A stretch of DNA of 64,000 nucleotides from an uncultured Tateyamaria sp. GTDB taxonomy: Bacteria > Pseudomonadota > Alphaproteobacteria > Rhodobacterales > Rhodobacteraceae. Position 1 is the stretch's first letter. Each line of letters opens with the position of its first letter. Shown here in pieces: positions 1 to 64,000 of this stretch. A program made the translations under genes and the position numbers. The notes beneath the pieces were generated by a model. The model was not told the origin of the DNA, made no database searches, and saw nothing but the letters and a program-made list of their open reading frames with translations. Location: the NCBI RefSeq assembly GCF_947494755.1, contig NZ_CANLVZ010000007.1, positions 1 to 64,000 on the forward strand. Direction: 5' to 3'.

Positions 1-107
1 CTTCTCTTCATCGTCTGTCTCCTCAGTTGGAGAACAGGCTAACTCTAAATGCCGGACTTTTCAGGGGAGCAGGTCAATCTGAAAGAGGCTGCGCCACGCG
101 ATATTAA

Positions 108-166
108 GGGGGCTTTGCCCCCGACGCTGTTCGCGTCTCCCCCAAGGTATTTTGGGCGAAAGGAAG
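108..166 (+). repeat. GGGGC-hairpin intergenic repeat, copy 1
   Basis: This element lies just beyond the 3' end of the minus-strand P-type ATPase gene. It has a perfect GGGGGC-TTT-GCCCCC stem (108-122), a second small stem GACGC/GCGTC (123-137), then a CCCCCAAGGTATTTTGGG tail followed by an A-rich stretch. A second copy with the same order (GGGGC hairpin, GGTATTTTTGG tail, A-rich end) lies at 42689-42738. It may act as a transcription terminator. Positions 1-107 hold no gene I can support. Confidence 0.55.
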
Positions 167-168
167 GG

Positions 169-2550
169 TTAGGGTGTGCCTGCCTTGCGCAGCCTGAGTG
201 CATTCGTGACCACGAAGACAGACGAGAGCGCCATCGCCAGCGCCGCCAGTGCCGGCGAAAGCTGTGGTCCGCCGAAAGGCACAAGCACCCCTGCCGCCAC
301 CGGGATCAGCAGCACATTGTAGCCAAACGCCCAGACGAGGTTTTGCTTGATGTTGCGCAGTGTTGCCGTGCTGATCCGCACGGCGCGCAGGACTGCACCG
401 GGTTCCGGTGACATCAGCACCACGTCCGCCGCCTCGATCGCCACGTCGCTTGCCCCGTTGACCGCCAGCCCGACCTCGGATGCAGCCAGTGCGGGGGCGT
501 CATTGATCCCATCGCCGACGAAGGCGACTGCGCCATGTGCCGCGCGCAGCTCTGCGATGGCGGCGACCTTTCCGTACGGCCTCACCCCTGCCACGATATC
601 CCTGATCCCCAAGCCGCTGCCGACGTACTGTGCGGTCTGTTCACTATCGCCCGAGATCATCGCGACGGTCCGTCCTGTGGCCTGCAGATCCGCGACCACC
701 TTGGCACTGCCTTCGCGGATTTGGTCGCTGATGGCGATCACCCCGAGATGTGCCCCGTCAATGGCGATGTGCACGCATGTCCTGCCTTGGCGCGCCCATC
801 TTGTCCCCTCAGCGGTCCATTCAGGTTCGACTGGGACATTATGGGCGCTGAGCATATCCTGATTGCCCACGATCACGTGTTTACCGCCCACTCGCGCCTG
901 TGCGCCGTGCCCCGGCGTGGCGTTGAAATCGCTGACGTCCTGCGCCACCTCGGGTGCTGCGGCCACGATGGCCCGGCCAAGCGGGTGTTCGGAGTGCCTT
1001 TCGACCGCGGCGGCGCGGGCCAGCAAGATGTCGCGATCAACGTGGCCTGCCACATCTGTCACCACGGGCGCGCCCACAGTCAGCGTCCCGGTCTTGTCGA
1101 AGGCGATTACACGGGTGTTCTGCAATTGCTGAAGTGCAGCACCTTTGTGGAACAGCACGCCCAGTTCGGCGGCGCGGCCTGTGCCAACCATGATAGACAT
1201 CGGCGTGGCGAGCCCCATGGCGCAGGGACAGGCGATGATCAGCACCGATACGCCCGCAACAACCGCAGGGCCAAGGCCCGACACGGCCCACCAGGTCACA
1301 AAGGTCACCGCCGCGATCAACAGGACGACCGGCACAAACCATGCGGTGATCCGGTTGACCAGCGCCTCGACCGGCAGCCGCGCGGCCTGGGCGGCCTGCG
1401 TCAGGGCCGTGATCCGCGCCAGCACAGTGTCGCGCCCCACGCGGGTTGCGCGAAATGTCAGGGTGCCGGTTGTGGTCAACGTGCCCGCGCTGACCTCATC
1501 GCCTTGCTGTTTCAGAACGGGGATGGGCTCGCCCGTCAGCATTGCCTCATCCACATGAGTGGTGCCTGACACCACGACGCCATCGACCGCGAAGCGCCCG
1601 CCCGGGCGCACCCGCACTACGTCCCCGACCTGTACCTCGTCAAAGGGCACATGGGCAAAGGAGCCATTGCGCTCGACCTCGGCCGTGTCGGGGCGCAACT
1701 CAAGCAGTCGTCGCACTGCATCGCCCGTGCGCCCCTTGGCCCGTGCCTCGAGCCAACGGCCCAGCAGTATCAGGGTGACGATGACCGCTGCCGCTTCGAA
1801 ATAGACGCCCGAGGGGGGTAGCAGCGTGGGCATCAATACCGCAAATGCGGAGAATCCAAAGGCCGCCCCTGCCCCCAAAGCGACAAGCGCGTCCATATCC
1901 GGGCGGGCGCGCAGCAGACCGGGGATGCCGCGCCGAAAAAACCCGGCCCCCGGTCCCATCAGCACAAGGGCGGTCAGGGCCAGCTGGATCAGATGGCTCG
2001 TCTGGGTTCCGATGCTGCGCATGATCCAGTGGTGCATGGCCGGGATGGCGTGACTGCCCATCTCGAGCACAAACACGGGCAGGGTCAAAACTGCCGCCAA
2101 CAAAAAGCGCTGCAAGAGCGGGCGGGCCGGGTCGGGTGGCGTGTCAGTCTGGGGCGCGGAGGCGGGGTATCCCGCTGCGGCGAGGGCCTCCTTGACCGGC
2201 CCAGGATCGCCCAAAATTTCGACCAGCAGGTTTTGGGTCGGCAATTGTGCGCTGACATTCAGCACCCCCGGCACGGACTTGGCCGCCGCCTCGATGCGGG
2301 CCACGCATGACGCGCAAGACATGGCGGGAATGGCAAGCAGTGTGGTGGTCACCCGTGCCTCATACCCTGCGCGGGACAGCGCGCTGATCGCCGCACCGGG
2401 GTCGCCGCCGCTCATGCGTGCGCTGCGATCGGCCAGATTGACCCGTACATCTCGCGCACCCGGAACCTTGGCCAACGCCTCTTCTGCGCGGCCTACGCAC
2501 GAGGCGCAGTGCAATCCTGTGATATCGAAACGGAGTGTTGTGTCGCCCAT
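169..2550 (-). CDS. Copper-type P1B ATPase (heavy-metal exporter)
   Basis: A 793-residue P1B-type ATPase in the inner membrane, probably exporting Cu(I). Two N-terminal HMA domains carry GLHCASC (about residue 12) and MSCASC (about 76). They are followed by membrane helices, the TGE actuator motif (about 339), the CPC metal site in a transmembrane helix (about 440), the phosphorylated Asp in DKTGTLT (about 485) and the GDGINDAPA hinge (about 682). The CPC motif with two CxxC domains is typical of CopA/CtpA copper pumps; a cytochrome-oxidase assembly role (CcoI) cannot be excluded because no cco genes are visible. It stands alone, divergent from the next gene. Length is normal for the family. 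Confidence 0.93.
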   Translation of the reverse strand: MGDTTLRFDITGLHCASCVGRAEEALAKVPGARDVRVNLADRSARMSGGDPGAAISALSRAGYEARVTTTLLAIPAMSCASCVARIEAAAKSVPGVLNVSAQLPTQNLLVEILGDPGPVKEALAAAGYPASAPQTDTPPDPARPLLQRFLLAAVLTLPVFVLEMGSHAIPAMHHWIMRSIGTQTSHLIQLALTALVLMGPGAGFFRRGIPGLLRARPDMDALVALGAGAAFGFSAFAVLMPTLLPPSGVYFEAAAVIVTLILLGRWLEARAKGRTGDAVRRLLELRPDTAEVERNGSFAHVPFDEVQVGDVVRVRPGGRFAVDGVVVSGTTHVDEAMLTGEPIPVLKQQGDEVSAGTLTTTGTLTFRATRVGRDTVLARITALTQAAQAARLPVEALVNRITAWFVPVVLLIAAVTFVTWWAVSGLGPAVVAGVSVLIIACPCAMGLATPMSIMVGTGRAAELGVLFHKGAALQQLQNTRVIAFDKTGTLTVGAPVVTDVAGHVDRDILLARAAAVERHSEHPLGRAIVAAAPEVAQDVSDFNATPGHGAQARVGGKHVIVGNQDMLSAHNVPVEPEWTAEGTRWARQGRTCVHIAIDGAHLGVIAISDQIREGSAKVVADLQATGRTVAMISGDSEQTAQYVGSGLGIRDIVAGVRPYGKVAAIAELRAAHGAVAFVGDGINDAPALAASEVGLAVNGASDVAIEAADVVLMSPEPGAVLRAVRISTATLRNIKQNLVWAFGYNVLLIPVAAGVLVPFGGPQLSPALAALAMALSSVFVVTNALRLRKAGTP

Positions 2551-2688
2551 ACCCCTTCACATAAGGCGGCGCGGACCGCAGAGGTCAAGGGGGCGCTGAA
2601 ACAATGCTCAACGCAGGTGTGAGTTGTACGCGAGGTCGACCCATGACAGGAAGGCGCGACGCGCCAACCTGACGAGAAAGACCACCAA

Positions 2689-4338
2689 ATGAGAGACTTG
2701 CCCCCTTCCCCGCCGCGCGCTGCCGATGTTGTGGCCGCACGTTTGTATGATGCGGGCTGTCGTCTGGCCTTTGGGATGCCGGGGGGCGAGGTGCTGACAC
2801 TTGTGGACGCGCTGGAACGGGCAGGCATCCGGTTCATCCTGTGCAAACACGAAAATGCAGCCGCCTTCATGGCCGAGGGGGCGTGGCATCGCACGGGTGC
2901 GCCCGGTATTCTTGTGGCCACTGTCGGGCCTGGTGCGCTCAATGGCGTGAATGCGGTGGCCAACGCCCATCAGGATCGGGTGCCGCTGATCGTGTTGTCC
3001 GGCTGCGTGGATGCGGATGAGGCCCAGACCTATACCCATCAGGTGCTCGACCAAACCCAGGTATTCCGCCCCATCACCAAGGCGACCTTTACGCTCAACA
3101 CCGGGGCGGCGCGGGTGATCGCGGACAAGGCAGTTGGCATCGCGCTTGAGGGGCGTCCGGGCCCTGTCCATATCGACGTGCCCATCACGGTGGCTGTTAC
3201 GCCTGTCACCCCCGACATTCCGGCGCGACGGGCGGTTGCCGCGCCTTTGATCCCAGACCCGACAACGCTTGAGGCGATGCGCGCGAGCCTCGCCCGCGCC
3301 GAGCGGCCCATCCTGATCGTGGGCGTGGACGCGCTGAACCAGGGCTTTGACGGGCACCGCGCGGATATGTCGGACACGCTGCGCACCTTTGTCGAAACAT
3401 TCAACGTGCCCGTACTCACCACCTACAAGGCCAAGGGGTTGCTGCCGGAGGATCACCCGCTGGCCCTTGGGGGGGCGGGTCTGTCACCCAAGGCGGACAA
3501 GGTGTTGCTGCCAATGGTCCAACGCGCCGATCTGATCATCGGGCTTGGCTATGATCCCATCGAGATGCGCACCGGCTGGCGCGATTTCTACTTCCCCGGC
3601 ATTCAGGAGATGATCGACATCACCGCCGAGCCGAACCACCACTACATGCATCAGGCCACAACCAATATCGTGGGCGATTGCGCGGCCACGCTGATCGCCA
3701 TGTCCAACGAGGTCGCACCGCGTGATACTTGGACCAGCGGAGAGATCGCCGCCGTCAAATGCGATCTGGCTGACGCGTTCCCGCGTGATGACGCGTGGGG
3801 GCCTGCCGCAGTTATCGACACCTGCCGCAACGTTCTGCCGCGCGACACATTGGCGACCGCTGACAGTGGCGCGCATCGCATTTTGCTGAGCCATATGTGG
3901 GAATGCTATGAGCCACGCGGCCTCATGCAATCCTCGGCCCTGTGTACGATGGGCTGTGCCATTCCATTGGCCATGGGTGCGCAGGTGGTTGAACCTGACC
4001 GCCCCGTCGTCAGCTTTTCCGGCGATGCCGGCTTCCTGATGGTCGCGGGTGAGTTGTCCACGGCGGCGGAGCTGGGTCTGAAAACGATCTTTGTCGTCTT
4101 TGTCGATGCGTCCCTGTCGCTGATCGAATTGAAACAGCGCCAGCGGCAACTGACCAACGCAGGCGTGGACTTTGCCAAGCATGACTTTGCGGCCATGGGC
4201 AAGGCCTTTGGCGGGGCAGGCCACACCGTCAGCTCGCGGGCCGAATTGAAAACCGCACTGGATGCCGCCCAAAACAGCGATACCTTTACGGTTATCGCAG
4301 CCGTGATCGAACGAGGGGCCTATGACGGACGCATCTGA
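2689..4338 (+). CDS. ThDP-dependent acetolactate synthase-family enzyme
   Basis: A 549-residue enzyme with the three-domain fold of the acetolactate synthase/benzoylformate decarboxylase superfamily. The ThDP-activating Glu is at about residue 55 in CKHENAAAF. The C-terminal cofactor motif begins with SGDAGF (about 444), but the usual Asn-Asn at its end is replaced by Asp-Ala-Ser, so metal/ThDP binding may be altered. The gene overlaps the following class III CoA-transferase by 17 bp, so the two are co-translated. That pairing recalls oxalyl-CoA decarboxylase with formyl-CoA transferase, but the sequence here does not read like Oxc. Substrate unknown; likely cytoplasmic decarboxylation or ligation of a 2-keto acid or acyl-CoA. 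Confidence 0.85.
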   Translation: MRDLPPSPPRAADVVAARLYDAGCRLAFGMPGGEVLTLVDALERAGIRFILCKHENAAAFMAEGAWHRTGAPGILVATVGPGALNGVNAVANAHQDRVPLIVLSGCVDADEAQTYTHQVLDQTQVFRPITKATFTLNTGAARVIADKAVGIALEGRPGPVHIDVPITVAVTPVTPDIPARRAVAAPLIPDPTTLEAMRASLARAERPILIVGVDALNQGFDGHRADMSDTLRTFVETFNVPVLTTYKAKGLLPEDHPLALGGAGLSPKADKVLLPMVQRADLIIGLGYDPIEMRTGWRDFYFPGIQEMIDITAEPNHHYMHQATTNIVGDCAATLIAMSNEVAPRDTWTSGEIAAVKCDLADAFPRDDAWGPAAVIDTCRNVLPRDTLATADSGAHRILLSHMWECYEPRGLMQSSALCTMGCAIPLAMGAQVVEPDRPVVSFSGDAGFLMVAGELSTAAELGLKTIFVVFVDASLSLIELKQRQRQLTNAGVDFAKHDFAAMGKAFGGAGHTVSSRAELKTALDAAQNSDTFTVIAAVIERGAYDGRI

Positions 4339-5524
4339 CACGCCGGGCGCATTGGACGGGCTCTATGTCCTCGACCTCAGCCGCATTCTGGCCGGACCGA
4401 CGGCAACGCAAATGCTGGGGGATCTGGGTGCGACCGTGATCAAGGTCGAAAACCCCAAGACGGGTGGGGATGACACGCGTGGGTGGGGGCCGAACTATGC
4501 CCGCGATGCGAACGGGAAAGCCACCGACCTGTCGGCCTACTTCATGTCGGCCAATCGCAACAAGCAATCCATCGCGGTCGATATCTCAACGCCTGAAGGC
4601 CAAGACATTGTGCGCCAACTGGCCGCGCGGGCCGATGTGGTGATCGAGAATTACAAACCCGACGGTTTGGTCAAATACGGTTTGGATCACGAAACGCTGC
4701 TCAAGGCGCATCCCGAACTCGTCTATTGCTCGATTTCCGGCTTTGGACAGACCGGACCGAACCGCGCGCAGCCCGGATATGATCTGATGGCCCAAGGCTA
4801 TGGCGGGATCATGTCCCTGACCGGAGAGCCGGACGGCGCGCCCATGAAGGTGGGCGTGGGCATCGCAGATGTGATGTGCGGGATGTATGCGACCATCGGC
4901 ATTCTGGCAGCCCTGCGTCACCGCGATGCAACCGGGCAAGGCCAGCATATCGACCTGTCGCTGGTAGACGCGCAAATGGCGTGGCTGATCAACGAAGGGT
5001 GCAATTTCCTGACCAGCGGGCAAGTGCCCGAGCGGCGCGGCAATGCGCACTCCAACATCGTGCCCTATGACGCGTTTGCCTGCAGCGACGGGCATATCCT
5101 GATCGCAGTGGGCAATGATGCGCAATTCGTGCGGTTCTGTGACGCGATTGATGCGGCTGAGCTGGGCAAGGACGAACGGTTTACCACAAACCTGCTGCGC
5201 ATAGAAAACCGGGTCGCATTGACCGAGGCGCTGGCAAACGTGCTGCGCGGGCTGATAAAAGACGACGTTCTGAACCGGCTGCGCGCGGCCAAAGTGCCCG
5301 GCGGGCCGATCCATGATATTGCCGAGGCGCTTGGCTCGGATCAGGCGCAGGCGCGGGGCACCGTGGTGCAGGTCGCCCGCGATGATGTGGCGGACGGGCA
5401 TCTCCGCTTGCTGGCGAATCCGCTGAAATTTTCGGCGACACCAGTGCAATATCGCCGCCCGCCGCCCCGGTTCGGACAGGACACAGACGCGGTTCTCGCC
5501 AGCCTCAAAACTGACGTCGATTAA
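4322..5524 (+). CDS. CaiB/BaiF family class III CoA-transferase
   Basis: A 400-residue family III CoA-transferase, which moves CoA between carboxylic acids through an aspartyl-CoA anhydride. The N-terminus has the family pattern LDLSRILAGP and a nucleotide-like LGDLGATVIKVE segment. The catalytic Asp is probably in SLVDAQ (about residue 216), and GYDLMAQGYGG is a family block. The start ATG lies inside the end of the ThDP enzyme gene (17-bp overlap), implying coupled translation and a shared pathway in which the transferase activates or recycles the CoA thioester. Which acid it uses cannot be read from the sequence. Confidence 0.9.
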   Translation: MTDASDTPGALDGLYVLDLSRILAGPTATQMLGDLGATVIKVENPKTGGDDTRGWGPNYARDANGKATDLSAYFMSANRNKQSIAVDISTPEGQDIVRQLAARADVVIENYKPDGLVKYGLDHETLLKAHPELVYCSISGFGQTGPNRAQPGYDLMAQGYGGIMSLTGEPDGAPMKVGVGIADVMCGMYATIGILAALRHRDATGQGQHIDLSLVDAQMAWLINEGCNFLTSGQVPERRGNAHSNIVPYDAFACSDGHILIAVGNDAQFVRFCDAIDAAELGKDERFTTNLLRIENRVALTEALANVLRGLIKDDVLNRLRAAKVPGGPIHDIAEALGSDQAQARGTVVQVARDDVADGHLRLLANPLKFSATPVQYRRPPPRFGQDTDAVLASLKTDVD

Positions 5525-5710
5525 TAAATTACATAGCAATCCAAGCGCTTTGGCTGGAATCCGCCGTTTTCGGGGCCTCATGCTGACATTTTACTCACGG
5601 CGCAGCATATACGCTTCACGGTTGCGTGTTTTCCCCCGGCATTCTCTGCCATTTCCGCTTAGATGCTATAAACCCAACATGACACGCATACGGTAAGAGG
5701 TACCGCACTC

Positions 5711-7057
5711 ATGATGCACGATATTTGCCAATCCCCGGTCAGTCTGGATGACCCCGCCCTGCTGGCAGAGTGGAATGGATTGATCCGCGCGTTTTTGGCG
5801 CATGGGACCGCAACGCCAAACCATTTGGGTGCCGTGCTGTCAGGCGCGCCGCAGTTCGCGATGGGGCATGCGGCCAAGGGTCTGTTTTCCCTGATGATGG
5901 GGCGCAAGGAATTGAATGCTGTCGCGCACGAGGCTGGGCAGGCGGCTGTAGCTGCGCTGGCCGTGGCGGGTGGCAGTACCCGTGAGCGCCTTTGGGTGCG
6001 CGCATTGGGCGAATGGCTTGCAGGCCGTCCCTCTGGCGCGATTGCCGCGATGGAGCGTGTGTTGGCCGACCATCCCACGGATACGCTCTCGGCGAAGGTC
6101 AGCCACGCGATCCGCTTCATTCTTGGTGATGGTGTGGGCATGCGCGCCTCGATCGAGAATGTGCTGGAGGCCCACAAGGGCCACGCGCTCGAAGGTTATG
6201 TGCTGGGATGTCACGCCTTCACTCTGGAAGAGACCGGCGAGTATGCCGCCGCCGAAGCAACGGGCCTGCGCGGCCTGCAACTGGCAGGCGATGATGCGTG
6301 GGGTTTGCACGCCGTGGCCCACGTCTATGACATGACGGCGCGCCCTGATCGCGGGATCTCATTGATTGAAAACAACGTCTCCGCCTGGGATCATTGCAAC
6401 AACTTCCGCTACCATGTGTGGTGGCACAAGGCGCTGCTGCACCTTGACCGGGGCGAGAATGACATCGTTCTGGCGCTTTATGATGACAAAATCCGGTCCG
6501 AAAAAACCGACGACTATCGCGACATCGCCAATGCCACGTCGCTGCTGATGCGGCTCGAGCTTGAGGGCATAGATGTCGGCAACCGCTGGACTGAACTGGC
6601 CGATTTCGCGCAACACCGCACCGATGATGGATGCGTCGTCTTTGCCGATCTGCACTATCAACTCGCCCTTGGCGCGGCGGGACGCGACGATGCGCAATCC
6701 GCGCTGGCCGCCCGCTTTGCGCTGGATGCAACACGCCAAGGCGAAATGCCGACGCGGGTCGCTGATCCAGGCAAGGCCGCGCTTGCGGGCCTCAACGCCT
6801 TTGCCGAGGGGCGCTATGACGCCGCCTTCCAGAACCTCGTCGCGGCACGCCCCACGATGCAGACCATTGGCGGCAGCCACGCTCAACGCGATGTGTTCGA
6901 GCGCATGACAATCGACGCGGGCCTGCGTGCCGGTATGGTGGACGCCACCGAGGCGCTGATCGAAGATCGCATTGCGCGGCGTAACGGTGCGGTTGATCGC
7001 TTTGCCGCAACCCGCCTTGCCACCATCAGCGAAGAGCGGCGCATCCCGGCGCAATAA
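5711..7057 (+). CDS. TTC38-like tetratricopeptide repeat protein
   Basis: A 448-residue soluble helical protein with TPR-like helix pairs throughout, resembling the tetratricopeptide repeat protein 38 family also found in eukaryotes. It has no signal peptide or membrane segment. Conserved-looking blocks include GLHAVAHVYDM (about residue 200) and FRYHVWWHKALLHLD (about 232), which read like an exposed His-rich functional surface. Two ATG codons stand together at the start, with GAGGTA about ten bases upstream. The opgCGH genes follow after 46 bp, so it may head that transcription unit. Biochemical role unknown; the family is usually annotated only as a scaffold. Confidence 0.75.
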   Translation: MMHDICQSPVSLDDPALLAEWNGLIRAFLAHGTATPNHLGAVLSGAPQFAMGHAAKGLFSLMMGRKELNAVAHEAGQAAVAALAVAGGSTRERLWVRALGEWLAGRPSGAIAAMERVLADHPTDTLSAKVSHAIRFILGDGVGMRASIENVLEAHKGHALEGYVLGCHAFTLEETGEYAAAEATGLRGLQLAGDDAWGLHAVAHVYDMTARPDRGISLIENNVSAWDHCNNFRYHVWWHKALLHLDRGENDIVLALYDDKIRSEKTDDYRDIANATSLLMRLELEGIDVGNRWTELADFAQHRTDDGCVVFADLHYQLALGAAGRDDAQSALAARFALDATRQGEMPTRVADPGKAALAGLNAFAEGRYDAAFQNLVAARPTMQTIGGSHAQRDVFERMTIDAGLRAGMVDATEALIEDRIARRNGAVDRFAATRLATISEERRIPAQ

Positions 7058-7103
7058 GCGCGCGCCCCTCGACCGACCGGTTAAAGAAGACGAGAAAGCG
7101 GCC

Positions 7104-8357
7104 ATGACATTTGCCGACCCCACCCAAGCGAGCGCGGCCCCAGCGGCTGCGACACCCGCCAATCCGGCGCGGGTGCGTGATATTCGTCTGGATTTTTTCC
7201 GTGGCATCGCGATGTTCATCATCCTGATCGCCCACACCCCGGGCAACTTTCTGACGTCATGGATCCCGGCGCGGTGGGGGTTTTCCGACGCGACCGAAAT
7301 CTTTGTGTTCTGTTCGGGTATGGCTAGCGCCATCGCCTTTGGCACCACCTTTGACCGCGCAGGCTGGCGCATGGGCACGGCGCGCGTCGGCTTTCGGGTC
7401 TGGCAAGTCTATTGGGCGCATGTGGGCCTGTTCATGGCGACCGTTGCGCTGGTCGTTTTTCTCACCGATTCCGAGTTGGGCACCCGCAACTATTGGGGCC
7501 AGCTGAACCTGTGGCCGTTATTTGTGGAAAGCGAACGTTGGGCCAATGCCGACATCTGGTTCAGCTTTGTGACCCTGCAATATGTGCCCAACTATTTTGA
7601 CATTCTACCGATGTACATGGTGATCCTGCTGATGATGCCAATCATCATGTGGCTGTCTCGCATCCATCTTGGCCTCGTGGCGGGCTTTATCGGTGTCGTA
7701 TGGCTGATGGGTCAGGAGGCGCTGACGAACATGCTCGGCCTGCCCCATTTCAATTTCATCGCCGAGCCCTGGGTGAAAGACGACGGAACCCAACGCGAGT
7801 GGTTCTTCAATCCCTTCGGCTGGCAGTTGATCTTTTTCACCGGCTTCGCGTTCATGCGCGGCTGGATTCCCAAACCGCCTGTCACCCCCTTGCTCATCGG
7901 GATTGCGCTGGTGATAGTGCTGGCGAATGTGCCGCTCTCCAATATCGGCGTGCGCGAGTTCGGGTTCGAGTGGGCGCGCGAGTGGCGGATCGAGAACCGC
8001 GCCTGGATCACCAAATCCGACTTTGGCATTCTGCGCTTTGTGCAATTCCTCGCGCTTGCCTACCTCATGTGGGTGCTGGCGGGCGACAAGGGCAACCGCA
8101 TTCGGGCAGGCACCTCCGCCCTTGGCCGCGCATGGGGTCGGCTGTTGCAGATCATCCTCAAGGTCGGTCAGCAATCCCTCGCCGTCTTCGTGGTGTCGAT
8201 GTTTACTGCGCGCCTGATGGGCTTTGCCATGGACGTCCTGGGCCGCGAGACCGGCACGGTTTTGCTGGTGAACCTTGGGGGCGCTTGCGTGTTGATCCTG
8301 ACAGCCTACCTAGCAGGATGGTTCAAAAGCAATCCGTGGAAAAAGGTGCCCGCCTGA
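7104..8357 (+). CDS. opgC: OpgC-type acyltransferase (succinyl modification of periplasmic glucans)
   Basis: A 417-residue polytopic membrane protein of the OpgC family, which transfers succinyl groups to osmoregulated periplasmic glucans. The N-terminus RLDFFRGIAMFIILIAHTPG is the characteristic acyltransferase-3-like opening, and about ten hydrophobic helices follow. I chose ATG 7104 because the family block starts about 30 residues later. An upstream in-frame start at 6972 would overlap the TPR gene. The stop overlaps the next start (TGATG at 8355-8359), so opgC and opgG are translationally coupled. Confidence 0.88.
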   Translation: MTFADPTQASAAPAAATPANPARVRDIRLDFFRGIAMFIILIAHTPGNFLTSWIPARWGFSDATEIFVFCSGMASAIAFGTTFDRAGWRMGTARVGFRVWQVYWAHVGLFMATVALVVFLTDSELGTRNYWGQLNLWPLFVESERWANADIWFSFVTLQYVPNYFDILPMYMVILLMMPIIMWLSRIHLGLVAGFIGVVWLMGQEALTNMLGLPHFNFIAEPWVKDDGTQREWFFNPFGWQLIFFTGFAFMRGWIPKPPVTPLLIGIALVIVLANVPLSNIGVREFGFEWAREWRIENRAWITKSDFGILRFVQFLALAYLMWVLAGDKGNRIRAGTSALGRAWGRLLQIILKVGQQSLAVFVVSMFTARLMGFAMDVLGRETGTVLLVNLGGACVLILTAYLAGWFKSNPWKKVPA

Positions 8358-9886
8358 TGTTGCGACGGGAATTTCTTGCCAGCCTTGCGGCGCTTGCCGC
8401 TGCCCCGCGCGCGTCGTGGGCACAAGACGGTGAGCCCGGTCTGCAACTGGGCGCGCGCACGCCGTTCAGCGCCAGCGACGTGGCCGACATGGCGCGCGAG
8501 ATGGCAACGCGCGACTACGAACCCCGCCCCCTCATCCCCGAGGAATGGCGCAACCTGACCTACGACCAATATCGCAAGATCTGGTTCGATTCCCGCAATG
8601 CGCTGTGGGAAGGGTCCGACGCCCCGCAGCGGGTCGATGTGTTCCCGCCGGGTCTGTATTTTCCGCAGGCGATCAAAACCTATGTGGTCGAGGACGGTCA
8701 GGCCCGGCCCATGTTGTTCGATCTGAACGTCTTTGACACCACCGACAAGTTCCCGAACGTGCCAATCGACGACACGCTTGGCTACAGCGGTCTGCGCCTG
8801 CGCGCCGAGTTGCGCCAGCCCGGCATCTACGAGGAATACGCGGTCTTTCAGGGTGCCAGCTATTTCCGGGGCATTGGCACGGGCGACATCTACGGGTTGT
8901 CCGCACGCGGCCTTGCGCTGAAAACCGGCGATCCGATGGGAGAGGAATTTCCGGACTTCACCCGGTTCTGGCTGGAACGCCCCGAGGATGGGACCACCAC
9001 AATCGTGCTGCACGCCCTCCTTGATGGCCCCTCGTGCACCGGTGCCTACCGGTTCGAGATCACACCGGGCCAGCCCCTCACCATGCAGGTCGAGGTCGAG
9101 ATCTTTGCGCGCAAAACCCTCACCCATGTGGGCATCGCGCCGCTGACATCGATGTTCCTGTTTGATGACACGGATCGGCAGCGTTTCGATGACTTCCGCC
9201 CCGCCGTCTATGACAGCGACGGGCTGATGATCCACAATGGCGCGGGCGAGGTGATCTGGCGGCCGCTTGCCAACCCGCTGACCTTGCAGATCAGTGCCTT
9301 TGGCGACACCGACCCGCGCGGCTTTGGCCTGATGCAGCGAGCCCGCAATTTCGAGCATTTCAACGACCTCGAGGCGCTTTATCATCGCCGCCCCGGTCTG
9401 TGGGTCACGCCCGGCGAAGGCTGGGGGCGGGGCAATGTGCAACTGGTCGAAATCCCTGCCGACCTCGAGATTTACGACAATATTGTCGCCTATTGGCGCC
9501 CCTCGGCGGATATCGAGGCGGGTCAGTCACATCGCATGACCTACCGCCTTGACTGGGGCGAGGACCCCGCGCCGCGCACCGCCATGCCCTTGCGCGTTAC
9601 CAATACCGCTGCGGGCGGCCGCCCCGAAGGCGGGCGCATCTTTGCCATAGATTTCGAAAATGCCGATCACGTGCCCGAGGATCTGTCGCGGCTTGACCGC
9701 CTGGTGCGCAGCTCAGCAGGTGAAGTGACCGAAGGCATCATTCAGCGCAACCCGGCAACGGGCGGTCCGCGCCTGGCCTTTACCTTCATGCCGGGTGACG
9801 CCACATGGGCAGAATTCCGGGCGCAACTGCGTCTTGACGGCGAAGCGCTGAGCGAAGTGTGGCTTTATCGGTGGACCAAATCTTGA
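8357..9886 (+). CDS. opgG: Glucan biosynthesis protein OpgG/OpgD, periplasmic
   Basis: A 509-residue periplasmic glucan biosynthesis protein of the OpgG/OpgD family, acting on the glucan backbone after it leaves OpgH. Start ATG 8357 overlaps the opgC stop. The first residues, LRREFLASLAALAAAPRASW, contain a twin-arginine RRxFL motif before a hydrophobic stretch and an Ala-rich cleavage region, so export by Tat is likely (as known for E. coli OpgD). The mature domain has family blocks such as DQYRKIWF, FPPGLYFP and ASYFRGIG. It ends 28 bp inside the opgH reading frame. Length matches the family. Confidence 0.9.
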   Translation: MLRREFLASLAALAAAPRASWAQDGEPGLQLGARTPFSASDVADMAREMATRDYEPRPLIPEEWRNLTYDQYRKIWFDSRNALWEGSDAPQRVDVFPPGLYFPQAIKTYVVEDGQARPMLFDLNVFDTTDKFPNVPIDDTLGYSGLRLRAELRQPGIYEEYAVFQGASYFRGIGTGDIYGLSARGLALKTGDPMGEEFPDFTRFWLERPEDGTTTIVLHALLDGPSCTGAYRFEITPGQPLTMQVEVEIFARKTLTHVGIAPLTSMFLFDDTDRQRFDDFRPAVYDSDGLMIHNGAGEVIWRPLANPLTLQISAFGDTDPRGFGLMQRARNFEHFNDLEALYHRRPGLWVTPGEGWGRGNVQLVEIPADLEIYDNIVAYWRPSADIEAGQSHRMTYRLDWGEDPAPRTAMPLRVTNTAAGGRPEGGRIFAIDFENADHVPEDLSRLDRLVRSSAGEVTEGIIQRNPATGGPRLAFTFMPGDATWAEFRAQLRLDGEALSEVWLYRWTKS

Positions 9887-11727
9887 ACCGTCCCCATGCC
9901 ATGCCCCCGCGTGCGCCTTTGGCCATGCCTGCACAGGATTTCGGCGTGGCCCCCGCGTTGGACATGCCCGGCACGGACGTCCCAGACCCGATCTGGCGGA
10001 TCGCCGTTTTCCTGCCTGCGTTGATCCTGACCGGCCTGATGATCTGGGCGTTGCATGGATTGTTTGCGACCGCCGGTATGACCACGCTCGAATATGTGCT
10101 GCTGACGCTGATCGGCATGACCTTTGTGTGGGTTACGTTGGCCGTCTCCACTGTGGGTGTCGGCTTGGCCGGTCGTTTTGATACCGCGAAAAAGCCGCCA
10201 GAGGCCGCGCCGCTCGACGTGGCGCTGTTGGTGCCGATCTACAATGAAACCCCTTGGGATGTGTTCGGCAATGCCGCCGCCATGTTGCAGGACCTGACGC
10301 GCCAGCGCGGCGGGCACCGCTATACCCTGTTCGTGCTCAGCGACACGCAGGATGACGAGATCGCGATGCAGGAATGGCAGGCTTTCACCAGCCTGCAGGC
10401 CAGTGCGCCTATCGCCGTTCACTACCGCCGTCGCGCGGACAATACCGACAAAAAAGTGGGCAATCTGCTCGACTGGATTACCGGGTGGGGTGCCGATTAC
10501 GAGGCGATGGTGGTGCTGGACGCCGACAGCCTGATGACGGGCCGCGCCATTGATCGCCTCGCTTGTGAGCTGGCCGCTGACCCCAAGGCGGGCCTGATCC
10601 AGAGCTTTCCGCAACTTATCGGTGCCGACACATTGTTTGCCCGCATGCAGCAGTTTTCCAACGTCGCCTATGGCTGGCTGCTGGCCGAAGGGCTGGCGCA
10701 TTGGGCGCGCACCGAGGGCAACTATTGGGGTCACAATGCGATCATCCGCACGCGCGCATTTGCCTCCTCGGCCGGATTGCCGCATCTGCGCAGCCTCACC
10801 GGGCGCACCGATCTGATCCTGAGCCATGATTTTGTCGAAGCATCCCTGCTGCGTCGCTCTGGCTGGCGCGTCCGCTTCCTGCCGCGCATGGCGGGCAGTT
10901 TCGAGGAAACGCCCGGCACGCTGATCGACTATGTGGTGCGCGACCAACGCTGGTGCCGGGGCAACCTACAACACCTGCGCCTGCTGACAACGCGTGGGCT
11001 GCACCCGGTCAGCCGGTTCCACCTGTTTCAAGGCGCTGCGGCCTACCTGATGTCGCCCGCCTGGTTCGTGCTGCTGGTGTTCTGGGCGCTTCTGGGGCGC
11101 GATGAAAACACCAATGTCATCTCCTATTTTAATGAAGCGAACCCGCTTTTCCCGAATTGGCCCCCGGCCATGACCCATATCGACAGCGCGATCTTTCTGG
11201 TGGTGATGTATGTGATGCTGCTGACCCCCAAGCTGACCAGCGGGATCGTCATTGCCACCCATGCCAAGGCGGTGAAGCTCTTTGGCGGGCGGCGCGCCTT
11301 TGCGGGGGCGGTCCTGCTCGAACTGGCACTCTCCATCGCCTACGCGCCGATCATGATGATACAGCAGACGCGTGCCGTTCTGCGCGCCATCTTCGGGCGC
11401 GGCGCGGGTTGGCAGCCGCAGCAACGCGGTGGGCGCGCCTATCCGCTGCGCACATTGCTGGCGTTCCACTGGGTCGAAACGGTCGTGGGCCTGTTGCTGC
11501 TGGCCGGGCTGATCGCGGGCCTTGTGTCATGGTGGCTGGTGCCGATCATGGCGAGCCTCGTACTGGCCGTGCCCCTGTCCGCGCTGAGTGCGCGCAGTGT
11601 TGCGGGCCTGCCTTGGCGCCTCGACAATCCGCTGACCTTGCGCGAACCCACAATCGTGGGCAATGCGCGCGCGGCCCGCGCAGATATGCGCGCCCGGATC
11701 GAAGCGGCAAACCTGCCTGCGGAATGA
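9859..11727 (+). CDS. opgH: Glucan glucosyltransferase OpgH (MdoH)
   Basis: An inner-membrane family 2 glycosyltransferase of about 622 residues that polymerises glucose from UDP-glucose into periplasmic glucan. The catalytic domain shows LVPIYNETP, the metal-binding VVLDADSLMTG and the acceptor motif DQRWCRGNLQH. Hydrophobic helices lie before (about residues 45-95) and after it. The family's usual long N-terminus is shortened here. The start is uncertain: GTG 9859 overlaps opgG by 28 bp, GTG 9871 and ATG 9901 are alternatives, and none has a clear ribosome-binding site, which fits coupling to opgG translation. Confidence 0.9.
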   Translation: MALSVDQILNRPHAMPPRAPLAMPAQDFGVAPALDMPGTDVPDPIWRIAVFLPALILTGLMIWALHGLFATAGMTTLEYVLLTLIGMTFVWVTLAVSTVGVGLAGRFDTAKKPPEAAPLDVALLVPIYNETPWDVFGNAAAMLQDLTRQRGGHRYTLFVLSDTQDDEIAMQEWQAFTSLQASAPIAVHYRRRADNTDKKVGNLLDWITGWGADYEAMVVLDADSLMTGRAIDRLACELAADPKAGLIQSFPQLIGADTLFARMQQFSNVAYGWLLAEGLAHWARTEGNYWGHNAIIRTRAFASSAGLPHLRSLTGRTDLILSHDFVEASLLRRSGWRVRFLPRMAGSFEETPGTLIDYVVRDQRWCRGNLQHLRLLTTRGLHPVSRFHLFQGAAAYLMSPAWFVLLVFWALLGRDENTNVISYFNEANPLFPNWPPAMTHIDSAIFLVVMYVMLLTPKLTSGIVIATHAKAVKLFGGRRAFAGAVLLELALSIAYAPIMMIQQTRAVLRAIFGRGAGWQPQQRGGRAYPLRTLLAFHWVETVVGLLLLAGLIAGLVSWWLVPIMASLVLAVPLSALSARSVAGLPWRLDNPLTLREPTIVGNARAARADMRARIEAANLPAE

Positions 11728-11734
11728 TCCGCGC

Positions 11735-12580
11735 CTAGTTCGGAAGTGGCTGCAAGCCGTCCAGCCAGTCGAGCATCAGCTTGGCCCAACCATCGGGCAC
11801 CGTATGACCGCCGGGGTAAAGCGCCAGTTCCAGCGCCGTGCCGGGTGCGCAGCGATCCCATGACCGGACCCAGAACGCATCGGACACATCGAAACGGTCC
11901 CCGCGCAGTTGCACGCAGCCGTTCGTCTCGCGCCAAAGCGACATGGCATAAAACACGTCACCCTGCACCCAGGCTGCCGGGTCATTCACATCTTCTCCGC
12001 GCACAACCCGCCCCTCGATAGGCACGGTAGTGTCTTCCCAGCCATGGGTGTGCAATAGGCGAACAGGGCCTGCGCAACTTTGTGGGTCAGGCCGCCAGAA
12101 GGCCCCACTGACCGGCACATAGGCCGCGAATGTGTCAGGCGCGGCGCAGGCCACATAATGCGCCATGGTCGCGCCGATGGAAAAGCCGCCCAGCACCATC
12201 TGGGTGCCATTGATATCAAACCGCTCTGCCACATCATCGCGCACAGCCGTCAGAAAGGCGACTTCGTCCCGTTCGGCGGGCCAGTCGGGGTGGAACCACC
12301 AGCGCCGTCCATTGCCGCTGTCGCGCAAGGTACCGTCTGGGGCGACGACGGCATATCCGGCGGCCAGGGCATCCGTGACCCAGCCGTGACGGACCGACCC
12401 CGATCCGCTGCCGCCAAAGCCGTGCAGGAACATGATCGCGCCGCGCGGGGCGGCGTCGGGCAAGACAATATGGTAAGTGCCGCTTTCGATTTCGCAGGGG
12501 CCAGCGGTGGGGCCACAATCTGCCACTGCCAAGGTCGCGCTTGCGGCACAGAGCGCGCCTGCCGCGACCGCTCGGATCAT
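11735..12580 (-). CDS. Secreted PHB-depolymerase/feruloyl-esterase-like hydrolase
   Basis: A 281-residue alpha/beta hydrolase with an N-terminal signal peptide (about residues 1-20). It resembles the LpqC/poly-3-hydroxybutyrate depolymerase and feruloyl esterase group. The oxyanion segment FLHGFGGSGSG (about 52), nucleophile motif GFSIGA (about 145) and the C-terminal His in YPGGHT (about 263) outline the catalytic triad. Several Cys residues suggest disulfides in the periplasm. The start overlaps the end of the upstream rhodanese gene by 4 bp, so the two form an operon. The natural substrate cannot be told from sequence. Confidence 0.82.
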   Translation of the reverse strand: MIRAVAAGALCAASATLAVADCGPTAGPCEIESGTYHIVLPDAAPRGAIMFLHGFGGSGSGSVRHGWVTDALAAGYAVVAPDGTLRDSGNGRRWWFHPDWPAERDEVAFLTAVRDDVAERFDINGTQMVLGGFSIGATMAHYVACAAPDTFAAYVPVSGAFWRPDPQSCAGPVRLLHTHGWEDTTVPIEGRVVRGEDVNDPAAWVQGDVFYAMSLWRETNGCVQLRGDRFDVSDAFWVRSWDRCAPGTALELALYPGGHTVPDGWAKLMLDWLDGLQPLPN

Positions 12581-13077
12581 TCAGCGGCCCACGTCACAGT
12601 GGGCAGGCCGCGCTTCAACCAGCCAGGACCAGCGCCCGAGCCGAGCATCCCTTCGGGCACGTCGATGATGGTGGTGAACCCGGCCTCGCTGAGCTGGCGC
12701 GACATGCGGCGGGACCGCACCCCACGGGCACAGATCAGTGCGACGGGTGTATCGGTACGCCCTGCCGTCTCCACCAGCAAAGCGTCGGTGAAGTCATCGC
12801 GGCGCATATCGATGGGGATCGCCCCTTCGCCCACGCCGGTTGTTTCCCACTCATCCGGACGGCGAATGTCGATCAGCACGATATCGCCCGACACCGCAGC
12901 ACTGTGCGCATCCGGCGTGCTCAACGTCCCCTCGACCCCGGCTTGCGCCGAGATGTTGTACCAGCGCGAGGCAAACACGGCCCCGCCCACAATCAAGGCA
13001 CCTGCGCCAAGCCCAAAGGCCCGGCGCGTCATGTGCCTGGCCCCCGAGGGTTTTTCGGTGTTGTTCTCAGCTGTCAT
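12577..13077 (-). CDS. Membrane-anchored rhodanese-domain protein
   Basis: A 166-residue protein with one rhodanese domain. The N-terminal HMTRRAFGLGAGALIVGG carries a twin-arginine-like motif before a hydrophobic segment, so the domain is probably exported or anchored facing the periplasm. The catalytic loop CARGVRS (Cys about residue 122) keeps the Cys needed for sulfurtransferase activity. It sits between the YHS-domain protein (1 bp away) and the esterase (4-bp overlap), suggesting a small operon handling periplasmic sulfur or metal chemistry. Translation could instead begin at the internal Met about residue 16. Confidence 0.85.
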   Translation of the reverse strand: MTAENNTEKPSGARHMTRRAFGLGAGALIVGGAVFASRWYNISAQAGVEGTLSTPDAHSAAVSGDIVLIDIRRPDEWETTGVGEGAIPIDMRRDDFTDALLVETAGRTDTPVALICARGVRSRRMSRQLSEAGFTTIIDVPEGMLGSGAGPGWLKRGLPTVTWAAE

Positions 13078-13078
13078 A

Positions 13079-13606
13079 TCAGGACTTTGGTGCCTCGCTT
13101 GTGAACTGAGGCACGGTGCGGTTCGAGGCTGGGCCCGGTTCCAGTGACACCCAGTTGTTTTCGGACTTGTCGAGGTTGCCGGGAATGTCCGCTTCCCAGA
13201 AGCCGACGACGTTCTGCGTAATGTTCAGGTACAGCTTGCCATCCACGATGCGCCACAATTCGGGATTGGCCGGGACCTTGCCGCCCTGGGCAACGCCATA
13301 GGCGCAGTGCCCATCATATTGGGGCGCGTATTTGGCCGGATCAGCCACAAACAGATCGCGGTTTTCCTCGGTCGAGAAGGCGAAAGTCGAGCCGTTGTAA
13401 TCGGCTGTGATGTCCGCCTTGCCCGGCACGGCGGCGGGTTGGGACTGACCCACAGGCGCCTGATCCAGACTGAAATAGGCCACCACGTCATAGCCCGATA
13501 CCGCAAATCCGGTCTCGTCGATGTACTGATCCCCGGCAAAGGCGGATGTGGCGAGGGTCAGCGCGCTGGCAGCGGCGGCGATGGTCAGGGTGAAGCGGTT
13601 CAACAT
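13079..13606 (-). CDS. Secreted YHS-domain protein
   Basis: A 175-residue exported protein with a clear signal peptide (hydrophobic core followed by ATSAFAGD) and a YHS-type domain. The block FSTEENRDLFVADPAKYAPQ and the GHCAYG motif match the YHS pattern, a small domain often linked to metal binding in copper or heavy-metal proteins. I chose the start at 13606, which precedes the signal peptide, over in-frame extensions upstream. It is the first gene of a YHS-rhodanese-esterase run. Function inferred only: periplasmic metal or redox accessory protein. Confidence 0.82.
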   Translation of the reverse strand: MLNRFTLTIAAAASALTLATSAFAGDQYIDETGFAVSGYDVVAYFSLDQAPVGQSQPAAVPGKADITADYNGSTFAFSTEENRDLFVADPAKYAPQYDGHCAYGVAQGGKVPANPELWRIVDGKLYLNITQNVVGFWEADIPGNLDKSENNWVSLEPGPASNRTVPQFTSEAPKS

Positions 13607-13754
13607 CAGGATCGTCCTTTTAACAGCTCGGTGGGGCGCAAGGCGTCTCCTACCTTGGCGATGATGAGACAATAAGGGGTGCGAGTCTATCATTGCAGGC
13701 TGCCTCGCGCCGTTGTGACCGCGCGCAATTCAGGCGTGATCGGGGCCTGCTGGC

Positions 13755-14543
13755 TTAGCGCAGCCGCGGGGGGCGGTCGGGGTCCGATCCGGGGGCCACC
13801 GTTTCGGGCGCGCGTGCAGGGGCCGGTTGGGGCAGATCAAAGCGCAAACCCACCCGCGCAAACCGTTCCGTCACCGGATCGCGCGCATCGAAAAACCCGA
13901 CATCCATCGCACCTGCTTCGATCCCCGAAAAGGTCAGCGCCTCGGATGCGGCCCGTGCCAATGCAGTTTCCGCGCCCGGTGCGGCCCCGACGACCGCCAG
14001 CAAATGTCCCCGTTTGCCCTCCCTATCCGTGGTGCCCACAAGATAGGCCATCTGGGCCAGCCCCGTCGCGGTGGCCAGTTTCGTATCGAGCGCCGCAATC
14101 AACGCATCAGGCAATCCGGCCGGGGCAGAGACTTCGGCCAGCCGCGCCTCAACCTCGTCCGGACCATGGCCCAATGTGATCGCCAGCCAGCGCACCCCGT
14201 CCGCATCCAGCAGGAAAGAGGACGGAGCCACATCAAGGTTCAGACCCAGCCCGATGTCTTGCGCGCTCAGCAGTTCCGCAATCACCCGCCCCGACAGCGC
14301 GGCATAGGGTGCAGGCCCGCCCACGAACGCCGCTAATCGCTCTTCACGGTCAAAGGCCAGGACGATTGCACCGGAACCCGGGTCAAACACCTGCGGGGTG
14401 ATCTGATCCCCCTCCGCCTCGGCCTCAAGCAGCAGGAAGAGCTCCGCATCCCCGAGCCGTTCAAAGAACCGCAGGCGCGCGGTGTCATCTTCTGGCGTGG
14501 CCTGCATGGTGGCATGCGCAAGATCAAGCGGAGTGTCTGTCAT
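13755..14543 (-). CDS. SseB-family protein
   Basis: A 262-residue soluble protein whose first half matches the SseB N-terminal domain (blocks ARLRFFERLGDAELFLLLE and FDPGSGAIVLAFDREERLAAF). The second half carries a conserved C-terminal segment and a Pro-rich tail. E. coli SseB is linked to serine sensitivity, and biochemical function is not established. Start ATG 14543 overlaps the stop of the upstream uracil-DNA glycosylase gene by 4 bp, so the two are co-translated. Confidence 0.75.
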   Translation of the reverse strand: MTDTPLDLAHATMQATPEDDTARLRFFERLGDAELFLLLEAEAEGDQITPQVFDPGSGAIVLAFDREERLAAFVGGPAPYAALSGRVIAELLSAQDIGLGLNLDVAPSSFLLDADGVRWLAITLGHGPDEVEARLAEVSAPAGLPDALIAALDTKLATATGLAQMAYLVGTTDREGKRGHLLAVVGAAPGAETALARAASEALTFSGIEAGAMDVGFFDARDPVTERFARVGLRFDLPQPAPARAPETVAPGSDPDRPPRLR

Positions 14544-15121
14544 GCAAGGACCTCTTGAACGCGGGCGCGCAGGGCGGGCAGGACCTCGGCCTCGAACCAC
14601 GGATTTTTCCTGATCCAACCGGTATTGCGCCATGAGGGATGAGGCAAGGGAAAGGCCCGGGGCGCATGGTCGCGCCAGGCGGCCACAGTGTCGGTCACAT
14701 TTGTTTTTGTGCCCAAATGCCAGCTTTGCGCGTAGCCTCCGATCAGCAGGACGAGAGGGACATCGCCAACCTCATCCATCACCGCATGACGCCATGTCTT
14801 GGCGCAGATGCGCGGCGGCGGACGGTCGGAGCCTTTGGCGTCATAGCCCGGAAAGCAGAACGCCATGGGCACGATGGCCAGCTTGTCACGATCATAAAAC
14901 GTTGCCGCGTCCACGCCCATCCAGTCCCGTAGACGATCCCCCGAAGGATCGGTGAAAGGCCGCCCGCTTTCATGAACCCGCGCGCCGGGGGCTTGCCCCG
15001 CCACAAGGATACGCGCGCCTTGGTTGAACCAGACAACGGGCCGGGGCGCATGCCCGGTTTCCGTCGCCGCAAAGCGATCAGCGCAAATGGTGCAGGCACG
15101 GATGTCAGAGGCGACAGGCAT
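14540..15121 (-). CDS. Uracil-DNA glycosylase-like protein
   Basis: A 193-residue member of the uracil-DNA glycosylase superfamily (COG1573-like). The first active-site block is GQAPGARVHESGRPFTDPSG and the second is LPHPSWRN, in the place of the usual HPSP/HPA motif. Four Cys (CTIC near the N-terminus plus later Cys) are fewer or differently placed than in classic 4Fe-4S family 4 enzymes, so cluster binding is doubtful. Likely role is excision of uracil or another damaged base from DNA in the cytoplasm. It is the first gene of a two-gene operon with the SseB-like protein and divergent from arsR. Confidence 0.8.
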   Translation of the reverse strand: MPVASDIRACTICADRFAATETGHAPRPVVWFNQGARILVAGQAPGARVHESGRPFTDPSGDRLRDWMGVDAATFYDRDKLAIVPMAFCFPGYDAKGSDRPPPRICAKTWRHAVMDEVGDVPLVLLIGGYAQSWHLGTKTNVTDTVAAWRDHAPRAFPLPHPSWRNTGWIRKNPWFEAEVLPALRARVQEVLA

Positions 15122-15158
15122 GACGCCCAGCTAAAGCGTTGCCCCATCAAGCGCAATC

Positions 15159-15178
15159 ATTTCGATGATTTTCGAAAT
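15159..15178. promoter_or_regulatory. Inverted-repeat operator, distal copy, upstream of arsR
   Basis: A 20-bp inverted repeat with arms ATTTCGA and TCGAAAT around a 6-bp spacer. The same architecture recurs 41 bp downstream (centre to centre), about four helical turns, so two repressor dimers could bind on one face. It lies between the divergent uracil-DNA glycosylase gene and arsR, so it may control both. Confidence 0.7.
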
Positions 15179-15183
15179 ACACC

Positions 15184-15210
15184 TTGTCGCATCGTCATTA
15201 TTTCTATAAT
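15184..15210 (+). promoter_or_regulatory. arsR promoter
   Basis: A perfect TATAAT -10 box stands at 15205-15210, inside the proximal operator, with a TTGTCG element at 15184-15189 (15-bp spacing) as the best -35. A transcript starting about seven bases downstream of the -10 would begin within a few bases of the ATG at 15220, leaving no room for a ribosome-binding site. Confidence 0.6.
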
Positions 15211-15219
15211 TTTAGAAAT
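15200..15219. promoter_or_regulatory. Inverted-repeat operator, proximal copy, abutting the arsR start
   Basis: A 20-bp inverted repeat with arms ATTTCTA and TAGAAAT and a 6-bp spacer, ending on the base before the ATG at 15220. It covers the -10 box, so a bound ArsR dimer would block RNA polymerase. Placement fits autoregulation of the arsR-permease operon. Confidence 0.75.
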
Positions 15220-15564
15220 ATGAAAATGACAACACCCACCCCGCTCGACCTTACCCGCGCTGCCGGTGCCTTTGCCGCGCTTGGATCAGAGCAACGCCTG
15301 TCGGTGCTGCGCACGCTTGTGCGGGCCGGGCCCGAAGGGCTGAGCATCGGCGCGCTTGGCGATCGCACAGGCATCACTGGCTCGACTCTGACCCATCACG
15401 TCAAAATCCTTTCGACGGCGGGCCTTGTCACGCAAGCGCGGCAGGGTCGATCGATCATCTGCGCCGCCGTCGCTTTCGACGAAATCGAGAGCCTATCGCG
15501 GTTCTTGCTAACGGAATGCTGCGCCGACAGCGCCGCCCCTGCCGAGGACCATGGCCATGGCTGA
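15220..15564 (+). CDS. ArsR-family metal(loid)-sensing repressor
   Basis: A 114-residue winged-helix repressor. The helix-turn-helix reads IGALGDRTGITGSTLTHHVK (about residues 46-65), typical of ArsR proteins. There is no N-terminal CVC pair; instead a Cys-Cys pair near the C-terminus (TECCADS) and a terminal HGHG could form the metal-sensing site. ATG 15220 directly follows the operator and a second ATG is at 15226. Neither has a Shine-Dalgarno sequence, so the mRNA may be leaderless. The stop overlaps the start of the permease gene, giving a repressor-transporter operon likely induced by its transported ion. Confidence 0.88.
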   Translation: MKMTTPTPLDLTRAAGAFAALGSEQRLSVLRTLVRAGPEGLSIGALGDRTGITGSTLTHHVKILSTAGLVTQARQGRSIICAAVAFDEIESLSRFLLTECCADSAAPAEDHGHG

Positions 15565-16585
15565 CACGGCCACTCAGACGCTTCCCACGTGGCGCAACCG
15601 GATTGATGGCGCGTGGCTCTTTTCCGCCAGCCTGATCGCGTTGGTTGCGCTATTGGACCGCGGCCAGTTGATTCCCACATTATCTTTTGTGACCAAAGCC
15701 TTGGCAGGCACGGCCCCTTTCATCCTATTTGCTGTGTTTGCGATTGCCTACCTCAAGGCGACGGCGGCGGAAAACCTGCTGGCCCGCGCATTCGAGGGCA
15801 ATCCGGCGCGCATGATCGTGATGGCGGCCCTGCTTGGCGGGCTGTCGCCGTTCTGTTCCTGCGAGGTCATTCCCTTCATCTCGGCCTTGCTTGCAGTCGG
15901 GGCACCGTTGGGGGCCGTGATGGCGTTCTGGCTCGCCTCTCCGCTGATGGATCCAGCAATGTTTGCGATCACAACAGGTGCGATCAGCCCGGAATTTGCG
16001 CTGGCCAAGACCGTTGCCGCCGTGGGTTTGGGCATCTTTGGGGGTTTTGGCACTCTATTGCTGGCCAACACGCCGGTCTTCACCAACCCGTTGCGGGAAA
16101 AGCCGCAGGTGGGCGGGTGTTGCGGCGTCAAAGAGCCCTTTTCGGCCACACCCGTCTGGACCTTCTGGCACGAGCCGACACGCATCGAGACCTTCAAATC
16201 AACCGCGCTGGAAAATGGGGCGTTCCTGCTTAAATGGCTTACCCTGGCCTATGTGGTCGAGGCGCTGATGGTGATCTACATCCCGGCCAACCTGATCGCG
16301 AATGTGCTGGGCGGGGACGGGTTGGGAACCGTCATGCTGGGAGCGGTCGTGGGCATGCCAGCCTACCTGAACGGCTACGCGGCAGCGCCCTTGGTGGCCG
16401 AACTGCTGGATCAGGGGATGTCGAACGGGGCCGCCATGTCGTTCATGATCGCAGGCGGTGTAAGCTCCATCCCCGCCGCCATCGCGGTCTGGGCGTTGGT
16501 CAAGCCAAGGGTGTTCGCAGCCTATCTGGGCTTTGCGCTGACAGGGTCGGTTCTGGCCGGACTGATATGGCAGATTACAGGCTGA
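15551..16585 (+). CDS. COG0701-type permease (putative metal/metalloid efflux)
   Basis: A polytopic inner-membrane permease (342-344 residues, about eight to ten helices) of the COG0701/DUF318 group, which includes ArsP organoarsenical exporters and SO_0444-type Cu/Zn exporters. A membrane motif PFCSCEVIP (about residue 98) and a loop GGCCGVKE (about 191) supply Cys ligands. Two starts (15551, 15557) both overlap the arsR stop, so translation is coupled. The upstream ArsR-type gene points to a toxic metal or metalloid substrate. Which ion cannot be decided from sequence. Confidence 0.82.
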   Translation: MAMADTATQTLPTWRNRIDGAWLFSASLIALVALLDRGQLIPTLSFVTKALAGTAPFILFAVFAIAYLKATAAENLLARAFEGNPARMIVMAALLGGLSPFCSCEVIPFISALLAVGAPLGAVMAFWLASPLMDPAMFAITTGAISPEFALAKTVAAVGLGIFGGFGTLLLANTPVFTNPLREKPQVGGCCGVKEPFSATPVWTFWHEPTRIETFKSTALENGAFLLKWLTLAYVVEALMVIYIPANLIANVLGGDGLGTVMLGAVVGMPAYLNGYAAAPLVAELLDQGMSNGAAMSFMIAGGVSSIPAAIAVWALVKPRVFAAYLGFALTGSVLAGLIWQITG

Positions 16586-16749
16586 CGCACGAAACCTTGA
16601 AGCCTGCGTGACGGCCCTCGCAGGCCGACGCCCACCAAAGTCCACAAATACAGGCAAAAGCACCACTCACAGCCGCCCGCTGCGCCGGTGGGCGTTGTCG
16701 CGGGTGACGCAACAGTGCCGGTGCAATCCACTAGATTTGTTGGTAATAA

Positions 16750-16783
16750 CGACATAATGTCGCCCAAATCGGTGACTACACCG
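16750..16783. promoter_or_regulatory. Two small inverted repeats upstream of the capsule operon
   Basis: The 276-bp gap before kpsT holds CGACAT-A-ATGTCG (16750-16762) and CGGTG-ACTA-CACCG (16770-16783) side by side, followed by CGTTAACAC. They could be operator sites or leader hairpins of the kps operon. No clear sigma-70 promoter could be assigned, and the rest of the gap shows nothing else. Confidence 0.35.
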
Positions 16784-16861
16784 TTAACACACCTCTGGTA
16801 AGGAGGGTCGGGGTCTCCCACATAACGAGGGGGACGCAGCAGCACACGGCGGAGCACCGGG

Positions 16862-17521
16862 ATGCTTGAGTTCGAAAACGTATCGAAGTCCTTTTGGACA
16901 GGCACACAGCGCAAGGTGATCCTTGACCGTGTGTCTTTCCGAGTGGAATTGGGTCAGTCCTTTGGGGTCCTCGCCCCCAACGGGACCGGCAAAACCACCT
17001 TGATCAACATGATGGCGGGCCTCGAAAAACCGGACGAAGGCGAAATTCGGCGCACCTGCAATGTGTCCTTTCCGCTAGGGTTCATGGGCGGGGTCGTGGC
17101 CAAGGTGTCGGCCATGGAAAATGCGCGCTACATCGCGCGGCTCTATGCGCTTGATCCGGACTATGTCGAAAGCTTCTGCCGCTGGTTGTGCAACCTTGGC
17201 GAATATTTCGACCAGCCTATCGGGACCTACTCCTCGGGCATGCGGGCGCGGTTTTCATTCGCGCTGATGCTGGCGCTGGACTTTGATATCTATCTGATCG
17301 ACGAAGGCATGCCCGCCTCCACCGACGTTGAATTCAACCGCAAAGCGGGCGAAGTTTTGCAGGAACGGCTGCGCACGACCACCATCATCATTGTGTCACA
17401 TCAGGCCGCGACGCTCGAAAAATTCGCGCGCTCTGCGGCGGTCCTGCTGGATGGCAAACTGCACATGTTCGACACACTCGAAGAAGCGAAACGGCTCTAT
17501 GACTACGAAACCCAAGGCTAG
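16862..17521 (+). CDS. kpsT: Capsule polysaccharide export ATP-binding protein KpsT
   Basis: A 219-residue ABC ATPase of the KpsT type, which powers export of capsular polysaccharide. Walker A is APNGTGKTT (the usual first Gly is Ala). The signature YSSGMRARFSFAL is the SSGM form typical of KpsT/Wzt exporters. Walker B is IYLIDEG, and the switch His is in IIVSHQ. It overlaps kpsE by 23 bp. The matching membrane permease KpsM is not in this window, so the partner must be encoded elsewhere. No strong ribosome-binding site precedes ATG 16862. Confidence 0.9.
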   Translation: MLEFENVSKSFWTGTQRKVILDRVSFRVELGQSFGVLAPNGTGKTTLINMMAGLEKPDEGEIRRTCNVSFPLGFMGGVVAKVSAMENARYIARLYALDPDYVESFCRWLCNLGEYFDQPIGTYSSGMRARFSFALMLALDFDIYLIDEGMPASTDVEFNRKAGEVLQERLRTTTIIIVSHQAATLEKFARSAAVLLDGKLHMFDTLEEAKRLYDYETQG

Positions 17522-19196
17522 AAAATTTCGCATCAAACGGACGCCTCCGGCGTTGGGTTCAGGGCAGGCAAGCCGCCCCGAAGCTGTGGAACCGTCCGAG
17601 CAGGACAGCCCGCAACACGGCGCCGCACAGCGACGTGCCGCGCCCGTGCCGCCAAGTGCGGATCAGGGCGAGGTGGCCTCCCCCCGTCAGGTCGACAGCG
17701 AGAACTCGATTGATGCCATCCGCCAGGAAGGGCTGACCGGGCGCCAATTGCGCATGGCCCGCCGTGTGGCCCAACGCCACAACCTGGCCCCAACCTCCGA
17801 TTTCGATGCGGTACGGTTGCTGCGCGCTCAGGGGATCGACCCGTTCCAACGCTCCAATATGCTGGAACTTGTGGTGCCGCAGGCCGGTGCCGAGCCGCAT
17901 GAAGGCGGGGCACCTGACGCCTTTGCAGGTCTGGCCGCCGCGCCGGGTGGTGCCGGGTCCAAAAACACCGGCGAAAAGGTCCAACTGCCACAAACGGTGC
18001 CTGTCAAACGACAGCAATTGCCCTCGACCGAGATCAGCCCGGCGGACCGACGCGCGACCGAAATCCAGAACATGCAGATGGATATCCGGCGACGACGGCG
18101 CAAGAAGATGGGCCTGTTGCTGGTCCGTCTTGCATTCTTCGTCATGCTGCCGACCTTCTTTGCAGGTTACTATTTCTACGTGATCGCAACGCCGATGTAC
18201 GCCACGAAATCCGAGTTTCTGATCATCCAGAACGAAGGATCCGGCGGTGCCGGGCCCCTGGGTGGGCTGTTGCCGACACAGTTTGCCACCAACTCCGACA
18301 GTATCGCGGTGCAGGGCTTCTTGCAGTCCAAGGACGCGATGCTGCGCCTTGATCGTGATGTGGGTTTCAAATCGCACTTTACCCAGGACTGGATCGACCC
18401 GATCCAGCGGCTAAGCGCCGATCCCACGAACGAAGAAGCCTACAAGACGTTCAAAAAGAACATCAAAATCGGATATGACCCGACCGAGGGCATGATCCGC
18501 ATGGAAGTCGCCGCCGCCGACCCTGAAGTCGCGGCCGATTTTTCGCGGCAGTTGATTTCCTATGCCGAAGAGCGGGTCAACAACCTCAGCCAGCAAAAGC
18601 GCGAAGACCAGATGAAGGACGCGCGCGAAGGGTTTGAGCGCGCTGACGAGGAACGGCGCAGCGCCCAAGAGGCGCTGGTGCGGTTGCAGATCGACGGCTC
18701 CACCCTTGATCCTGAGAACGTCATCGCCAGCTATCGCACTCAGATCTCGAACATCGAAACCCAGATCATCGAGAAAGAGATCGAACTGGCCAGCCTGCTG
18801 AACAACGCGCGGCCCAACCAAAGCCGGGTCGATGCGACACGTGGAACACTCGAAATCCTCGAGACCCAGTTGGACATCTTGAACGACAAGATGACGGATG
18901 TGAGCAAAGGCGAAAACTCGCTCGCCGAACTCGCAGCCCGCATCCAGATCGCCCAAGCCGACTTGGCAGCGCGCGACATGATGATGCAATCGGCATTGCA
19001 ACAGATGGAACAGGCCCGTGTCGAGGCGACGCGGCAGGTCCGCTATCTCACGGTTGCGGTCGAACCCATCGCGAGCGAAGAACCGTCCTTTCCCCGCGCG
19101 TTTGAAAACACGATCTTGGCATTCCTCGTCTTTGCAGGCATCTATCTGATGATCTCGATCACCGCGTCGATCCTCAGAGAACAGGTCACCAGCTAG
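17499..19196 (+). CDS. kpsE: Capsule export inner-membrane protein KpsE with long cytoplasmic N-terminus
   Basis: A 565-residue polysaccharide co-polymerase-type export protein. After about 200 cytoplasmic residues come a transmembrane helix (about 203-225), a periplasmic region with long coiled coil (about 370-520) and a C-terminal helix (about 540-558), the KpsE/BexC layout. The N-terminal extension is unusual: a low-complexity linker plus a charged helical module containing TGRQLRMARRVAQRHNL and DFDAVRLLRAQGIDPF. Start ATG 17499 overlaps kpsT by 23 bp. kdsA follows 1 bp after the stop, so export and Kdo supply are co-transcribed. Confidence 0.85.
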   Translation: MTTKPKARKFRIKRTPPALGSGQASRPEAVEPSEQDSPQHGAAQRRAAPVPPSADQGEVASPRQVDSENSIDAIRQEGLTGRQLRMARRVAQRHNLAPTSDFDAVRLLRAQGIDPFQRSNMLELVVPQAGAEPHEGGAPDAFAGLAAAPGGAGSKNTGEKVQLPQTVPVKRQQLPSTEISPADRRATEIQNMQMDIRRRRRKKMGLLLVRLAFFVMLPTFFAGYYFYVIATPMYATKSEFLIIQNEGSGGAGPLGGLLPTQFATNSDSIAVQGFLQSKDAMLRLDRDVGFKSHFTQDWIDPIQRLSADPTNEEAYKTFKKNIKIGYDPTEGMIRMEVAAADPEVAADFSRQLISYAEERVNNLSQQKREDQMKDAREGFERADEERRSAQEALVRLQIDGSTLDPENVIASYRTQISNIETQIIEKEIELASLLNNARPNQSRVDATRGTLEILETQLDILNDKMTDVSKGENSLAELAARIQIAQADLAARDMMMQSALQQMEQARVEATRQVRYLTVAVEPIASEEPSFPRAFENTILAFLVFAGIYLMISITASILREQVTS

Positions 19197-19197
19197 T

Positions 19198-20031
19198 ATG
19201 AAACAGATCTCAATCGGCAACCTGACGGTTGGCAACGATCGCCCTCTCACCGTGATTGCAGGGCCGTGCCAACTCGAATCCGCCGATCACGCCCAGATGA
19301 TCGCAGGGACCATGAAAGAGGCCTGCGCGGCAGCTGGTGCGCAGTACATCTTCAAGGCGTCTTTCGACAAAGCCAACCGCACGTCGGCAAATGCCTCGCG
19401 CGGGTTGGGTATGGACAAGGGCCTCGCGGTGCTGGCCGATCTGCGCAAGGTGATGGATGTGCCCGTGCTGACCGACATCCACAAGGAAAGCCAGTGCGCC
19501 CCTGCGGCGGCGGCCGTCGACGTGCTGCAAATCCCGGCGTATCTGTGCCGCCAGACCGACCTGTTGCTGGCCGCGGGCGAGTCCGGAGCCGTGATCAACG
19601 TGAAAAAGGGCCAGTTCCTCGCCCCTTGGGATATGGAAAACGTGGCCGCCAAGATCGCCAGCACCGGCAATGACAAGATCATGCTGACCGAACGCGGCGC
19701 GTCCTTTGGCTACAACACCCTTGTCACCGACATGCGTAGCTTGCCGCAGATGGCGCAGACCGGCTATCCCGTCATCATGGATGCCACCCATTCGGTGCAG
19801 CAACCCGGCGGCCTTGGTGGTTCGTCCGGTGGGCAGCGCGAACTGGCCCCCGTCATGGCCCGCGCGGCGGCGGCCATCGGGGTTGCGGGCATCTTCATGG
19901 AAACGCATCAGGATCCCGATACCGCGCCCTGTGATGGGCCGAACATGATCTATCTGCGCGATATGCCTGCGCTGGTCGAGATGCTCATGCAGCTCGATGC
20001 CCTCGCCAAGGCGAACCCGATCACTTTGTGA
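19198..20031 (+). CDS. kdsA: 3-deoxy-8-phosphooctulonate (Kdo-8-P) synthase
   Basis: A 277-residue KdsA that condenses phosphoenolpyruvate with arabinose 5-phosphate to Kdo-8-phosphate, the precursor of Kdo in lipopolysaccharide and in capsule linkers. Family blocks are IAGPCQLES (residues 21-29), FKASFDKANRTS, the KKGQFLAPWDMENV segment and FMETHQDPDTAPCDGPN. It starts 1 bp after kpsE and overlaps the next gene's possible GTG start, so it belongs to the kps operon. That context suggests that at least part of the Kdo made serves capsule anchoring. Confidence 0.95.
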   Translation: MKQISIGNLTVGNDRPLTVIAGPCQLESADHAQMIAGTMKEACAAAGAQYIFKASFDKANRTSANASRGLGMDKGLAVLADLRKVMDVPVLTDIHKESQCAPAAAAVDVLQIPAYLCRQTDLLLAAGESGAVINVKKGQFLAPWDMENVAAKIASTGNDKIMLTERGASFGYNTLVTDMRSLPQMAQTGYPVIMDATHSVQQPGGLGGSSGGQRELAPVMARAAAAIGVAGIFMETHQDPDTAPCDGPNMIYLRDMPALVEMLMQLDALAKANPITL

Positions 20032-20042
20032 AAGCTGCGCAC

Positions 20043-21539
20043 ATGTCGAAACCCGCCCCCACCGTGACCCCGAACACGTGGGCGTTTCTGCGCGACCCGA
20101 TGATCGCGCCGACCGGCTTTCGCGAATATGACGCGCGCTGGAAATACCCAGACGACATCAACCTGCCCGGGATCACCGCGCTTGGCTTGGGCCTTGGGAC
20201 GCAAATGCATTGGCGCGGGATCAGACCCGAAATCGCGGTCGGCAACGATTACCGGGACTATTCCCTGTCGATCAAGAACGCCCTGATGCTGGGGCTGATG
20301 CAGGCCGGTATTCGCGTGCGCGATATCGGCCCCGCCCTGTCGCCCATGGCCTACTTCAGCCAGTTTCATCTTGATGCACCCGCCGTCGCCATGGTCACCG
20401 CCAGCCATAATCCGAACGGGTGGACGGGGATCAAGATGGGCTTTGAACGCCCCCTCACCCACGGCCCCGAAGAGATGCGCGAACTGCGCGACATCGTCCT
20501 GAATGGCGAAGGTGTCGCGCGCGCGGGCGGAGGCTATGAATTCGTCGACGGCGTGCGCGAGGCCTATCTGGATGACCTCGTGGGCGACTTCAAAATGACG
20601 CGCAAACTCAAGGTCGTATGCGCCACAGGCAATGGTACCGCGTCGGCTTTCGCGCCCGATCTGTTTCGCAGGCTTGGGGTGGAGGTCGTCGATAGCCACA
20701 CCGAACTCGACTACACCTTCCCGCACTACAACCCCAACCCCGAAGCGATGGAAATGCTGCACGACATGGCCGCCGCCGTGCAGGCGTCAGGCGCGGATTT
20801 CGCGCTTGGGTTTGACGGCGACGGGGATCGCTGCGGCGTTGTAGATGACACGGGCGAAGAGATTTTTGCCGACAAGATGGGCGTCATTCTGGCCCGCGAT
20901 CTGGCAAAGGCGCATCCGGGCGCGACCTTTGTGGCCGACGTGAAATCCACCGGGCTGTTCGCATCCGACCCCGAGTTGCGGAAACACGGGGCCAAGGCGG
21001 ACTATTGGAAGACCGGCCACAGTCACATGAAACGGCGGGTCAAGGAGCTTGGCGCGTTGGCGGGCTTCGAAAAGTCGGGGCACTACTTTCTGGCCGAGCC
21101 CATCGGGCGCGGGTACGATTGCGGGATGCGCGTGGCGGTCGAAATCTGCAAGCTGATGGATCGCAATCCGGACCTGAAGATGTCCGATCTGCGCAAGGCC
21201 CTGCCCACCACCTATGCCACGCCAACCATGTCGCCCCATTGCCCCGACCTCGAGAAATACGAGGCACTTGAACGGATCGTTGGCAGATTGGTGGCGATGC
21301 GCGATGCGGGCGACCAGATCGCCGGACGCGCCATCACAGAGATCGTGACGGTGAACGGCGCGCGCGTCATCCTCGACAACGGGGGCTGGGGGCTGGTGCG
21401 CGCCTCGTCGAACACGCCCAATCTGGTGGTCGTGTGTGAAAGCCCCCAGTCCGAAGCCGAAATGCGCGCGATCTTTGCCGATATCGACGCGGTGATCCGC
21501 ACGGAACAGTCCGTCGGCGACTATGATCAGACGATCTGA
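20043..21539 (+). CDS. Phosphomannomutase/phosphoglucomutase
   Basis: A 498-residue alpha-D-phosphohexomutase that interconverts hexose 1- and 6-phosphates (mannose or glucose) for sugar-nucleotide supply. The phosphoserine loop is TASHNPNGWTG (about residue 120), the metal loop DGDGDRCG (about 260), the sugar-specificity segment GEKSGHY-like (here FEKSGHYF) and the phosphate loop near RASSNTPN. ATG 20043 is preferred; a GTG at 20028 would add five residues and overlap kdsA by 4 bp. It is the last gene of the kps-kdsA unit and probably feeds polysaccharide precursor synthesis. Confidence 0.9.
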   Translation: MSKPAPTVTPNTWAFLRDPMIAPTGFREYDARWKYPDDINLPGITALGLGLGTQMHWRGIRPEIAVGNDYRDYSLSIKNALMLGLMQAGIRVRDIGPALSPMAYFSQFHLDAPAVAMVTASHNPNGWTGIKMGFERPLTHGPEEMRELRDIVLNGEGVARAGGGYEFVDGVREAYLDDLVGDFKMTRKLKVVCATGNGTASAFAPDLFRRLGVEVVDSHTELDYTFPHYNPNPEAMEMLHDMAAAVQASGADFALGFDGDGDRCGVVDDTGEEIFADKMGVILARDLAKAHPGATFVADVKSTGLFASDPELRKHGAKADYWKTGHSHMKRRVKELGALAGFEKSGHYFLAEPIGRGYDCGMRVAVEICKLMDRNPDLKMSDLRKALPTTYATPTMSPHCPDLEKYEALERIVGRLVAMRDAGDQIAGRAITEIVTVNGARVILDNGGWGLVRASSNTPNLVVVCESPQSEAEMRAIFADIDAVIRTEQSVGDYDQTI

Positions 21540-21559
21540 GACGCCGGACGTGAAACGCA

Positions 21560-21582
21560 GGAGGGCGATGCGCCCGCCCTCC
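21560..21582. terminator. Hairpin between convergent genes
   Basis: GGAGGGCG and CGCCCTCC form a perfect 8-bp stem with a 7-base loop. It lies between the phosphohexomutase stop (plus) and the carbonic anhydrase stop (minus), so it can end both transcripts. No strong U-tract follows. Confidence 0.55.
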
Positions 21583-21586
21583 AGGT

Positions 21587-22444
21587 TCAATTGATCGGCG
21601 AAATCAGCGCCGGATTGATCACCAGATTGCGCACCCCATGCGCATCACCTTCGTCAAAAATATTGTCGGCCAACCACGCCTCGACGCTGGTGATCGACAC
21701 TTTCAAAACCTCGGGGCGCACGCTCCACGTCACCTGAAACGGTGATCCGACGGTGTTATAGCTTGGCCCCGTGGTCGAGCCGCTGTACTCAATTGGCGCG
21801 CCCGTGTCGGTCGGACGACCTACCGCCTGATAAAGCCCGTTGACCTCTTCAACCGCGTTGAAGGCGACGAAATCCGCGGCCTCCGCGTCATTGACCAGCA
21901 CGAACACCTGCGCCTCGACGCGCAGTTGCGGGTTGCCGATGGACTCGTCGAGGCACGCCCCAAGGGTCGGCCCCGGCGTCACCTGGGCCGTGGTGTGCAC
22001 GTAATGCACCTCAATGGTGTCGCCTGGGGTGAGGTTGCCGTATTTGCCGCCCCCCACGTCGCGTCCCAGCGGGGCAAGTTCCGCCTCGCTCAACTCGCCA
22101 TCATAGCGAAAGCCAGTGTCGACGCCCTTGCCGTTGCCATTGCCCGCATATGTCGTGAATTCACCGCCTTTGTGTTCCGCATTCTTGTGGAAATGGATGT
22201 TGCACAGGTTCATCAACTCCGCCGCCGGGGCAGCACCAAAAATGCGTGCATTTTCCCCGTCCAGCGTGCCCAGATCGCGTGGAGCCTGTGGCCCAAATCC
22301 TTCGCCTTCGGTGCTTTGCGCCAAGGCTGCGCGCTGCGCGGCGATCACATCATCACCGACCGGGGCGCTATCCTTTGCAAGGCCGGCACTTGCGCCAAGC
22401 GTTGCGATGGCAAGGACATGCAAAAATGGTTTCATCTGCGTCAT
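21587..22444 (-). CDS. Delta-class carbonic anhydrase, exported
   Basis: A 285-residue exported protein with a signal peptide (PFLHVLAIATLGASAGLA). The block CNIHFHKNAEHKG (about residue 82) supplies the His-x-His and following acidic/His ligands characteristic of delta-class carbonic anhydrases, first known from diatoms and later seen in marine bacteria. It would interconvert CO2 and bicarbonate in the periplasm. Two Cys (about 81 and 164) may form a disulfide. The start has a GGGAGAG ribosome-binding site a few bases upstream. It is monocistronic, convergent with the capsule operon. The family call rests on the zinc motif and overall length. Confidence 0.75.
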   Translation of the reverse strand: MTQMKPFLHVLAIATLGASAGLAKDSAPVGDDVIAAQRAALAQSTEGEGFGPQAPRDLGTLDGENARIFGAAPAAELMNLCNIHFHKNAEHKGGEFTTYAGNGNGKGVDTGFRYDGELSEAELAPLGRDVGGGKYGNLTPGDTIEVHYVHTTAQVTPGPTLGACLDESIGNPQLRVEAQVFVLVNDAEAADFVAFNAVEEVNGLYQAVGRPTDTGAPIEYSGSTTGPSYNTVGSPFQVTWSVRPEVLKVSITSVEAWLADNIFDEGDAHGVRNLVINPALISPIN

Positions 22445-22512
22445 ATGGTTCTCTCTCCCTTAACCCTCCGCAACGCAGCGTCAGAGGGCCGCATCGGGGG
22501 AAATTGCGCGAC

Positions 22513-22528
22513 GTTCCGGACGTGGAAC
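22513..22528. promoter_or_regulatory. GTTCC-N6-GGAAC inverted repeat upstream of the carbonic anhydrase gene
   Basis: The 229-bp gap between the carbonic anhydrase start and the AsmA gene contains this perfect 5-bp-arm dyad about 70 bp upstream of the start codon. It could be an operator for the carbonic anhydrase gene. I see no other clear signal in the gap. Confidence 0.3.
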
Positions 22529-22673
22529 AAAGGCGTGCTCATGCGGATAAAGATAGGTTCAAACCCATCCGTTGCCACTGCGCGCAGGCGATATGCGGCA
22601 AAGCGCCCCGTCAGGTTGGACTGACATCACGTCGTCAAGATCGTGCAAACTGAATCTGCCCGTGCCGTAAAGG

Positions 22674-24695
22674 TCAGTCAAACAAACCGCGCAGGCTCTT
22701 TTTCAACTCGTTTTCCAGCTTGTCCTTGGCCGCCTCTTCAAGGTCCTGCCCCTCATCCGCAACGCCCAGTTCTTCGGCCACCTTTTCACGCACTGCCGCC
22801 TTGGCCTTGGCCTGTACCTTGGCCTTTTCCTCTTCGATCTTTTTGTCGAGGTTCAGGTCGATGGCCGCATCCAGATCAGGGCGGATAGAGGGGCTGGCCC
22901 ACGGCCCACGAATGCGCACCGGGATCGCAATGCCGTTGCCCTCATTGGCGCGCAACGCGACGGGCGTAAACGTATAATCAATGGTTTGCGCGCCAAGGCC
23001 CACCTGCCCCTCGCCGCGTGCCTCGTAGTTTTTGAGCTTGAGCAGCAGGTCGCGATTCTCCATCACGCCCGCATTCATCGTCCAGGTCGCAGTCAGGCTG
23101 TCAAACACGGTTGTCCCGCCCCCGGCCTGACCCGACCGCATCAGGCGATCCAGATCAATGCCCAGAATGGTGCCTTTGCCAAACTTGACCTGCCCGTCAC
23201 CGGACAAGGATTTCACAATTGCATCAACGCTTTGCCCCACACCCAGGAACGAAACACTGGCGTTGGCCGTGCCGGTCAACCGCTCGACCTCGGCTGCATC
23301 GCGCAAGAAGGATTGGATGTCGATCGAGGTCGCGCCAAGCTGCCCACCGACCGACAAGCCCGAGCGGTTGTTCATCACGAACTGGCCCGTCACGTTGCCG
23401 CCGTAGGCCACCACGTCGCGCAGGTCGAACACCATCCGCGAGCGATCGTTGCGCAGCAATGTCTGTGTCGGCCCCAGCTTGAACTGGCCCAGATCAATCG
23501 ACGATGCGCTAAGCGCGATTTCCCCGTTAAAGGCGGCCAATCCGCTGGCATCAATCCGGTCTTTCGGCCAGCCGCTGGCTGGCTCCGCGTTGCCAGAGGA
23601 GGACGAAGACGAGGACCCGCCTCCTCCTCCGCTGCTGGACGCGGTCGAGCCACCGGTCGCGCCGCGCAGATCAAGAGCGCCTGCGTTCAGTTGCGCGTTG
23701 ATCTGGGGCGTGTCGTTCAAATTTATGTCCGCCGCGCCGTTCAGCGCATTGCCTCCTAAATCCACACGCAGATCCCGCAAGGCAAGCCGCCGATCCGAAG
23801 TCAGTGTCATCTCCGTCGACATATCGATCGACTGGCCTAGTTTGGCCGGCAGCCCCGGTTGCGGCAGATCAAGGGCGGCAAGGAACGCATCCGTGTCGGG
23901 CATCGCCAGTGCGAGTTGGCCTGCGACGTCTCCGGCAGTGCTCGCCCGTCCTCTGAGGGTGGCCGTGCCCCCGCCCGCGTTCACCGTCATCTCAATCGGT
24001 TGAACCTGCCCGTCGATAAAGTCGGCAAACCCACCGACCGAGGCGCGCACGTCCACCTCGCTGCCTGCGGGGCGCAAGGTCATCGCAATCTCGGCCGCAC
24101 CCAGACGTTCGGGCCAATCCAGCGTCAGGTCGACCCCTGCATATGACACGAGGTCCGCCCCCTCCGCATCATAGATCAAGGTGGCGTCCGTTAGCTCAAG
24201 GCGTTGGATTGAAACGGTTTGCGGGGCACTGGACTGAGTGACATCCGTAGGGGCGGTCGTTTCATCGGGTTGAACGGGAGCCTCCGCGTCGATCTGTGTT
24301 GTCTCACTTGCGGTAGTGAACACCCAGCTTGCACGCCCATCCGCGCGGCTTTCAAGACGGATAGTGGGTCGCGTCGCTTCGATATTGGTGATCAGGATGT
24401 CGCCAGAGATCAACGCCATCGCGTCCACCCCAATCGCCACGTCCTCAGCGCGCAACATCGGGCCAAGGTCCGACCAGTCCGGATTGGCAACCTCAAGCTG
24501 ACCCGCCTTCACGCCCAAGACCGGCCACACCGTGATCGACACATCGCCGGTGATGCTGACATCGCGGCCCGTCGCTTTGCGGATCTGGTCGGTGGCCAGT
24601 TTCGCGATCCGCTCGGCAGGCAGAAACAGGACCGACACGCCCGCCACAAGGACCAGCACGATCACAAACCCAATCAGGCGAACAATCCATCTCAT
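22674..24695 (-). CDS. AsmA-family protein
   Basis: A 673-residue AsmA-like protein: an N-terminal transmembrane helix (RLIGFVIVLVLVAGVSVLFL) followed by a large periplasmic beta-rich region. The early block GRDVSITGDVSITVWPVLGV is diagnostic of the family, and a C-terminal AsmA_2-like region follows. AsmA proteins belong to the bridge-like lipid transfer/TAM-related group and affect outer-membrane assembly. A Gly/Ser-rich linker (about residues 368-390) separates the two halves. Start 24695 (MRWIVRL) was chosen because the upstream in-frame extension is not hydrophobic. Divergent from rimO. Confidence 0.85.
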   Translation of the reverse strand: MRWIVRLIGFVIVLVLVAGVSVLFLPAERIAKLATDQIRKATGRDVSITGDVSITVWPVLGVKAGQLEVANPDWSDLGPMLRAEDVAIGVDAMALISGDILITNIEATRPTIRLESRADGRASWVFTTASETTQIDAEAPVQPDETTAPTDVTQSSAPQTVSIQRLELTDATLIYDAEGADLVSYAGVDLTLDWPERLGAAEIAMTLRPAGSEVDVRASVGGFADFIDGQVQPIEMTVNAGGGTATLRGRASTAGDVAGQLALAMPDTDAFLAALDLPQPGLPAKLGQSIDMSTEMTLTSDRRLALRDLRVDLGGNALNGAADINLNDTPQINAQLNAGALDLRGATGGSTASSSGGGGGSSSSSSSGNAEPASGWPKDRIDASGLAAFNGEIALSASSIDLGQFKLGPTQTLLRNDRSRMVFDLRDVVAYGGNVTGQFVMNNRSGLSVGGQLGATSIDIQSFLRDAAEVERLTGTANASVSFLGVGQSVDAIVKSLSGDGQVKFGKGTILGIDLDRLMRSGQAGGGTTVFDSLTATWTMNAGVMENRDLLLKLKNYEARGEGQVGLGAQTIDYTFTPVALRANEGNGIAIPVRIRGPWASPSIRPDLDAAIDLNLDKKIEEEKAKVQAKAKAAVREKVAEELGVADEGQDLEEAAKDKLENELKKSLRGLFD

Positions 24696-24798
24696 AACCA
24701 CTGCTCCGTTCTTGCGACGTGTTGAAATCAGCTTACCGCAGCAGCTCAATTAACCCCAACCCTTTTCGCTCGGGGTTTCATCGCCTATGAGGCACCCT

Positions 24799-26172
24799 AT
24801 GAGCACCAACCCACCAGACCTTCGCCCCGACCTTGCCCCAAAGGCCCAACTGAAACGCAATGACCGCCCCGGTCAGCCGACCATCGGGATGGTCAGCCTG
24901 GGCTGTCCCAAGGCGCTGGTGGACAGTGAACGCATCCTCACCCGGCTGCGCGCCGAAGGGTACGGGATTTCGCCCGACTATAGCGGGGCCGATGCGGTGA
25001 TCGTGAACACCTGCGGGTTTCTCGACAGTGCCAAGGCCGAAAGCCTTGAGGCGATTGGCGAGGCGTTAGCTGAAAACGGGCGGGTGATTGTGACGGGATG
25101 CCTCGGGGCCGAACCCGACTATATCACCGGGGCCCATCCAAAGGTGCTGGCCGTGACCGGGCCGCATCAATACGAACAGGTGCTCGATGCGGTACATGCC
25201 GCTGTGCCACCGGACCCCGATCCGTTTGTCGATCTGTTACCTGCGCGCGGGATCAGCCTGACGCCGCGCCATTTCAGCTATCTCAAGATTTCCGAGGGCT
25301 GCAATCACAAGTGCAAGTTCTGTATCATCCCCGACATGCGCGGACGGCTGCAATCGCGCCCGGCCCATGCGGTGATGCGCGAGGCGGAAAAACTGGTCGA
25401 GGCAGGCGTGCGCGAGTTGCTTGTCATTTCCCAAGATACCTCGGCGTACGGGGTCGACATCAAACATGCGGAGGATCGCGGCCACCGCGCCCATATCACC
25501 GATCTGGCGCGCGATCTGGGATCGCTCGGGGCTTGGATGCGGTTGCACTACGTCTATCCCTATCCCCATGTGCGCCAGTTGATCCCGCTGATGGCAGATG
25601 GCTTGGTGTTGCCCTATCTCGACATCCCGTTCCAGCACGCGCATCCGGATGTGCTCAAACGCATGGCGCGGCCCGCCGCCGCCGCCAAAACCCTGGACGA
25701 AATCGCCGCATGGCGCGACATCTGCCCCGACCTTACCCTGCGCTCGACCTTCATCGTTGGCTATCCCGGCGAGACAGAGGCGGAATTTCAGACCCTGCTT
25801 GACTGGATGGGCGAGGCAAAACTGGATCGCGTCGGATGTTTTCAGTACGAAAATGTGGACGGGGCACGCTCCAACGCCCTACCCGATCACGTCGCACCCG
25901 AGGTCAAGCAAGAGCGGTGGGAGCGGTTCATGGAAAAAGCCGCCGCTATTTCCGAGGCCAAGCTGGCCGCCAAAATCGGTCAAACCTGCCAGGTGATCGT
26001 GGACGAGGTGGATGGCGAGGCGGCAACCTGCCGCACCAAGGCCGACGCGCCCGAAATCGATGGCAACCTGTTCATCGACGAAGGGTTCGAGAACCTGAGC
26101 CCCGGTGACATCGTGACGGTCCAGGTGGACGAAGCGGGCGATTACGACCTGTGGGGTCGGCTAGTCGTGTGA
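24799..26172 (+). CDS. rimO: Ribosomal protein S12 methylthiotransferase RimO
   Basis: A 457-residue radical-SAM enzyme that adds a methylthio group to the conserved Asp of ribosomal protein S12. It has the N-terminal UPF0004 domain with three cluster Cys (SLGCPK, NTCGF, TGCLG), the radical-SAM motif CNHKCKFC (about residue 170) and a C-terminal TRAM domain. ATG 24799 follows GAGG at a good distance; ATG 24787 would add four residues. Divergently transcribed from the AsmA gene. Confidence 0.96.
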
Positions 26173-26179
26173 GGCGTAA

Positions 26180-26198
26180 GGCGGAGGTACCCTCCGCC
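26180..26198 (+). terminator. Hairpin after rimO
   Basis: GGCGGAGG and CCTCCGCC form a perfect 8-bp stem with a 3-base loop beginning 8 bp after the rimO stop. There is no run of T directly after it, so efficiency is uncertain. Confidence 0.55.
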
Positions 26199-26228
26199 AT
26201 ATGGCAACCCCTTGATATTTTGACGGTT

Positions 26229-26244
26229 TTAAAGGTGCGTTAAC
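26229..26244 (+). promoter_or_regulatory. CtrA-type box upstream of the SOS-like small gene
   Basis: TTAA, seven bases (AGGTGCG), then TTAAC: an exact match to the CtrA consensus TTAA-N7-TTAAC. It ends 7 bp before the -35 element at 26252. Two more exact matches stand beside luxI (45021) and upstream of the luxR unit (45984). Confidence 0.65.
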
Positions 26245-26251
26245 CAAACCC

Positions 26252-26280
26252 TTGCAAAGACGCCCTCAGTGTTCTATGTT
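26252..26280 (+). promoter_or_regulatory. Sigma-70-type promoter of the small two-module gene
   Basis: TTGCAA at 26252-26257, a 17-bp spacer, and TATGTT at 26275-26280. The -10 lies inside the LexA-type box, and the start codon is 30 bp downstream with GAGAACGGAGC as ribosome-binding region. Confidence 0.6.
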
Positions 26281-26285
26281 TGTTC
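26271..26285 (+). promoter_or_regulatory. LexA-type SOS box
   Basis: GTTC, seven bases (TATGTTT), GTTC: the direct-repeat LexA site known in alphaproteobacteria such as Rhodobacter. It covers the -10 box, an ideal place for repression. The bases that follow form a second feature, GTTCTCT-CGCA-AGAGAAC (26282-26299), a perfect 7-bp-arm dyad sharing its first GTTC with the box. Confidence 0.65.
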
Positions 26286-26310
26286 TCTCGCAAGAGAACG
26301 GAGCACGCAT

Positions 26311-26667
26311 ATGTCCTACCACTCGTATCAGCCCGGCCTTTTCGACCCTGCCCAGGGGGCGCTGCCCATCGGTGCGCCCGACACAGCGCCCGCGACGGAA
26401 AAGCAGATCGCGTTCGCGCGCAGCCTCGCGGCCAAGACGGGGGTCAAACTGCCCGCTCACCTGCTGCGGGACAAGGCGGGTCTGTCGGCGTGGATTGATC
26501 AAACAAAAGCGGCCGTGCCCGCCTCGCGGTTCTCCAACTATCCAAGCGCGAAGCAGGTGCAATTTGCCGAACGGATTGCCCGTCTGAAACGCCGGGACAT
26601 TCCGGCGGAGTGTTTCAAGGACAAGGTGATGATGTCGCGCTGGATCGACGGGAACAAACCCCGCTAA
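26311..26667 (+). CDS. Small basic protein with two copies of a KQ..FA..LA module, probably SOS/CtrA controlled
   Basis: A 118-residue soluble protein. Two similar segments can be aligned by eye: TEKQIAFARSLAAKTGVKLP...LSAWID (about residues 28-65) and SAKQVQFAERIARLKRRDIP...MSRWID (about 77-113). Similar short modules occur in phage, plasmid and topoisomerase-type DNA-handling proteins, so DNA binding is a reasonable guess, not proof. Start ATG 26311 follows GGAGC and leaves out an in-frame extension lying in the promoter. The promoter carries an exact CtrA box and an exact LexA box. I do not recognise a named family. Confidence 0.75.
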   Translation: MSYHSYQPGLFDPAQGALPIGAPDTAPATEKQIAFARSLAAKTGVKLPAHLLRDKAGLSAWIDQTKAAVPASRFSNYPSAKQVQFAERIARLKRRDIPAECFKDKVMMSRWIDGNKPR

Positions 26668-26720
26668 GGTGCGGCGGTTTGCCCCCTGTGGATGGGGCCG
26701 CGCACCGCTATCTTTCGAAC

Positions 26721-27113
26721 ATGATCGATGAAACCCGCGTTCTTTACAATGCCGACTGCCCTGTGTGCAGCTTCGAGATTGATCACTATGCCAAGTATAG
26801 TGACGAAACCGGGCTGCCCATCACATTCGAGGATCTCAACACCGAGGATACCGCCGCCTGGGGCATGACATCGGACGAAGCTGCGCGACGGCTCTATGTG
26901 CGCAAAGGCGGACAGACCTATTCCGGTATCCCGGCCTTCATCGTGCTGTGGCAGGACATGCCGCGATATCGCTGGCTGGCCCGGCTCGTGTCGCTCCCGG
27001 GCTTTCACTGGGCCGCCTCAAAACTCTACGACGACGTGGCCGCGCCGCTGATTTATCGCTGGCATCTGCGCCGGCAGGCTCGCGCGACGTCACCTGCACC
27101 CTCGCGCAATTGA
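26721..27113 (+). CDS. DCC-family (DUF393) thiol-disulfide protein
   Basis: A 130-residue protein of the DUF393/DCC family, predicted thiol-disulfide oxidoreductases. The N-terminal LYNADCPVCSFEI holds the DCPxC redox motif (residues about 11-15). The central RLYVRKGGQTYSGIPAFIVLW and C-terminal YRWLARLVSLPG are family blocks. Start ATG 26721 was chosen over in-frame extension into the preceding gap. It lies 53 bp after the small two-module gene. Function not established; possible membrane-associated redox partner. Confidence 0.82.
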   Translation: MIDETRVLYNADCPVCSFEIDHYAKYSDETGLPITFEDLNTEDTAAWGMTSDEAARRLYVRKGGQTYSGIPAFIVLWQDMPRYRWLARLVSLPGFHWAASKLYDDVAAPLIYRWHLRRQARATSPAPSRN

Positions 27114-27152
27114 GACTGGACGCGACGGGCATGCCCCGGCACGTTCAAGATC

Positions 27153-27785
27153 ATGGCCTATCCCTATTCCACGCCTGAAACGCTGGCGGATGCTGGCGTG
27201 CATCTGATCAGCCTTGTGGCTGCCACTGGCGCGGGTGTGCTGCTGATCCTTTATGTCAGCCAGACCCATGGCGCACCGCAGATCGCGGCCACCAGCATCT
27301 ACGCGACGTTCCTGATTTTTTCGTTGCTGGCCTCGACCGCCTATCACCTTCTGCCGTGGGATCGCAGCCGCCCGATCTTTCACCGGATTGATCACGCGGC
27401 AATTTACCTCAAGATCGCAGGAACTTACACGCCGCTGGTGGTTCTGATCGGGTCGGCCTTTGCCTATGCGGTGCTGGCCGGGGTCTGGTTGGTGGCACTG
27501 TTCGGGGCGCTGGCCAAGCTCAGCTTTTGGGCGACGGACGCGCGCGGCTCGCTGGCCTTGTATCTCGCAATGGGCTGGGCAAGCGTGCTGCTGATTTGGC
27601 CGATGTGGCAGGCGCTGCCTGCATCCGCCGTCGCGTTGATCGCAGCGGGCGGGCTGCTTTACACCATGGGAACCGTATTTTTCGCGCGCGACAGTCTGCG
27701 CTTTCAGAACGCGATCTGGCATAGTTTCGTGCTGGCGGCGTCGGCCTGTTTTTTCGGCGCGGTGTCTTTGGGGGTGTCAGCCTAG
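27153..27785 (+). CDS. Hemolysin III/PAQR-family membrane protein
   Basis: A 210-residue seven-helix membrane protein of the hemolysin III (YqfA/PAQR) family. The conserved metal/catalytic residues are visible: Ser and His in LLASTAYHLLP (about residue 58), Asp and His in RIDHAAIY (about 77) and the late His in AIWHSF (about 190). Animal PAQR receptors have ceramidase-like activity; the role of bacterial members is unclear. The last 9 bp overlap the convergent DUF6455 gene. Confidence 0.88.
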   Translation: MAYPYSTPETLADAGVHLISLVAATGAGVLLILYVSQTHGAPQIAATSIYATFLIFSLLASTAYHLLPWDRSRPIFHRIDHAAIYLKIAGTYTPLVVLIGSAFAYAVLAGVWLVALFGALAKLSFWATDARGSLALYLAMGWASVLLIWPMWQALPASAVALIAAGGLLYTMGTVFFARDSLRFQNAIWHSFVLAASACFFGAVSLGVSA

Positions 27786-28037
27786 GCGTTTGGCGATGTC
27801 GGTCAAAGCGTGCGCATTTCGACGGTAATGCGGTGCGGCGGACATAGCGTCGACTTGGGCACCCAGCCACTTTTCGCACATTTCGGTCTGGGTGCATCCC
27901 GCGCAGCCCAGCACCAAACAGAGCAAATCAGATGGGTCACCTGCACCGCGCCGTGTCGCCTCTTCGAGGTCGAGCCCGCGCGCAGTGGTCATATGATCGA
28001 CAAGGGCAGCGTGGCGTCTCAGCAAGAGCGCGGTCAT
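27777..28037 (-). CDS. DUF6455-like small Cys-containing protein
   Basis: An 86-residue soluble protein with two short Cys clusters, LCLVLGCAGCTQTEMC (about residues 38-53), resembling the small DUF6455 proteins frequent in Rhodobacteraceae. Start 28037 is well supported by AAGGAG six bases upstream; in-frame extensions to 28193 lack such a site. The Cys pattern suggests metal or cluster binding, but function is unknown. It overlaps the convergent hemolysin III gene at its end. Confidence 0.7.
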   Translation of the reverse strand: MTALLLRRHAALVDHMTTARGLDLEEATRRGAGDPSDLLCLVLGCAGCTQTEMCEKWLGAQVDAMSAAPHYRRNAHALTDIAKRLG

Positions 28038-28111
28038 CAGATTCTCCTTGTGCGGTTGCATCGGTATGACCCGACAGTCACGCACCTCCAGCACCCTCGC
28101 CTTGACGCTGA

Positions 28112-28462
28112 TCAAATCGCGTCCAGATAGGCGCGCACGCAGGTTTGCACATGTCGAAACCGATCCCCGCCCAGATGTTTGCCCCCATACCACCGGGTGA
28201 CCACGATCAGATGATCCTGCACAGCGTCCCGCTCGAGCATCCGCAAGATGACCATGCCCGCACCGCTTTCGCCGTCATCCCCCTTGACAGGTCCGCCATC
28301 GCGCAACCACGCGCCCCAACTGTTGTGGGTCGCCTTCGCATAGGCGCGGTCAGCCTTGAGCATCTTGAGGGCCGCATCAATCCCGAGGCGGTCGGTCACA
28401 GCACATCCCGAGACCGCATATTTCGACCCTTTGTCTGTCAATATGTAGCCAAGCTGCTTCAA
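28112..28462 (-). CDS. IMPACT/YigZ-family protein, N-terminal domain only
   Basis: A 116-residue member of the UPF0029/IMPACT family, with the core motifs KATHNSWGAWL, DDGESGAG and VVTRWYGGKHLGGDRF. Typical YigZ proteins are about 200 residues with a second, ferredoxin-like domain. Here only the first domain is present and it ends cleanly, as in other short family members. Family role is unclear, with suggested links to translation control. It lies upstream of the DUF6455 gene on the same strand. Confidence 0.85.
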   Translation of the reverse strand: MKQLGYILTDKGSKYAVSGCAVTDRLGIDAALKMLKADRAYAKATHNSWGAWLRDGGPVKGDDGESGAGMVILRMLERDAVQDHLIVVTRWYGGKHLGGDRFRHVQTCVRAYLDAI

Positions 28463-28554
28463 GGTCGGGAATCCCCCACCCGACAGCTACGAACTGGCGT
28501 GATAGGGAAAGGGTATTGAGATTTAAGACCGCAATTTCGCATCGGATTTTTCCA

Positions 28555-28830
28555 ATGAACATTTTTACAACCGTGCCGCCGCATGTTTTTGAAGCTGTGG
28601 GAGTCGTGGGATTTGCACTTTATGTCATTAACTACGGTTTCCTGACCTTCCACTGGCTGAGCAGTCACAGTCGGATGTATTTTGCGATCAACATCATCGC
28701 CGCACTCTGTGTGCTGATCGGGCTGGTCGTCAGCTTCAATCTGGCATCGGCGCTGATCCAGATTTTCTGGGTCGTGATGTCGATCGTGGGGCTGATGCTG
28801 CGATTGCGGCACAGCCCCACGACGTTTTAA
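28555..28830 (+). CDS. CBU_0592-like small membrane protein
   Basis: A 91-residue membrane protein with three predicted helices and the motif GVVGFALYVINYGFLT near the start, matching the CBU_0592 small membrane protein group. Function unknown. Start ATG 28555 precedes the first helix; a longer in-frame start at 28516 lacks a ribosome-binding site. Its stop codon overlaps the last bases of the convergent M48 gene by 4 bp. Confidence 0.72.
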   Translation: MNIFTTVPPHVFEAVGVVGFALYVINYGFLTFHWLSSHSRMYFAINIIAALCVLIGLVVSFNLASALIQIFWVVMSIVGLMLRLRHSPTTF

Positions 28831-29543
28831 AGGCCCGCCGCGGTGCGCCGCACCGTCTCGATCCGTTGAGCATTGGGCGGGTGCGTACCGAGGAACCGGT
28901 CGCCAGGATCAGGAATGCGGTTAAAGAACTGCGCGCCTGCGATCGGATCATACCCGGCGCGGGCTGTGATGACAGTGCCGAGGGCGTCGGCCTCAAGCTC
29001 GAAATCCTTGGAGTAGCTGCGCGCGCCCACCTGCGCACCAATACGTTGAGCTGATTCCACAGCCCCCTGATCGCCACCGGTCAGCGTCGCAAGCCCTGCA
29101 AAGATCACAGCACCCGCAGCGGCGTTCTGTTTTTGGCGCGCGATGTGCCCTTGGACATGGTGCGCTGCCTCGTGCCCCAGAACAAAGGCAATCTCATCAG
29201 CATTGCGCGCCTCGTTCAACAGCGCGAGGGTGAACACGATGATAGGACGATTGTTCTCGTCCAGCGTCTGAAAGGCGTTGGGCGGCTGGTTTGGCCGATC
29301 ATCGACCAGAATGCGAAAATCACAGCTCACGTTGCTGGTGCGGCGGCGGCATTCGCGCTCGGCCACAGGTTCGACCCGCGTCACGACGGTCGAAAATGCG
29401 CGCGCAGTCTGATTGCCGGTGCGCAACTCATCCGGCACATTCTGCACCTGCAACGGAGGGCTGGAAGGTGCCGACGAGGTCGTAACCTCATCACAGGCAG
29501 CGGCAAAGATCAGCAGCGTCAGAGCGGCCATCAAACGGATCAT
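28827..29543 (-). CDS. M48-family metallopeptidase lipoprotein
   Basis: A 238-residue zinc metallopeptidase of the M48 family. The N-terminus ends in the lipobox FAAAC (Cys about residue 17), so it is probably a lipoprotein facing the periplasm. The zinc motif HEAAHH (about residue 124) is followed by the third ligand Glu in FELEADALG. BepA/LoiP-type members of this family take part in outer-membrane protein quality control. Monocistronic and convergent with the small membrane protein gene. Confidence 0.9.
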   Translation of the reverse strand: MIRLMAALTLLIFAAACDEVTTSSAPSSPPLQVQNVPDELRTGNQTARAFSTVVTRVEPVAERECRRRTSNVSCDFRILVDDRPNQPPNAFQTLDENNRPIIVFTLALLNEARNADEIAFVLGHEAAHHVQGHIARQKQNAAAGAVIFAGLATLTGGDQGAVESAQRIGAQVGARSYSKDFELEADALGTVITARAGYDPIAGAQFFNRIPDPGDRFLGTHPPNAQRIETVRRTAAGL

Positions 29544-29663
29544 GGGCGGTTCCTTATCACTTACAAGAGTAACTAACTTACCACGGACATAATCTGCTGC
29601 CAGCCCCGATCAAGAATTTATGGCCCTCTTTGCAACGCTTAGCCGATGTCCTAGCGTGGTCAC

Positions 29664-29906
29664 ATGTTTACGATTGAACATGAGTTTGACGCCACTGTGA
29701 TCACCTTGGTCGATGAGGGAGCCGCCCCTTTGCAGGAAGATGTGGTGGTCAACAGCTTTGCCGAAGTGATCACCGTCGAGCAATTCGACCCGCGCACGGA
29801 CAGCATGGTCAAGATTACACTGTCGCCTGAACAGGTGCGTGATCTGGCCGCCGCGCTGGACCTGCCTGAAGGGGTCTATCAGCTCGCGCCGGAGTCCGAC
29901 CGCTGA
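29664..29906 (+). CDS. Small conserved-type protein of unknown function
   Basis: An 80-residue acidic soluble protein (TIEHEFDATVITLVDEG at the start, LSPEQVRDLAAALDLPEG near the end). No signal peptide, membrane segment or Cys. The C-terminal half reads as a beta strand plus helix. I do not recognise the family. It has a protein-like composition, stands 60 bp before the aminotransferase gene on the same strand, and codon use is like its neighbours. Confidence 0.6.
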   Translation: MFTIEHEFDATVITLVDEGAAPLQEDVVVNSFAEVITVEQFDPRTDSMVKITLSPEQVRDLAAALDLPEGVYQLAPESDR

Positions 29907-29965
29907 AAGGTCTGGACCTATGACCTGTCTCTGATAGCGTGGCGCTGTTCAAAGGAGGACAGCGC

Positions 29966-30829
29966 ATGGCCATCGGTTCAAAGATCCGCACGTTTTACAA
30001 TGGGACCTGGCATGACGAGGATGTCGCGATCATGCGCGCCGCAGACCATGGATCGTGGGTGGGCAGCACGGTATTCGACGGTGCCCGCTTTTTTGACGGG
30101 CGCACCCCCGATCTGGAGGCACATTGCGCCCGCGTGAACCGCTCGGCCGAGGCCTTGATGATCACACCAACCATGGTCCCCGAAGACATCGTGGCGGCGG
30201 TGCACGAAGGGCTTTCGGCGTTCACGCGCGACGATGCGGTCTATATCCGTCCGATGTATTGGGCGATTGATGGGGACGCCTCGGGCATTGTGCCTCAACC
30301 GGATTCGACCGGCTTTGCGATCTGTCTTGAGGCGGTGCCGATGGCCGATCAGGGCGCATCGACAACACTGGGACGCACGCAATTCCGCCGCCCTGTGCTG
30401 GAAGACAACGTCGTGAACGCCAAGGCGGGCTGCCTTTATCCCAACAACGCGCGGATGCTGGCCGAGGTGCGCAAACGCGGCTTTGGCAACGCACTTGTGG
30501 CGGATGCGATGGGCAATGTCGCCGAAAGCGCAACCGCCAACGTCTTCATGATCAAGGATGGCGAGGCGTTTACCCCCATTCCGAACGGCACGTTCCTGGC
30601 CGGAATCACCCGCGCGCGTCACATGTCCAACATGCGCGCGGATGGGATGAAGGTGCATGAAACGGTGCTGTCATTCGCTGACTTTGCCGATGCGGACGAG
30701 GTGTTCTTGTCAGGTAACATGATGAAAGTCACGCCGGTGACTGGGTTTGAGGACACGTCCTATCAGATCGGACCAATCACGCGCCGGGTGCGCGAGATGT
30801 ATTGGGACTGGGCAGCAAGCAGCACGTAA
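29966..30829 (+). CDS. Branched-chain amino-acid aminotransferase (class IV)
   Basis: A 287-residue fold-type IV PLP aminotransferase, cytoplasmic, probably interconverting branched-chain amino acids and keto acids. Family blocks: ADHGSWVGSTVFDGARFF, YIRPMYWA, the PLP Lys in VNAKAGCLYPNN (about residue 153), and NVAESATANVFM. Start ATG 29966 follows a strong AAAGGAGG. The substrate could also be another small amino acid, as several Rhodobacteraceae carry multiple paralogues. Genes on either side are unrelated. Confidence 0.88.
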   Translation: MAIGSKIRTFYNGTWHDEDVAIMRAADHGSWVGSTVFDGARFFDGRTPDLEAHCARVNRSAEALMITPTMVPEDIVAAVHEGLSAFTRDDAVYIRPMYWAIDGDASGIVPQPDSTGFAICLEAVPMADQGASTTLGRTQFRRPVLEDNVVNAKAGCLYPNNARMLAEVRKRGFGNALVADAMGNVAESATANVFMIKDGEAFTPIPNGTFLAGITRARHMSNMRADGMKVHETVLSFADFADADEVFLSGNMMKVTPVTGFEDTSYQIGPITRRVREMYWDWAASST

Positions 30830-31183
30830 ACGATGCTCAATATCTCTCATGAGCCACCAGAGGCCGGTGAACGGCGGTTGTGTAGGATCATTCGGGAGGC
30901 GCAGATGGTGGTCAACGACACGCCCCGACGCCTTCGAAGAATTAGACCTTGGCACGTTCGAGGCAAGGGCGCGCGACGACGCGCTTTGGCACCGGCGTCC
31001 TTGTCATGTGCGGCCAGGACAGTAGCGCGGGCGGCATTTTCGGTTATTGGGGCTGCCCTTGGCAGGTGCGCGATGCGATCTGGTTGTAGATGCGCGCTGG
31101 CGGCTGGCACATCTGCAAACTGACGTTGCGCGACCACGGGCCTTGGGTCATTGTGCAGATCGCACCACCCCTCGGAGGCCAAG
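30830..31183 (+). other. 354-bp gap without a convincing gene; possible gene remnant
   Basis: No intact gene is convincing here. One frame around 30910-31000 reads RPDAFEELDLGTFEARARDDALW, cut to DAFEELDLGTFEARARDD as the core, which recalls the R-E-L-D-F-G-x-W-E-G block of histidine phosphatases. A second frame further on reads GGIFGYWGCPWQVRDAIWL before a stop. This may be a decayed gene or chance. GGAGG at 31174 belongs to the UspA gene downstream. Confidence 0.3.
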
Positions 31184-31639
31184 ATGCGTAAATTTCTAGT
31201 CGTTCTGGACGACAGCCGCGAGTGTCTGAACGCGATGCGGTTCGCGGCGATGCGCGCCGCGCATACGGGCGGCGGTGTCGCGATTTTGTCGGTGATCCCC
31301 CCGGATGAGTTCAATCACTGGATCGGGGTCGGTGCCGTGATGCGCGAAGAAGCCCGAGAACGCATCCACGCCCATTTCGAAGTCTTTGCAAAATGGATGC
31401 GCGACAAGCAGGGCATCGACCCCGAACTGGTCATCCGCGAAGGCCAGCCTGTCGACGAAATCATGTCTCAGATCCATGATGATCGCGAAATCGGCGTGCT
31501 GGTCCTGGGGGCCGGAACCGACAAGAAGGGACCCGGACCGCTCGTCACTCAACTGACCCGCAATGCCGGCAACCTGCCGATCCCCATCACGATCGTACCC
31601 GGTGATCTGAGCAAGGAAAGGCTCGAAGCGATCACCTGA
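31184..31639 (+). CDS. Universal stress protein (UspA family)
   Basis: A 151-residue single-domain universal stress protein. The N-terminal KFLVVLDDSRECLNAMRFA and the late VLVLGAGTDKKGPGPLV segment match the nucleotide-binding fold, although the G-2x-G-9x-G(S/T) signature is partly altered. Start ATG 31184 follows GGAGG. It ends 6 bp before the convergent RTX gene; GGCCTAGGCC (31643-31652) lies at the junction. Confidence 0.88.
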   Translation: MRKFLVVLDDSRECLNAMRFAAMRAAHTGGGVAILSVIPPDEFNHWIGVGAVMREEARERIHAHFEVFAKWMRDKQGIDPELVIREGQPVDEIMSQIHDDREIGVLVLGAGTDKKGPGPLVTQLTRNAGNLPIPITIVPGDLSKERLEAIT

Positions 31640-31645
31640 GCCGGC

Positions 31646-33742
31646 CTAGGCCACCGCATCAAGCGCCCGCAGCGTGTCGGGCAGCGTGCAAAAGCGCGCA
31701 ACTGGATGCACCGTCGGGCCGTAGGCCTGCACAACGCCATGCCTGCCAAGATCAGGCAGCAGCCGGCAAAGCGCTTGCATATTCTCCGTTCCGACTGACA
31801 TCAGCCCCCACGCGCCCGGATAAAAACTTTCGCTGGCGAGGCCATCGGTCATGATCAGGTCGTGGCTGTCGAGCAGAAGGTGGACATAGGTGACCGACTG
31901 CACCCCGCTGGCCTTGCGCACCTGCCCCCCGTGCAGACGCGCCAGATGACCGGCGCGCACCAGGACGCAGGACCCGGCTTCGTCCCGATGGCCGAGCGCA
32001 AGGGCGTGTTGCGAGGACACCCGGATATCAACGGTGTTGCCAAAGGCCCCGGCTGCAATATGGACAGGGCGCAGCATCGGATTGGCGTTCAGCGCGCGGG
32101 CGTCCAGATGGCGTTGGCCGACCCATCGCACCTCGCGCAGCCCATTGTCGCGCGTCTGCACGAGATCGCCGACGCGCAGAGTTTCCACAGGCACCCGCCC
32201 CCACGCAGTCTGCACAAATGTACCCCCGGTAAAGCAGGGGATGCCCGCCGCGTTCAACTGTTCGGTCGAGGACATTTGCGCGGCACTGACGCCTTGGAGC
32301 GTGATGGTTTCTCCTTCGGGAAATGTCAGAACAGCGTTGCCGCTGCCATCTTCGGACACGATGACATCCTGCGCCCGCACCGACTTGCCATCGAGCGTGC
32401 GCAGCTCCGAGACATCGAGTTGATCGTTGTAAATCCCATCCGCGTCCGCATCGCCGGTGTCGAAATCCGTGACAAAGGTGTGCCCGTCCTGGCTTTGGAC
32501 AAAGGTGTCGTCACCCGCGCCACCCGTAGCCGTATCGCTGCCTGACCCGGTCTCGATGCGGTCATTGCCGTCGCCGCCGTCCAGTTGGTCGTTTCCAGCA
32601 CCGCCGCGCAGGGTGTCGTCACCCGCCCCGCCATCAATCAGGTCATCGCCGTCGCCACCGGACAGGCTGTCATTTTCTGCACCCCCGTAAATTGCGTCGT
32701 TGCCTGCGCCACCATCAACGGTGTCATTGCCCGCGCCGCCGAATATGAGGTCGTTGTCATCGCCCCCCGAAACGAAGTCGTTGCCATCCTCGCCATAGAT
32801 CGTGTCGTTGCCGATGCCCCCATCCAGCGTATCATCACCCGCGCCGCCGCGCATCGAGTCCTCGCCCGACCCGCCCGACACGTCGTCATTGCCGTGATCA
32901 CCATGCAGGGTGTCGCTGCCGCCTCCCCCCACAAGCGTGTCGTCATCCGCCCCGCCATAGACCGCATCGGCACCTTCACCGCCGCTGGCATAGTCACGGC
33001 CCTCGCCTGCAAAGATCGTGTCGTCGCCATCCTGGCCCAGAATCGTGTCGTTGCCGGACTGGCCGTGCAACTCGTCGTTGCCTATGCCGCCCTCAATGTA
33101 GTCGTCACCATTGCCGCCCCGGACGGTATCGTCGCCCGCCCCTGCATAGATGGTGTCGTTGCCCTCTCCGCCGGACACGGAGTCATTGCCATCCCCGGTG
33201 CTGACGTAATCGGCCCCATCTCGGGCGTCGACTGTGTCGTTGCCCGCCCCCGTAACAAAGTTGTCCTGATAACTGCTGCCTGTATAGTTATTGGCATCAT
33301 CCGGGTCGTCCGTGGGTGCCACCAGAGAATCATAGCGGGGTGCATTATCTGCCGTGACATTGTTTGGGCCTGAATAGGTCCATGCCTTGCCGGGCGTGAT
33401 CACTCCGTCCGCAACCCATCCCGAATGGGCCCCGGCGCTTTCGACCTTGTAAAGCGTGACGGTGTTGCCCTGCCCGTCCGTCAGCGTCCAGCTTTCCTCG
33501 AGATAAACCTGGCCTTCGGAAACCTGATTACCATTTGCATCGAATTTGCGGGCATACTGATCTTCGTCACCGACTTCGTCGTTGGCATCGTCCCCATTGA
33601 ACAGCACACCGCCATCCGATTCCTCGATCTCGTAGCGCAGCGTATCCTCGCTGGCGTCGAAATTTGGATCCAGGATCAGTTTGCCTTCGGGCGTGGTGAA
33701 AAAGGCGTTCTGGGCGTAGCCGACGACGGTGTAGTTGGCCAT
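31646..33742 (-). CDS. Secreted RTX calcium-binding protein with Hint domain
   Basis: A 698-residue acidic protein in three parts: an N-terminal region (about 1-155) starting MANYTVVGYAQ; more than twenty GGxGxDxxx RTX nonapeptides (about 160-420), which fold as Ca2+-bound beta-rolls; and a C-terminal Hint_2 domain starting at C503 (PCFTGGTFVQT, then VPVETLRVGDLVQT). There is no signal peptide; RTX proteins leave by type I secretion. The Hint domain resembles hedgehog/intein autoprocessing modules and a Cys-initiated cleavage is possible. No ABC/MFP secretion genes are adjacent. Confidence 0.92.
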   Translation of the reverse strand: MANYTVVGYAQNAFFTTPEGKLILDPNFDASEDTLRYEIEESDGGVLFNGDDANDEVGDEDQYARKFDANGNQVSEGQVYLEESWTLTDGQGNTVTLYKVESAGAHSGWVADGVITPGKAWTYSGPNNVTADNAPRYDSLVAPTDDPDDANNYTGSSYQDNFVTGAGNDTVDARDGADYVSTGDGNDSVSGGEGNDTIYAGAGDDTVRGGNGDDYIEGGIGNDELHGQSGNDTILGQDGDDTIFAGEGRDYASGGEGADAVYGGADDDTLVGGGGSDTLHGDHGNDDVSGGSGEDSMRGGAGDDTLDGGIGNDTIYGEDGNDFVSGGDDNDLIFGGAGNDTVDGGAGNDAIYGGAENDSLSGGDGDDLIDGGAGDDTLRGGAGNDQLDGGDGNDRIETGSGSDTATGGAGDDTFVQSQDGHTFVTDFDTGDADADGIYNDQLDVSELRTLDGKSVRAQDVIVSEDGSGNAVLTFPEGETITLQGVSAAQMSSTEQLNAAGIPCFTGGTFVQTAWGRVPVETLRVGDLVQTRDNGLREVRWVGQRHLDARALNANPMLRPVHIAAGAFGNTVDIRVSSQHALALGHRDEAGSCVLVRAGHLARLHGGQVRKASGVQSVTYVHLLLDSHDLIMTDGLASESFYPGAWGLMSVGTENMQALCRLLPDLGRHGVVQAYGPTVHPVARFCTLPDTLRALDAVA

Positions 33743-33864
33743 GGTTCTGGCTCTCTGCTGCTTTGGGTCCCACAGGCTCTAACCGCCAACCCCGAACGCC
33801 CAGTTAAAGGGACATTTTTAGCGAAACCCGGATCGTGACCGCATTCTTAGAACCATTCCAAACC

Positions 33865-33893
33865 TTGACAGACCTGCCCGTCATCCGCATATC
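33865..33893 (+). promoter_or_regulatory. nfuA promoter
   Basis: TTGACA at 33865-33870, a 17-bp spacer and CATATC at 33888-33893, placing the start about 20 bp before the AGGAGA ribosome-binding site of the nfuA-like gene. Confidence 0.5.
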
Positions 33894-33918
33894 CAAAGGT
33901 AACCCTCAGGAGATCCCG

Positions 33919-34482
33919 ATGTTCATCCAGACCGAATCCACGCCCAACCCTGCCACGCTGAAATTCCTGCCCGGCCAGACCGTCCTTGAAATGGGCACCG
34001 CAGATTTCCCGACCGCCGAGGCGGCTGCCAAATCGCCGCTGGCGCAGCGTGTGTTCGCGGTCGAGGGTGTGACGGGCGTGTTCTTTGGCGCGGATTTCGT
34101 CACTGTGACCAAGGTGGATGCCGTGGACTGGGATCACATCAAACCTGCCCTGCTTGGCGCGATCATGGAGCATTTCCAATCCGGTCAGCCAGTCATGGAT
34201 GACGGTCACGCCCCCGCATCGGGCCACGCCGAACATACCGGCGAAGACGGCGTTGTCGTCGGCCAGATCAAGGAACTGCTGGACAGCCGCGTGCGTCCGG
34301 CGGTCGCTCAGGATGGCGGCGACATCACCTTCCACGGCTTTGATCGCGGCGTCGTCTATCTGCACATGCAAGGGGCCTGCGCGGGCTGTCCGTCCTCGAC
34401 CCTGACCCTTAAGATGGGTATCGAGAACCTGCTGCGTCACTACATCCCCGAAGTGACAGAGGTGCGCCCTGTCGCCGTCTGA
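33919..34482 (+). CDS. NfuA-type Fe-S cluster carrier
   Basis: A 187-residue Fe-S carrier protein with an N-terminal Nfu_N domain (MFIQTESTPNPATLKFLPG) and a C-terminal NifU domain whose CAGC motif (about residue 157) binds a 4Fe-4S cluster for delivery to target enzymes. Start ATG 33919 has AGGAGA upstream. The following genes (GFA protein, tsaB, rimI) run in the same direction with minimal gaps, so they may share its promoter. Confidence 0.93.
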   Translation: MFIQTESTPNPATLKFLPGQTVLEMGTADFPTAEAAAKSPLAQRVFAVEGVTGVFFGADFVTVTKVDAVDWDHIKPALLGAIMEHFQSGQPVMDDGHAPASGHAEHTGEDGVVVGQIKELLDSRVRPAVAQDGGDITFHGFDRGVVYLHMQGACAGCPSSTLTLKMGIENLLRHYIPEVTEVRPVAV

Positions 34483-34489
34483 TCCTGGG

Positions 34490-34897
34490 TTGAGCGCGCG
34501 CTGCTATTGCGGCGCGTCGCAGCTTGCCTTTTCCAAATCGCCTGCGACGGTCGCCTATTGCCACTGCACCGACTGCCGTCGTTGGACCGGCGCGCCGGTC
34601 GCGGCCTTTGCCGCCTTTGAACGCACCGCGGTGACCGGCGATTTGGACGCACCCTATGTCACGGACAGCGGGGTCGAGCGATGGTCCTGTGCCACCTGCC
34701 GATCACCGCTGGCGGCCTGCTTTCCCTATCTGCCAGACCAGATCTACGTCCCCGTCGGCCTTTTCGATCAGATCGAAACGCTGGTGCCCAAGCTCCATTC
34801 GCATGCCGACAATACGCTGACATGGCTGCATATTGACGACGATTTACCCCGCGCGCCCGGAACGGCCCGCGACGTGCTGAACCGGACGACGGCTTGA
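34490..34897 (+). CDS. GFA-family (CENP-V/GFA) zinc protein
   Basis: A 135-residue member of the GFA family, named for glutathione-dependent formaldehyde-activating enzyme. Zinc-binding Cys are seen in RCYCGA, YCHCTDC and CATC. The best available start is a TTG at 34490, 8 bp after nfuA, with no strong ribosome-binding site. Actual substrate is unknown; most family members are uncharacterised. It is followed 2 bp later by tsaB. Confidence 0.82.
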   Translation: MSARCYCGASQLAFSKSPATVAYCHCTDCRRWTGAPVAAFAAFERTAVTGDLDAPYVTDSGVERWSCATCRSPLAACFPYLPDQIYVPVGLFDQIETLVPKLHSHADNTLTWLHIDDDLPRAPGTARDVLNRTTA

Positions 34898-34899
34898 CG

Positions 34900-35475
34900 A
34901 TGGCATCTGTACCTCTGGTCCTTGGATTTGACACCTCGGGTGCTTATTGCGCCGCCGCCCTGCTGCGCGGGGGCCATCTGTTGGGCACCGCGTCCGAGGA
35001 GATGGCAAAGGGCCAGGCCGAGCGGTTGATGGACCTGCTCCATGACCTGCTCAAAGACCACGAGACGGCCTGGACCAATCTGGATGCCTTGGCGGTTGGG
35101 ACAGGCCCCGGCAACTTCACGGGCATCCGCATCGGGGTGTCGGCCGCGCGGGGGCTGGCCCTTGGGCTTGGCATCCCAGCCTATGGAGTCACCGGGTTCG
35201 AGGCCCGCGCGCGGCTGGCAGCTCCCGGACATACGGTGGCGATCCCGGCACCGCGCGACATGGCCTATTCCATGACACCGAGCGGACCACAGCTTGGGCC
35301 AATCAGCGACATCTCAAACCCCGCACCACCGCCTGCGCCAGATGAGATGGCCCATGCGATTGCAGCCTACGCTACAACACTGTGGCCAACCCCCGCGCCC
35401 CCCCCCGCGCCCTACTATCTGCGCGCCCCTGACGCCGCCCCGGCGCGGGATGCCCCGCCCGCGATCCTGACGTGA
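34900..35475 (+). CDS. tsaB: tRNA t6A biosynthesis protein TsaB
   Basis: A 191-residue TsaB, partner of TsaD in making the N6-threonylcarbamoyl adenosine of ANN-decoding tRNAs. The N-terminal VLGFDTSGAYCAAALL and the block AVGTGPGNFTGIRIGVSAARG (the run GPGNFTGIRIG is diagnostic) identify it. The C-terminal part is Pro/Ala-rich and degenerate, as usual. ATG 34900 was chosen; TTG 34894 is an alternative. The stop overlaps the rimI GTG start by 4 bp. Confidence 0.93.
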   Translation: MASVPLVLGFDTSGAYCAAALLRGGHLLGTASEEMAKGQAERLMDLLHDLLKDHETAWTNLDALAVGTGPGNFTGIRIGVSAARGLALGLGIPAYGVTGFEARARLAAPGHTVAIPAPRDMAYSMTPSGPQLGPISDISNPAPPPAPDEMAHAIAAYATTLWPTPAPPPAPYYLRAPDAAPARDAPPAILT

Positions 35476-35891
35476 CACCCCAAACCCTTGCGCGCCTGCA
35501 CGCCGCAGCCTTTCACGATCACCGGGCGTGGACCGCGAATGAGTTTGCACAACTCATTGATAGCGAGCATGCTTTCCTGACGACACATGCGCACGGCTTT
35601 GCGCTGTGGCGGGCCGTCGCGGGCGAAGCAGAGTTGCTGACCATCGCCGTCGACCCAGCCCATCAAGGCCAGCGGATCGGGCACGCATTGATGCAAGAGG
35701 GCATACGACTAGCCGAGACAAAGGCGGATACGGCGTTCCTCGAAGTCGCACAGGACAACGCAGCCGCTTGCGCGCTTTACGATCGGTTCGGGTTCAAGGT
35801 GGTCGCCCGTCGCCCCGCCTATTACCAAAGCGGAACGGGCCGCACGGACGCGCTGGTGATGCGCGCGCCGCTGCCCGCCGTGAGAACGTGA
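35472..35891 (+). CDS. rimI: Ribosomal-protein-alanine N-acetyltransferase RimI
   Basis: A 139-residue GNAT acetyltransferase. The acetyl-CoA-binding segment reads LTIAVDPAHQGQRIGHALM, and the RimI-typical tail has AAACALYDRFGFKVVARRPAYY. RimI acetylates the N-terminus of ribosomal protein S18. The GTG start overlaps tsaB, an arrangement conserved in many bacteria, which supports the call over other GNAT proteins. Confidence 0.9.
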   Translation: MTPQTLARLHAAAFHDHRAWTANEFAQLIDSEHAFLTTHAHGFALWRAVAGEAELLTIAVDPAHQGQRIGHALMQEGIRLAETKADTAFLEVAQDNAAACALYDRFGFKVVARRPAYYQSGTGRTDALVMRAPLPAVRT

Positions 35892-36008
35892 AACCCGCTG
35901 ACGGCACCAACCACCGCCCACACAGCAACCGCACGCACGTCCCGCCCAACAGTTCAGCTTCCCCTTAGGTCATGGGCCTTGCCCCTGCGCCAAATCAGCA
36001 AAAAGCGG

Positions 36009-36037
36009 TTGACCCCACCCCGCCCCTGCGGCCTAAT
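36009..36037 (+). promoter_or_regulatory. Candidate promoter of the BMP-family ABC importer
   Basis: In the 227-bp gap after rimI, TTGACC (36009-36014) is followed after 17 bp by CCTAAT (36032-36037). The -10 is weak, so this is only the best candidate. No riboswitch-like structure was recognised in the gap. Confidence 0.35.
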
Positions 36038-36118
36038 CCGGCATGATCGCTGCGATCCCGGGCAGGCGTGGCCCCGCCGCTCCTGCCCCCACAAACAAAA
36101 ACCGGGAGTAACACCACA

Positions 36119-37114
36119 ATGACCCTGATGCAGAAATTCCTCGGCGCGACCGCCGGGCTGGCCCTGTCCGCAGGCGCTGCACTGGCCGAACCTGCGCTGA
36201 TCTTCGACCTTGGCGGCAAATTCGACAAATCCTTCAACGAAGCAGCCTTCAACGGCGCGCAGCGTTGGGCCGACGAAACCGGCAACTCGTTCCGCGAGAT
36301 CGAACTGCAATCCGAAGCGCAGCGTGAACAAGCCCTGCGCCGCTTTGCCGAAGCGGGCGCAAACCCCATCGTCATGGCCGGCTTTGCCTTTGCCGACGCA
36401 CTGGGCCAGGTCGCTGCGGACTACCCAGAGACAAAATTCACCATCATCGATATGGTAGTGGATGCCCCCAACGTGCGCTCGGTCGTGTTCAACGAACATG
36501 AAGGATCCTATCTGGTCGGCATGATGGCGGCCAAGGCGTCGGAATCCGGTACGGTCGGCTTCATCGGCGGCATGGACATCCCGCTGATCCGCAAATTCGC
36601 CTGCGGCTATGCCCAAGGTGTGAAAGCGGCCAATCCAGACGCCACCGTCGTGGCCAACATGACGGGCACGACACCTGCGGCCTGGAACGATCCCGTCAAA
36701 GGCTCCGAGTTGACCAAGGCGCAAATCAGCCAGGGTGCTGACGTGGTCTATGCTGCTGCGGGCGGCACTGGCGTGGGCGTTCTGCAGACGGCAGCCGATG
36801 AGGGCATCTTGTCGATCGGTGTGGACAGCAACCAGAACTACCTGCACCCCGGCAAGGTTCTGACCTCGATGATGAAACGGGTCGACAACGCGGTCTACTC
36901 GGCTTTCACCGACGGACCGGACATGGAAACGGGCTTTAACGTGATGGGTCTGGCAAATGGCGGTGTCGGCTATGCGCTGGATGACAATAACGCAAGCCTG
37001 GTGAGCGACGAGATGAAGGCAGCCGTCGACGCAGCCTCCGCGCAGATCGCCAGCGGTGAGCTGGTCGTGCATGACTACATGTCCGACGACAGCTGCCCCG
37101 CGCTGAACTTCTGA
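36119..37114 (+). CDS. BMP-family ABC transporter substrate-binding protein
   Basis: A 331-residue periplasmic binding protein of the BMP/PnrA family, which binds purine nucleosides. It has a signal peptide (GLALSAGAALAE) and family blocks FDKSFNEAAFNGAQRWA, GSYLVGMMAAKAS, GFIGGMDIP and the VYAAAGGTGVGVLQTA region. Start ATG 36119 follows GGGAG. It heads a complete importer operon: ATPase then two permeases. A free-standing deoD (52131) would handle imported nucleosides. Confidence 0.92.
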   Translation: MTLMQKFLGATAGLALSAGAALAEPALIFDLGGKFDKSFNEAAFNGAQRWADETGNSFREIELQSEAQREQALRRFAEAGANPIVMAGFAFADALGQVAADYPETKFTIIDMVVDAPNVRSVVFNEHEGSYLVGMMAAKASESGTVGFIGGMDIPLIRKFACGYAQGVKAANPDATVVANMTGTTPAAWNDPVKGSELTKAQISQGADVVYAAAGGTGVGVLQTAADEGILSIGVDSNQNYLHPGKVLTSMMKRVDNAVYSAFTDGPDMETGFNVMGLANGGVGYALDDNNASLVSDEMKAAVDAASAQIASGELVVHDYMSDDSCPALNF

Positions 37115-37194
37115 TCCGGCACCACTGACACAAGGGTCGCGCTGCATATGAAACTGTGGCGCGGCCCTTTTTCCAATCGGGGAACATCACCGAC

Positions 37195-38721
37195 ATGACC
37201 GCCACCCATCCCGCCATTGAGCTCAAGGGCATTTCCAAGGCGTTCGGGCCTGTGCAGGCCAACAAGGACATCTCGATCCGGGTGATGCCCGGCACGATCC
37301 ACGGGATTATCGGGGAAAACGGGGCGGGCAAGTCTACTCTGATGTCAATCCTCTACGGATTTTACAAGGCCGATGCGGGTGAGGTGTTCATCTCCGGCCA
37401 AAAGACGGAAATCCCCGACAGCCAGGCGGCCATTGCGGCAGGCATCGGCATGGTGTTCCAGCACTTCAAACTGGTCGAAAATTTCACCGTCCTCGAAAAC
37501 ATCATCCTCGGGGCCGAAGATGGCGGGTTCCTCAAACCCTCGCTGGCCAAGGCGCGCAAATCGCTCGTCGAGCTGGCGGCGGAATACGAGTTGAACGTCG
37601 ATCCCGATGCGCGCATCGAAGAGATCGGCGTGGGCATGCAACAGCGGGTCGAAATCCTCAAGGCGCTCTACCGGCAGGCCGACATCCTGATCCTGGACGA
37701 ACCCACTGGCGTGCTGACCCCCGCCGAAGCGGACCAGCTGTTCCGGATCCTCGGGCGCCTGCGCGAAGAGGGCAAAACGATCATCCTGATCACCCACAAG
37801 CTGCGCGAGATCATGGATACGACCGATACGGTATCCGTCATGCGGCGCGGTGAAATGACGGCGACGGTAAAGACCTCCGAAACCTCCCCCGAGCAACTGG
37901 CCGAATTGATGGTGGGTCGCAAGGTGCTGTTGCGCGTCGATAAAACACCTGCCGCACCAGGACCTGTCGTACTCGACATCCAGAACCTGCGCGTGGTGGA
38001 CGACCAAAAGGTCGAACGGCTGCGCGGCATCGACCTGCAAGTGCGCGCAGGCGAAATCCTCGGCATTGCCGGGGTCGCAGGAAACGGACAATCCGAACTG
38101 CTCGAAGTGCTCGGCGGCTACGCGGATGGCACCGGCACGGTCACACTCAATGGGCAACCCATCGACCTTACCGGCAAATACTCGGACGGGCGCTCCCGCC
38201 GCGACAACGGGATCGCACACGTGCCCGAAGACCGCCAGCGCGAAGGGCTGATCATGGACTTTGCGGCCTGGGAAAACACCGCCTTCGGCTATCACCGCGA
38301 CCCCGCCTACACCTCGGGCATGCTCAGCAACAACGCCGCGATCAAGACCGAAACCCAGGCCAAGATGGATCGCTTCGACGTGCGCCCCCCCAACCTGCAA
38401 CTTGCGGCCAAGAACTTCTCGGGCGGCAACCAGCAAAAGATCGTGCTGGCACGCGAAATCGAACGCAATCCCGACCTGCTGCTGGTGGGCCAGCCCACGC
38501 GCGGCGTCGACATCGGTGCCATCGAATTCATCCACCAGCAAATCGTCGCCCTGCGCGATCAGGGCAAAGCAATCCTGCTGGTCTCGGTCGAACTCGAAGA
38601 AATCCTCAGCCTCGCCGACCGGGTCGCCGTCATGTTCGATGGGCGGATCATGGGCGAACGGCTCTCGCAGGACACCGATGAGAAAGAACTCGGCCTGCTC
38701 ATGGCGGGGGTCGGCGCATGA
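37195..38721 (+). CDS. Nucleoside-type ABC transporter ATPase, two domains
   Basis: A 508-residue tandem ABC ATPase of the sugar/nucleoside (YufO/NupO) type. Domain 1 has an intact Walker A GENGAGKST (about residue 42). Domain 2 has the degenerate GVAGNGQSE loop (about 292) but a good signature FSGGNQQK (about 410). It energises uptake with the two permeases downstream. ATG 37195 was chosen; an upstream in-frame ATG at 37156 lacks a nearby ribosome-binding site. Confidence 0.93.
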   Translation: MTATHPAIELKGISKAFGPVQANKDISIRVMPGTIHGIIGENGAGKSTLMSILYGFYKADAGEVFISGQKTEIPDSQAAIAAGIGMVFQHFKLVENFTVLENIILGAEDGGFLKPSLAKARKSLVELAAEYELNVDPDARIEEIGVGMQQRVEILKALYRQADILILDEPTGVLTPAEADQLFRILGRLREEGKTIILITHKLREIMDTTDTVSVMRRGEMTATVKTSETSPEQLAELMVGRKVLLRVDKTPAAPGPVVLDIQNLRVVDDQKVERLRGIDLQVRAGEILGIAGVAGNGQSELLEVLGGYADGTGTVTLNGQPIDLTGKYSDGRSRRDNGIAHVPEDRQREGLIMDFAAWENTAFGYHRDPAYTSGMLSNNAAIKTETQAKMDRFDVRPPNLQLAAKNFSGGNQQKIVLAREIERNPDLLLVGQPTRGVDIGAIEFIHQQIVALRDQGKAILLVSVELEEILSLADRVAVMFDGRIMGERLSQDTDEKELGLLMAGVGA

Positions 38722-38753
38722 TCCCTTCATTTCGCCAGATAAACCGTGGGGGA

Positions 38754-38800
38754 GTCGCGCACGCGACGGGGGTGAAACCCCCTGAAACATCGCGCGTGCG
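38754..38800 (+). repeat. Nested hairpins between ATPase and permease genes
   Basis: In the 112-bp gap inside the operon, GTCGCG-CA-CGCGAC (38754-38767) is followed by GGGGG-TGAAA-CCCCC (38768-38782), and TCGCGCGTGCG (38790-38800) can pair back with CGCACGCGA. Such a structure may protect or attenuate part of the mRNA and so set relative amounts of ATPase and permeases. Confidence 0.4.
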
Positions 38801-38833
38801 CAGCACTCAATCAGATAATATCGGAGACCGCTC

Positions 38834-39931
38834 ATGGATGTGATGCCCAAATGGGCCGAGGTGGTCCTTGTCCCGCTCATCTCGCTGCTGCTGGCGGCGA
38901 TCCTGTCTGCCCTCGTGATCCTCGCCATTGGCGAAGACCCCGTGGCGGCCGTGAACCTGATGATCACAGGCGCGCTCGGCTCCACCTATGGCTGGGGCTA
39001 CACGCTCTATTATGCGACAAACTTCATGTTCACAGGGCTGGCGGTCGCCGTCGCGTTCCACGCGGGCCTGTTCAACATCGGGGGTGAAGGGCAAGCGATG
39101 CTCGGCGGGCTCGGCGTCGCCCTCGTGTGCCTGTTCATTCCCTGGCCGCACTGGACGATCGCGGTGCTCGCGGCCACGGTCGGTGCGGCGCTCTTTGGCG
39201 CGCTCTGGGCCGCGATCCCCGCCTATCTGCAGGCCAAACGCGGCAGCCACATCGTGATCACCACGATCATGTTCAACTTCATCGCCGCCGCGGTGCTGAA
39301 TTACATGCTGGTCAACATCCTGCGCCCTGCCGGCAGCATGGACCCGGCAACCGAACGCTTTCCAGAGGCGGTCCACCTGCCCTCGCTGCATGATCTGCTG
39401 GCCCCCTTCGGCATCGCCTTTTCCAAGGCCGCACCCGCCAACGTCTCCTTGGTCATCGCCATCATCGCCTGCGTGCTCGTCTGGGTCCTCATCTGGCGCA
39501 CACCGCTGGGGCTCGAAATCCGTGCTTATGGCAAATCCCACCGCGCGGCGAGCTATGCGGGCATCGGAGCGGTGCGCATCACCATGATTGCCATGCTGAT
39601 CTCGGGCGGGCTTGCGGGCATGATGGCCATCAACAACGTCATGGGTGAGGCCGAACGACTGGTGCTGAACGCGGTCGAAGGGGCCGGGTTCATCGGCATC
39701 GCCGTCGCGCTAATGGGACGCAGTCACCCGTTCGGAGTCTTCCTCGCCGCGATCCTCTTTGGCTTTCTCTATCAGGGGGGCGCTGAACTCGCGCTCTGGA
39801 CGTCGATACCGCGCGAACTCATCGTGGTCATCCAGGCCCTCGTGATCCTGTTCACGGGCGCGCTCGACAATATGGTGCGCATGCCGCTTGAACGTCTCTT
39901 TCTGGCCTTCCGGCGGGGAGGCACGACATGA
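38834..39931 (+). CDS. Nucleoside-type ABC transporter permease 1 (NupP-like)
   Basis: A 365-residue integral membrane protein of the BPD_transp_2 (LivH-like) permease family with eight to ten helices. Family blocks include AVAFHAGLFNIGGEGQAMLGG and GAGFIGIAVALMGRSHPFG. It pairs with the second permease, whose start overlaps its stop by 4 bp. Start ATG 38834 is the first in frame before the first helix. Confidence 0.92.
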   Translation: MDVMPKWAEVVLVPLISLLLAAILSALVILAIGEDPVAAVNLMITGALGSTYGWGYTLYYATNFMFTGLAVAVAFHAGLFNIGGEGQAMLGGLGVALVCLFIPWPHWTIAVLAATVGAALFGALWAAIPAYLQAKRGSHIVITTIMFNFIAAAVLNYMLVNILRPAGSMDPATERFPEAVHLPSLHDLLAPFGIAFSKAAPANVSLVIAIIACVLVWVLIWRTPLGLEIRAYGKSHRAASYAGIGAVRITMIAMLISGGLAGMMAINNVMGEAERLVLNAVEGAGFIGIAVALMGRSHPFGVFLAAILFGFLYQGGAELALWTSIPRELIVVIQALVILFTGALDNMVRMPLERLFLAFRRGGTT

Positions 39932-40902
39932 ACTTCCTCGCGCTCTTTGACCTGTCGGTGCTCGACTCCACCGTCCGCCTTGCGGTCCCGTTGCTGCTGG
40001 CCTGCCTTGCGGGCCTGTTTTCGGAACGCGGCGGCATCTTTGACATCGGGCTTGAGGGCAAGATGCTGGCGGCGGCTTTCTTCTCTGCGGCCATTGCGGC
40101 CACCACAGGCTCGGTCTGGATCGGCTTGCTGGCCGGGATCGGTGCCTCCCTCACACTTTCAGCGATCCACGGGGTCGCTTCCATCACCTTCCGGGGCAAC
40201 CAGCTAATCTCAGGCGTGGCCATCAACTTTCTGGCCGCGGGCCTGACGGTGCTGATCGCCCAAAGCTGGTTTCAGCAAGGCGGGCGCACGCCGTCCCTGA
40301 TCGGGGGTGGGCGGTTTGAGCCGATCACCCTGCCTTTCGCAGATGCGCTCAGCACGGTGCCGTTCCTTGGTCCACTCTATTCCGAACTGATCTCGGGCCA
40401 CTCGATCCTCGTCTATGTCGCCCTGCTTTGCGTGCCGGGCACATGGTACATCCTGTTCCGCACCCGCTTTGGGCTGCGGCTGCGGGCCGTGGGCGAAAAC
40501 CCGGCCGCCGTGGATACAGCCGGTGTTTCAGTCGTCGGCCTGCGGTTCGCAGCGGTCGGCATCTGCGGGGTCCTGTGCGGCATTGCGGGGGCCTACCTTG
40601 CCACCGGATTGCAAGCGGGGTTCGTCAAGGACATGACCGCGGGGCGCGGGTTCATCGCGCTTGCTGCACTGATCTTTGCCAAGTGGCGACCCTGGCACGC
40701 GCTCTGGGCCACGCTGCTGTTTGGATACCTTCAGGCCATCGCGCTGCGCCCCGACATCATCGAAGGTGCGCTTGGGTTCAAAGTGCAGGTGCAACTGCTT
40801 GATGCGATGCCTTACATCCTGACTGTCGTGATCCTCGCTGGATTCGTGGGCAAGGCGATCCCGCCGCGTGCAGGCGGTGAACCTTACGTAAAAGAGCGTT
40901 AA
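39928..40902 (+). CDS. Nucleoside-type ABC transporter permease 2 (NupQ-like)
   Basis: A 324-residue membrane permease of the same family, with the block GGIFDIGLEGKMLAAAF near the N-terminus and GRGFIALAALIFAKWRPWHAL late in the protein (GRGFIALAALIF is diagnostic). The ATG overlaps the stop of permease 1, so the pair is made in equal amounts. It completes the BMP-ATPase-permease-permease importer. Confidence 0.92.
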   Translation: MNFLALFDLSVLDSTVRLAVPLLLACLAGLFSERGGIFDIGLEGKMLAAAFFSAAIAATTGSVWIGLLAGIGASLTLSAIHGVASITFRGNQLISGVAINFLAAGLTVLIAQSWFQQGGRTPSLIGGGRFEPITLPFADALSTVPFLGPLYSELISGHSILVYVALLCVPGTWYILFRTRFGLRLRAVGENPAAVDTAGVSVVGLRFAAVGICGVLCGIAGAYLATGLQAGFVKDMTAGRGFIALAALIFAKWRPWHALWATLLFGYLQAIALRPDIIEGALGFKVQVQLLDAMPYILTVVILAGFVGKAIPPRAGGEPYVKER

Positions 40903-41004
40903 CAAGTGCCCGGCTAGGGCCAGATTGGACGTTGCAACCACTCCAGTTTGCTGCACAGCGGCGAGATGTCTTGATTATGCGCGGAACCCGTCCTAACAGG
41001 GTTC

Positions 41005-41922
41005 ATGCAAATTTACCTGCCCATCGCCGAGGTATCGGTCAACGCTTTCCTTCTGCTGGGATTGGGCGGAATGGTGGGTATCTTGTCGGGCATGTTCGGG
41101 GTTGGCGGCGGCTTTCTGATGACGCCGCTGCTGTTCTTTATCGGCATTCCCCCCGCCGTGGCTGTGGCCACCGAAGCCAACCAGATCGTGGCCTCGTCCT
41201 TTTCCGGGGTGCTTGCCCATTTCAAGAGAAAGACGGTGGACCTCAGGATGGGGGTCGTGCTGCTGATTGGCGGGCTGATCGGGGCCGCACTTGGCGTGGT
41301 CTTGTTCAACTACCTCAAGGCGCAAGGGCAAGTCGATCTGCTGGTCAAGCTGTGCTATGTCGTCTTTCTGGGCGTGATCGGCGGGCTGATGTTTATCGAA
41401 AGCCTGAACGCGATCCGCAAGACCGCCAAGGGCGGCGCGGTGCCCACCCGCAAGAAACACAACTGGATCCACAAACTGCCCTTCAAGATGCGTTTTCGGG
41501 TGTCGGGTCTATATATCAGTGTGATTCCACCCATTCTGGTGGGGCTATGTGTTGGCGTTCTGGCGGCGATCATGGGCGTGGGCGGCGGGTTCATTATGGT
41601 TCCCGCGATGATCTATCTGCTTGGCATGCCGACCAAGGTCGTTGTGGGCACATCGCTGTTTCAGATCATTTTTGTGACTGCGTTCACCACAATGCTGCAC
41701 GCGACCACGAACTTTACGGTCGATGTGGTGCTGGCGGTCTTGCTGCTTGTCGGCGGTGTCGTTGGCGCACAGGTCGGCACCCGGATCGGGGTCAAGATGA
41801 AGGCCGAACAGCTGCGCATTCTGCTGGCCATCATGGTGCTGCTGGTTTGTGGCAAGCTGGCCTTTGATCTACTGGTCATGCCGTCTGAGCTGTATTCGGT
41901 CGCGGCCGAGGGCGGACATTGA
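41005..41922 (+). CDS. TauE/SafE-family anion exporter
   Basis: A 305-residue membrane protein with two TauE/SafE half-repeats: GMFGVGGGFLMTPLLFF near the start and IMGVGGGFIMVPAMIYLL in the second half. Members are proposed exporters of sulfite, sulfoacetate or other organosulfur anions. The next gene (TIGR02186) overlaps by 1 bp, and the two are a known pair in alphaproteobacteria. No taurine or sulfonate genes are adjacent, so the substrate is open. Confidence 0.88.
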   Translation: MQIYLPIAEVSVNAFLLLGLGGMVGILSGMFGVGGGFLMTPLLFFIGIPPAVAVATEANQIVASSFSGVLAHFKRKTVDLRMGVVLLIGGLIGAALGVVLFNYLKAQGQVDLLVKLCYVVFLGVIGGLMFIESLNAIRKTAKGGAVPTRKKHNWIHKLPFKMRFRVSGLYISVIPPILVGLCVGVLAAIMGVGGGFIMVPAMIYLLGMPTKVVVGTSLFQIIFVTAFTTMLHATTNFTVDVVLAVLLLVGGVVGAQVGTRIGVKMKAEQLRILLAIMVLLVCGKLAFDLLVMPSELYSVAAEGGH

Positions 41923-42671
41923 TGCGCTGGCTGATTGCCCTCCTTTTGCTGGCATTTCCCGTCGCTGCCGAAGAGGTGGTGCTGGGCCTGAGCCAGGACG
42001 AGATCGCCATCACCACCAGTTTTGATGGGTCCGAGATATTCGTGTTCGGTGCGGTCAAACGCGAAGCCCCAATTCCCGAGGGTGAATTGGGCGTCATTGT
42101 CACGATTGCAGGCCCTTCCGTGCCAGTGACGGTGCGCCGCAAGGAGCGTCGGTTCGGGATCTGGATCAACACCGACGGGGTCGAGATCGAGTCCGCGCCC
42201 AGCTATTACGCAGTCGCCACCAGCGCCAATCTGGACGACGTGCTGAGCGTGCGCGAGAACCTGCGCCACAAGGTGTCTGTGCCCAGCATGATCCAGTCCG
42301 TCAGCGCGCCCAACACGGTGCTGGATGCCAGCGCCTATGTGAATGCGCTGATCCGTATTCGCGAGAACTCGGGCAATTTCCAACTGCTCGAAGGCAAGGT
42401 CGTGGTGGATGATGAAACCCTGTTTCGCACACGCATCCGCCTGCCCGCCGCCCTGACGGAAGGGGCCTACGAGACCCGCATTTTCCTGACCCGCGATGGC
42501 GATATCGTGTCGCAATACGAAACGGCCATTGATGTGCGCAAAGTCGGGCTTGAGCGGTGGCTATACAGTCTCAGCCGCAACCAGCCGGTGTTGTATGGGT
42601 TGATGTCGCTGGCCATTGCGATCTTTGCCGGATGGGGCGCATCCGCCGCGTTTTCGCTGTTACGCAACTAG
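41922..42671 (+). CDS. TIGR02186-family protein, partner of TauE
   Basis: A 249-residue protein with an N-terminal signal peptide (WLIALLLLAFPVAAEE), an extracytoplasmic beta-rich domain (about 20-200) and a C-terminal transmembrane helix (GLMSLAIAIFAGWGASAAF). It matches the TIGR02186 group found next to TauE-type exporters. Start ATG 41922 uses the TGATG overlap with the exporter stop. It probably forms a complex with TauE on the periplasmic side; function otherwise unknown. Confidence 0.85.
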   Translation: MRWLIALLLLAFPVAAEEVVLGLSQDEIAITTSFDGSEIFVFGAVKREAPIPEGELGVIVTIAGPSVPVTVRRKERRFGIWINTDGVEIESAPSYYAVATSANLDDVLSVRENLRHKVSVPSMIQSVSAPNTVLDASAYVNALIRIRENSGNFQLLEGKVVVDDETLFRTRIRLPAALTEGAYETRIFLTRDGDIVSQYETAIDVRKVGLERWLYSLSRNQPVLYGLMSLAIAIFAGWGASAAFSLLRN

Positions 42672-42688
42672 CGCCCGGTCGAGGGCCC

Positions 42689-42738
42689 GAGGGGCCAGCC
42701 CCTCACACGCCTCGCGGTATTTTTGGTCAAAAGAAACT
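42689..42738 (+). repeat. GGGGC-hairpin intergenic repeat, copy 2
   Basis: Between the convergent TIGR02186 and helicase genes stands GAGGGGC-CA-GCCCCTC (perfect 7-bp stem, 42689-42704), then CACACGCCTCGCGG, then GTATTTTTGG and an A-rich end. It has the same order and tail as the copy at 108-166, and both sit at 3' ends of genes. A T-tract follows the stem at a distance of about 15 bp. Probable terminator-associated repeat. Confidence 0.6.
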
Positions 42739-42746
42739 GGAACCCG

Positions 42747-44279
42747 TCAGATTTCGGGCTCGGTTGCATCCAGGGTGAGCGGCGCGGCAGGGGTGCTGCG
42801 CAGGTCCTCGATGGTCAGCGGGCTTGTCGGCTTTGACAGCCGGTTGCGCACCACCCAGATAAGCCGGTCCTGTGCGCGTGTGATCGCCACGTATGCCAGC
42901 CGTTTCCACAGCGGTTGCCCGGCTTCGGATCGCCCCATCCGTGCCGCGCCGTAAAGGTCGGGGGCAAAGACCTGCACCGTGTCCCATTGACTGCCCTGCG
43001 CCTTGTGGATCGTGACTGCGGCCCCGTGGAGGAAGGTCGCTCCCATACGTGCGGCATAGGGAATGAACGGTTCTTCTTCGTCCGGCTTTTCGATTTTTAC
43101 GATGGAGGCGGCGGAGACTTGCGGGTCTTCGGCACCCATCACATGCAATCGTGAAAAGCCCGGCTTGCGCCCCTCGCCCAGATAGATGACCTGCGCCCCC
43201 TTGATGAGGCCGCGCGCCTCTAGGTCCAGCCGTTTCTTGCGGTGTTTGAGGGGGAGTTCGAGGCCATCGCAGATGAGCGGTTCGCCTTCGATCAGCGCAT
43301 CCTGCGGCGCACCGTAAACATCGCGAAATGCATTGATCAGTCGGATGCGCGTGGCATTGCGCCAGACCAAAACGGGGCTGCGCGCCATCAGATCAACCTC
43401 GACCCGTTGCCCCCAGACGACACGGTCATCACGGGCGGCGGCCTCCTCCACCATCTTTTCGAACCGGTAGAAATCAACCTCCGGGTCCGCCAACGCATGC
43501 GCCAGATCAAGGATCGGGTTGTCGGCCTCTTGCCTGTGGATCCGGTTGAGGTTCAGCACGCGGGGGGCGGGCAGTTTTTCAAACACCATCGCGCCGGATT
43601 GATTGACCGGTGCAAGCTGCGCGGGATCGCCAAACATCAGCAGCGTGGGGAAAATTTCCTTGAGGTCCCCGAACTGCTTGTCATCAAGCATCGATGCCTC
43701 ATCGATGAACCCGATATCAAGCGGCTCTTCGCGGCGTTTCCAGCCGGTGATGAAATCCGATCCACGCAAGCCTGCAGCGGCCAAAGCGCCGGGGATCGAC
43801 TTGTTGCCCTGATAGAATGCATAGGCCCGGTCGAGGGCCTGGTCGGTCAACCCTTCAACCTCGGGGCGGTCGCCATTGCCTGCGAGCCACTCGGCGATGC
43901 GTTCATATTCCGGATCGTAGACCGGGGTGTAGAGGATACGGTGAATTGTGGTCGCGGGCACACCGCGAAAGCGCAGAACACTGGCCGCCTTATTGGTGGG
44001 GGCGAGGATGGCAAGAGTCCGTTTGTCTTTACGTTTGCGGGATTCATAATCGCCCGACACGATCTCGACCCCCGCCGCCTCAAGTGCTTTGTAAAGCTCG
44101 GCCAACAGCAGGGTTTTGCCCGATCCGGCCTTGCCCGTGATCGCCATGACAGAGGTTTGGGAGGATTTCGGCGGCATCAAAAGCGCGTCGTCCAGATCAA
44201 CGCCCGCGCTGCGCAACATGTCCGTCACGGCGTCAAAGGCGCTGGCCTGATCGTCAGAAAGGGAGAGGATCGTCGTCAT
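42747..44279 (-). CDS. RecD-like ATP-dependent DNA helicase
   Basis: A 510-residue superfamily 1B helicase. Walker A is ITGKAGSGKTLL (about residue 48), Walker B GFIDEASM, the Q/motif III region LMFGDPAQLAPV, and a UvrD_C_2-type C-terminal block with VTIHKAQGSQWDTV and YVAITRAQDRL. It lacks the N-terminal RecB-interacting part of true RecD, so it is a stand-alone helicase (RecD2/TraA-like core). It lies 59 bp downstream of luxI on the same strand. A perfect 10-bp inverted repeat abuts its start codon. Confidence 0.9.
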   Translation of the reverse strand: MTTILSLSDDQASAFDAVTDMLRSAGVDLDDALLMPPKSSQTSVMAITGKAGSGKTLLLAELYKALEAAGVEIVSGDYESRKRKDKRTLAILAPTNKAASVLRFRGVPATTIHRILYTPVYDPEYERIAEWLAGNGDRPEVEGLTDQALDRAYAFYQGNKSIPGALAAAGLRGSDFITGWKRREEPLDIGFIDEASMLDDKQFGDLKEIFPTLLMFGDPAQLAPVNQSGAMVFEKLPAPRVLNLNRIHRQEADNPILDLAHALADPEVDFYRFEKMVEEAAARDDRVVWGQRVEVDLMARSPVLVWRNATRIRLINAFRDVYGAPQDALIEGEPLICDGLELPLKHRKKRLDLEARGLIKGAQVIYLGEGRKPGFSRLHVMGAEDPQVSAASIVKIEKPDEEEPFIPYAARMGATFLHGAAVTIHKAQGSQWDTVQVFAPDLYGAARMGRSEAGQPLWKRLAYVAITRAQDRLIWVVRNRLSKPTSPLTIEDLRSTPAAPLTLDATEPEI

Positions 44280-44306
44280 GTCGCGACCCTACAGTTGGGT
44301 CGCGAC
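44280..44306 (-). promoter_or_regulatory. 10-bp perfect inverted repeat abutting the helicase start codon
   Basis: GTCGCGACCC and GGGTCGCGAC are separated by 7 bases, and the repeat ends on the base next to the helicase ATG. Each arm also contains the palindrome GTCGCGAC. As RNA the hairpin would hide the ribosome-binding region; as DNA it could be an operator; it may also end the luxI transcript. Confidence 0.55.
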
Positions 44307-44338
44307 AGGGGCCAGCGCGTTTCGCCGCGCGGCCCGGT

Positions 44339-44974
44339 TTAGGCTGTGCGGGCGAAGCGTGCCGCGTCGATTGTCCCAAAGGCACGATCGAACCACTGGC
44401 GCGAGAGCTCCATTGGGACACCGGCGCGTTCGGCCACTTTGGCGGCGGCCCCTTGCTCGAAATGCCACAGCCCGACGCTGATCTGATCGCGGCCCGAGCC
44501 TGCGCTGCCCAGCACCTCGGGGGAAGAGCCGATCATCCGGTAAATGCGGACCATGCGCGCATCAAAGACCCCTACGAAATGTTCGACACCAAAATTCTGC
44601 ATGATTTCGCCGCCGCCCAGCATCAACGCGGCGGCCACGTGGCTGCCCGCGCCGCGCGTCAGGCAAAACCGGGTGCATTCCCAAATGGCCGGGCTGGTAA
44701 TGGGGCCAGAGATCAGATCGCCAAAGTGTTCGTTCACCATGGTGCGTCCGGTCGTTGGCAGAAACCGCATGGATCCGCCATGGCTGCCGTCAGGTTCTTC
44801 CCACATCACATACAATGGGTTCAGGTCGTCATATTCATCACGCTCACACCCATCAGCGTCGATGCTGACATCCCAACCAAGACGGATTTTGAACTGATCC
44901 GCCCGGTCGCGAAACATCGTGCGGGCAAGTTTTGGGTGATCGACCAAGTCAGAGGCATAAAGATAGCGCAGCAT
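44339..44974 (-). CDS. Acyl-homoserine-lactone synthase (LuxI family)
   Basis: A 211-residue LuxI-type autoinducer synthase that makes acyl-homoserine lactone from SAM and acyl-ACP. The invariant N-terminal residues are present in MFRDRADQFKIRLGWD (Arg, Phe, Trp) and ERDEYDDLNPLYV (Asp pair), then GGSMRFLPTTGRTM and AIWECTRFCL. Length is usual. The luxR gene ends 113 bp upstream on the same strand. A CtrA-type box lies 47-62 bp before the start, and AAGGGATCC serves as ribosome-binding region. Signal chain length cannot be predicted. Confidence 0.94.
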   Translation of the reverse strand: MLRYLYASDLVDHPKLARTMFRDRADQFKIRLGWDVSIDADGCERDEYDDLNPLYVMWEEPDGSHGGSMRFLPTTGRTMVNEHFGDLISGPITSPAIWECTRFCLTRGAGSHVAAALMLGGGEIMQNFGVEHFVGVFDARMVRIYRMIGSSPEVLGSAGSGRDQISVGLWHFEQGAAAKVAERAGVPMELSRQWFDRAFGTIDAARFARTA

Positions 44975-45020
44975 TTCAGGATCCCTTGTCAGACCGGAGC
45001 AGGTATGACCGAAACACTAC

Positions 45021-45036
45021 TTAAACGTGCGTTAAC
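45021..45036 (+). promoter_or_regulatory. CtrA-type box upstream of luxI
   Basis: TTAA, ACGTGCG, TTAAC: exact match to TTAA-N7-TTAAC. luxI is on the minus strand and begins 47 bp away; a CATACC-like -10 lies about 12 bp past the box in the direction of luxI. This spacing suits activation from the -35 region. Confidence 0.65.
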
Positions 45037-45061
45037 GTCTACACATTCTCGCGTACGATGT

Positions 45062-45079
45062 GTTGCCGTGCGCGGCAAC
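45062..45079 (-). terminator. Hairpin after luxR
   Basis: GTTGCCG and CGGCAAC form a perfect 7-bp stem with a 4-base loop, 9 bp after the luxR stop. No T-run follows on the minus strand, so it may be a weak terminator or processing signal between luxR and luxI. Confidence 0.45.
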
Positions 45080-45087
45080 GGGGGGTG

Positions 45088-45819
45088 TCAGACGACAATC
45101 AGCCCCCGACTCATCGCCCGGGCGACGGCGTGGGTTGTGTTCATCGCACCCAGTTTGAAGCGGGCGCTTTCGATATAGACGCGCAAGGTATGCTCGGAAA
45201 TGGCGAGCGTATCAGCGACTTGGGCGCGGCTGTATCCCATCGCCAGGAAGGTCATCGCATCGACCTCGCGCGGGCTGAGGGCCTGGGGTTGCTCGGGCGT
45301 CCTCTCTGGTTCGAAATCAAGGGCCTTTTCGTTGAAGTAGTGGGCGATGAGGATCAGGTCGCGGCGGTGGGCATCTGTCCAGGCGGCCCAGGTGTCGTCA
45401 TCGCAGGAGTGGCTGACGGTGAAAAGTGCGAACTGGCCGTTCGGGCCCCGGATCGGCACCGAGAACCCCTGGTTCCCGACCCCGTGTGATATGGCCTCGG
45501 CCTGAAAGGCGCGGGCGGCTTTGCTCGACCAGTCGAGCCGTTTCCAATCAACGGGATGAAACCTTTGAAAACAGCCAAGAATAACCGGATCGACGCGGAG
45601 GTAATTCTGCTCGAGATAACGATCGCGCCACGCGTCTGAGTATGTGCCGCACCCGTACTGCGCTCCGGCGGAATCGACCCAGTGATAGATGACGTGGCCA
45701 ACCGAATAGTGGCTTTGGATAGCCTCAGTTGCGGCCTGTAATGCGCCCAGCCCTTCAGCTGTTTCCAAATCCCCCAAAATAACTTCCAACGGCTGCCTCG
45801 CCGTCGTGACGCTGACCAT
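45088..45819 (-). CDS. LuxR-family autoinducer-binding transcription regulator
   Basis: A 243-residue quorum-sensing regulator. The N-terminal autoinducer-binding domain keeps the usual residues in VIYHWV, YLEQNYLRVDPVI (Tyr, Asp, Pro) and GFSVPIRGPNGQFALFTVS. The C-terminal GerE helix-turn-helix is LSPREVDAMTFLAMGYS through LAISEHTLRVYIESAR. It lies upstream of luxI on the same strand. A 68-codon gene overlaps its first 65 bp, so luxR may be translated by coupling. The MVSVTTARQ start is the first plausible Met. Confidence 0.93.
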   Translation of the reverse strand: MVSVTTARQPLEVILGDLETAEGLGALQAATEAIQSHYSVGHVIYHWVDSAGAQYGCGTYSDAWRDRYLEQNYLRVDPVILGCFQRFHPVDWKRLDWSSKAARAFQAEAISHGVGNQGFSVPIRGPNGQFALFTVSHSCDDDTWAAWTDAHRRDLILIAHYFNEKALDFEPERTPEQPQALSPREVDAMTFLAMGYSRAQVADTLAISEHTLRVYIESARFKLGAMNTTHAVARAMSRGLIVV

Positions 45820-45961
45820 CTGCTGTATCCTTCATCGCGGCGATCTCGGCCATGGCAACGATTGCGGTGTCGTCCAACTGCTCTGCCAGATTTGGCATCT
45901 CGTTGGCCCGTGCAAAGGTCTTGAGGTCCGTAAGAACGTCCAGTATCCAATCACTTCTCAT
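45755..45961 (-). CDS. Small protein overlapping the 5' end of luxR
   Basis: A 68-residue polypeptide starting MRSDWILDVLTDLKTFARAN, helical in its first 45 residues, with a Gly-rich tail. It has a strong GGGAGAG ribosome-binding site, whereas luxR has none as clear. It ends 65 bp inside luxR in another frame. That suggests a real gene that couples luxR translation. Family not recognised with certainty; a regulatory partner of LuxR is possible but unproven. Confidence 0.65.
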   Translation of the reverse strand: MRSDWILDVLTDLKTFARANEMPNLAEQLDDTAIVAMAEIAAMKDTADGQRHDGEAAVGSYFGGFGNS

Positions 45962-45983
45962 TCTCAGACTCTCCCTGAAGTAG

Positions 45984-45999
45984 TTAATGAATCGTTAAC
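45984..45999. promoter_or_regulatory. CtrA-type box upstream of the luxR unit
   Basis: GTTAA-TGAATCG-TTAAC: an exact TTAA-N7-TTAAC match that reads as the consensus on both strands (45983-45999 including the outer G). It lies 23 bp upstream of the small gene preceding luxR. A TATAGT -10 candidate (minus strand, 46008-46003) is just upstream, so here the box sits near the transcription start. Confidence 0.65.
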
Positions 46000-46110
46000 A
46001 CAACTATAGCATGAGCTTTCTCGCGCTGAAAATTCACCTATTTCTACTCCCCAGAAATGGTGAGGTCGGTTTTTTTAACCTACTGAACCTGTTGAAGACC
46101 GCGCAGATGC

Positions 46111-46149
46111 AAAAACGCCCGCGACAACCAGAGGTGATTCGCGGGCGTT
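46111..46149 (-). terminator. Rho-independent terminator of ccr
   Basis: On the minus strand AACGCCCGCGA and TCGCGGGCGTT form a perfect 11-bp stem with a 14-base loop, followed by TTT. It stands 27 bp after the ccr stop. Confidence 0.85.
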
Positions 46150-46175
46150 CAAGGCTCATCCACAGCGTGTGAAGG

Positions 46176-47468
46176 TTATGAACGGGCCTCGAGCGCGTCT
46201 TCCAGTGTGCGCAGCCCGGTCTTGGGTGCCTGAACCAGCACCGACATGTTGCCGGGCTTGTGTTCGTTACGCAGCATCTTCATGTGCGCGGCTGGCAGGT
46301 CGTTCCATTCAAACACTTCGGACATGCATGGATCCAAACGCCGTTCGACCATTAGGTGATTGGCGGCCGAGGCTTGCTTGAGGTGCGCAAAGTGGCTGCC
46401 CTGCAGACGCTTTTGGTGCATCCACATGTAGCGGACGTCAAAGGTACAGTTGAACCCGGTGGTGCCCGCACAGATCACGACCATCCCGCCCTTTTTGCAC
46501 ACAAAGGTCGATACCGGAAACGTCGACTCGCCGGGGTGTTCGAAAACCATGTCCACGTTCACACCCTTGCCGGTGATGTCCCAGATCGCCTTGCCGAACT
46601 TCCGCGCCTCTTTGAACCACTCCGCATATTCCGGCGTGTTCACTGTGGGCATCTGCCCCCAGCAATTGAAATCCTTACGGTTGAGTACGCCCTTGGCACC
46701 CAACTCCATCACGAAGTCACGCTTGGATTCGTCCGAGATTACCCCGATGGCATTCGCCCCGGCGGTGTTGATCAACTGGATCGCATAGGAGCCCAAGCCG
46801 CCCGATGCGCCCCAGACCAGCACGTTCTGACCCGGTTTCAGATCATGAGGTTCATGGCCGAACAGCATCCGGTAGGCGGTCGCGAGGGTCAGCGTGTAGC
46901 ACGCGCTTTCTTCCCATGTAAGGTGTTTGGGGCGCGGCATAAGCTGCTGGCTTTGCACGCGGGTGAACTGGCTGAAGGATCCGTCGGGCGTCTCATAGCC
47001 CCAAATCCGCTGCGTGGGCGAATACATCGGATCGCCGCCGTTGCAGAATTCGTCGTCGCCATCATCCTGATTGCAGTGGATCACGACCTCGTCGCCAACC
47101 TTCCAGCGTTTGACGCGGTCGCCGACCGCCCAAACGATGCCGGACGCGTCTGATCCGGCAATGTGATAGGGCTGCTTGTGCCCGTCAAAGGGGCTGATCG
47201 GCTGGCCGAGTGCGGCCCAGACGCCATTATAGTTCACGCCCGCCGCCATCACGAGGACCAGCACGTCATTGCTGTCCAACTCCGGCACCTCGACGACCTC
47301 TTGCAGCATGGCACTGTCCGGTTCGCCATGGCGCTCGCGGCGGATTGCCCATGCGTACATCTGTTTGGGCACAAAGCCCATCGGGGGCATTTCACCCATC
47401 TCGTACAAATCTTTTTCAGGCGCGTCGTAGGATGCAATGTCCGTGTCAGTTGCAATGTCGAGTGCCAT
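46176..47468 (-). CDS. ccr: Crotonyl-CoA carboxylase/reductase
   Basis: A 430-residue medium-chain dehydrogenase/reductase that carboxylates crotonyl-CoA reductively with NADPH and CO2 to ethylmalonyl-CoA, the key step of the ethylmalonyl-CoA pathway for acetate assimilation. Diagnostic blocks: AAGVNYNGVWAALG, HIAGSDASGIVWAVG, the NADPH-binding VLVWGASGGLGSYAIQL (about residue 218) and FEHPGESTFPVSTFVCKKGG. Only this family has the extended WGQMPTVNTPEYAEWFKEAR region (shown by WGQMP). It lies near ecm, which encodes the enzyme two steps on. Confidence 0.97.
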   Translation of the reverse strand: MALDIATDTDIASYDAPEKDLYEMGEMPPMGFVPKQMYAWAIRRERHGEPDSAMLQEVVEVPELDSNDVLVLVMAAGVNYNGVWAALGQPISPFDGHKQPYHIAGSDASGIVWAVGDRVKRWKVGDEVVIHCNQDDGDDEFCNGGDPMYSPTQRIWGYETPDGSFSQFTRVQSQQLMPRPKHLTWEESACYTLTLATAYRMLFGHEPHDLKPGQNVLVWGASGGLGSYAIQLINTAGANAIGVISDESKRDFVMELGAKGVLNRKDFNCWGQMPTVNTPEYAEWFKEARKFGKAIWDITGKGVNVDMVFEHPGESTFPVSTFVCKKGGMVVICAGTTGFNCTFDVRYMWMHQKRLQGSHFAHLKQASAANHLMVERRLDPCMSEVFEWNDLPAAHMKMLRNEHKPGNMSVLVQAPKTGLRTLEDALEARS

Positions 47469-47524
47469 GTCAGCCTCCGGTTGGGTTTTCTGTGCCGCAG
47501 CGCAGAATCGCAGCGTATTCAGGC

Positions 47525-47556
47525 TGAATATGGCCCGGAACGCAACATTGCAACAT
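47525..47556 (-). promoter_or_regulatory. ccr promoter with tandem GCAACAT repeat
   Basis: On the minus strand TTGCAA (47553-47548), a 17-bp spacer and TATTCA (47530-47525) form a promoter. The plus strand shows GCAACAT-T-GCAACAT (47542-47556), an 8-bp tandem repeat covering the -35. TTGCAA-type motifs are used by acyl-CoA-responsive regulators of the ScfR group (PccR, RamB), so this repeat is a candidate operator. Confidence 0.5.
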
Positions 47557-47578
47557 CTGATGTCAATATTTTGTAATT

Positions 47579-48970
47579 TTATGACTTTGCGCGCGCAGCA
47601 TTTTGAGATGTATCAACCTGCGCATCTTCAACCTCCCCCAGGGAGTTCGCGTAGTATTGGGCCAAGGCCCGTTCGCCCTCAGCCAGCTGCCAGCCATCAT
47701 CCGACGACAGAAAAACACGCCGTTTCGCCATCAACTCGCGGGCGCGCGCGACATAGCCTGTGATGTCGCCCTTTCTAAGGGCCGGTACCGCCCCCCCTGT
47801 GCGCGGCAACAGGTCACGCACGGCCTGCACCATCTGCGCTTCGTTCAGCGGCCCCGTCGCGTTCAGCATCACATGCGACAGCAAGGGCACGAACGTCACA
47901 GGCATCACATCCTCGATCCGCGATTTCAATTTGTCCGCCAAACGCTCAATCGGGCCCTCGGGGCCAAACTGGCGCAAGGACAGTGGCTGCCCGAACATCA
48001 CCGAGGCCATGCCAAAGCGGGCATCCCGGCGCAAAACGCGCTGCCAGATGTTGTGGAGGATGAATTTCATAATGACCGAAATCCGCGCCCCGAACCGGCG
48101 ATCCCCCCGCTTGTCCGCAGCGATCAGGACCCGATCTTCGAGGATGCGGTCATAGTTGATCGCGACGGGCACAAACACGACATCACGCCCGTCAGCATCA
48201 AACCCTTCGACCACGTAAGACAGCAGGCCCATCTTCAGCGGCATCAGCTTGCCATTCACGGTCAGCCCACCTTCGGGAAAGATGGCCTGGGTGACGCCGC
48301 CTTGAGTCGCCATCTGGACGTAGCGCGCCAAGACCTTGCGATAAAGCTGCCCCCGCGCGCGACGGCGGATGAAATAGGCCCCCATCGACTTGATCAGACG
48401 CGACAACGGCCAAACCCGTGCCCATTCCCCCACCGCATAACTCAACGCCGAGGCTTGGGCGGCCAGATATGTCACCAGCACGTAGTCCATATTGCTGCGG
48501 TGGTTCATCACAAAGATGACCGTCGCATCCGCGCTGACCTTGGCGATCTGGGTGTCGTTGTTCACACCGGTGCGCACATCATAAAGCGCATTGGCCAGCC
48601 ACCGGGCCGCACGCGTGCCAAAACTGAAATAGGTAAATGCGGAAAAACTGGGGACGATCTCGCGCGCATAACGGCGCGCCTGCTCAAAGGCGACGTTTTC
48701 GGGCACACCTTCCTTTTGGGCATGGGCGGCAATCGCCTCGGACACTTCGGGATCATAGATCAGGCGCTGGATCATGTCGTAGCGGCGGGCCAACTTGAAC
48801 GGCTCAATGGGGCGGGTCAGCCGTTCGTTAAGGCGGGTGACCGCCCGCTCAAGGCGACGGCGAAAAAACCAGCGCACGGACGGAAACAGAAAATGCGAGG
48901 CGAACGTTACCGCTGCGAACAGCACGATCAGCACAAAAAACCACAGCGGAAGTTCAACAGTTCGCATCAT
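47579..48970 (-). CDS. Glycerol-3-phosphate/lysophosphatidate acyltransferase-family protein
   Basis: A 463-residue PlsC/PlsB-superfamily acyltransferase with an N-terminal membrane helix (LPLWFFVLIVLFAAVTFASH). The catalytic HX4D motif is in NHRSNMDYV (about residue 158), and the substrate motif is IFPEGGLTVNGK (about 225). Length and the extended C-terminus resemble the glycerol-3-phosphate acyltransferase group more than small PlsC enzymes. Start 48970 (MMRTVELP) precedes the helix; a longer frame to 49057 overlaps the divergent gene. It sits between ccr and ecm, separated from both by promoters. Confidence 0.83.
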   Translation of the reverse strand: MMRTVELPLWFFVLIVLFAAVTFASHFLFPSVRWFFRRRLERAVTRLNERLTRPIEPFKLARRYDMIQRLIYDPEVSEAIAAHAQKEGVPENVAFEQARRYAREIVPSFSAFTYFSFGTRAARWLANALYDVRTGVNNDTQIAKVSADATVIFVMNHRSNMDYVLVTYLAAQASALSYAVGEWARVWPLSRLIKSMGAYFIRRRARGQLYRKVLARYVQMATQGGVTQAIFPEGGLTVNGKLMPLKMGLLSYVVEGFDADGRDVVFVPVAINYDRILEDRVLIAADKRGDRRFGARISVIMKFILHNIWQRVLRRDARFGMASVMFGQPLSLRQFGPEGPIERLADKLKSRIEDVMPVTFVPLLSHVMLNATGPLNEAQMVQAVRDLLPRTGGAVPALRKGDITGYVARARELMAKRRVFLSSDDGWQLAEGERALAQYYANSLGEVEDAQVDTSQNAARAKS

Positions 48971-49055
48971 CGCTGCCAATCTCGCAGGGCGATGGGCCGG
49001 GGTAAAGCGGTGATTGGGTCTGGTGCCCTGCCCCGGTCTGGCCGACACTGCGCGC

Positions 49056-49451
49056 ATGTATGATGGCGACTCATTCTATACACTCAGCGTGGTGGGCCGA
49101 ATTGGGCTGGTCTGCGTATCACTCGCGTTTGCGGCGATCGCCCTTGGCATGACCCGTCTGATGACGTTCACGCGGCCGATCTATCTGCGGATCCCGACCT
49201 GGATCGTGGTGTTCATCACCTATGTCTGGGCCTCCCCGCAGGGATATTACACCTACTATCGGCTCATCATTGACGGTCTGCCCGCACAATCCGTCATTGG
49301 TCCACCGCCGCCCCCGCAGGAAATCGTGGCCCTCTTGACGTTCACCGGCCAAAGCAACCTGTCGGCCCACAGCATCGGTGTCCTCGGGTGGCTGATGTTT
49401 GTGGTCGCCCTCTTGCCGTATCGCAGAAAATGCCGCAATGCAGCGGATTGA
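49056..49451 (+). CDS. Small membrane protein of unknown function
   Basis: A 131-residue membrane protein with three predicted helices (GRIGLVCVSLAFAAIALG, PTWIVVFITYVWA, GVLGWLMFVVALLPY) and a Pro-rich loop PPPPPQE. I do not recognise a family. It is divergent from the acyltransferase gene, which starts 85 bp away, and ends 73 bp before ecm. ATG 49056 is the first Met before the helices; in-frame upstream codons have no supporting site. Confidence 0.6.
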   Translation: MYDGDSFYTLSVVGRIGLVCVSLAFAAIALGMTRLMTFTRPIYLRIPTWIVVFITYVWASPQGYYTYYRLIIDGLPAQSVIGPPPPPQEIVALLTFTGQSNLSAHSIGVLGWLMFVVALLPYRRKCRNAAD

Positions 49452-49494
49452 CTGCGCCACATAATTACCTGTAGATCACATAAAACGTAATTAT
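49448..49494 (+). promoter_or_regulatory. ecm promoter region with 8-bp inverted repeat
   Basis: TTGACT (49448-49453) and TAGATC (49472-49477, 18-bp spacing) are a candidate promoter. ATAATTAC (49461-49468) and GTAATTAT (49487-49494) form a perfect 8-bp inverted repeat with an 18-bp spacer that brackets the -10 and the expected start, a possible operator. Confidence 0.45.
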
Positions 49495-49524
49495 CTTGCT
49501 TGCTTGATTCACAAGGGGTGCACC

Positions 49525-51495
49525 ATGACTGATGCCGTTCAAAAAGATCGCCCGTGGTTGATCCGCACCTATGCGGGCCACTCGACTGCGGCGGCATCCA
49601 ACGCGCTCTACCGTGCCAACCTTGCAAAAGGGCAAACCGGCCTGTCCGTCGCCTTTGATCTGCCGACACAGACGGGTTACGACAGCGATCATGTTCTGGC
49701 GCGGGGCGAGGTGGGCAAGGTCGGCGTGCCCGTCTCCCATCTTGGTGACATGCGCACGCTGTTCGCAGACATCCCGCTTGAGCAGATGAACACATCCATG
49801 ACGATCAATGCCACGGCCCCTTGGCTGCTCGCGCTTTATATTGCGGTCGCCGAAGAACAGGGCGCTGACGTTGGGACCCTGCAAGGCACGGTGCAAAACG
49901 ATCTGATCAAGGAATACCTCAGCCGCGGCACCTATATCTGCCCACCCGAACCCTCCTTGCGGATGATCGCGGATGTGGCCGAATATTGCTATACGAAGGT
50001 GCCGAAATGGAACCCGATGAATGTATGTTCCTACCACCTGCAAGAAGCGGGCGCGACGCCCGAGCAGGAATTGGCCTTTGCGCTGGCGACTGCGACGGCC
50101 GTTCTGGACGCACTGAAACCCCGCATCGCACCCGAGGACTTTCCCGCTGTTGTGGGCCGCATTTCGTTCTTTGTGAATGCGGGCATTCGGTTTGTGACCG
50201 AGATGTGCAAGATGCGCGCCTTTGTCGACCTTTGGGATGAGATTTGCGCAACGCGCTATGGGGTCAGCGATCCAAAATACCGGCGTTTCCGCTATGGGGT
50301 ACAGGTGAATTCACTTGGGCTGACCGAACAGCAGCCCGAAAACAACGTGTATCGCATTCTGATCGAAATGCTCGCCGTGACCCTGTCAAAAAAGGCCCGC
50401 GCACGGGCGGTTCAGTTGCCCGCCTGGAACGAAGCCCTTGGCCTGCCCCGCCCTTGGGATCAGCAATGGTCGATGCGCATGCAGCAGATCATGGCCTATG
50501 AAACGGACTTGTTGGAATTCGACGATCTCTTTGATGGCAACCCTGCGATTGATGCGAAAGTCGAAGCCCTCAAGGCCGGTGCCCGCGCGAAATTGGAGCA
50601 ATTGGATGCAATGGGCGGCGCAATTGCGGCCATTGACTACATGAAAGCCCAATTGGTCCAATCCAATGCAGAACGGCTCAACCGGATCGAAAAGGGGGAA
50701 ACGGTCGTGGTCGGCGTGAACAAGTATCAGGCCGGGGAACCCTCGCCCCTGATGACCGGGGACGGTGGAATCATGGTCGTGGACCCTGCGGTGGAACAGG
50801 AACAGATCGACCGCCTGGTGGCCTGGCGCGAGGAGCGCGATGCGAAAGCCGTCGCTGCCGCGCTAGCTGATCTGCGCGCTGCGGCTGCGGCCGGCGACAA
50901 CGTCATGCCCGCGTCGATTCAAGCGGCCAAAGTCGGCGTCACCACCGGGGAATGGGCCGCACAGATGCGCGCCGTTCACGGAGAATATCGTGGGCCGACA
51001 GGGGTTTCAGCCTCGCAGTCAAATATGACCGAAGGGTTGGACACCTTGCGCAACGCAGTGGATGTGGTCAGCGACCGGCTTGGGCGGCGGCTCAAATTCC
51101 TTGTGGGGAAACCGGGTCTGGATGGGCATTCCAACGGTGCCGAACAGATCGCGGTGCGCGCGCGCGACTGCGGCATGGACATCGCCTATGACGGTATCCG
51201 GCTAACGCCGGAAGAGATCGTGCGCGCCGCACGCGAGGACGGCGCACATGTCATCGGATTGTCGATCCTGTCCGGCAGCCATATTCCATTGGTCGAGGAT
51301 CTGATGCAGCGCCTGCATTCAGAAAACCTCGGCGATATTCCGGTAATCGTTGGTGGAATTATCCCCGATGATGATGCTGAACGGTTGCGCACCATGGGCG
51401 TCGCTCGCGTCTATACGCCCAAGGATTTTGAATTGAATACAATCATGATGGATATCGTGACACTTGCAGATCCTCAGGCAGTAGCTGCGCAATAA
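49525..51495 (+). CDS. ecm: Ethylmalonyl-CoA mutase
   Basis: A 656-residue adenosylcobalamin-dependent mutase that converts (2R)-ethylmalonyl-CoA to methylsuccinyl-CoA. The N-terminal barrel shows RTYAGHSTAAASNALYR and GLSVAFDLPTQTGYDSDH. The C-terminal B12 domain has the DxHxxG motif in GLDGHSNGAEQIA (about residue 540) and later GLSILSGSH and VGGIIPDDD. It is shorter than methylmalonyl-CoA mutase large subunits (about 710). That, plus ccr nearby, supports the ethylmalonyl-CoA assignment. Start ATG 49525 follows AAGGGG. Confidence 0.94.
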   Translation: MTDAVQKDRPWLIRTYAGHSTAAASNALYRANLAKGQTGLSVAFDLPTQTGYDSDHVLARGEVGKVGVPVSHLGDMRTLFADIPLEQMNTSMTINATAPWLLALYIAVAEEQGADVGTLQGTVQNDLIKEYLSRGTYICPPEPSLRMIADVAEYCYTKVPKWNPMNVCSYHLQEAGATPEQELAFALATATAVLDALKPRIAPEDFPAVVGRISFFVNAGIRFVTEMCKMRAFVDLWDEICATRYGVSDPKYRRFRYGVQVNSLGLTEQQPENNVYRILIEMLAVTLSKKARARAVQLPAWNEALGLPRPWDQQWSMRMQQIMAYETDLLEFDDLFDGNPAIDAKVEALKAGARAKLEQLDAMGGAIAAIDYMKAQLVQSNAERLNRIEKGETVVVGVNKYQAGEPSPLMTGDGGIMVVDPAVEQEQIDRLVAWREERDAKAVAAALADLRAAAAAGDNVMPASIQAAKVGVTTGEWAAQMRAVHGEYRGPTGVSASQSNMTEGLDTLRNAVDVVSDRLGRRLKFLVGKPGLDGHSNGAEQIAVRARDCGMDIAYDGIRLTPEEIVRAAREDGAHVIGLSILSGSHIPLVEDLMQRLHSENLGDIPVIVGGIIPDDDAERLRTMGVARVYTPKDFELNTIMMDIVTLADPQAVAAQ

Positions 51496-51670
51496 TGCAA
51501 TCCCTTTCGGGTCGGACTATTGCGCCAATGCGGAACTGTGGGCTTTCGAATACATAATTTCCGGATTATTCCACATACTACCACTATCGGTCGAAAAAAT
51601 CTCGCATGACGAGCGGGGATATGCTGGTGACACAAATTGATGTCTCCAAGCCATTGCTTTTTCTTCTAAA

Positions 51671-51700
51671 TTGAAAAATACCGCTGGAATATACGATAAT
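51671..51700 (+). promoter_or_regulatory. Candidate promoter of the H-NS-type gene
   Basis: TTGAAA (51671-51676), 18-bp spacer, GATAAT (51695-51700). Transcription would begin very close to the CTGGAGAC ribosome-binding site, so an upstream promoter in the AT-rich 219-bp leader (51496-51714) is also possible. The rest of the leader shows no other clear feature. Confidence 0.35.
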
Positions 51701-51714
51701 TACTGGAGACAAAA

Positions 51715-52038
51715 ATGGCGATCAAGCTCGACAAGATGAGCCGCAAAGACTTGGAAGCGTTACGCTCTGACGTGGACAAGGCAATCATTGACCTGCGCAA
51801 GAAAGAAAAATCAGATGCATTGGCCGCAGCGCAGAAAGCCGCAGCCGAGTTTGGTTTTTCGCTTGAGGAACTGACATCAAAACGGGGCGGAAAAGCGGGC
51901 GCAAAAGGCACGAGTGCTGAACCCAAATACATGAACCCCGAAAACCCGACGCAAACATGGACTGGCAAAGGCCGCCAGCCGAACTGGTTCAAATCAGCGT
52001 TGGAGAGCGGCAAGAAAGCCGATGATCTGATGATCTAA
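51715..52038 (+). CDS. H-NS/HvrA-family nucleoid protein
   Basis: A 107-residue H-NS-like DNA-binding protein. The N-terminal half is a charged helix for oligomerisation (LDKMSRKDLEALRSDVDKAI). The C-terminal DNA-binding core has the typical YMNPENPTQTWTGKGRQPNW. In Rhodobacter the related HvrA affects photosynthesis and nitrogen-fixation genes and light/oxygen responses; here it is probably a general silencer of AT-rich DNA. Its own leader is unusually AT-rich, suggesting autoregulation. Confidence 0.9.
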   Translation: MAIKLDKMSRKDLEALRSDVDKAIIDLRKKEKSDALAAAQKAAAEFGFSLEELTSKRGGKAGAKGTSAEPKYMNPENPTQTWTGKGRQPNWFKSALESGKKADDLMI

Positions 52039-52040
52039 GA

Positions 52041-52063
52041 AACGCCTGTACGGGGGCGTTTTC
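52041..52063 (+). terminator. Terminator after the H-NS-type gene
   Basis: AACGCC and GGCGTT form a 6-bp stem with an 8-base loop, ending in GTTTTCG. It starts 2 bp after the stop. Confidence 0.7.
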
Positions 52064-52130
52064 GCCCTCGTGTCCGGCCTGCGTTTCGCGCTAGCTTGGG
52101 TCTGACCTTTTCCCAGATCGGAGCATTTTC

Positions 52131-52838
<708 letters not shown>

Positions 52839-52845
52839 ACGCGCC

Positions 52846-53688
52846 TTAGCGACCGTGCGATCCGTCATATCCGTTCGGGGGCGGGCTCGACCAGCCATCA
52901 AGCGCGCCGGGTGCCGGCGCGAACACTTCGATCTTGAGCGGATGGCAGGCGGCTGCATCCGAAGAATGTTCAGAACTGCAGTCCCCACCCGGGCAGGCAC
53001 TCAGGGCCCCAAGCAGATCGATCTCGGACAGAAAGTCGATGTGATCGCCGGGACGCACGGGTGAGGCCTTCATGAAATACTGGCCAGTGTCGCGGGTAAA
53101 GCCGGTGCACATGAACACGTTCAACACGTCATGCACATGCGGCTCGGCCTCGTTCAGCGGAACGCCGAGATGATCGGCCAAGGCCCGCGTCAGATTCGAA
53201 TGACAGCAGTGGTGATAATGATCGCCCTGTAACAAGTTGCCGGTATAAGGATCGCAGCGTGTGCCGATCACGTCGTGGACGGAGCCACCGAACGCATCAA
53301 TCCCATACCAGCCCAGACTGTCGTGGATCACGGTCGCCATGGGGCGCATATGGGGAAAGCTGCTCCACATCCGCTCGCCCGTGGTGATGTGGGTGCCATG
53401 CAGCGCGCGCGTCTTTCCGGAATAGAACCGTTCGGACAGATCGCTCGCGTTCCACAGGTTCAGGTCACCGACCTGCGGTCCCTCCACGCTCGAGATGCGA
53501 AAGATATGCCCGGCCGGAACAGTGAAAGTGGCCGCCTCGCGCGGTGGCGCGATCACCTCGTCGATCTTGGTCATGCCATCCCGCGCGGCGGCATATTGCA
53601 CCATGTCGGGCTGTGGCAGCGTGTCGGTCGGATAGCAGATCACCGGCGCGATCGCGCGCCGGGCCTCTGCATCAGCTGGAATGTCCAA
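52846..53688 (-). CDS. DUF1989/urea-carboxylase-associated family protein
   Basis: A 280-residue soluble protein of the DUF1989 family, often next to urea carboxylase genes elsewhere. Blocks: FRISSVEGPQVGDLNLWNA, the metal-like HYHHCCHSNL and HVHDVLNVFMCTG (several His and Cys), and a Cys-rich SACPGGDCSS segment near the C-terminus. The His/Cys pattern suggests metal binding. No urea or allophanate genes are adjacent here. Function unknown; possibly amino-group or guanidine metabolism. Confidence 0.82.
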   Translation of the reverse strand: MDIPADAEARRAIAPVICYPTDTLPQPDMVQYAAARDGMTKIDEVIAPPREAATFTVPAGHIFRISSVEGPQVGDLNLWNASDLSERFYSGKTRALHGTHITTGERMWSSFPHMRPMATVIHDSLGWYGIDAFGGSVHDVIGTRCDPYTGNLLQGDHYHHCCHSNLTRALADHLGVPLNEAEPHVHDVLNVFMCTGFTRDTGQYFMKASPVRPGDHIDFLSEIDLLGALSACPGGDCSSEHSSDAAACHPLKIEVFAPAPGALDGWSSPPPNGYDGSHGR

Positions 53689-53755
53689 TGGCGCACCTCG
53701 TGTGACGTGATATCAGATGCGCCATTGGAGCGGTCCTTGCGCGGATCGGCAAGGG

Positions 53756-54925
53756 TTAGATGACAACCACATCCAGCGGCGGGAACCCGTTGAACCCAAT
53801 GGTCGCATATGTAGTCGTGTAGGCCCCGCAGTTGCGGATGATGACCCGATCCCCCGATGACAGGTTTTGCGGCAGATCAATCATCTTTTTCTCGTAAAGC
53901 ACATCGGCGCTATCACAGGATGGGCCTGCGACGATACAGGGCGCGGTCGGACCCGACGCGGTAGGTGTCACGAACTGATAGCGGATCGCCTCATCCATGG
54001 TTTCGGCAAGGCCCGAGAATTTGCCGATATCCAAGTACACCCAACGATGCAGATCGCGGTTGGATTTGCGCGAGACCAGCAGCACTTCGGCAGCGATGGC
54101 TCCGGCTTCGGCAACAAGACCCCGGCCAGGTTCGGCCATGACTTGTGCCACATCGCCGAAACGCGCATCGATCTGGGCCATGACAGCGGCGGCGTAGGCG
54201 GTCGGGGCCTCGATCGCTTCGCCATAGAAGGCAGGAAAACCGCCTCCGATGTTGAGCAGATCAAGGCCGAAACCCGCCTCTTTCGCCTCGGCCCAGATGG
54301 CAGCGATCTGATCCAGCGTGTCGCCCCACATGGCCGCCTGACGCGTCTGGCTGCCCACGTGAAAGCTGAACCCGCGTGGGCGCAGGCCCAGGGCAACGGC
54401 AAGGCCGAGCAGATCAAGCGCCTTGTCGCGTGCACAGCCGAACTTGCGACTCAGCGGCCAGTCGGCCTGCGACGCATCAACGATCAGACGGATATAGACC
54501 TCGGCACCGGGCGCATGATCGGCGATCTTTTCCAACTCTTCCTCGGCATCGGCGGCAAACAGGGTCAGCCCGGCCTGATGGGCAAATGCGATGTCTGAGG
54601 CCCGCTTGACCGTATTGCCAAACGATATCTGCGCGGCATCGGCCCCTTGCGACAAGCACAACTCAATTTCGCCGCGCGAGGCCGCATCAAAGTGAGACCC
54701 CAATTGCACCAAGCGCGCAATGACTTCGCTCTGCGGATTTGCCTTGACCGCATAATGGATGCGCGCGCGGCCCAGACCCAATGCGAGCGCCCGGTACTGC
54801 GCCTCGACCACATCAATGTCCAGAACAAGGGTCGGGCGATCAAACTGATGGCGCGCGATATAAGCTTCGGCCCGGTTTGGGCGGACGGATTCAGGTGCCG
54901 AAAAATCGGTGACAAAAGCGTTCAT
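53756..54925 (-). CDS. Ornithine decarboxylase, fold-type III (alanine-racemase fold)
   Basis: A 389-residue PLP decarboxylase of the eukaryotic-like ornithine/diaminopimelate decarboxylase family, making putrescine. PLP Lys is K61 in YAVKANP. The glycine loop is LNIGGGFPAF, phosphate binding is AEPGRGLVAEAG, and the active-site Cys-Asp is in GPSCDSADV, typical of ornithine decarboxylase rather than LysA. Start 54925 has GGAG seven bases upstream. The 5' leader (54926-55061) holds a short upstream reading frame and hairpins. Lysine could be an alternative substrate. Confidence 0.9.
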   Translation of the reverse strand: MNAFVTDFSAPESVRPNRAEAYIARHQFDRPTLVLDIDVVEAQYRALALGLGRARIHYAVKANPQSEVIARLVQLGSHFDAASRGEIELCLSQGADAAQISFGNTVKRASDIAFAHQAGLTLFAADAEEELEKIADHAPGAEVYIRLIVDASQADWPLSRKFGCARDKALDLLGLAVALGLRPRGFSFHVGSQTRQAAMWGDTLDQIAAIWAEAKEAGFGLDLLNIGGGFPAFYGEAIEAPTAYAAAVMAQIDARFGDVAQVMAEPGRGLVAEAGAIAAEVLLVSRKSNRDLHRWVYLDIGKFSGLAETMDEAIRYQFVTPTASGPTAPCIVAGPSCDSADVLYEKKMIDLPQNLSSGDRVIIRNCGAYTTTYATIGFNGFPPLDVVVI

Positions 54926-55061
54926 GGTCATCTCCAATAGACGCAGGCCCTAGGGGCCGTTCAGTTCCAAAAGGAGACGTTACCGTCGCTGCATACCGGA
55001 CCCCGGACAGAGGCGCGTGCGTTGGCGTCTTTCATCGCCATATCTTCTCAAACGCGCCTCT
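54926..55061 (-). promoter_or_regulatory. Structured mRNA leader of ornithine decarboxylase
   Basis: Read on the minus strand, the leader contains AGAGGCGCGT-like arms: a perfect 10-bp stem between 55052-55061 and 55009-55018. The loop contains the start of a short reading frame. A GACG-GTAA-CGTC mini-hairpin (tetraloop of GNRA type, 54977-54988 region) and GGCCC-CTA-GGGCC (54946-54958) follow before the GGAG site. A conserved speF leader RNA is known upstream of ornithine decarboxylase genes in alphaproteobacteria, and this may be a member; I could not test the match. Confidence 0.5.
54961..55035 (-). CDS. Leader peptide upstream of ornithine decarboxylase
   Basis: A 24-codon frame, MKDANARASVRG followed by PVCSDGNVSFWN, ends 35 bp before the decarboxylase start. 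An alternative ATG at 55041 adds two residues. GAGAAG lies eight bases before ATG 55035. Its start is in the loop of the 10-bp leader stem and it runs through the 3' arm, so ribosomes on it would open the stem. It resembles polyamine-sensing leader peptides such as enterobacterial SpeFL in position, not clearly in sequence. Confidence 0.45.
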   Translation of the reverse strand: MKDANARASVRGPVCSDGNVSFWN

Positions 55062-55129
55062 TGGGAAGTTGCTATTTTTGCATGGCTGCATTGCGAAAAA
55101 TGGAGGGGGTCTGTCTGTTAGCGCGCGGG

Positions 55130-55839
55130 TCAGATCAGCACATGCCCCGCAGGCCCAAGCAAGAACCCGAACACAGCGCCAAGCGGCGGCAACCATGCAT
55201 TCTCAAGCGGCACTTCGGGCGCGATATCCTGAAACATCAGATAGAGTATCCCGCCAGAGGCCAGCATCATCACCGCACCGATCAGAGGCGCATTCGGCCC
55301 GACGGCTATGCCACCAAGGGCGGCCAGCGGCCCCAAGGGCACCATCGCGAAAAACAGCGCCATCAACACCCGCACACCGCGATCACTTGAGGCGCGGATT
55401 TCCTCCATCGCATTGAACCCTTCGGGCAGGTTTTGCAGCACCATCAGGATGGCCACCAACACGGCTGTCGTCATATCCGCCGCAGCCAGCGCGCCAAGGG
55501 CCATCGCCTCGGGTAGCTAGTCCATCATCATTGCGAGGAATTGGGCCGCGTTCGATCCGCTGGCCTTCAACGCGCGATCAATCAACGCAAAGACGACCCC
55601 CCCGCGAACCAGATCAAGGCGGGCATGAGGGCAAGCCTTGCAACGCCCTCGGGGATCAAAACAAGGACAATGGCCGCCAGCAAGGCACCCGCGCCAAAGG
55701 CGACGATGCCGTGGCGGGCTTCGGTCCGTACCATTTGGGACAGCCAGGAAATCCGGCACAAAGACAGCCCAGCGCCCGCAGGGATAGATGCCCCTACAAG
55801 CGCCGTCAGGATCAACGCCGCCCAGACCGGGTCGAGCAC
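55130..55839 (-). pseudogene. Broken ZIP-family metal transporter gene
   Basis: A ZIP-type divalent metal transporter reading frame interrupted twice. The first part (55839 to about 55600) reads MLDPVWAALILTALVGASIP and GAGALLAAIVLVLIPEG. A run of seven G (55597-55603, minus strand) then needs one extra G to restore the frame VVFALIDRALK. Later an in-frame TAG (55517-55519) falls in MMMD-stop-LPEAMALGAL, and the frame continues to 55130 with LQNLPEGFNAMEEIR, the His-poor form of the ZIP helix IV-V motif. It starts 4 bp after sdhB. Both lesions would need checking as sequencing errors. Confidence 0.78.
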
Positions 55840-55843
55840 GAGG

Positions 55844-56623
55844 TCAGACCGTGCGGTCCACCATCATCTTCTTGATGTTCGCAATCGCTTCTGCGGGGTT
55901 CAGACCCTTCGGACAGGTTTTCGCGCAGTTCATGATCGTGTGGCAGCGATAGAGCTTGAACGGATCCTCAAGATCATCCAGCCGCTCGCCCGTGGCCTCA
56001 TCCCGGCTGTCGATGATCCAGCGATAGGCATGCAGCAACGCGGCTGGCCCAAGATAGCGATCACCGTTCCACCAGTAGGATGGGCAGGATGTCGAGCAGG
56101 ACGCGCACATCACGCATTCATACAAGCCGTCCAGCTTCTTGCGATCATCTATGGACTGCCGCCACTCCTTTGCCGGGCGGTTCGTCTTGGTCTCAAGCCA
56201 CGGCATGATCGAGGCGTGTTGGGCGTAAAAGTGGGTCAGGTCCGGGATCAGGTCTTTGACGACCGGCATATGCGGCAGGGGGTAGATTTTGACGTCGCCC
56301 TTCACCTCGTCCATGCCGTAGATGCAGGCCAGCGTGTTGATCCCGTCAATGTTCATCGCGCAAGATCCGCAAATCCCCTCGCGGCAGGACCGACGGAACG
56401 TCAGCGTCGGATCAATCTCGTTTTTGATCTTGATCAGTGCATCCAGCATCATCGGCCCACAGGTGTCCATATCGACCCAATAGGTGTCGAGCTGCGGGTT
56501 TTTGCCGTCATCGGGGTTCCAGCGATAGATCTGGAACTTGCGCAGGTTGGTTGCGCCTTCGGGTTTTGGCCACGTCTTGCCCGTGGTCATCCGCGAATTC
56601 TTGGGAAGCGTCAGTTGGACCAT
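55844..56623 (-). CDS. sdhB: Succinate dehydrogenase iron-sulfur subunit
   Basis: A 259-residue SdhB carrying electrons from SdhA to quinone. The 2Fe-2S Cys are in CREGICGSC plus the later Cys of TLACIYG. The 4Fe-4S and 3Fe-4S ligands are [16 protein letters not shown] and [14 protein letters not shown]. Start 56623 (MVQLTLPK) fits the family; the upstream in-frame extension overlaps the preceding lipoprotein gene. It is separated from sdhA by two unrelated genes on the same strand. Confidence 0.97.
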
Positions 56624-56640
56624 ATCAGGTACTCCTGTGG

Positions 56641-56970
56641 TTAAAGCGTCAGGGCGGCAGAGCCGGCCCGAACGATGCACTGTTGTGTTTCGGGGCGCGC
56701 AATCACGGTGCGCACGAGGTTTGCAGTTGCGTCGGTGACACCGATTACTGCGTCCCGCGCAAATTCGCGGATTTCGAGCGCATCGGCGTTGTCGATCACG
56801 CAGTCAGTAAAAGGGGCCACCGCCTGTTTGGGCACGGCCGGAAAGCGGGTCACGATGGCCTCGTTCACCGCGACCTTCGCGCTGCGGCGTCCCACATCAT
56901 CTGCGGCGCGCGTTGCCTCTTCGCATCCCACCAGGGCCAGAACGGCGATCAATGCGACACCCCGGATCAT
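56641..56970 (-). CDS. Small lipoprotein-like protein inside the sdh cluster
   Basis: A 109-residue protein with a lipoprotein signal ([14 protein letters not shown], Cys about residue 16). The mature part is short and helical, with two Cys (DCVID and QQCIV) that could pair. The start overlaps the end of the FkbM methyltransferase gene by 4 bp, and sdhB follows 17 bp after the stop. No family recognised. Position suggests only co-transcription with sdh. Confidence 0.7.
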
Positions 56971-57662
56971 GCCGCCCACCGTGTGAACAACACATCCATA
57001 TGCCGGGGTTGCGCCCGTTTGCCGGGTCCGTCCGCGATTGCCATGATGTCACGCATTTCAAGTCCTGCCTGTGCCAGTAGTGTTATTGCTTTTGAGGGTG
57101 GGGCGACGCCCGCAAATCGCTTGCTGACGCTGAGTTCGAGGATCACGAAATCGCAGCGTTTCAGTGTCTCGGCACCGCCTTCCAGCACCGCCGTTTCGAA
57201 TCCTTCGGTGTCGATCTTGAGACCCACACGCCCGGAATAGTCTGTCATCAGATCATCAAGCCGCATGACCGGCACGTCCATCCTGTCGACCTGCGTAAAC
57301 GTGTCGACAAGGACGTCCGTCCGCTCCATCAGGCTTGCCATGGCTCCACCTTTGCCGGGTGCGGTTTCAGGCACATGAAGCGTCGCCTGCCCCGCCTCGG
57401 CCCCAAGGGCGACGGCGTGAAAGTCGAACACGCTCAAGTGCCCAGTGGCCCGCACGGCGTCGCCGCAGTCCGGTTGGGGATCCACCAGCACAAAACGCGC
57501 ATCAGGGAAGGACTTGTAAAGCCACGGCGTGCCGTCATGCACGCCCACGTCCACCACCACGTCCGGTTTGAACCCATAGCCGCGCACATAAAACGCACGC
57601 GTTTTGAGAGGATGGATCGCCATCCCCTCAGCCCGCAATGTGCGTCGCATGTCCGCCAGCAT
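56967..57662 (-). CDS. FkbM-family methyltransferase
   Basis: A 231-residue SAM-dependent methyltransferase of the FkbM type. The SAM-binding region is DVVVDVGVHDGTPWLYKSFP (about residue 35), and the family block is LKIDTEGFETAVLEGG (about 156). FkbM enzymes usually methylate sugars or other small molecules. It lies 5 bp after sdhA and overlaps the small lipoprotein gene, so it is embedded in the sdh operon without an obvious link to respiration. Confidence 0.85.
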   Translation of the reverse strand: MLADMRRTLRAEGMAIHPLKTRAFYVRGYGFKPDVVVDVGVHDGTPWLYKSFPDARFVLVDPQPDCGDAVRATGHLSVFDFHAVALGAEAGQATLHVPETAPGKGGAMASLMERTDVLVDTFTQVDRMDVPVMRLDDLMTDYSGRVGLKIDTEGFETAVLEGGAETLKRCDFVILELSVSKRFAGVAPPSKAITLLAQAGLEMRDIMAIADGPGKRAQPRHMDVLFTRWAA

Positions 57663-57667
57663 GGTGA

Positions 57668-59473
57668 TCAGTACACCCGTGCTTTCGGCGCGATCTTTTT
57701 CAGGTCGATCCCGCCATCATTGTGGCTCGTCAGCGGTTGCAGATGCACCCCGCGATAGCCCAAAGAGGCCGCATTGCCCTTGAACCAGACCAAGCTGTGC
57801 TTGCGCCAGTTTTCGTCGTCGCGGTCTGGATAATCTTCATGCGCATGCGCACCCCGGCTTTCCTTGCGCGCGGCGGCGGCTGTGATTGTGGCGACCGCAT
57901 TGGGCATAAGGTTGGTCAGCTCCAGCGTCTCCATCAGGTCCGAGTTCCAGACCAGCGACGTGTCCGACACTTTGAGGTCGGATTGCTTGGCCGCGACATC
58001 CTCCATCTTGGCCTGACCTTCGGCCAGCGTCGCATCCGTGCGGAAGACCGCCGCATCGGCCTGCATCGTTTTCTGCATCTCAAGGCGCAACTCAGCCGTG
58101 GGCACATGGCCCTTGGCATAGCGCAACCCGTCAAAGCGCGAGAACGCGGCATCGACCGAGCGTTGGTTCGGAGTCGGCACCGGTGTCGAGGGATCAATGA
58201 TCTCGCCTGCGCGGATCGCTGCGGCCCGCCCAAAGACCACAAGGTCAATCAGCGAGTTCGAACCCAATCGGTTCGCGCCGTGGACCGAGGCGCAACCCGC
58301 CTCACCCACAGCCATCAGGCCGGGCGAGACGTTGTCCGGTTTGTCGGCGGTCGGTGCCAGCACCTCACCCCAATAATTCGTCGGGATACCGCCCATGTTG
58401 TAGTGGACCGTGGGCAGGACCGGGATCGGTTCCTTGGTCAGGTCAACGCCCGCAAAGATACGCGCACTTTCCGAGATACCGGGCAGGCGCAGGTCCAGCG
58501 TTTCCTTGGGCAGGTGGTTGAGGTGTAGGTGGATGTGATCACCCGCGTCGCCAACCCCGCGCCCTTCGCGGATTTCCATGGTCATGCAGCGCGACACCAC
58601 ATCGCGGCTCGCCAGATCCTTGTAGGTCGGCGCGTAGCGTTCCATGAACCGCTCGCCTTCGGAGTTGGTGAGGTAGCCGCCCTCACCCCGCGCCCCTTCG
58701 GTGATCAGGCAGCCCGCGCCATAGATGCCGGTCGGGTGGAACTGCACAAACTCCATATCCTGAAGCGGCAGACCGGCACGGGCCGTCATGCCGCCGCCGT
58801 CACCGGTGCAGGTATGGGCCGAGGTGGCCGAGAAGTAGGCGCGCCCATAGCCGCCTGTGGCCAGCACGACCATCTTGGCGGCAAACAGGTGCATGGTGCC
58901 ATCATCCAGCTTCCAGCACAGCACGCCCTGACAGACACCATCTTCGGACATGATCAGGTCGATGGCAAAATACTCGATGTAGAATTCCGCGTTGTTCTTG
59001 AGCGACTGACCATAAAGCGTATGCAGGATCGCGTGGCCGGTTCGGTCAGCGGCGGCGCAGGTGCGCTGCACCGGGGGACCTTCGCCAAATTCGGTGGTGT
59101 GCCCGCCAAAGGGGCGCTGGTAAATCTTGCCCTCTTCGGTGCGAGAAAACGGCACACCGTAATGTTCCAGCTCGTACACGGCCTTCGGGGCCTCGCGCGC
59201 CAGGTATTCCATCGCATCCGTATCACCGAGCCAGTCAGAACCTTTGACCGTGTCATACATATGCCACTGCCAGTTGTCGGGGCCCATGTTGGACAGCGAC
59301 GCGGCGATGCCACCTTGAGCAGCGACCGTATGCGAGCGGGTCGGGAACACCTTGGTCACGCACGCCGTGCGCAGGCCCTGTTCGGCCATGCCCAGAGTCG
59401 CGCGCAAGCCAGCACCACCGGCCCCCACCACAACCACGTCATAGTCATGCGTCTCGTATTCGTAAGCAGCCAT
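57668..59473 (-). CDS. sdhA: Succinate dehydrogenase flavoprotein subunit
   Basis: A 601-residue SdhA that oxidises succinate to fumarate with covalently bound FAD. The FAD fold is [18 protein letters not shown] (residues about 12-30). The flavinylated His is in [12 protein letters not shown] (about 48), the substrate residues are in [13 protein letters not shown] and HTTEFGEG, and [13 protein letters not shown] is a family block. Start 59473 ([12 protein letters not shown]) precedes the FAD fold. It lies 16 bp after sdhD. Confidence 0.98.
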
Positions 59474-59489
59474 CTTGTGACCTCCTATG

Positions 59490-59861
59490 TCAAAGCGCCA
59501 GACGCGCGACGGCAAACAGGCCCGTCGCGGCGGCAGCATAGCTCAGGCAGATCATCGCAAGGATGAGAACCTTTTGCATTGTTCCGTGCACGTAGTCTTC
59601 GATCAGCACCTGCACACCGTCTTTGAAGTGCATGAACGTGACCACGATTGTGAGGGCCGCGATGATCGCCGGGAAGGGCCGCGCAAAATAGGCGGTGACC
59701 TCTTCATAGGGTGCCCCGACAATGGACCCGAAAGTGAATACGAACAGCGGGATCAGGAGCAGTAGTGCAAAGCTCGACACTTTCATGGCCCAGAAATGCG
59801 CGGTGCCCGATTTCGCCGAACCCATGCCGACGGCCCGTTTGCGGTCTGTAAGATAACGCAT
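59490..59861 (-). CDS. sdhD: Succinate dehydrogenase membrane anchor SdhD
   Basis: A 123-residue hydrophobic membrane anchor with three helices. The N-terminus [20 protein letters not shown] and the block [17 protein letters not shown] (with His for heme and Asp-Tyr near the quinone site) match SdhD. It lies between sdhC (11 bp upstream) and sdhA. Start 59861 fits the family length; a longer frame overlaps sdhC. Confidence 0.94.
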
Positions 59862-59872
59862 GATGCCCTCCG

Positions 59873-60256
59873 TTACAGGATGATGATGGTGAGAATGGTC
59901 AGAACGAACGAGCCTGCGATGACCGCCCACCCCATCTTTTCCGCCGTCTCAAGGTCAAGCCCGATGGCGTTGTCCCAGATAAGGTGCCGCACGCCCGCCA
60001 GCGTGTGATACCAAAGGCCCCACAGCGACAAGAGCAGGATGAGCTTGCCAAAAAGGCTCGTGATGAACCCGTTGGCCGTCGCGAACGCCTCAGGCGACGT
60101 AGACGCTGCCAGCAGCCACCACACCACCAACAGCGCCGAGATCAACAGCGCATTGCCCGTGATCCGCGTGAGGATCGACGTGATTGACGTCAACTGCGGG
60201 CGATAGATCTGTAGATGTGGTGAAAGGGGTCGATTACCCCGATTGACGTCAGCCAT
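59873..60256 (-). CDS. sdhC: Succinate dehydrogenase cytochrome b556 subunit SdhC
   Basis: A 127-residue membrane subunit with three helices. The signature RPLSPHLQIYRPQLTSITSI near the N-terminus and the heme ligand His in WYHTLAGVRHLIWD (about residue 85) are typical. It is the first gene of the sdhCDA-(two genes)-sdhB operon. The gap upstream carries two GTGATCAC palindromes. Confidence 0.96.
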   Translation of the reverse strand: MADVNRGNRPLSPHLQIYRPQLTSITSILTRITGNALLISALLVVWWLLAASTSPEAFATANGFITSLFGKLILLLSLWGLWYHTLAGVRHLIWDNAIGLDLETAEKMGWAVIAGSFVLTILTIIIL

Positions 60257-60370
60257 GTTGGATCCTTTTTGGTTCGCTGCCCCTTTGTTACCCTAATTTA
60301 CGCGCAAGTCACCTGCCCCCGGGTCACTTTTTGGCGCGGTTATTTGGCGCATTCGCAAGATTACCCCCAT

Positions 60371-60401
60371 TTGTGATCACACAAGAAAACGCCGTGATCA
60401 C
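60371..60401. promoter_or_regulatory. Two GTGATCAC palindromes 21 bp apart upstream of sdh
   Basis: GTGATCAC occurs at 60373-60380 (inside TTGTGATCACACAA) and again at 60394-60401 (inside CGTGATCACAAC). The 21-bp period places both on one DNA face. They lie about 117-145 bp upstream of sdhC, between it and the DUF1194 gene end. Probable tandem operator for a dimeric regulator. The half-sites recall CRP/FNR-like TGTGA but without the normal spacing. Confidence 0.55.
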
Positions 60402-60409
60402 AACTGAGG

Positions 60410-61075
60410 TCATTCTGACAGGACTGTGACTTGCTTGGTGGTTTCCCGCCGAAGTTTGCGCCGGATTTGTGCAGGATAATCCTCGAATCCATCTGCGGTG
60501 ACGACGAACGCCCCGGGCCCTGTGATCAGGTTTTCATAGAAATATCCCGTGAGGTCCGTCTGATCCGTCTCGATGGCAATGGCATTCACCGTAATCTGCG
60601 CATTATTTAACGCGGCGCGCTGCGCGCTCGGCTCCACCCCTTCATTCGATATGCCATCACCAGACACATCAATGACCCACTTGGTGCAATGACTTACGGC
60701 ATCAAAAGCGCGTTGGCCCACAATCAGCGCCTCCCCAATGGCGGTCGAGAAGTTGCGCCAGATGCGCGGGTCTTGGGCCACAATCTCTGCAAGGGCCAGC
60801 ACATCCGCGTGGCTGTGCATACCGGTCCACGCGACAGTCTGTTTCTGGCGCGATGATCCGGTCCATTGCAGCAACGCCACCTGCGCACGTTGCTCGACGA
60901 GCGCATCCGCGACAATCCCGTCACGCAAGGCCGCCGCCAGCCCGTCCATCTGAATGCGATACTCCTCAGGATCGACGGAGCCGGAGACATCCACGGCAAG
61001 CAACAGTGCCAGATCGCAGGCGCGGGCACCGAAAGGTGCAAGCAACAGACATATCGCAAAGATCAGCGGTTTCAT
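60410..61075 (-). CDS. DUF1194 von Willebrand factor A-domain protein, exported
   Basis: A 221-residue protein with a signal peptide (LIFAICLLLAPFGARAC) and a single vWA-like domain. The metal-ion-dependent adhesion site motif is intact: LLAVDVSGSVDPEE (about residue 27), and the later Thr/Asp positions fall in VIDVSGDGISNEG. The family is common and uncharacterised in Rhodobacteraceae. It stands upstream of sdhC on the same strand but is separated by 153 bp with regulatory palindromes. Confidence 0.87.
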   Translation of the reverse strand: MKPLIFAICLLLAPFGARACDLALLLAVDVSGSVDPEEYRIQMDGLAAALRDGIVADALVEQRAQVALLQWTGSSRQKQTVAWTGMHSHADVLALAEIVAQDPRIWRNFSTAIGEALIVGQRAFDAVSHCTKWVIDVSGDGISNEGVEPSAQRAALNNAQITVNAIAIETDQTDLTGYFYENLITGPGAFVVTADGFEDYPAQIRRKLRRETTKQVTVLSE

Positions 61076-61198
61076 GCCCGCACTCTAGCGGCTCAATCGG
61101 CATGTGCACCTGACATTTGCGACAAGGGGCTGGCCGAAGGGACGGCGGGTGGGGCGTCATTGCCGCGCACGCGGTCAATGCGCGTCACCCACCGGCCC

Positions 61199-62230
61199 TC
61201 AGATCGGCATCAAGGCCCAGTAATCGAGATCAAGCAGCACATCGGGCGCGTATTTCCCATCCGCCCCGCGCAGCACAAATGGATCGCCCCCCTTGGTCGC
61301 CACCAACCGCAGCCGGATCGCACCCACGCCGGGTGCAGAGGTCTCGGCCTTGTCCAAAACCTCGGACCACGCCCGTACTGTATCGCCCGCAACACACGGG
61401 TTGGCATGCGCCCCCGCGTTCAAGCCCACAACCATTTGCGCGTTGGCCAAGCCGTTGAACGACAGCGCCCGCGCCATCGAGATCACATGCCCGCCATAAA
61501 TCAGCCGACTGCCATCGGGACGGGCCGAGGTGTCAAAATGGACCTTGGCCGTGTTCTGCCACAGCCGGGTGGCCATCATGTGTTCGGCCTCTTCGACGGT
61601 GACGCCGTCCACGTGGTCAATCTGTTCGCCAATCTGGTAGTCGCTCCAACGATGCGGCTCTCCGGCAAGTGCGAAGTCGTAACCGTCAAAGGTCAGCCCC
61701 TCGGGGATCACCAGAGTGTCGTGGGCCACGACCTGCGCCAGCTCCGGCACGACGGTCTCTGGGGCGGCCGCGTCCAAATCCCCTTTGCGCACCATCACCC
61801 ACCGCACATAGGTCAGAACATCCGCGCCATGCTGATTGCGCCCGGTCGTGCGCACCCAGACCACGCCCGTCTTGCCGTTCGAGTTTTGCTTCAGCCCGAT
61901 CACTTCGGACTGCGCAGTCAGCGTGTCCCCGGGCCAGACGGGGGCAAGCCAGCGCCCCTCGCCGTAGCCCAGATTGGCGACCGCGTTCAGCGACACATCG
62001 GGCACCGTTTTGCCAAAAACCGTATGGAAGGCGATCATATCATCCAGCGGCGCGACGGCCAGACCACAGCCCTGCGCAAAGCTGTCGGAAGAATAGAGCG
62101 CATGGCGCGCCGGGTAGAGCGCATGATACAGCGCTCGCTCTCCACCCGACAGGGTCCGTGGCACCGCATGGGTCAGCGTCTGACCCACATGATAGTCCTC
62201 GAAAAACCGGCCCGCATTGGTCTTGGCCAT
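61199..62230 (-). CDS. mch: Mesaconyl-CoA hydratase (beta-methylmalyl-CoA dehydratase)
   Basis: A 343-residue enzyme with two fused MaoC-type hot-dog domains that hydrates mesaconyl-CoA to beta-methylmalyl-CoA in the ethylmalonyl-CoA pathway. The N-terminus FFEDYHVGQTLTHAVPRTL and the second-domain block YGGHVISMARALSFNGL are typical. The ATG overlaps the stop of the DUF1737 gene by 1 bp (ATGA type). It is the last gene of the mcl2-nnrU-DUF1737-mch operon; the next pathway enzyme lies in the same unit. Confidence 0.93.
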   Translation of the reverse strand: MAKTNAGRFFEDYHVGQTLTHAVPRTLSGGERALYHALYPARHALYSSDSFAQGCGLAVAPLDDMIAFHTVFGKTVPDVSLNAVANLGYGEGRWLAPVWPGDTLTAQSEVIGLKQNSNGKTGVVWVRTTGRNQHGADVLTYVRWVMVRKGDLDAAAPETVVPELAQVVAHDTLVIPEGLTFDGYDFALAGEPHRWSDYQIGEQIDHVDGVTVEEAEHMMATRLWQNTAKVHFDTSARPDGSRLIYGGHVISMARALSFNGLANAQMVVGLNAGAHANPCVAGDTVRAWSEVLDKAETSAPGVGAIRLRLVATKGGDPFVLRGADGKYAPDVLLDLDYWALMPI

Positions 62231-62433
62231 CACTGCTCCCCCAGCTTGGTGTCAGGCGTGTAGGTGCCGTCGACCTCCTTGGTGACGGCCTGCCCACAGC
62301 GCATGATGCCTGCCGCGTGGTCCCATGTCTGGGTCGGACTGCCGTGCAGTTCCCAGCCCTTGTTCAATGCCTCCGTCACCTTGTGGCAAAAGGCCGATGT
62401 GTCCTCTTCGGACAGAAAACGGTAGAGTTTCAT
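62230..62433 (-). CDS. DUF1737-domain small protein
   Basis: A 67-residue protein starting MKLYRFLSEEDTSAFCHKV and containing LNKGWELHGSPTQTWD, the typical DUF1737 pattern (a small ligand-binding-like domain also seen fused to other domains). It is cytoplasmic and of unknown function. The stop overlaps the mch start, and nnrU ends 4 bp before its start codon. Start 62433 was chosen because the extension beyond it overlaps nnrU. Confidence 0.85.
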   Translation of the reverse strand: MKLYRFLSEEDTSAFCHKVTEALNKGWELHGSPTQTWDHAAGIMRCGQAVTKEVDGTYTPDTKLGEQ

Positions 62434-62437
62434 AAAC

Positions 62438-62992
62438 TTACCCCGGGAACGGCCATACGCCGAGCCAGTTGTGCACAAGCCCGATCAGGACTACCAAAAC
62501 GACCGAACCGGCCAGGAACATCGCGTCCTTGGCATAGCTGCCGCCAGTGTTGGGCGTCCATTCAGGCTCGGCATGATTGACGATCCGCCCGGTCACGATC
62601 GCCCAGACCAGCAGACCGCCGAACATCAGGATCGACGCCGCATCACCGTTCACCAACAGATGCGCAACCGCCCAGACCGAGAACCCGGTCAGCATCGGGT
62701 GACGCATCCCCTGCAACAGCTTGCCCCGCTTGGGCGCCGGGCTGAGCAGATAGAGCGCGATCAGCATCAGCTGGTTGTTGAGGTTGACCAGAAACGCGGG
62801 CGGGTTCCAGACCGGAATGAACGGGGTGCCCCTGTATCCGATCACCATCAGCACGATCGCCACGGCCAGTGCGGCCGCCACGATCCCCTTGCCAGGATCG
62901 CCCATGCGCGCGCGCCGCTCAGGCGCCACCCGCTTGAACAAATGCGCGCCCCACCACAACGCGACCCCCGTGCCCAGAATGATCCAGTACAT
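62438..62992 (-). CDS. NnrU-family membrane protein
   Basis: A 184-residue integral membrane protein with about five helices. The N-terminus YWIILGTGVALWWGAHLFKR and the block RHPMLTGFSVWAVAHLLVNGD match NnrU, a family related to isoprenylcysteine methyltransferase-like membrane proteins and first linked to nitrite/NO respiration. In Rhodobacteraceae it often lies with mcl2/mch genes without denitrification genes, as here. Its start is 3 bp after the mcl2 stop. Function unproven. Confidence 0.87.
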   Translation of the reverse strand: MYWIILGTGVALWWGAHLFKRVAPERRARMGDPGKGIVAAALAVAIVLMVIGYRGTPFIPVWNPPAFLVNLNNQLMLIALYLLSPAPKRGKLLQGMRHPMLTGFSVWAVAHLLVNGDAASILMFGGLLVWAIVTGRIVNHAEPEWTPNTGGSYAKDAMFLAGSVVLVVLIGLVHNWLGVWPFPG

Positions 62993-62995
62993 GCT

Positions 62996-63850
62996 CTACC
63001 CCTTTTCAAGTTCAGCGATGGCATTGGCCTTGGCCAATGTCTCGCGCGCCGTCACGATGTGCAGATTTTCGACGATCCGTCCATCGACAACCGCGACGCC
63101 TTGGCCGCTGGCCTCTGTCTCTTCAAAGGCCGCGATCTGGCGACGGGCCAGATCAATGTCCGTCTCGGATGGCGAAAAGGCCGCATTGGCGATGTCGACC
63201 TGTGCCGGGTGGATCAGCGTTTTGCCATCAAAACCCATGTCGCGCCCCTGCGCGCATTCCGCCTCAAGGCCGGCCTTGTCCTTGAACGCGTTGTAGACCC
63301 CATCAATGATCGCCAGCCCATGGGCCTTGGCCGCAAGCAGGCACAGCCCAAGGCCGGTCTGCAACGGCAGGCGATCGGGCCGGAAGCGGGTTTGCAACTC
63401 TTTGGCCAGATCGTTGGTGCCCATGACCATCCCATCTAGCATCGGGTGCGCCGCGATGGCCGCCGCATTCAACATGCCAAGTGGCGTTTCCATCATGGCC
63501 CACAGCCGGGCCTCACCCGTGATGGCCGCGAGTTTATCCAGATCGGCAGGGCGCGACACTTTGGGCAGCAGGATTGCGTCCGCACCCATGTCCCGGGCCG
63601 CCTGTGCATCCAGCGCGCCCCACGATGTGTCGAGCGCGTTGATGCGGACAATCTTCATCCGCGCCCCATAACCCCCATCGGTCAGAGCCTGAGCCAAGGT
63701 GGCACGCGCGGTTTCTTTCTCATCAACTGACACCGCATCTTCGAGATCAAAGATGATGGCATCCACCGGCAGCCCCCGCGCCTTGTCCAACGCGCGGGGC
63801 TTGGAGCCGGGAATATACAGGACCGAGCGAAGCGGGCGGGCAATAGACAT
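62996..63850 (-). CDS. (3S)-malyl-CoA thioesterase / malyl-CoA lyase-type CitE family enzyme
   Basis: A 284-residue CitE-family enzyme (HpcH/HpaI aldolase fold). Blocks: RSVLYIPGSKPRALDKA, IIFDLEDAVSVDEK (metal/acid Asp-Glu), METPLGMLNAAAIA and GFDGKTLIHPAQVD. Length matches R. sphaeroides Mcl2, the (3S)-malyl-CoA thioesterase, better than the longer Mcl1 lyase (about 318), so mcl2 is the likelier identity. It is the first gene of the operon ending in mch. A TATAAC -10-like element and AGGA lie upstream (63851-63900). Nothing else is recognised up to 64000. Confidence 0.88.
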   Translation of the reverse strand: MSIARPLRSVLYIPGSKPRALDKARGLPVDAIIFDLEDAVSVDEKETARATLAQALTDGGYGARMKIVRINALDTSWGALDAQAARDMGADAILLPKVSRPADLDKLAAITGEARLWAMMETPLGMLNAAAIAAHPMLDGMVMGTNDLAKELQTRFRPDRLPLQTGLGLCLLAAKAHGLAIIDGVYNAFKDKAGLEAECAQGRDMGFDGKTLIHPAQVDIANAAFSPSETDIDLARRQIAAFEETEASGQGVAVVDGRIVENLHIVTARETLAKANAIAELEKG

Positions 63851-64000
63851 CAGGACATCCTAGACTGCGTTATAAAGTTGCGCGGACAGGGACATTTTTT
63901 GCGTGATAGTTCAAGACCCATTGCGCCGCAGCGCAGCAAAAATCCCAAAAACCGCCGGAGCGCGCGCGGCGTTAACCACTTTTTCAGGTCCGGGGCGCAG

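Follow-up and report, generated by a model that had tools for sequence, protein, structure and literature searches.

Here, we describe a small gene of an uncultured Tateyamaria species whose product, a protein of 118 residues, is built of two copies of a module with homology to repeats at the C-terminus of plasmid-encoded type IA topoisomerases, and whose promoter is covered by a LexA box that is retained in almost all relatives. Taken together, these features are best explained by a LexA-repressed, non-catalytic DNA-repair adaptor built of topoisomerase repeats, a reading to which we assign a probability of roughly 0.55. At the level of sequence, the LexA-type operator, the module homology and the gene order are established.

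The gene and its promoter

The analysed stretch of DNA, hereafter the window, comprises 64 kb from a genome of 4.1 Mb; the features of the gene region are collected in Table 1. The frame behaves as coding, since a comparison with an orthologue of 92% identity yields 22 silent against 10 non-silent codon differences, and third codon positions hold 23 of the 35 base changes. A GTG start at 26269, which would give 132 residues, was rejected because it would place the LexA box within the gene and because the orthologues start at the same MSYH/MSIH.

Table 1. Features of the gene region, in positions of the window
Feature	Positions	Strand	Remarks
rimO-type gene (our assignment)	24787–26172	+	Syntenic upstream neighbour
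CtrA-type box TTAAAGGTGCGTTAA	26229–26243	+	Exact TTAA-N7-TTAA; lineage-specific; centre about 51 bp upstream of the inferred start of transcription
-35 hexamer TTGCAA	26252–26257	+	Inferred; read by eye from the sequence
LexA (SOS) box GTTCTATGTTTGTTC	26271–26285	+	Exact GTTC-N7-GTTC over the promoter; exact box in 79/80 relatives
-10 hexamer TATGTT	26275–26280	+	Within the LexA box; read by eye from the sequence
Two-module protein, 118 residues	26311–26667	+	Stop included; ATG at 26311, stop at 26665–26667
N-terminal acidic tail, residues 1–26	26311–26388	+	Low confidence; contains QPGLF and QGALPI
Module 1, residues 27–66	26389–26508	+	Helices 30–43, 49–52 and 55–65
Module 2, residues 76–116	26536–26658	+	More conserved of the two
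DCC/DUF393-type gene (our assignment)	26721–27113	+	Syntenic downstream neighbour; ATG at 26721 is the chosen start within ORF 26610–27113
Hemolysin-III-type (hlyIII) membrane protein gene (our assignment)	27153–27785	+	Syntenic neighbour

The stretch from 26172, where the rimO-type gene ends, to the ATG contains, in this order, the CtrA-type box, the -35 hexamer and the LexA box enclosing the -10 hexamer. The coordinates, the 118-residue gene and the 57-bp span from the CtrA-type to the LexA box, as given in the original prediction, are all correct. Regarding the sigma-70 promoter proposed there, both elements are present, 17 bp apart and with the -10 inside the LexA box, but the promoter is weak: a hand count gives 8 of 12 consensus bases, and a scan of the region with a limit of 9 of 12 reported none. 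By eye, a TTG-type -35 also precedes the LexA box in congeners, and TATATT occupies the -10 position in 15 of 18 of them. An inverted repeat, GTTCTCTCGCAAGAGAAC, at 26282–26299 links the second LexA half-site with the ribosome-binding region, and similar GTTCTC...GAGAAC pairs were seen by eye in several congeners. Elsewhere in the window, a 698-residue ORF on the minus strand (31646–33742) carries glycine-aspartate-rich repeats, which we take to be of the RTX type, with a presumably Hint-like C-terminal part.

A fixed chromosomal form and dispersed relatives

The window form of the gene resides at a fixed chromosomal site, in the order rimO, gene, DUF393, hlyIII, and the other forms are dispersed. 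It was found in 18 of 19 congeneric genomes, with DUF393 and hlyIII adjoining in all 18. Among the 80 named loci, 61 share one or more of rimO, DUF393 and hlyIII with the window, a weak DUF393 match in one further locus (L112; 32%, distant) not being counted as synteny. These 61 syntenic relatives and the window group together on one side of a branch supported at 99/99, in an unrooted tree computed from few columns and with an unsettled bootstrap. Across the family, 94 of 394 genomes match at an E-value of 0.001, a few of them only via long ORFs or fragments.

Plasmid-borne relatives occur in Pseudosulfitobacter, Paracoccus, Sulfitobacter and others. At an E-value of 0.01, 159 plasmid records match (76 conjugative, 12 mobilizable and 71 non-mobilizable), many of these being near-copies and some having matched via topoisomerases. 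One copy has VirC2, VirD1 and relaxase genes no more than 6 kb away, and a topoisomerase cousin is located among tra genes. Two plasmid copies (L030 and L036) are oriented divergently from an adjacent large methyltransferase/helicase gene, with a toprim-domain gene close by.

A conserved LexA box over the promoter

The direct repeat GTTC-N7-GTTC is the LexA consensus of alphaproteobacteria. In the host genome, the same type of box lies upstream of recA (GAACACAATGAGAAC), of lexA (GAACGTCCGTAGAAC) and of an ORF of an imuB-dnaE2-type cassette (GAACAAAGAAGGAAC) that we take, from its position, to be imuA-type; because all three carry the same repeat, we regard it as the SOS box of this host. On its own, the repeat is no rarer than chance, with two occurrences in the window against 1.67 expected, so that a single box is commonplace in 64 kb, and the significance of this one lies in its conservation.

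In the 18 congeneric orthologues, drawn from 19 congeneric genomes, an exact box lies over the inferred -10 without exception, starting 35 to 46 bp 5′ of the ATG and reading GTTCTATATTTGTTC in 15 of them; one match (G034/L026, E-value of 0.003) had no readable homologous frame and was left out of the orthologue counts. In a wider set, the best 80 of 473 relatives found in the named genome collection, an exact box lies in the 200 bp upstream of 79, and the remaining one (L098) shows, by eye, a single mismatch. Dinucleotide shuffles for these 80 relatives gave a mean of 0.18 boxes and a maximum of 1. The control upstream regions from the same loci contained the box in 3 of 693 cases, these controls preceding mechanically listed ORFs of at least 150 residues in all six frames, so that many of the regions are not real promoters. 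At one locus (L063), the box precedes a TTG start.

Further support comes from 27 additional loci, taken from among the best-scoring matches in the 394-genome family sample rather than as a random draw, where 26 carry an exact box (L128, L129 and L134 included) and one (L143) has a single mismatch. The congeneric, relative and further-locus sets overlap partly, most Tateyamaria loci coming from the same genomes. Among the named plasmid copies, the box is present in five of six readable ones and absent from that of Octadecabacter arcticus (L029), and one copy (L190) was left out of this count, having no in-frame reading. The relative in Paracoccus denitrificans PD1222, PDEN_RS25350, has a LexA box of its own. 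Several loci (L051, L060, L067, L073 and others) display two overlapping boxes 11 bp apart, that is, three successive GTTC half-sites.

Given this conservation across relatives, a chance box was rejected. LexA control, as originally predicted, is strongly supported by the retention of the box in 18 of 18 congeners and 79 of 80 relatives, and judging from these upstream regions, the gene is very probably LexA-controlled and a member of the SOS regulon. In the portion of the D. shibae study drawn on here, predicted LexA sites precede lexA, pde2, flagellar genes, recA, dprA, the GTA cluster and pilus genes, and a small protein of the present kind is not among the predicted targets given in that portion (PMC6473078). 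For a Sulfitobacter host, the SOS genes measured, according to the part of the source used, were recA and lexA (PMC7305329).

The CtrA-type box is confined to single lineages

The exact box is one of three TTAA-N7-TTAA sites in the window, where only 0.05 would be expected. Within 200 bp upstream, however, none of the 18 congeneric orthologues has an exact site and four have one with a single mismatch; the promoter of the orthologue of 92% identity aligns but lacks the box. Farther upstream, exact sites were noted in a single congener genome (L010/L045), at about 400 bp, and at L063, at about 250 bp. CtrA control, proposed alongside LexA control in the original prediction, stands as far as the exact box in this promoter is concerned and fails on its conservation in congeners. 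Conservation of both boxes, suggested there as a check, was accordingly borne out for LexA and not for CtrA.

Within 200 bp, a CtrA-type box occurs in six of the 80 relatives (shuffles 0.19; controls 0/693), all of them Sulfitobacter (L055, L059, L064, L069, L071 and L083), where it starts 29 to 42 bp 5′ of the ATG, downstream of the -10. These six loci are all the members of one branch of the tree, whose support is only 84/91, and they keep the half-sites while the spacer varies. The site may be real in that branch, and its position would suit repression. On the basis of these distributions, a CtrA input to the gene would at best be lineage-specific.

The other two exact CtrA-type boxes of the window, at 45021–45035 and 45984–45998, have downstream of them two minus-strand ORFs (44339–44974 and 45088–45819) that we take to be LuxI-type and LuxR-type, respectively, and thus of a quorum-sensing type; both are plausible CtrA targets.

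No association with the GTA marker

A role in gene transfer agent (GTA) biology had also been suggested. The marker GTA_TIM is present in 346 of the 394 family genomes, compared with 94 that carry the gene, and comparing the genome lists by eye places it in 87 of the 94 carriers and 259 of the 300 non-carriers, which is no association across these 394 genomes (Fisher p = 0.15). A GTA role for the gene is not supported.

Protein architecture and predicted fold

An alignment of 62 relatives resolves into a variable tail and two modules, in agreement with the two-module build originally noticed, residues ~27–66 and 76–116 each forming one predicted three-helix unit. In the AlphaFold2 model, the helices of each unit measure 14, 4 and 11 residues. 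The mean pLDDT is 80.3 for the whole protein and 95.2 for module 2 modelled alone; a pTM of 0.46 leaves the relative orientation of the modules unsettled by the model. The helical fold of the modules is therefore a predicted one. Both modules are basic, with charges of +4.0 and +5.8, and the tail is acidic.

Among solved structures, no significant relative was found by sequence or by fold, and a predicted phage protein of undescribed function matches the fold with an E-value of 1.7e-4. The C-terminal domain of phage Red-beta, which PDB entry titles pair with an SSB peptide and, in other entries, lambda exonuclease, turned up repeatedly near the head of the fold comparisons, but these matches are not significant (best E-values 3.8 and 4.1; rmsd at least 6.5).

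The modules are topoisomerase C-terminal repeats

The original prediction had likened the module to segments of DNA-handling phage and plasmid proteins. For plasmid proteins, the homology is supported and can be specified as the C-terminal repeats of type IA topoisomerases, with E-values of 4e-9 (Phaeobacter), 1e-8 (Variovorax) and 2e-5 (Agrobacterium); the modules of the window protein could be aligned with those at the C-termini of the topoisomerases. The enzymes encoded on Phaeobacter pS26_106, Variovorax PBL-H6 plasmid 2 and Agrobacterium pEL101-131 carry the same ~40-residue module in tandem, whereas the window protein stands alone, is preceded by a LexA box and, in its chromosomal form, has an N-terminal tail. 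Neither a toprim nor a topoisomerase domain was detected by Pfam in its 118 residues.

In 60 plasmid records picked at even steps from 201, the matches fell into 40 hypothetical proteins, 16 annotated DNA topoisomerases and four unannotated ones. Four topoisomerase relatives were examined, of which three are plasmid-borne and one belongs to a prophage. All four have the Pfam topoisomerase domain, with just its final part recognised in two short ones, and each carries between one and three modules at its end. In a congeneric genome, one contig (L028) was seen by eye to carry a topoisomerase-like ORF with terminal modules.

A module profile matched seven of 249 genomes of the phylum, namely four of the host family (the host included), two other alphaproteobacteria and one further off. 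The two host matches are the present gene, those in the other two alphaproteobacteria lie in long ORFs recognised by eye as topoisomerases, and the remaining match is a short ORF. Searches of the host genome with both the protein and the module profile did not convincingly place the module in any other gene, two matches (L002, E-value of 0.02, and L003, E-value of 0.4) having been judged non-homologous from their translations.

Comparison with known families

The window protein has nothing convincing in Pfam, PHROGs or PADLOC and no match in NCBIfam, the NCBIfam scan having covered this protein only. A defence-system scan covered two proteins, and defence systems were set aside as neither matched. 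The repeat is a topoisomerase C-terminal repeat without a convincing curated family among the searches made, and in the literature searched we found no description of the gene or of the module and no functional study of topoisomerase repeats of this type.

Two curated families, Topo_C_ZnRpt (PF01396) and Topo_C_Rpt (PF13368), comprise small repeats arranged in tandem at the C-terminus of type IA topoisomerases, in the part of the source relied on here (PMC9369019). The present repeats share that arrangement, but the window protein lacks the zinc cysteines and the GR(F/Y)GPY motif, its model is all-helical, and neither family was listed for it at E-values up to 10. In one topoisomerase relative (L035), a weak PF01396 match lies outside the modules.

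DUF3072 (PF11272) gives a weak match in 10 of the 62 members (best E-value 2.7e-4), in one of which (L064) it spans residues 31–70 and thus one module; the best member nevertheless scores 21.1 bits where the cut-off is 27.5, and the window protein is not listed. No paper naming DUF3072 was found in the literature searched. TyeA (PF09059), a family with another role, likewise matches 10 of the 62 members weakly, with only L095 passing (21.3 against a cut-off of 21.1 bits). It was rejected because the match crosses both modules out of repeat register and the window protein, at 16.0 bits, is under the cut-off; we take it as a chance likeness between short helices.

YebG, which is under SOS control, and other small SOS proteins of undescribed function are also small and LexA-controlled, but YebG matched none of the 62 members, its sole match being a weak one in a topoisomerase relative (E-value of 0.08). 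Matches to TfoX_N and Arc-like families are weak and erratic among family members. A phage origin was dismissed, with one weak match in 50,697 phage records and none of 69 viral-contig pattern matches confirmed.

The acidic tail and the sliding clamp

Two segments of the tail, QPGLF and QGALPI, resemble in our judgement clamp-binding peptides. Of 81 tails, 34 match the pattern Q-x-[DSAGNT]-[LM]-(F/Y or x-[LIFM]), compared with a mean of 2.4 and a maximum of 11 in 1000 rounds of shuffling, figures that have to be read in the light of a pattern set after the tails had been inspected, non-independent related sequences and one tail (L092) cut too long. The pattern is absent from many Sulfitobacter tails and, by eye, from the short plasmid tails. 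QVSLF-type motifs are known from E. coli clamp binders, and QVSLF itself is contained in the host DnaE1; the host DinB and ImuB do not match the pattern, and DnaE2 does so only via an unlikely stretch. Judged from these motifs, the acidic tail of the chromosomal form might dock to a replisome protein, with the sliding clamp as the best candidate, which we hold to be doubtful.

Discussion

Under the reading that we prefer, LexA bound over the -10 would keep the gene off, and LexA cleavage after DNA damage would switch it on, so that a small basic protein with no recognised catalytic domain would accumulate after damage. In the plasmid type IA topoisomerases, the repeats presumably anchor the enzyme to DNA or to a partner. 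Freed from the enzyme, they would serve as a stand-alone docking adaptor for damaged or single-stranded DNA, or for a protein on it, and the adaptor would help repair or replication restart, possibly with its acidic tail docked to a replisome protein such as the sliding clamp. Induction, DNA binding and a partner of the protein are what we infer here, and the chances that the product is indeed a DNA-repair adaptor appear to us about even. The more elaborate proposal, in which a third type of topoisomerase C-terminal repeat was freed into the SOS response as a clamp-tethered two-module adaptor that brings single-stranded DNA or partners to stalled forks, with plasmids having their own SOS-controlled versions, strikes us as rather improbable in its entirety.

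Considering how many of the relatives are plasmid-borne, the gene could instead be a plasmid accessory gene, a stabilisation or conjugation helper or a modulator of the host SOS response, which one Roseobacter lineage took into its chromosome and whose SOS control benefits the mobile element, not repair. The 159 matching plasmid records, the copy close to VirC2, VirD1 and relaxase genes, the topoisomerase cousin among tra genes and the standing of the chromosomal form as one group amid dispersed forms all speak for it. Nevertheless, the gene is kept in 18 of 19 congeneric genomes, always beside DUF393 and hlyIII, and 61 of the 80 relatives are partly syntenic; the strong protein conservation and fixed neighbourhood imply that the gene now has a host role, and we consider the mobile-element explanation possible but unlikely.

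Two other alternatives seem much less probable still. Dual control by LexA and CtrA, linking the protein to GTA production or competence, would account for an exact CtrA box of a kind that is rare in the window, with its other two sites before quorum-sensing-type ORFs, and for the box that all six members of one Sulfitobacter branch carry elsewhere in the promoter, with a varying spacer, against none of 693 controls. However, not one of the 18 congeners, including that of 92% identity, keeps the box within 200 bp, it occurs in six of the 80 relatives overall, and there is no association with the GTA marker, all of which makes this linkage very hard to sustain. The module homology would also suit a LexA-regulated topoisomerase modulator, whose free repeats compete with the enzyme or recruit it, but as the host genome contains no other convincing module carrier, no cognate topoisomerase of that type was seen, and we give this modulator a slim chance.

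The preferred reading, that of a LexA-repressed repair adaptor, would extend the predicted SOS regulon of the ecologically important marine Roseobacter-type bacteria by a well-conserved, uncharacterised gene, and the concrete domain homology supplies a hypothesis for how this gene may act. With PDEN_RS25350 of Paracoccus denitrificans PD1222, the gene becomes testable in a laboratory strain.
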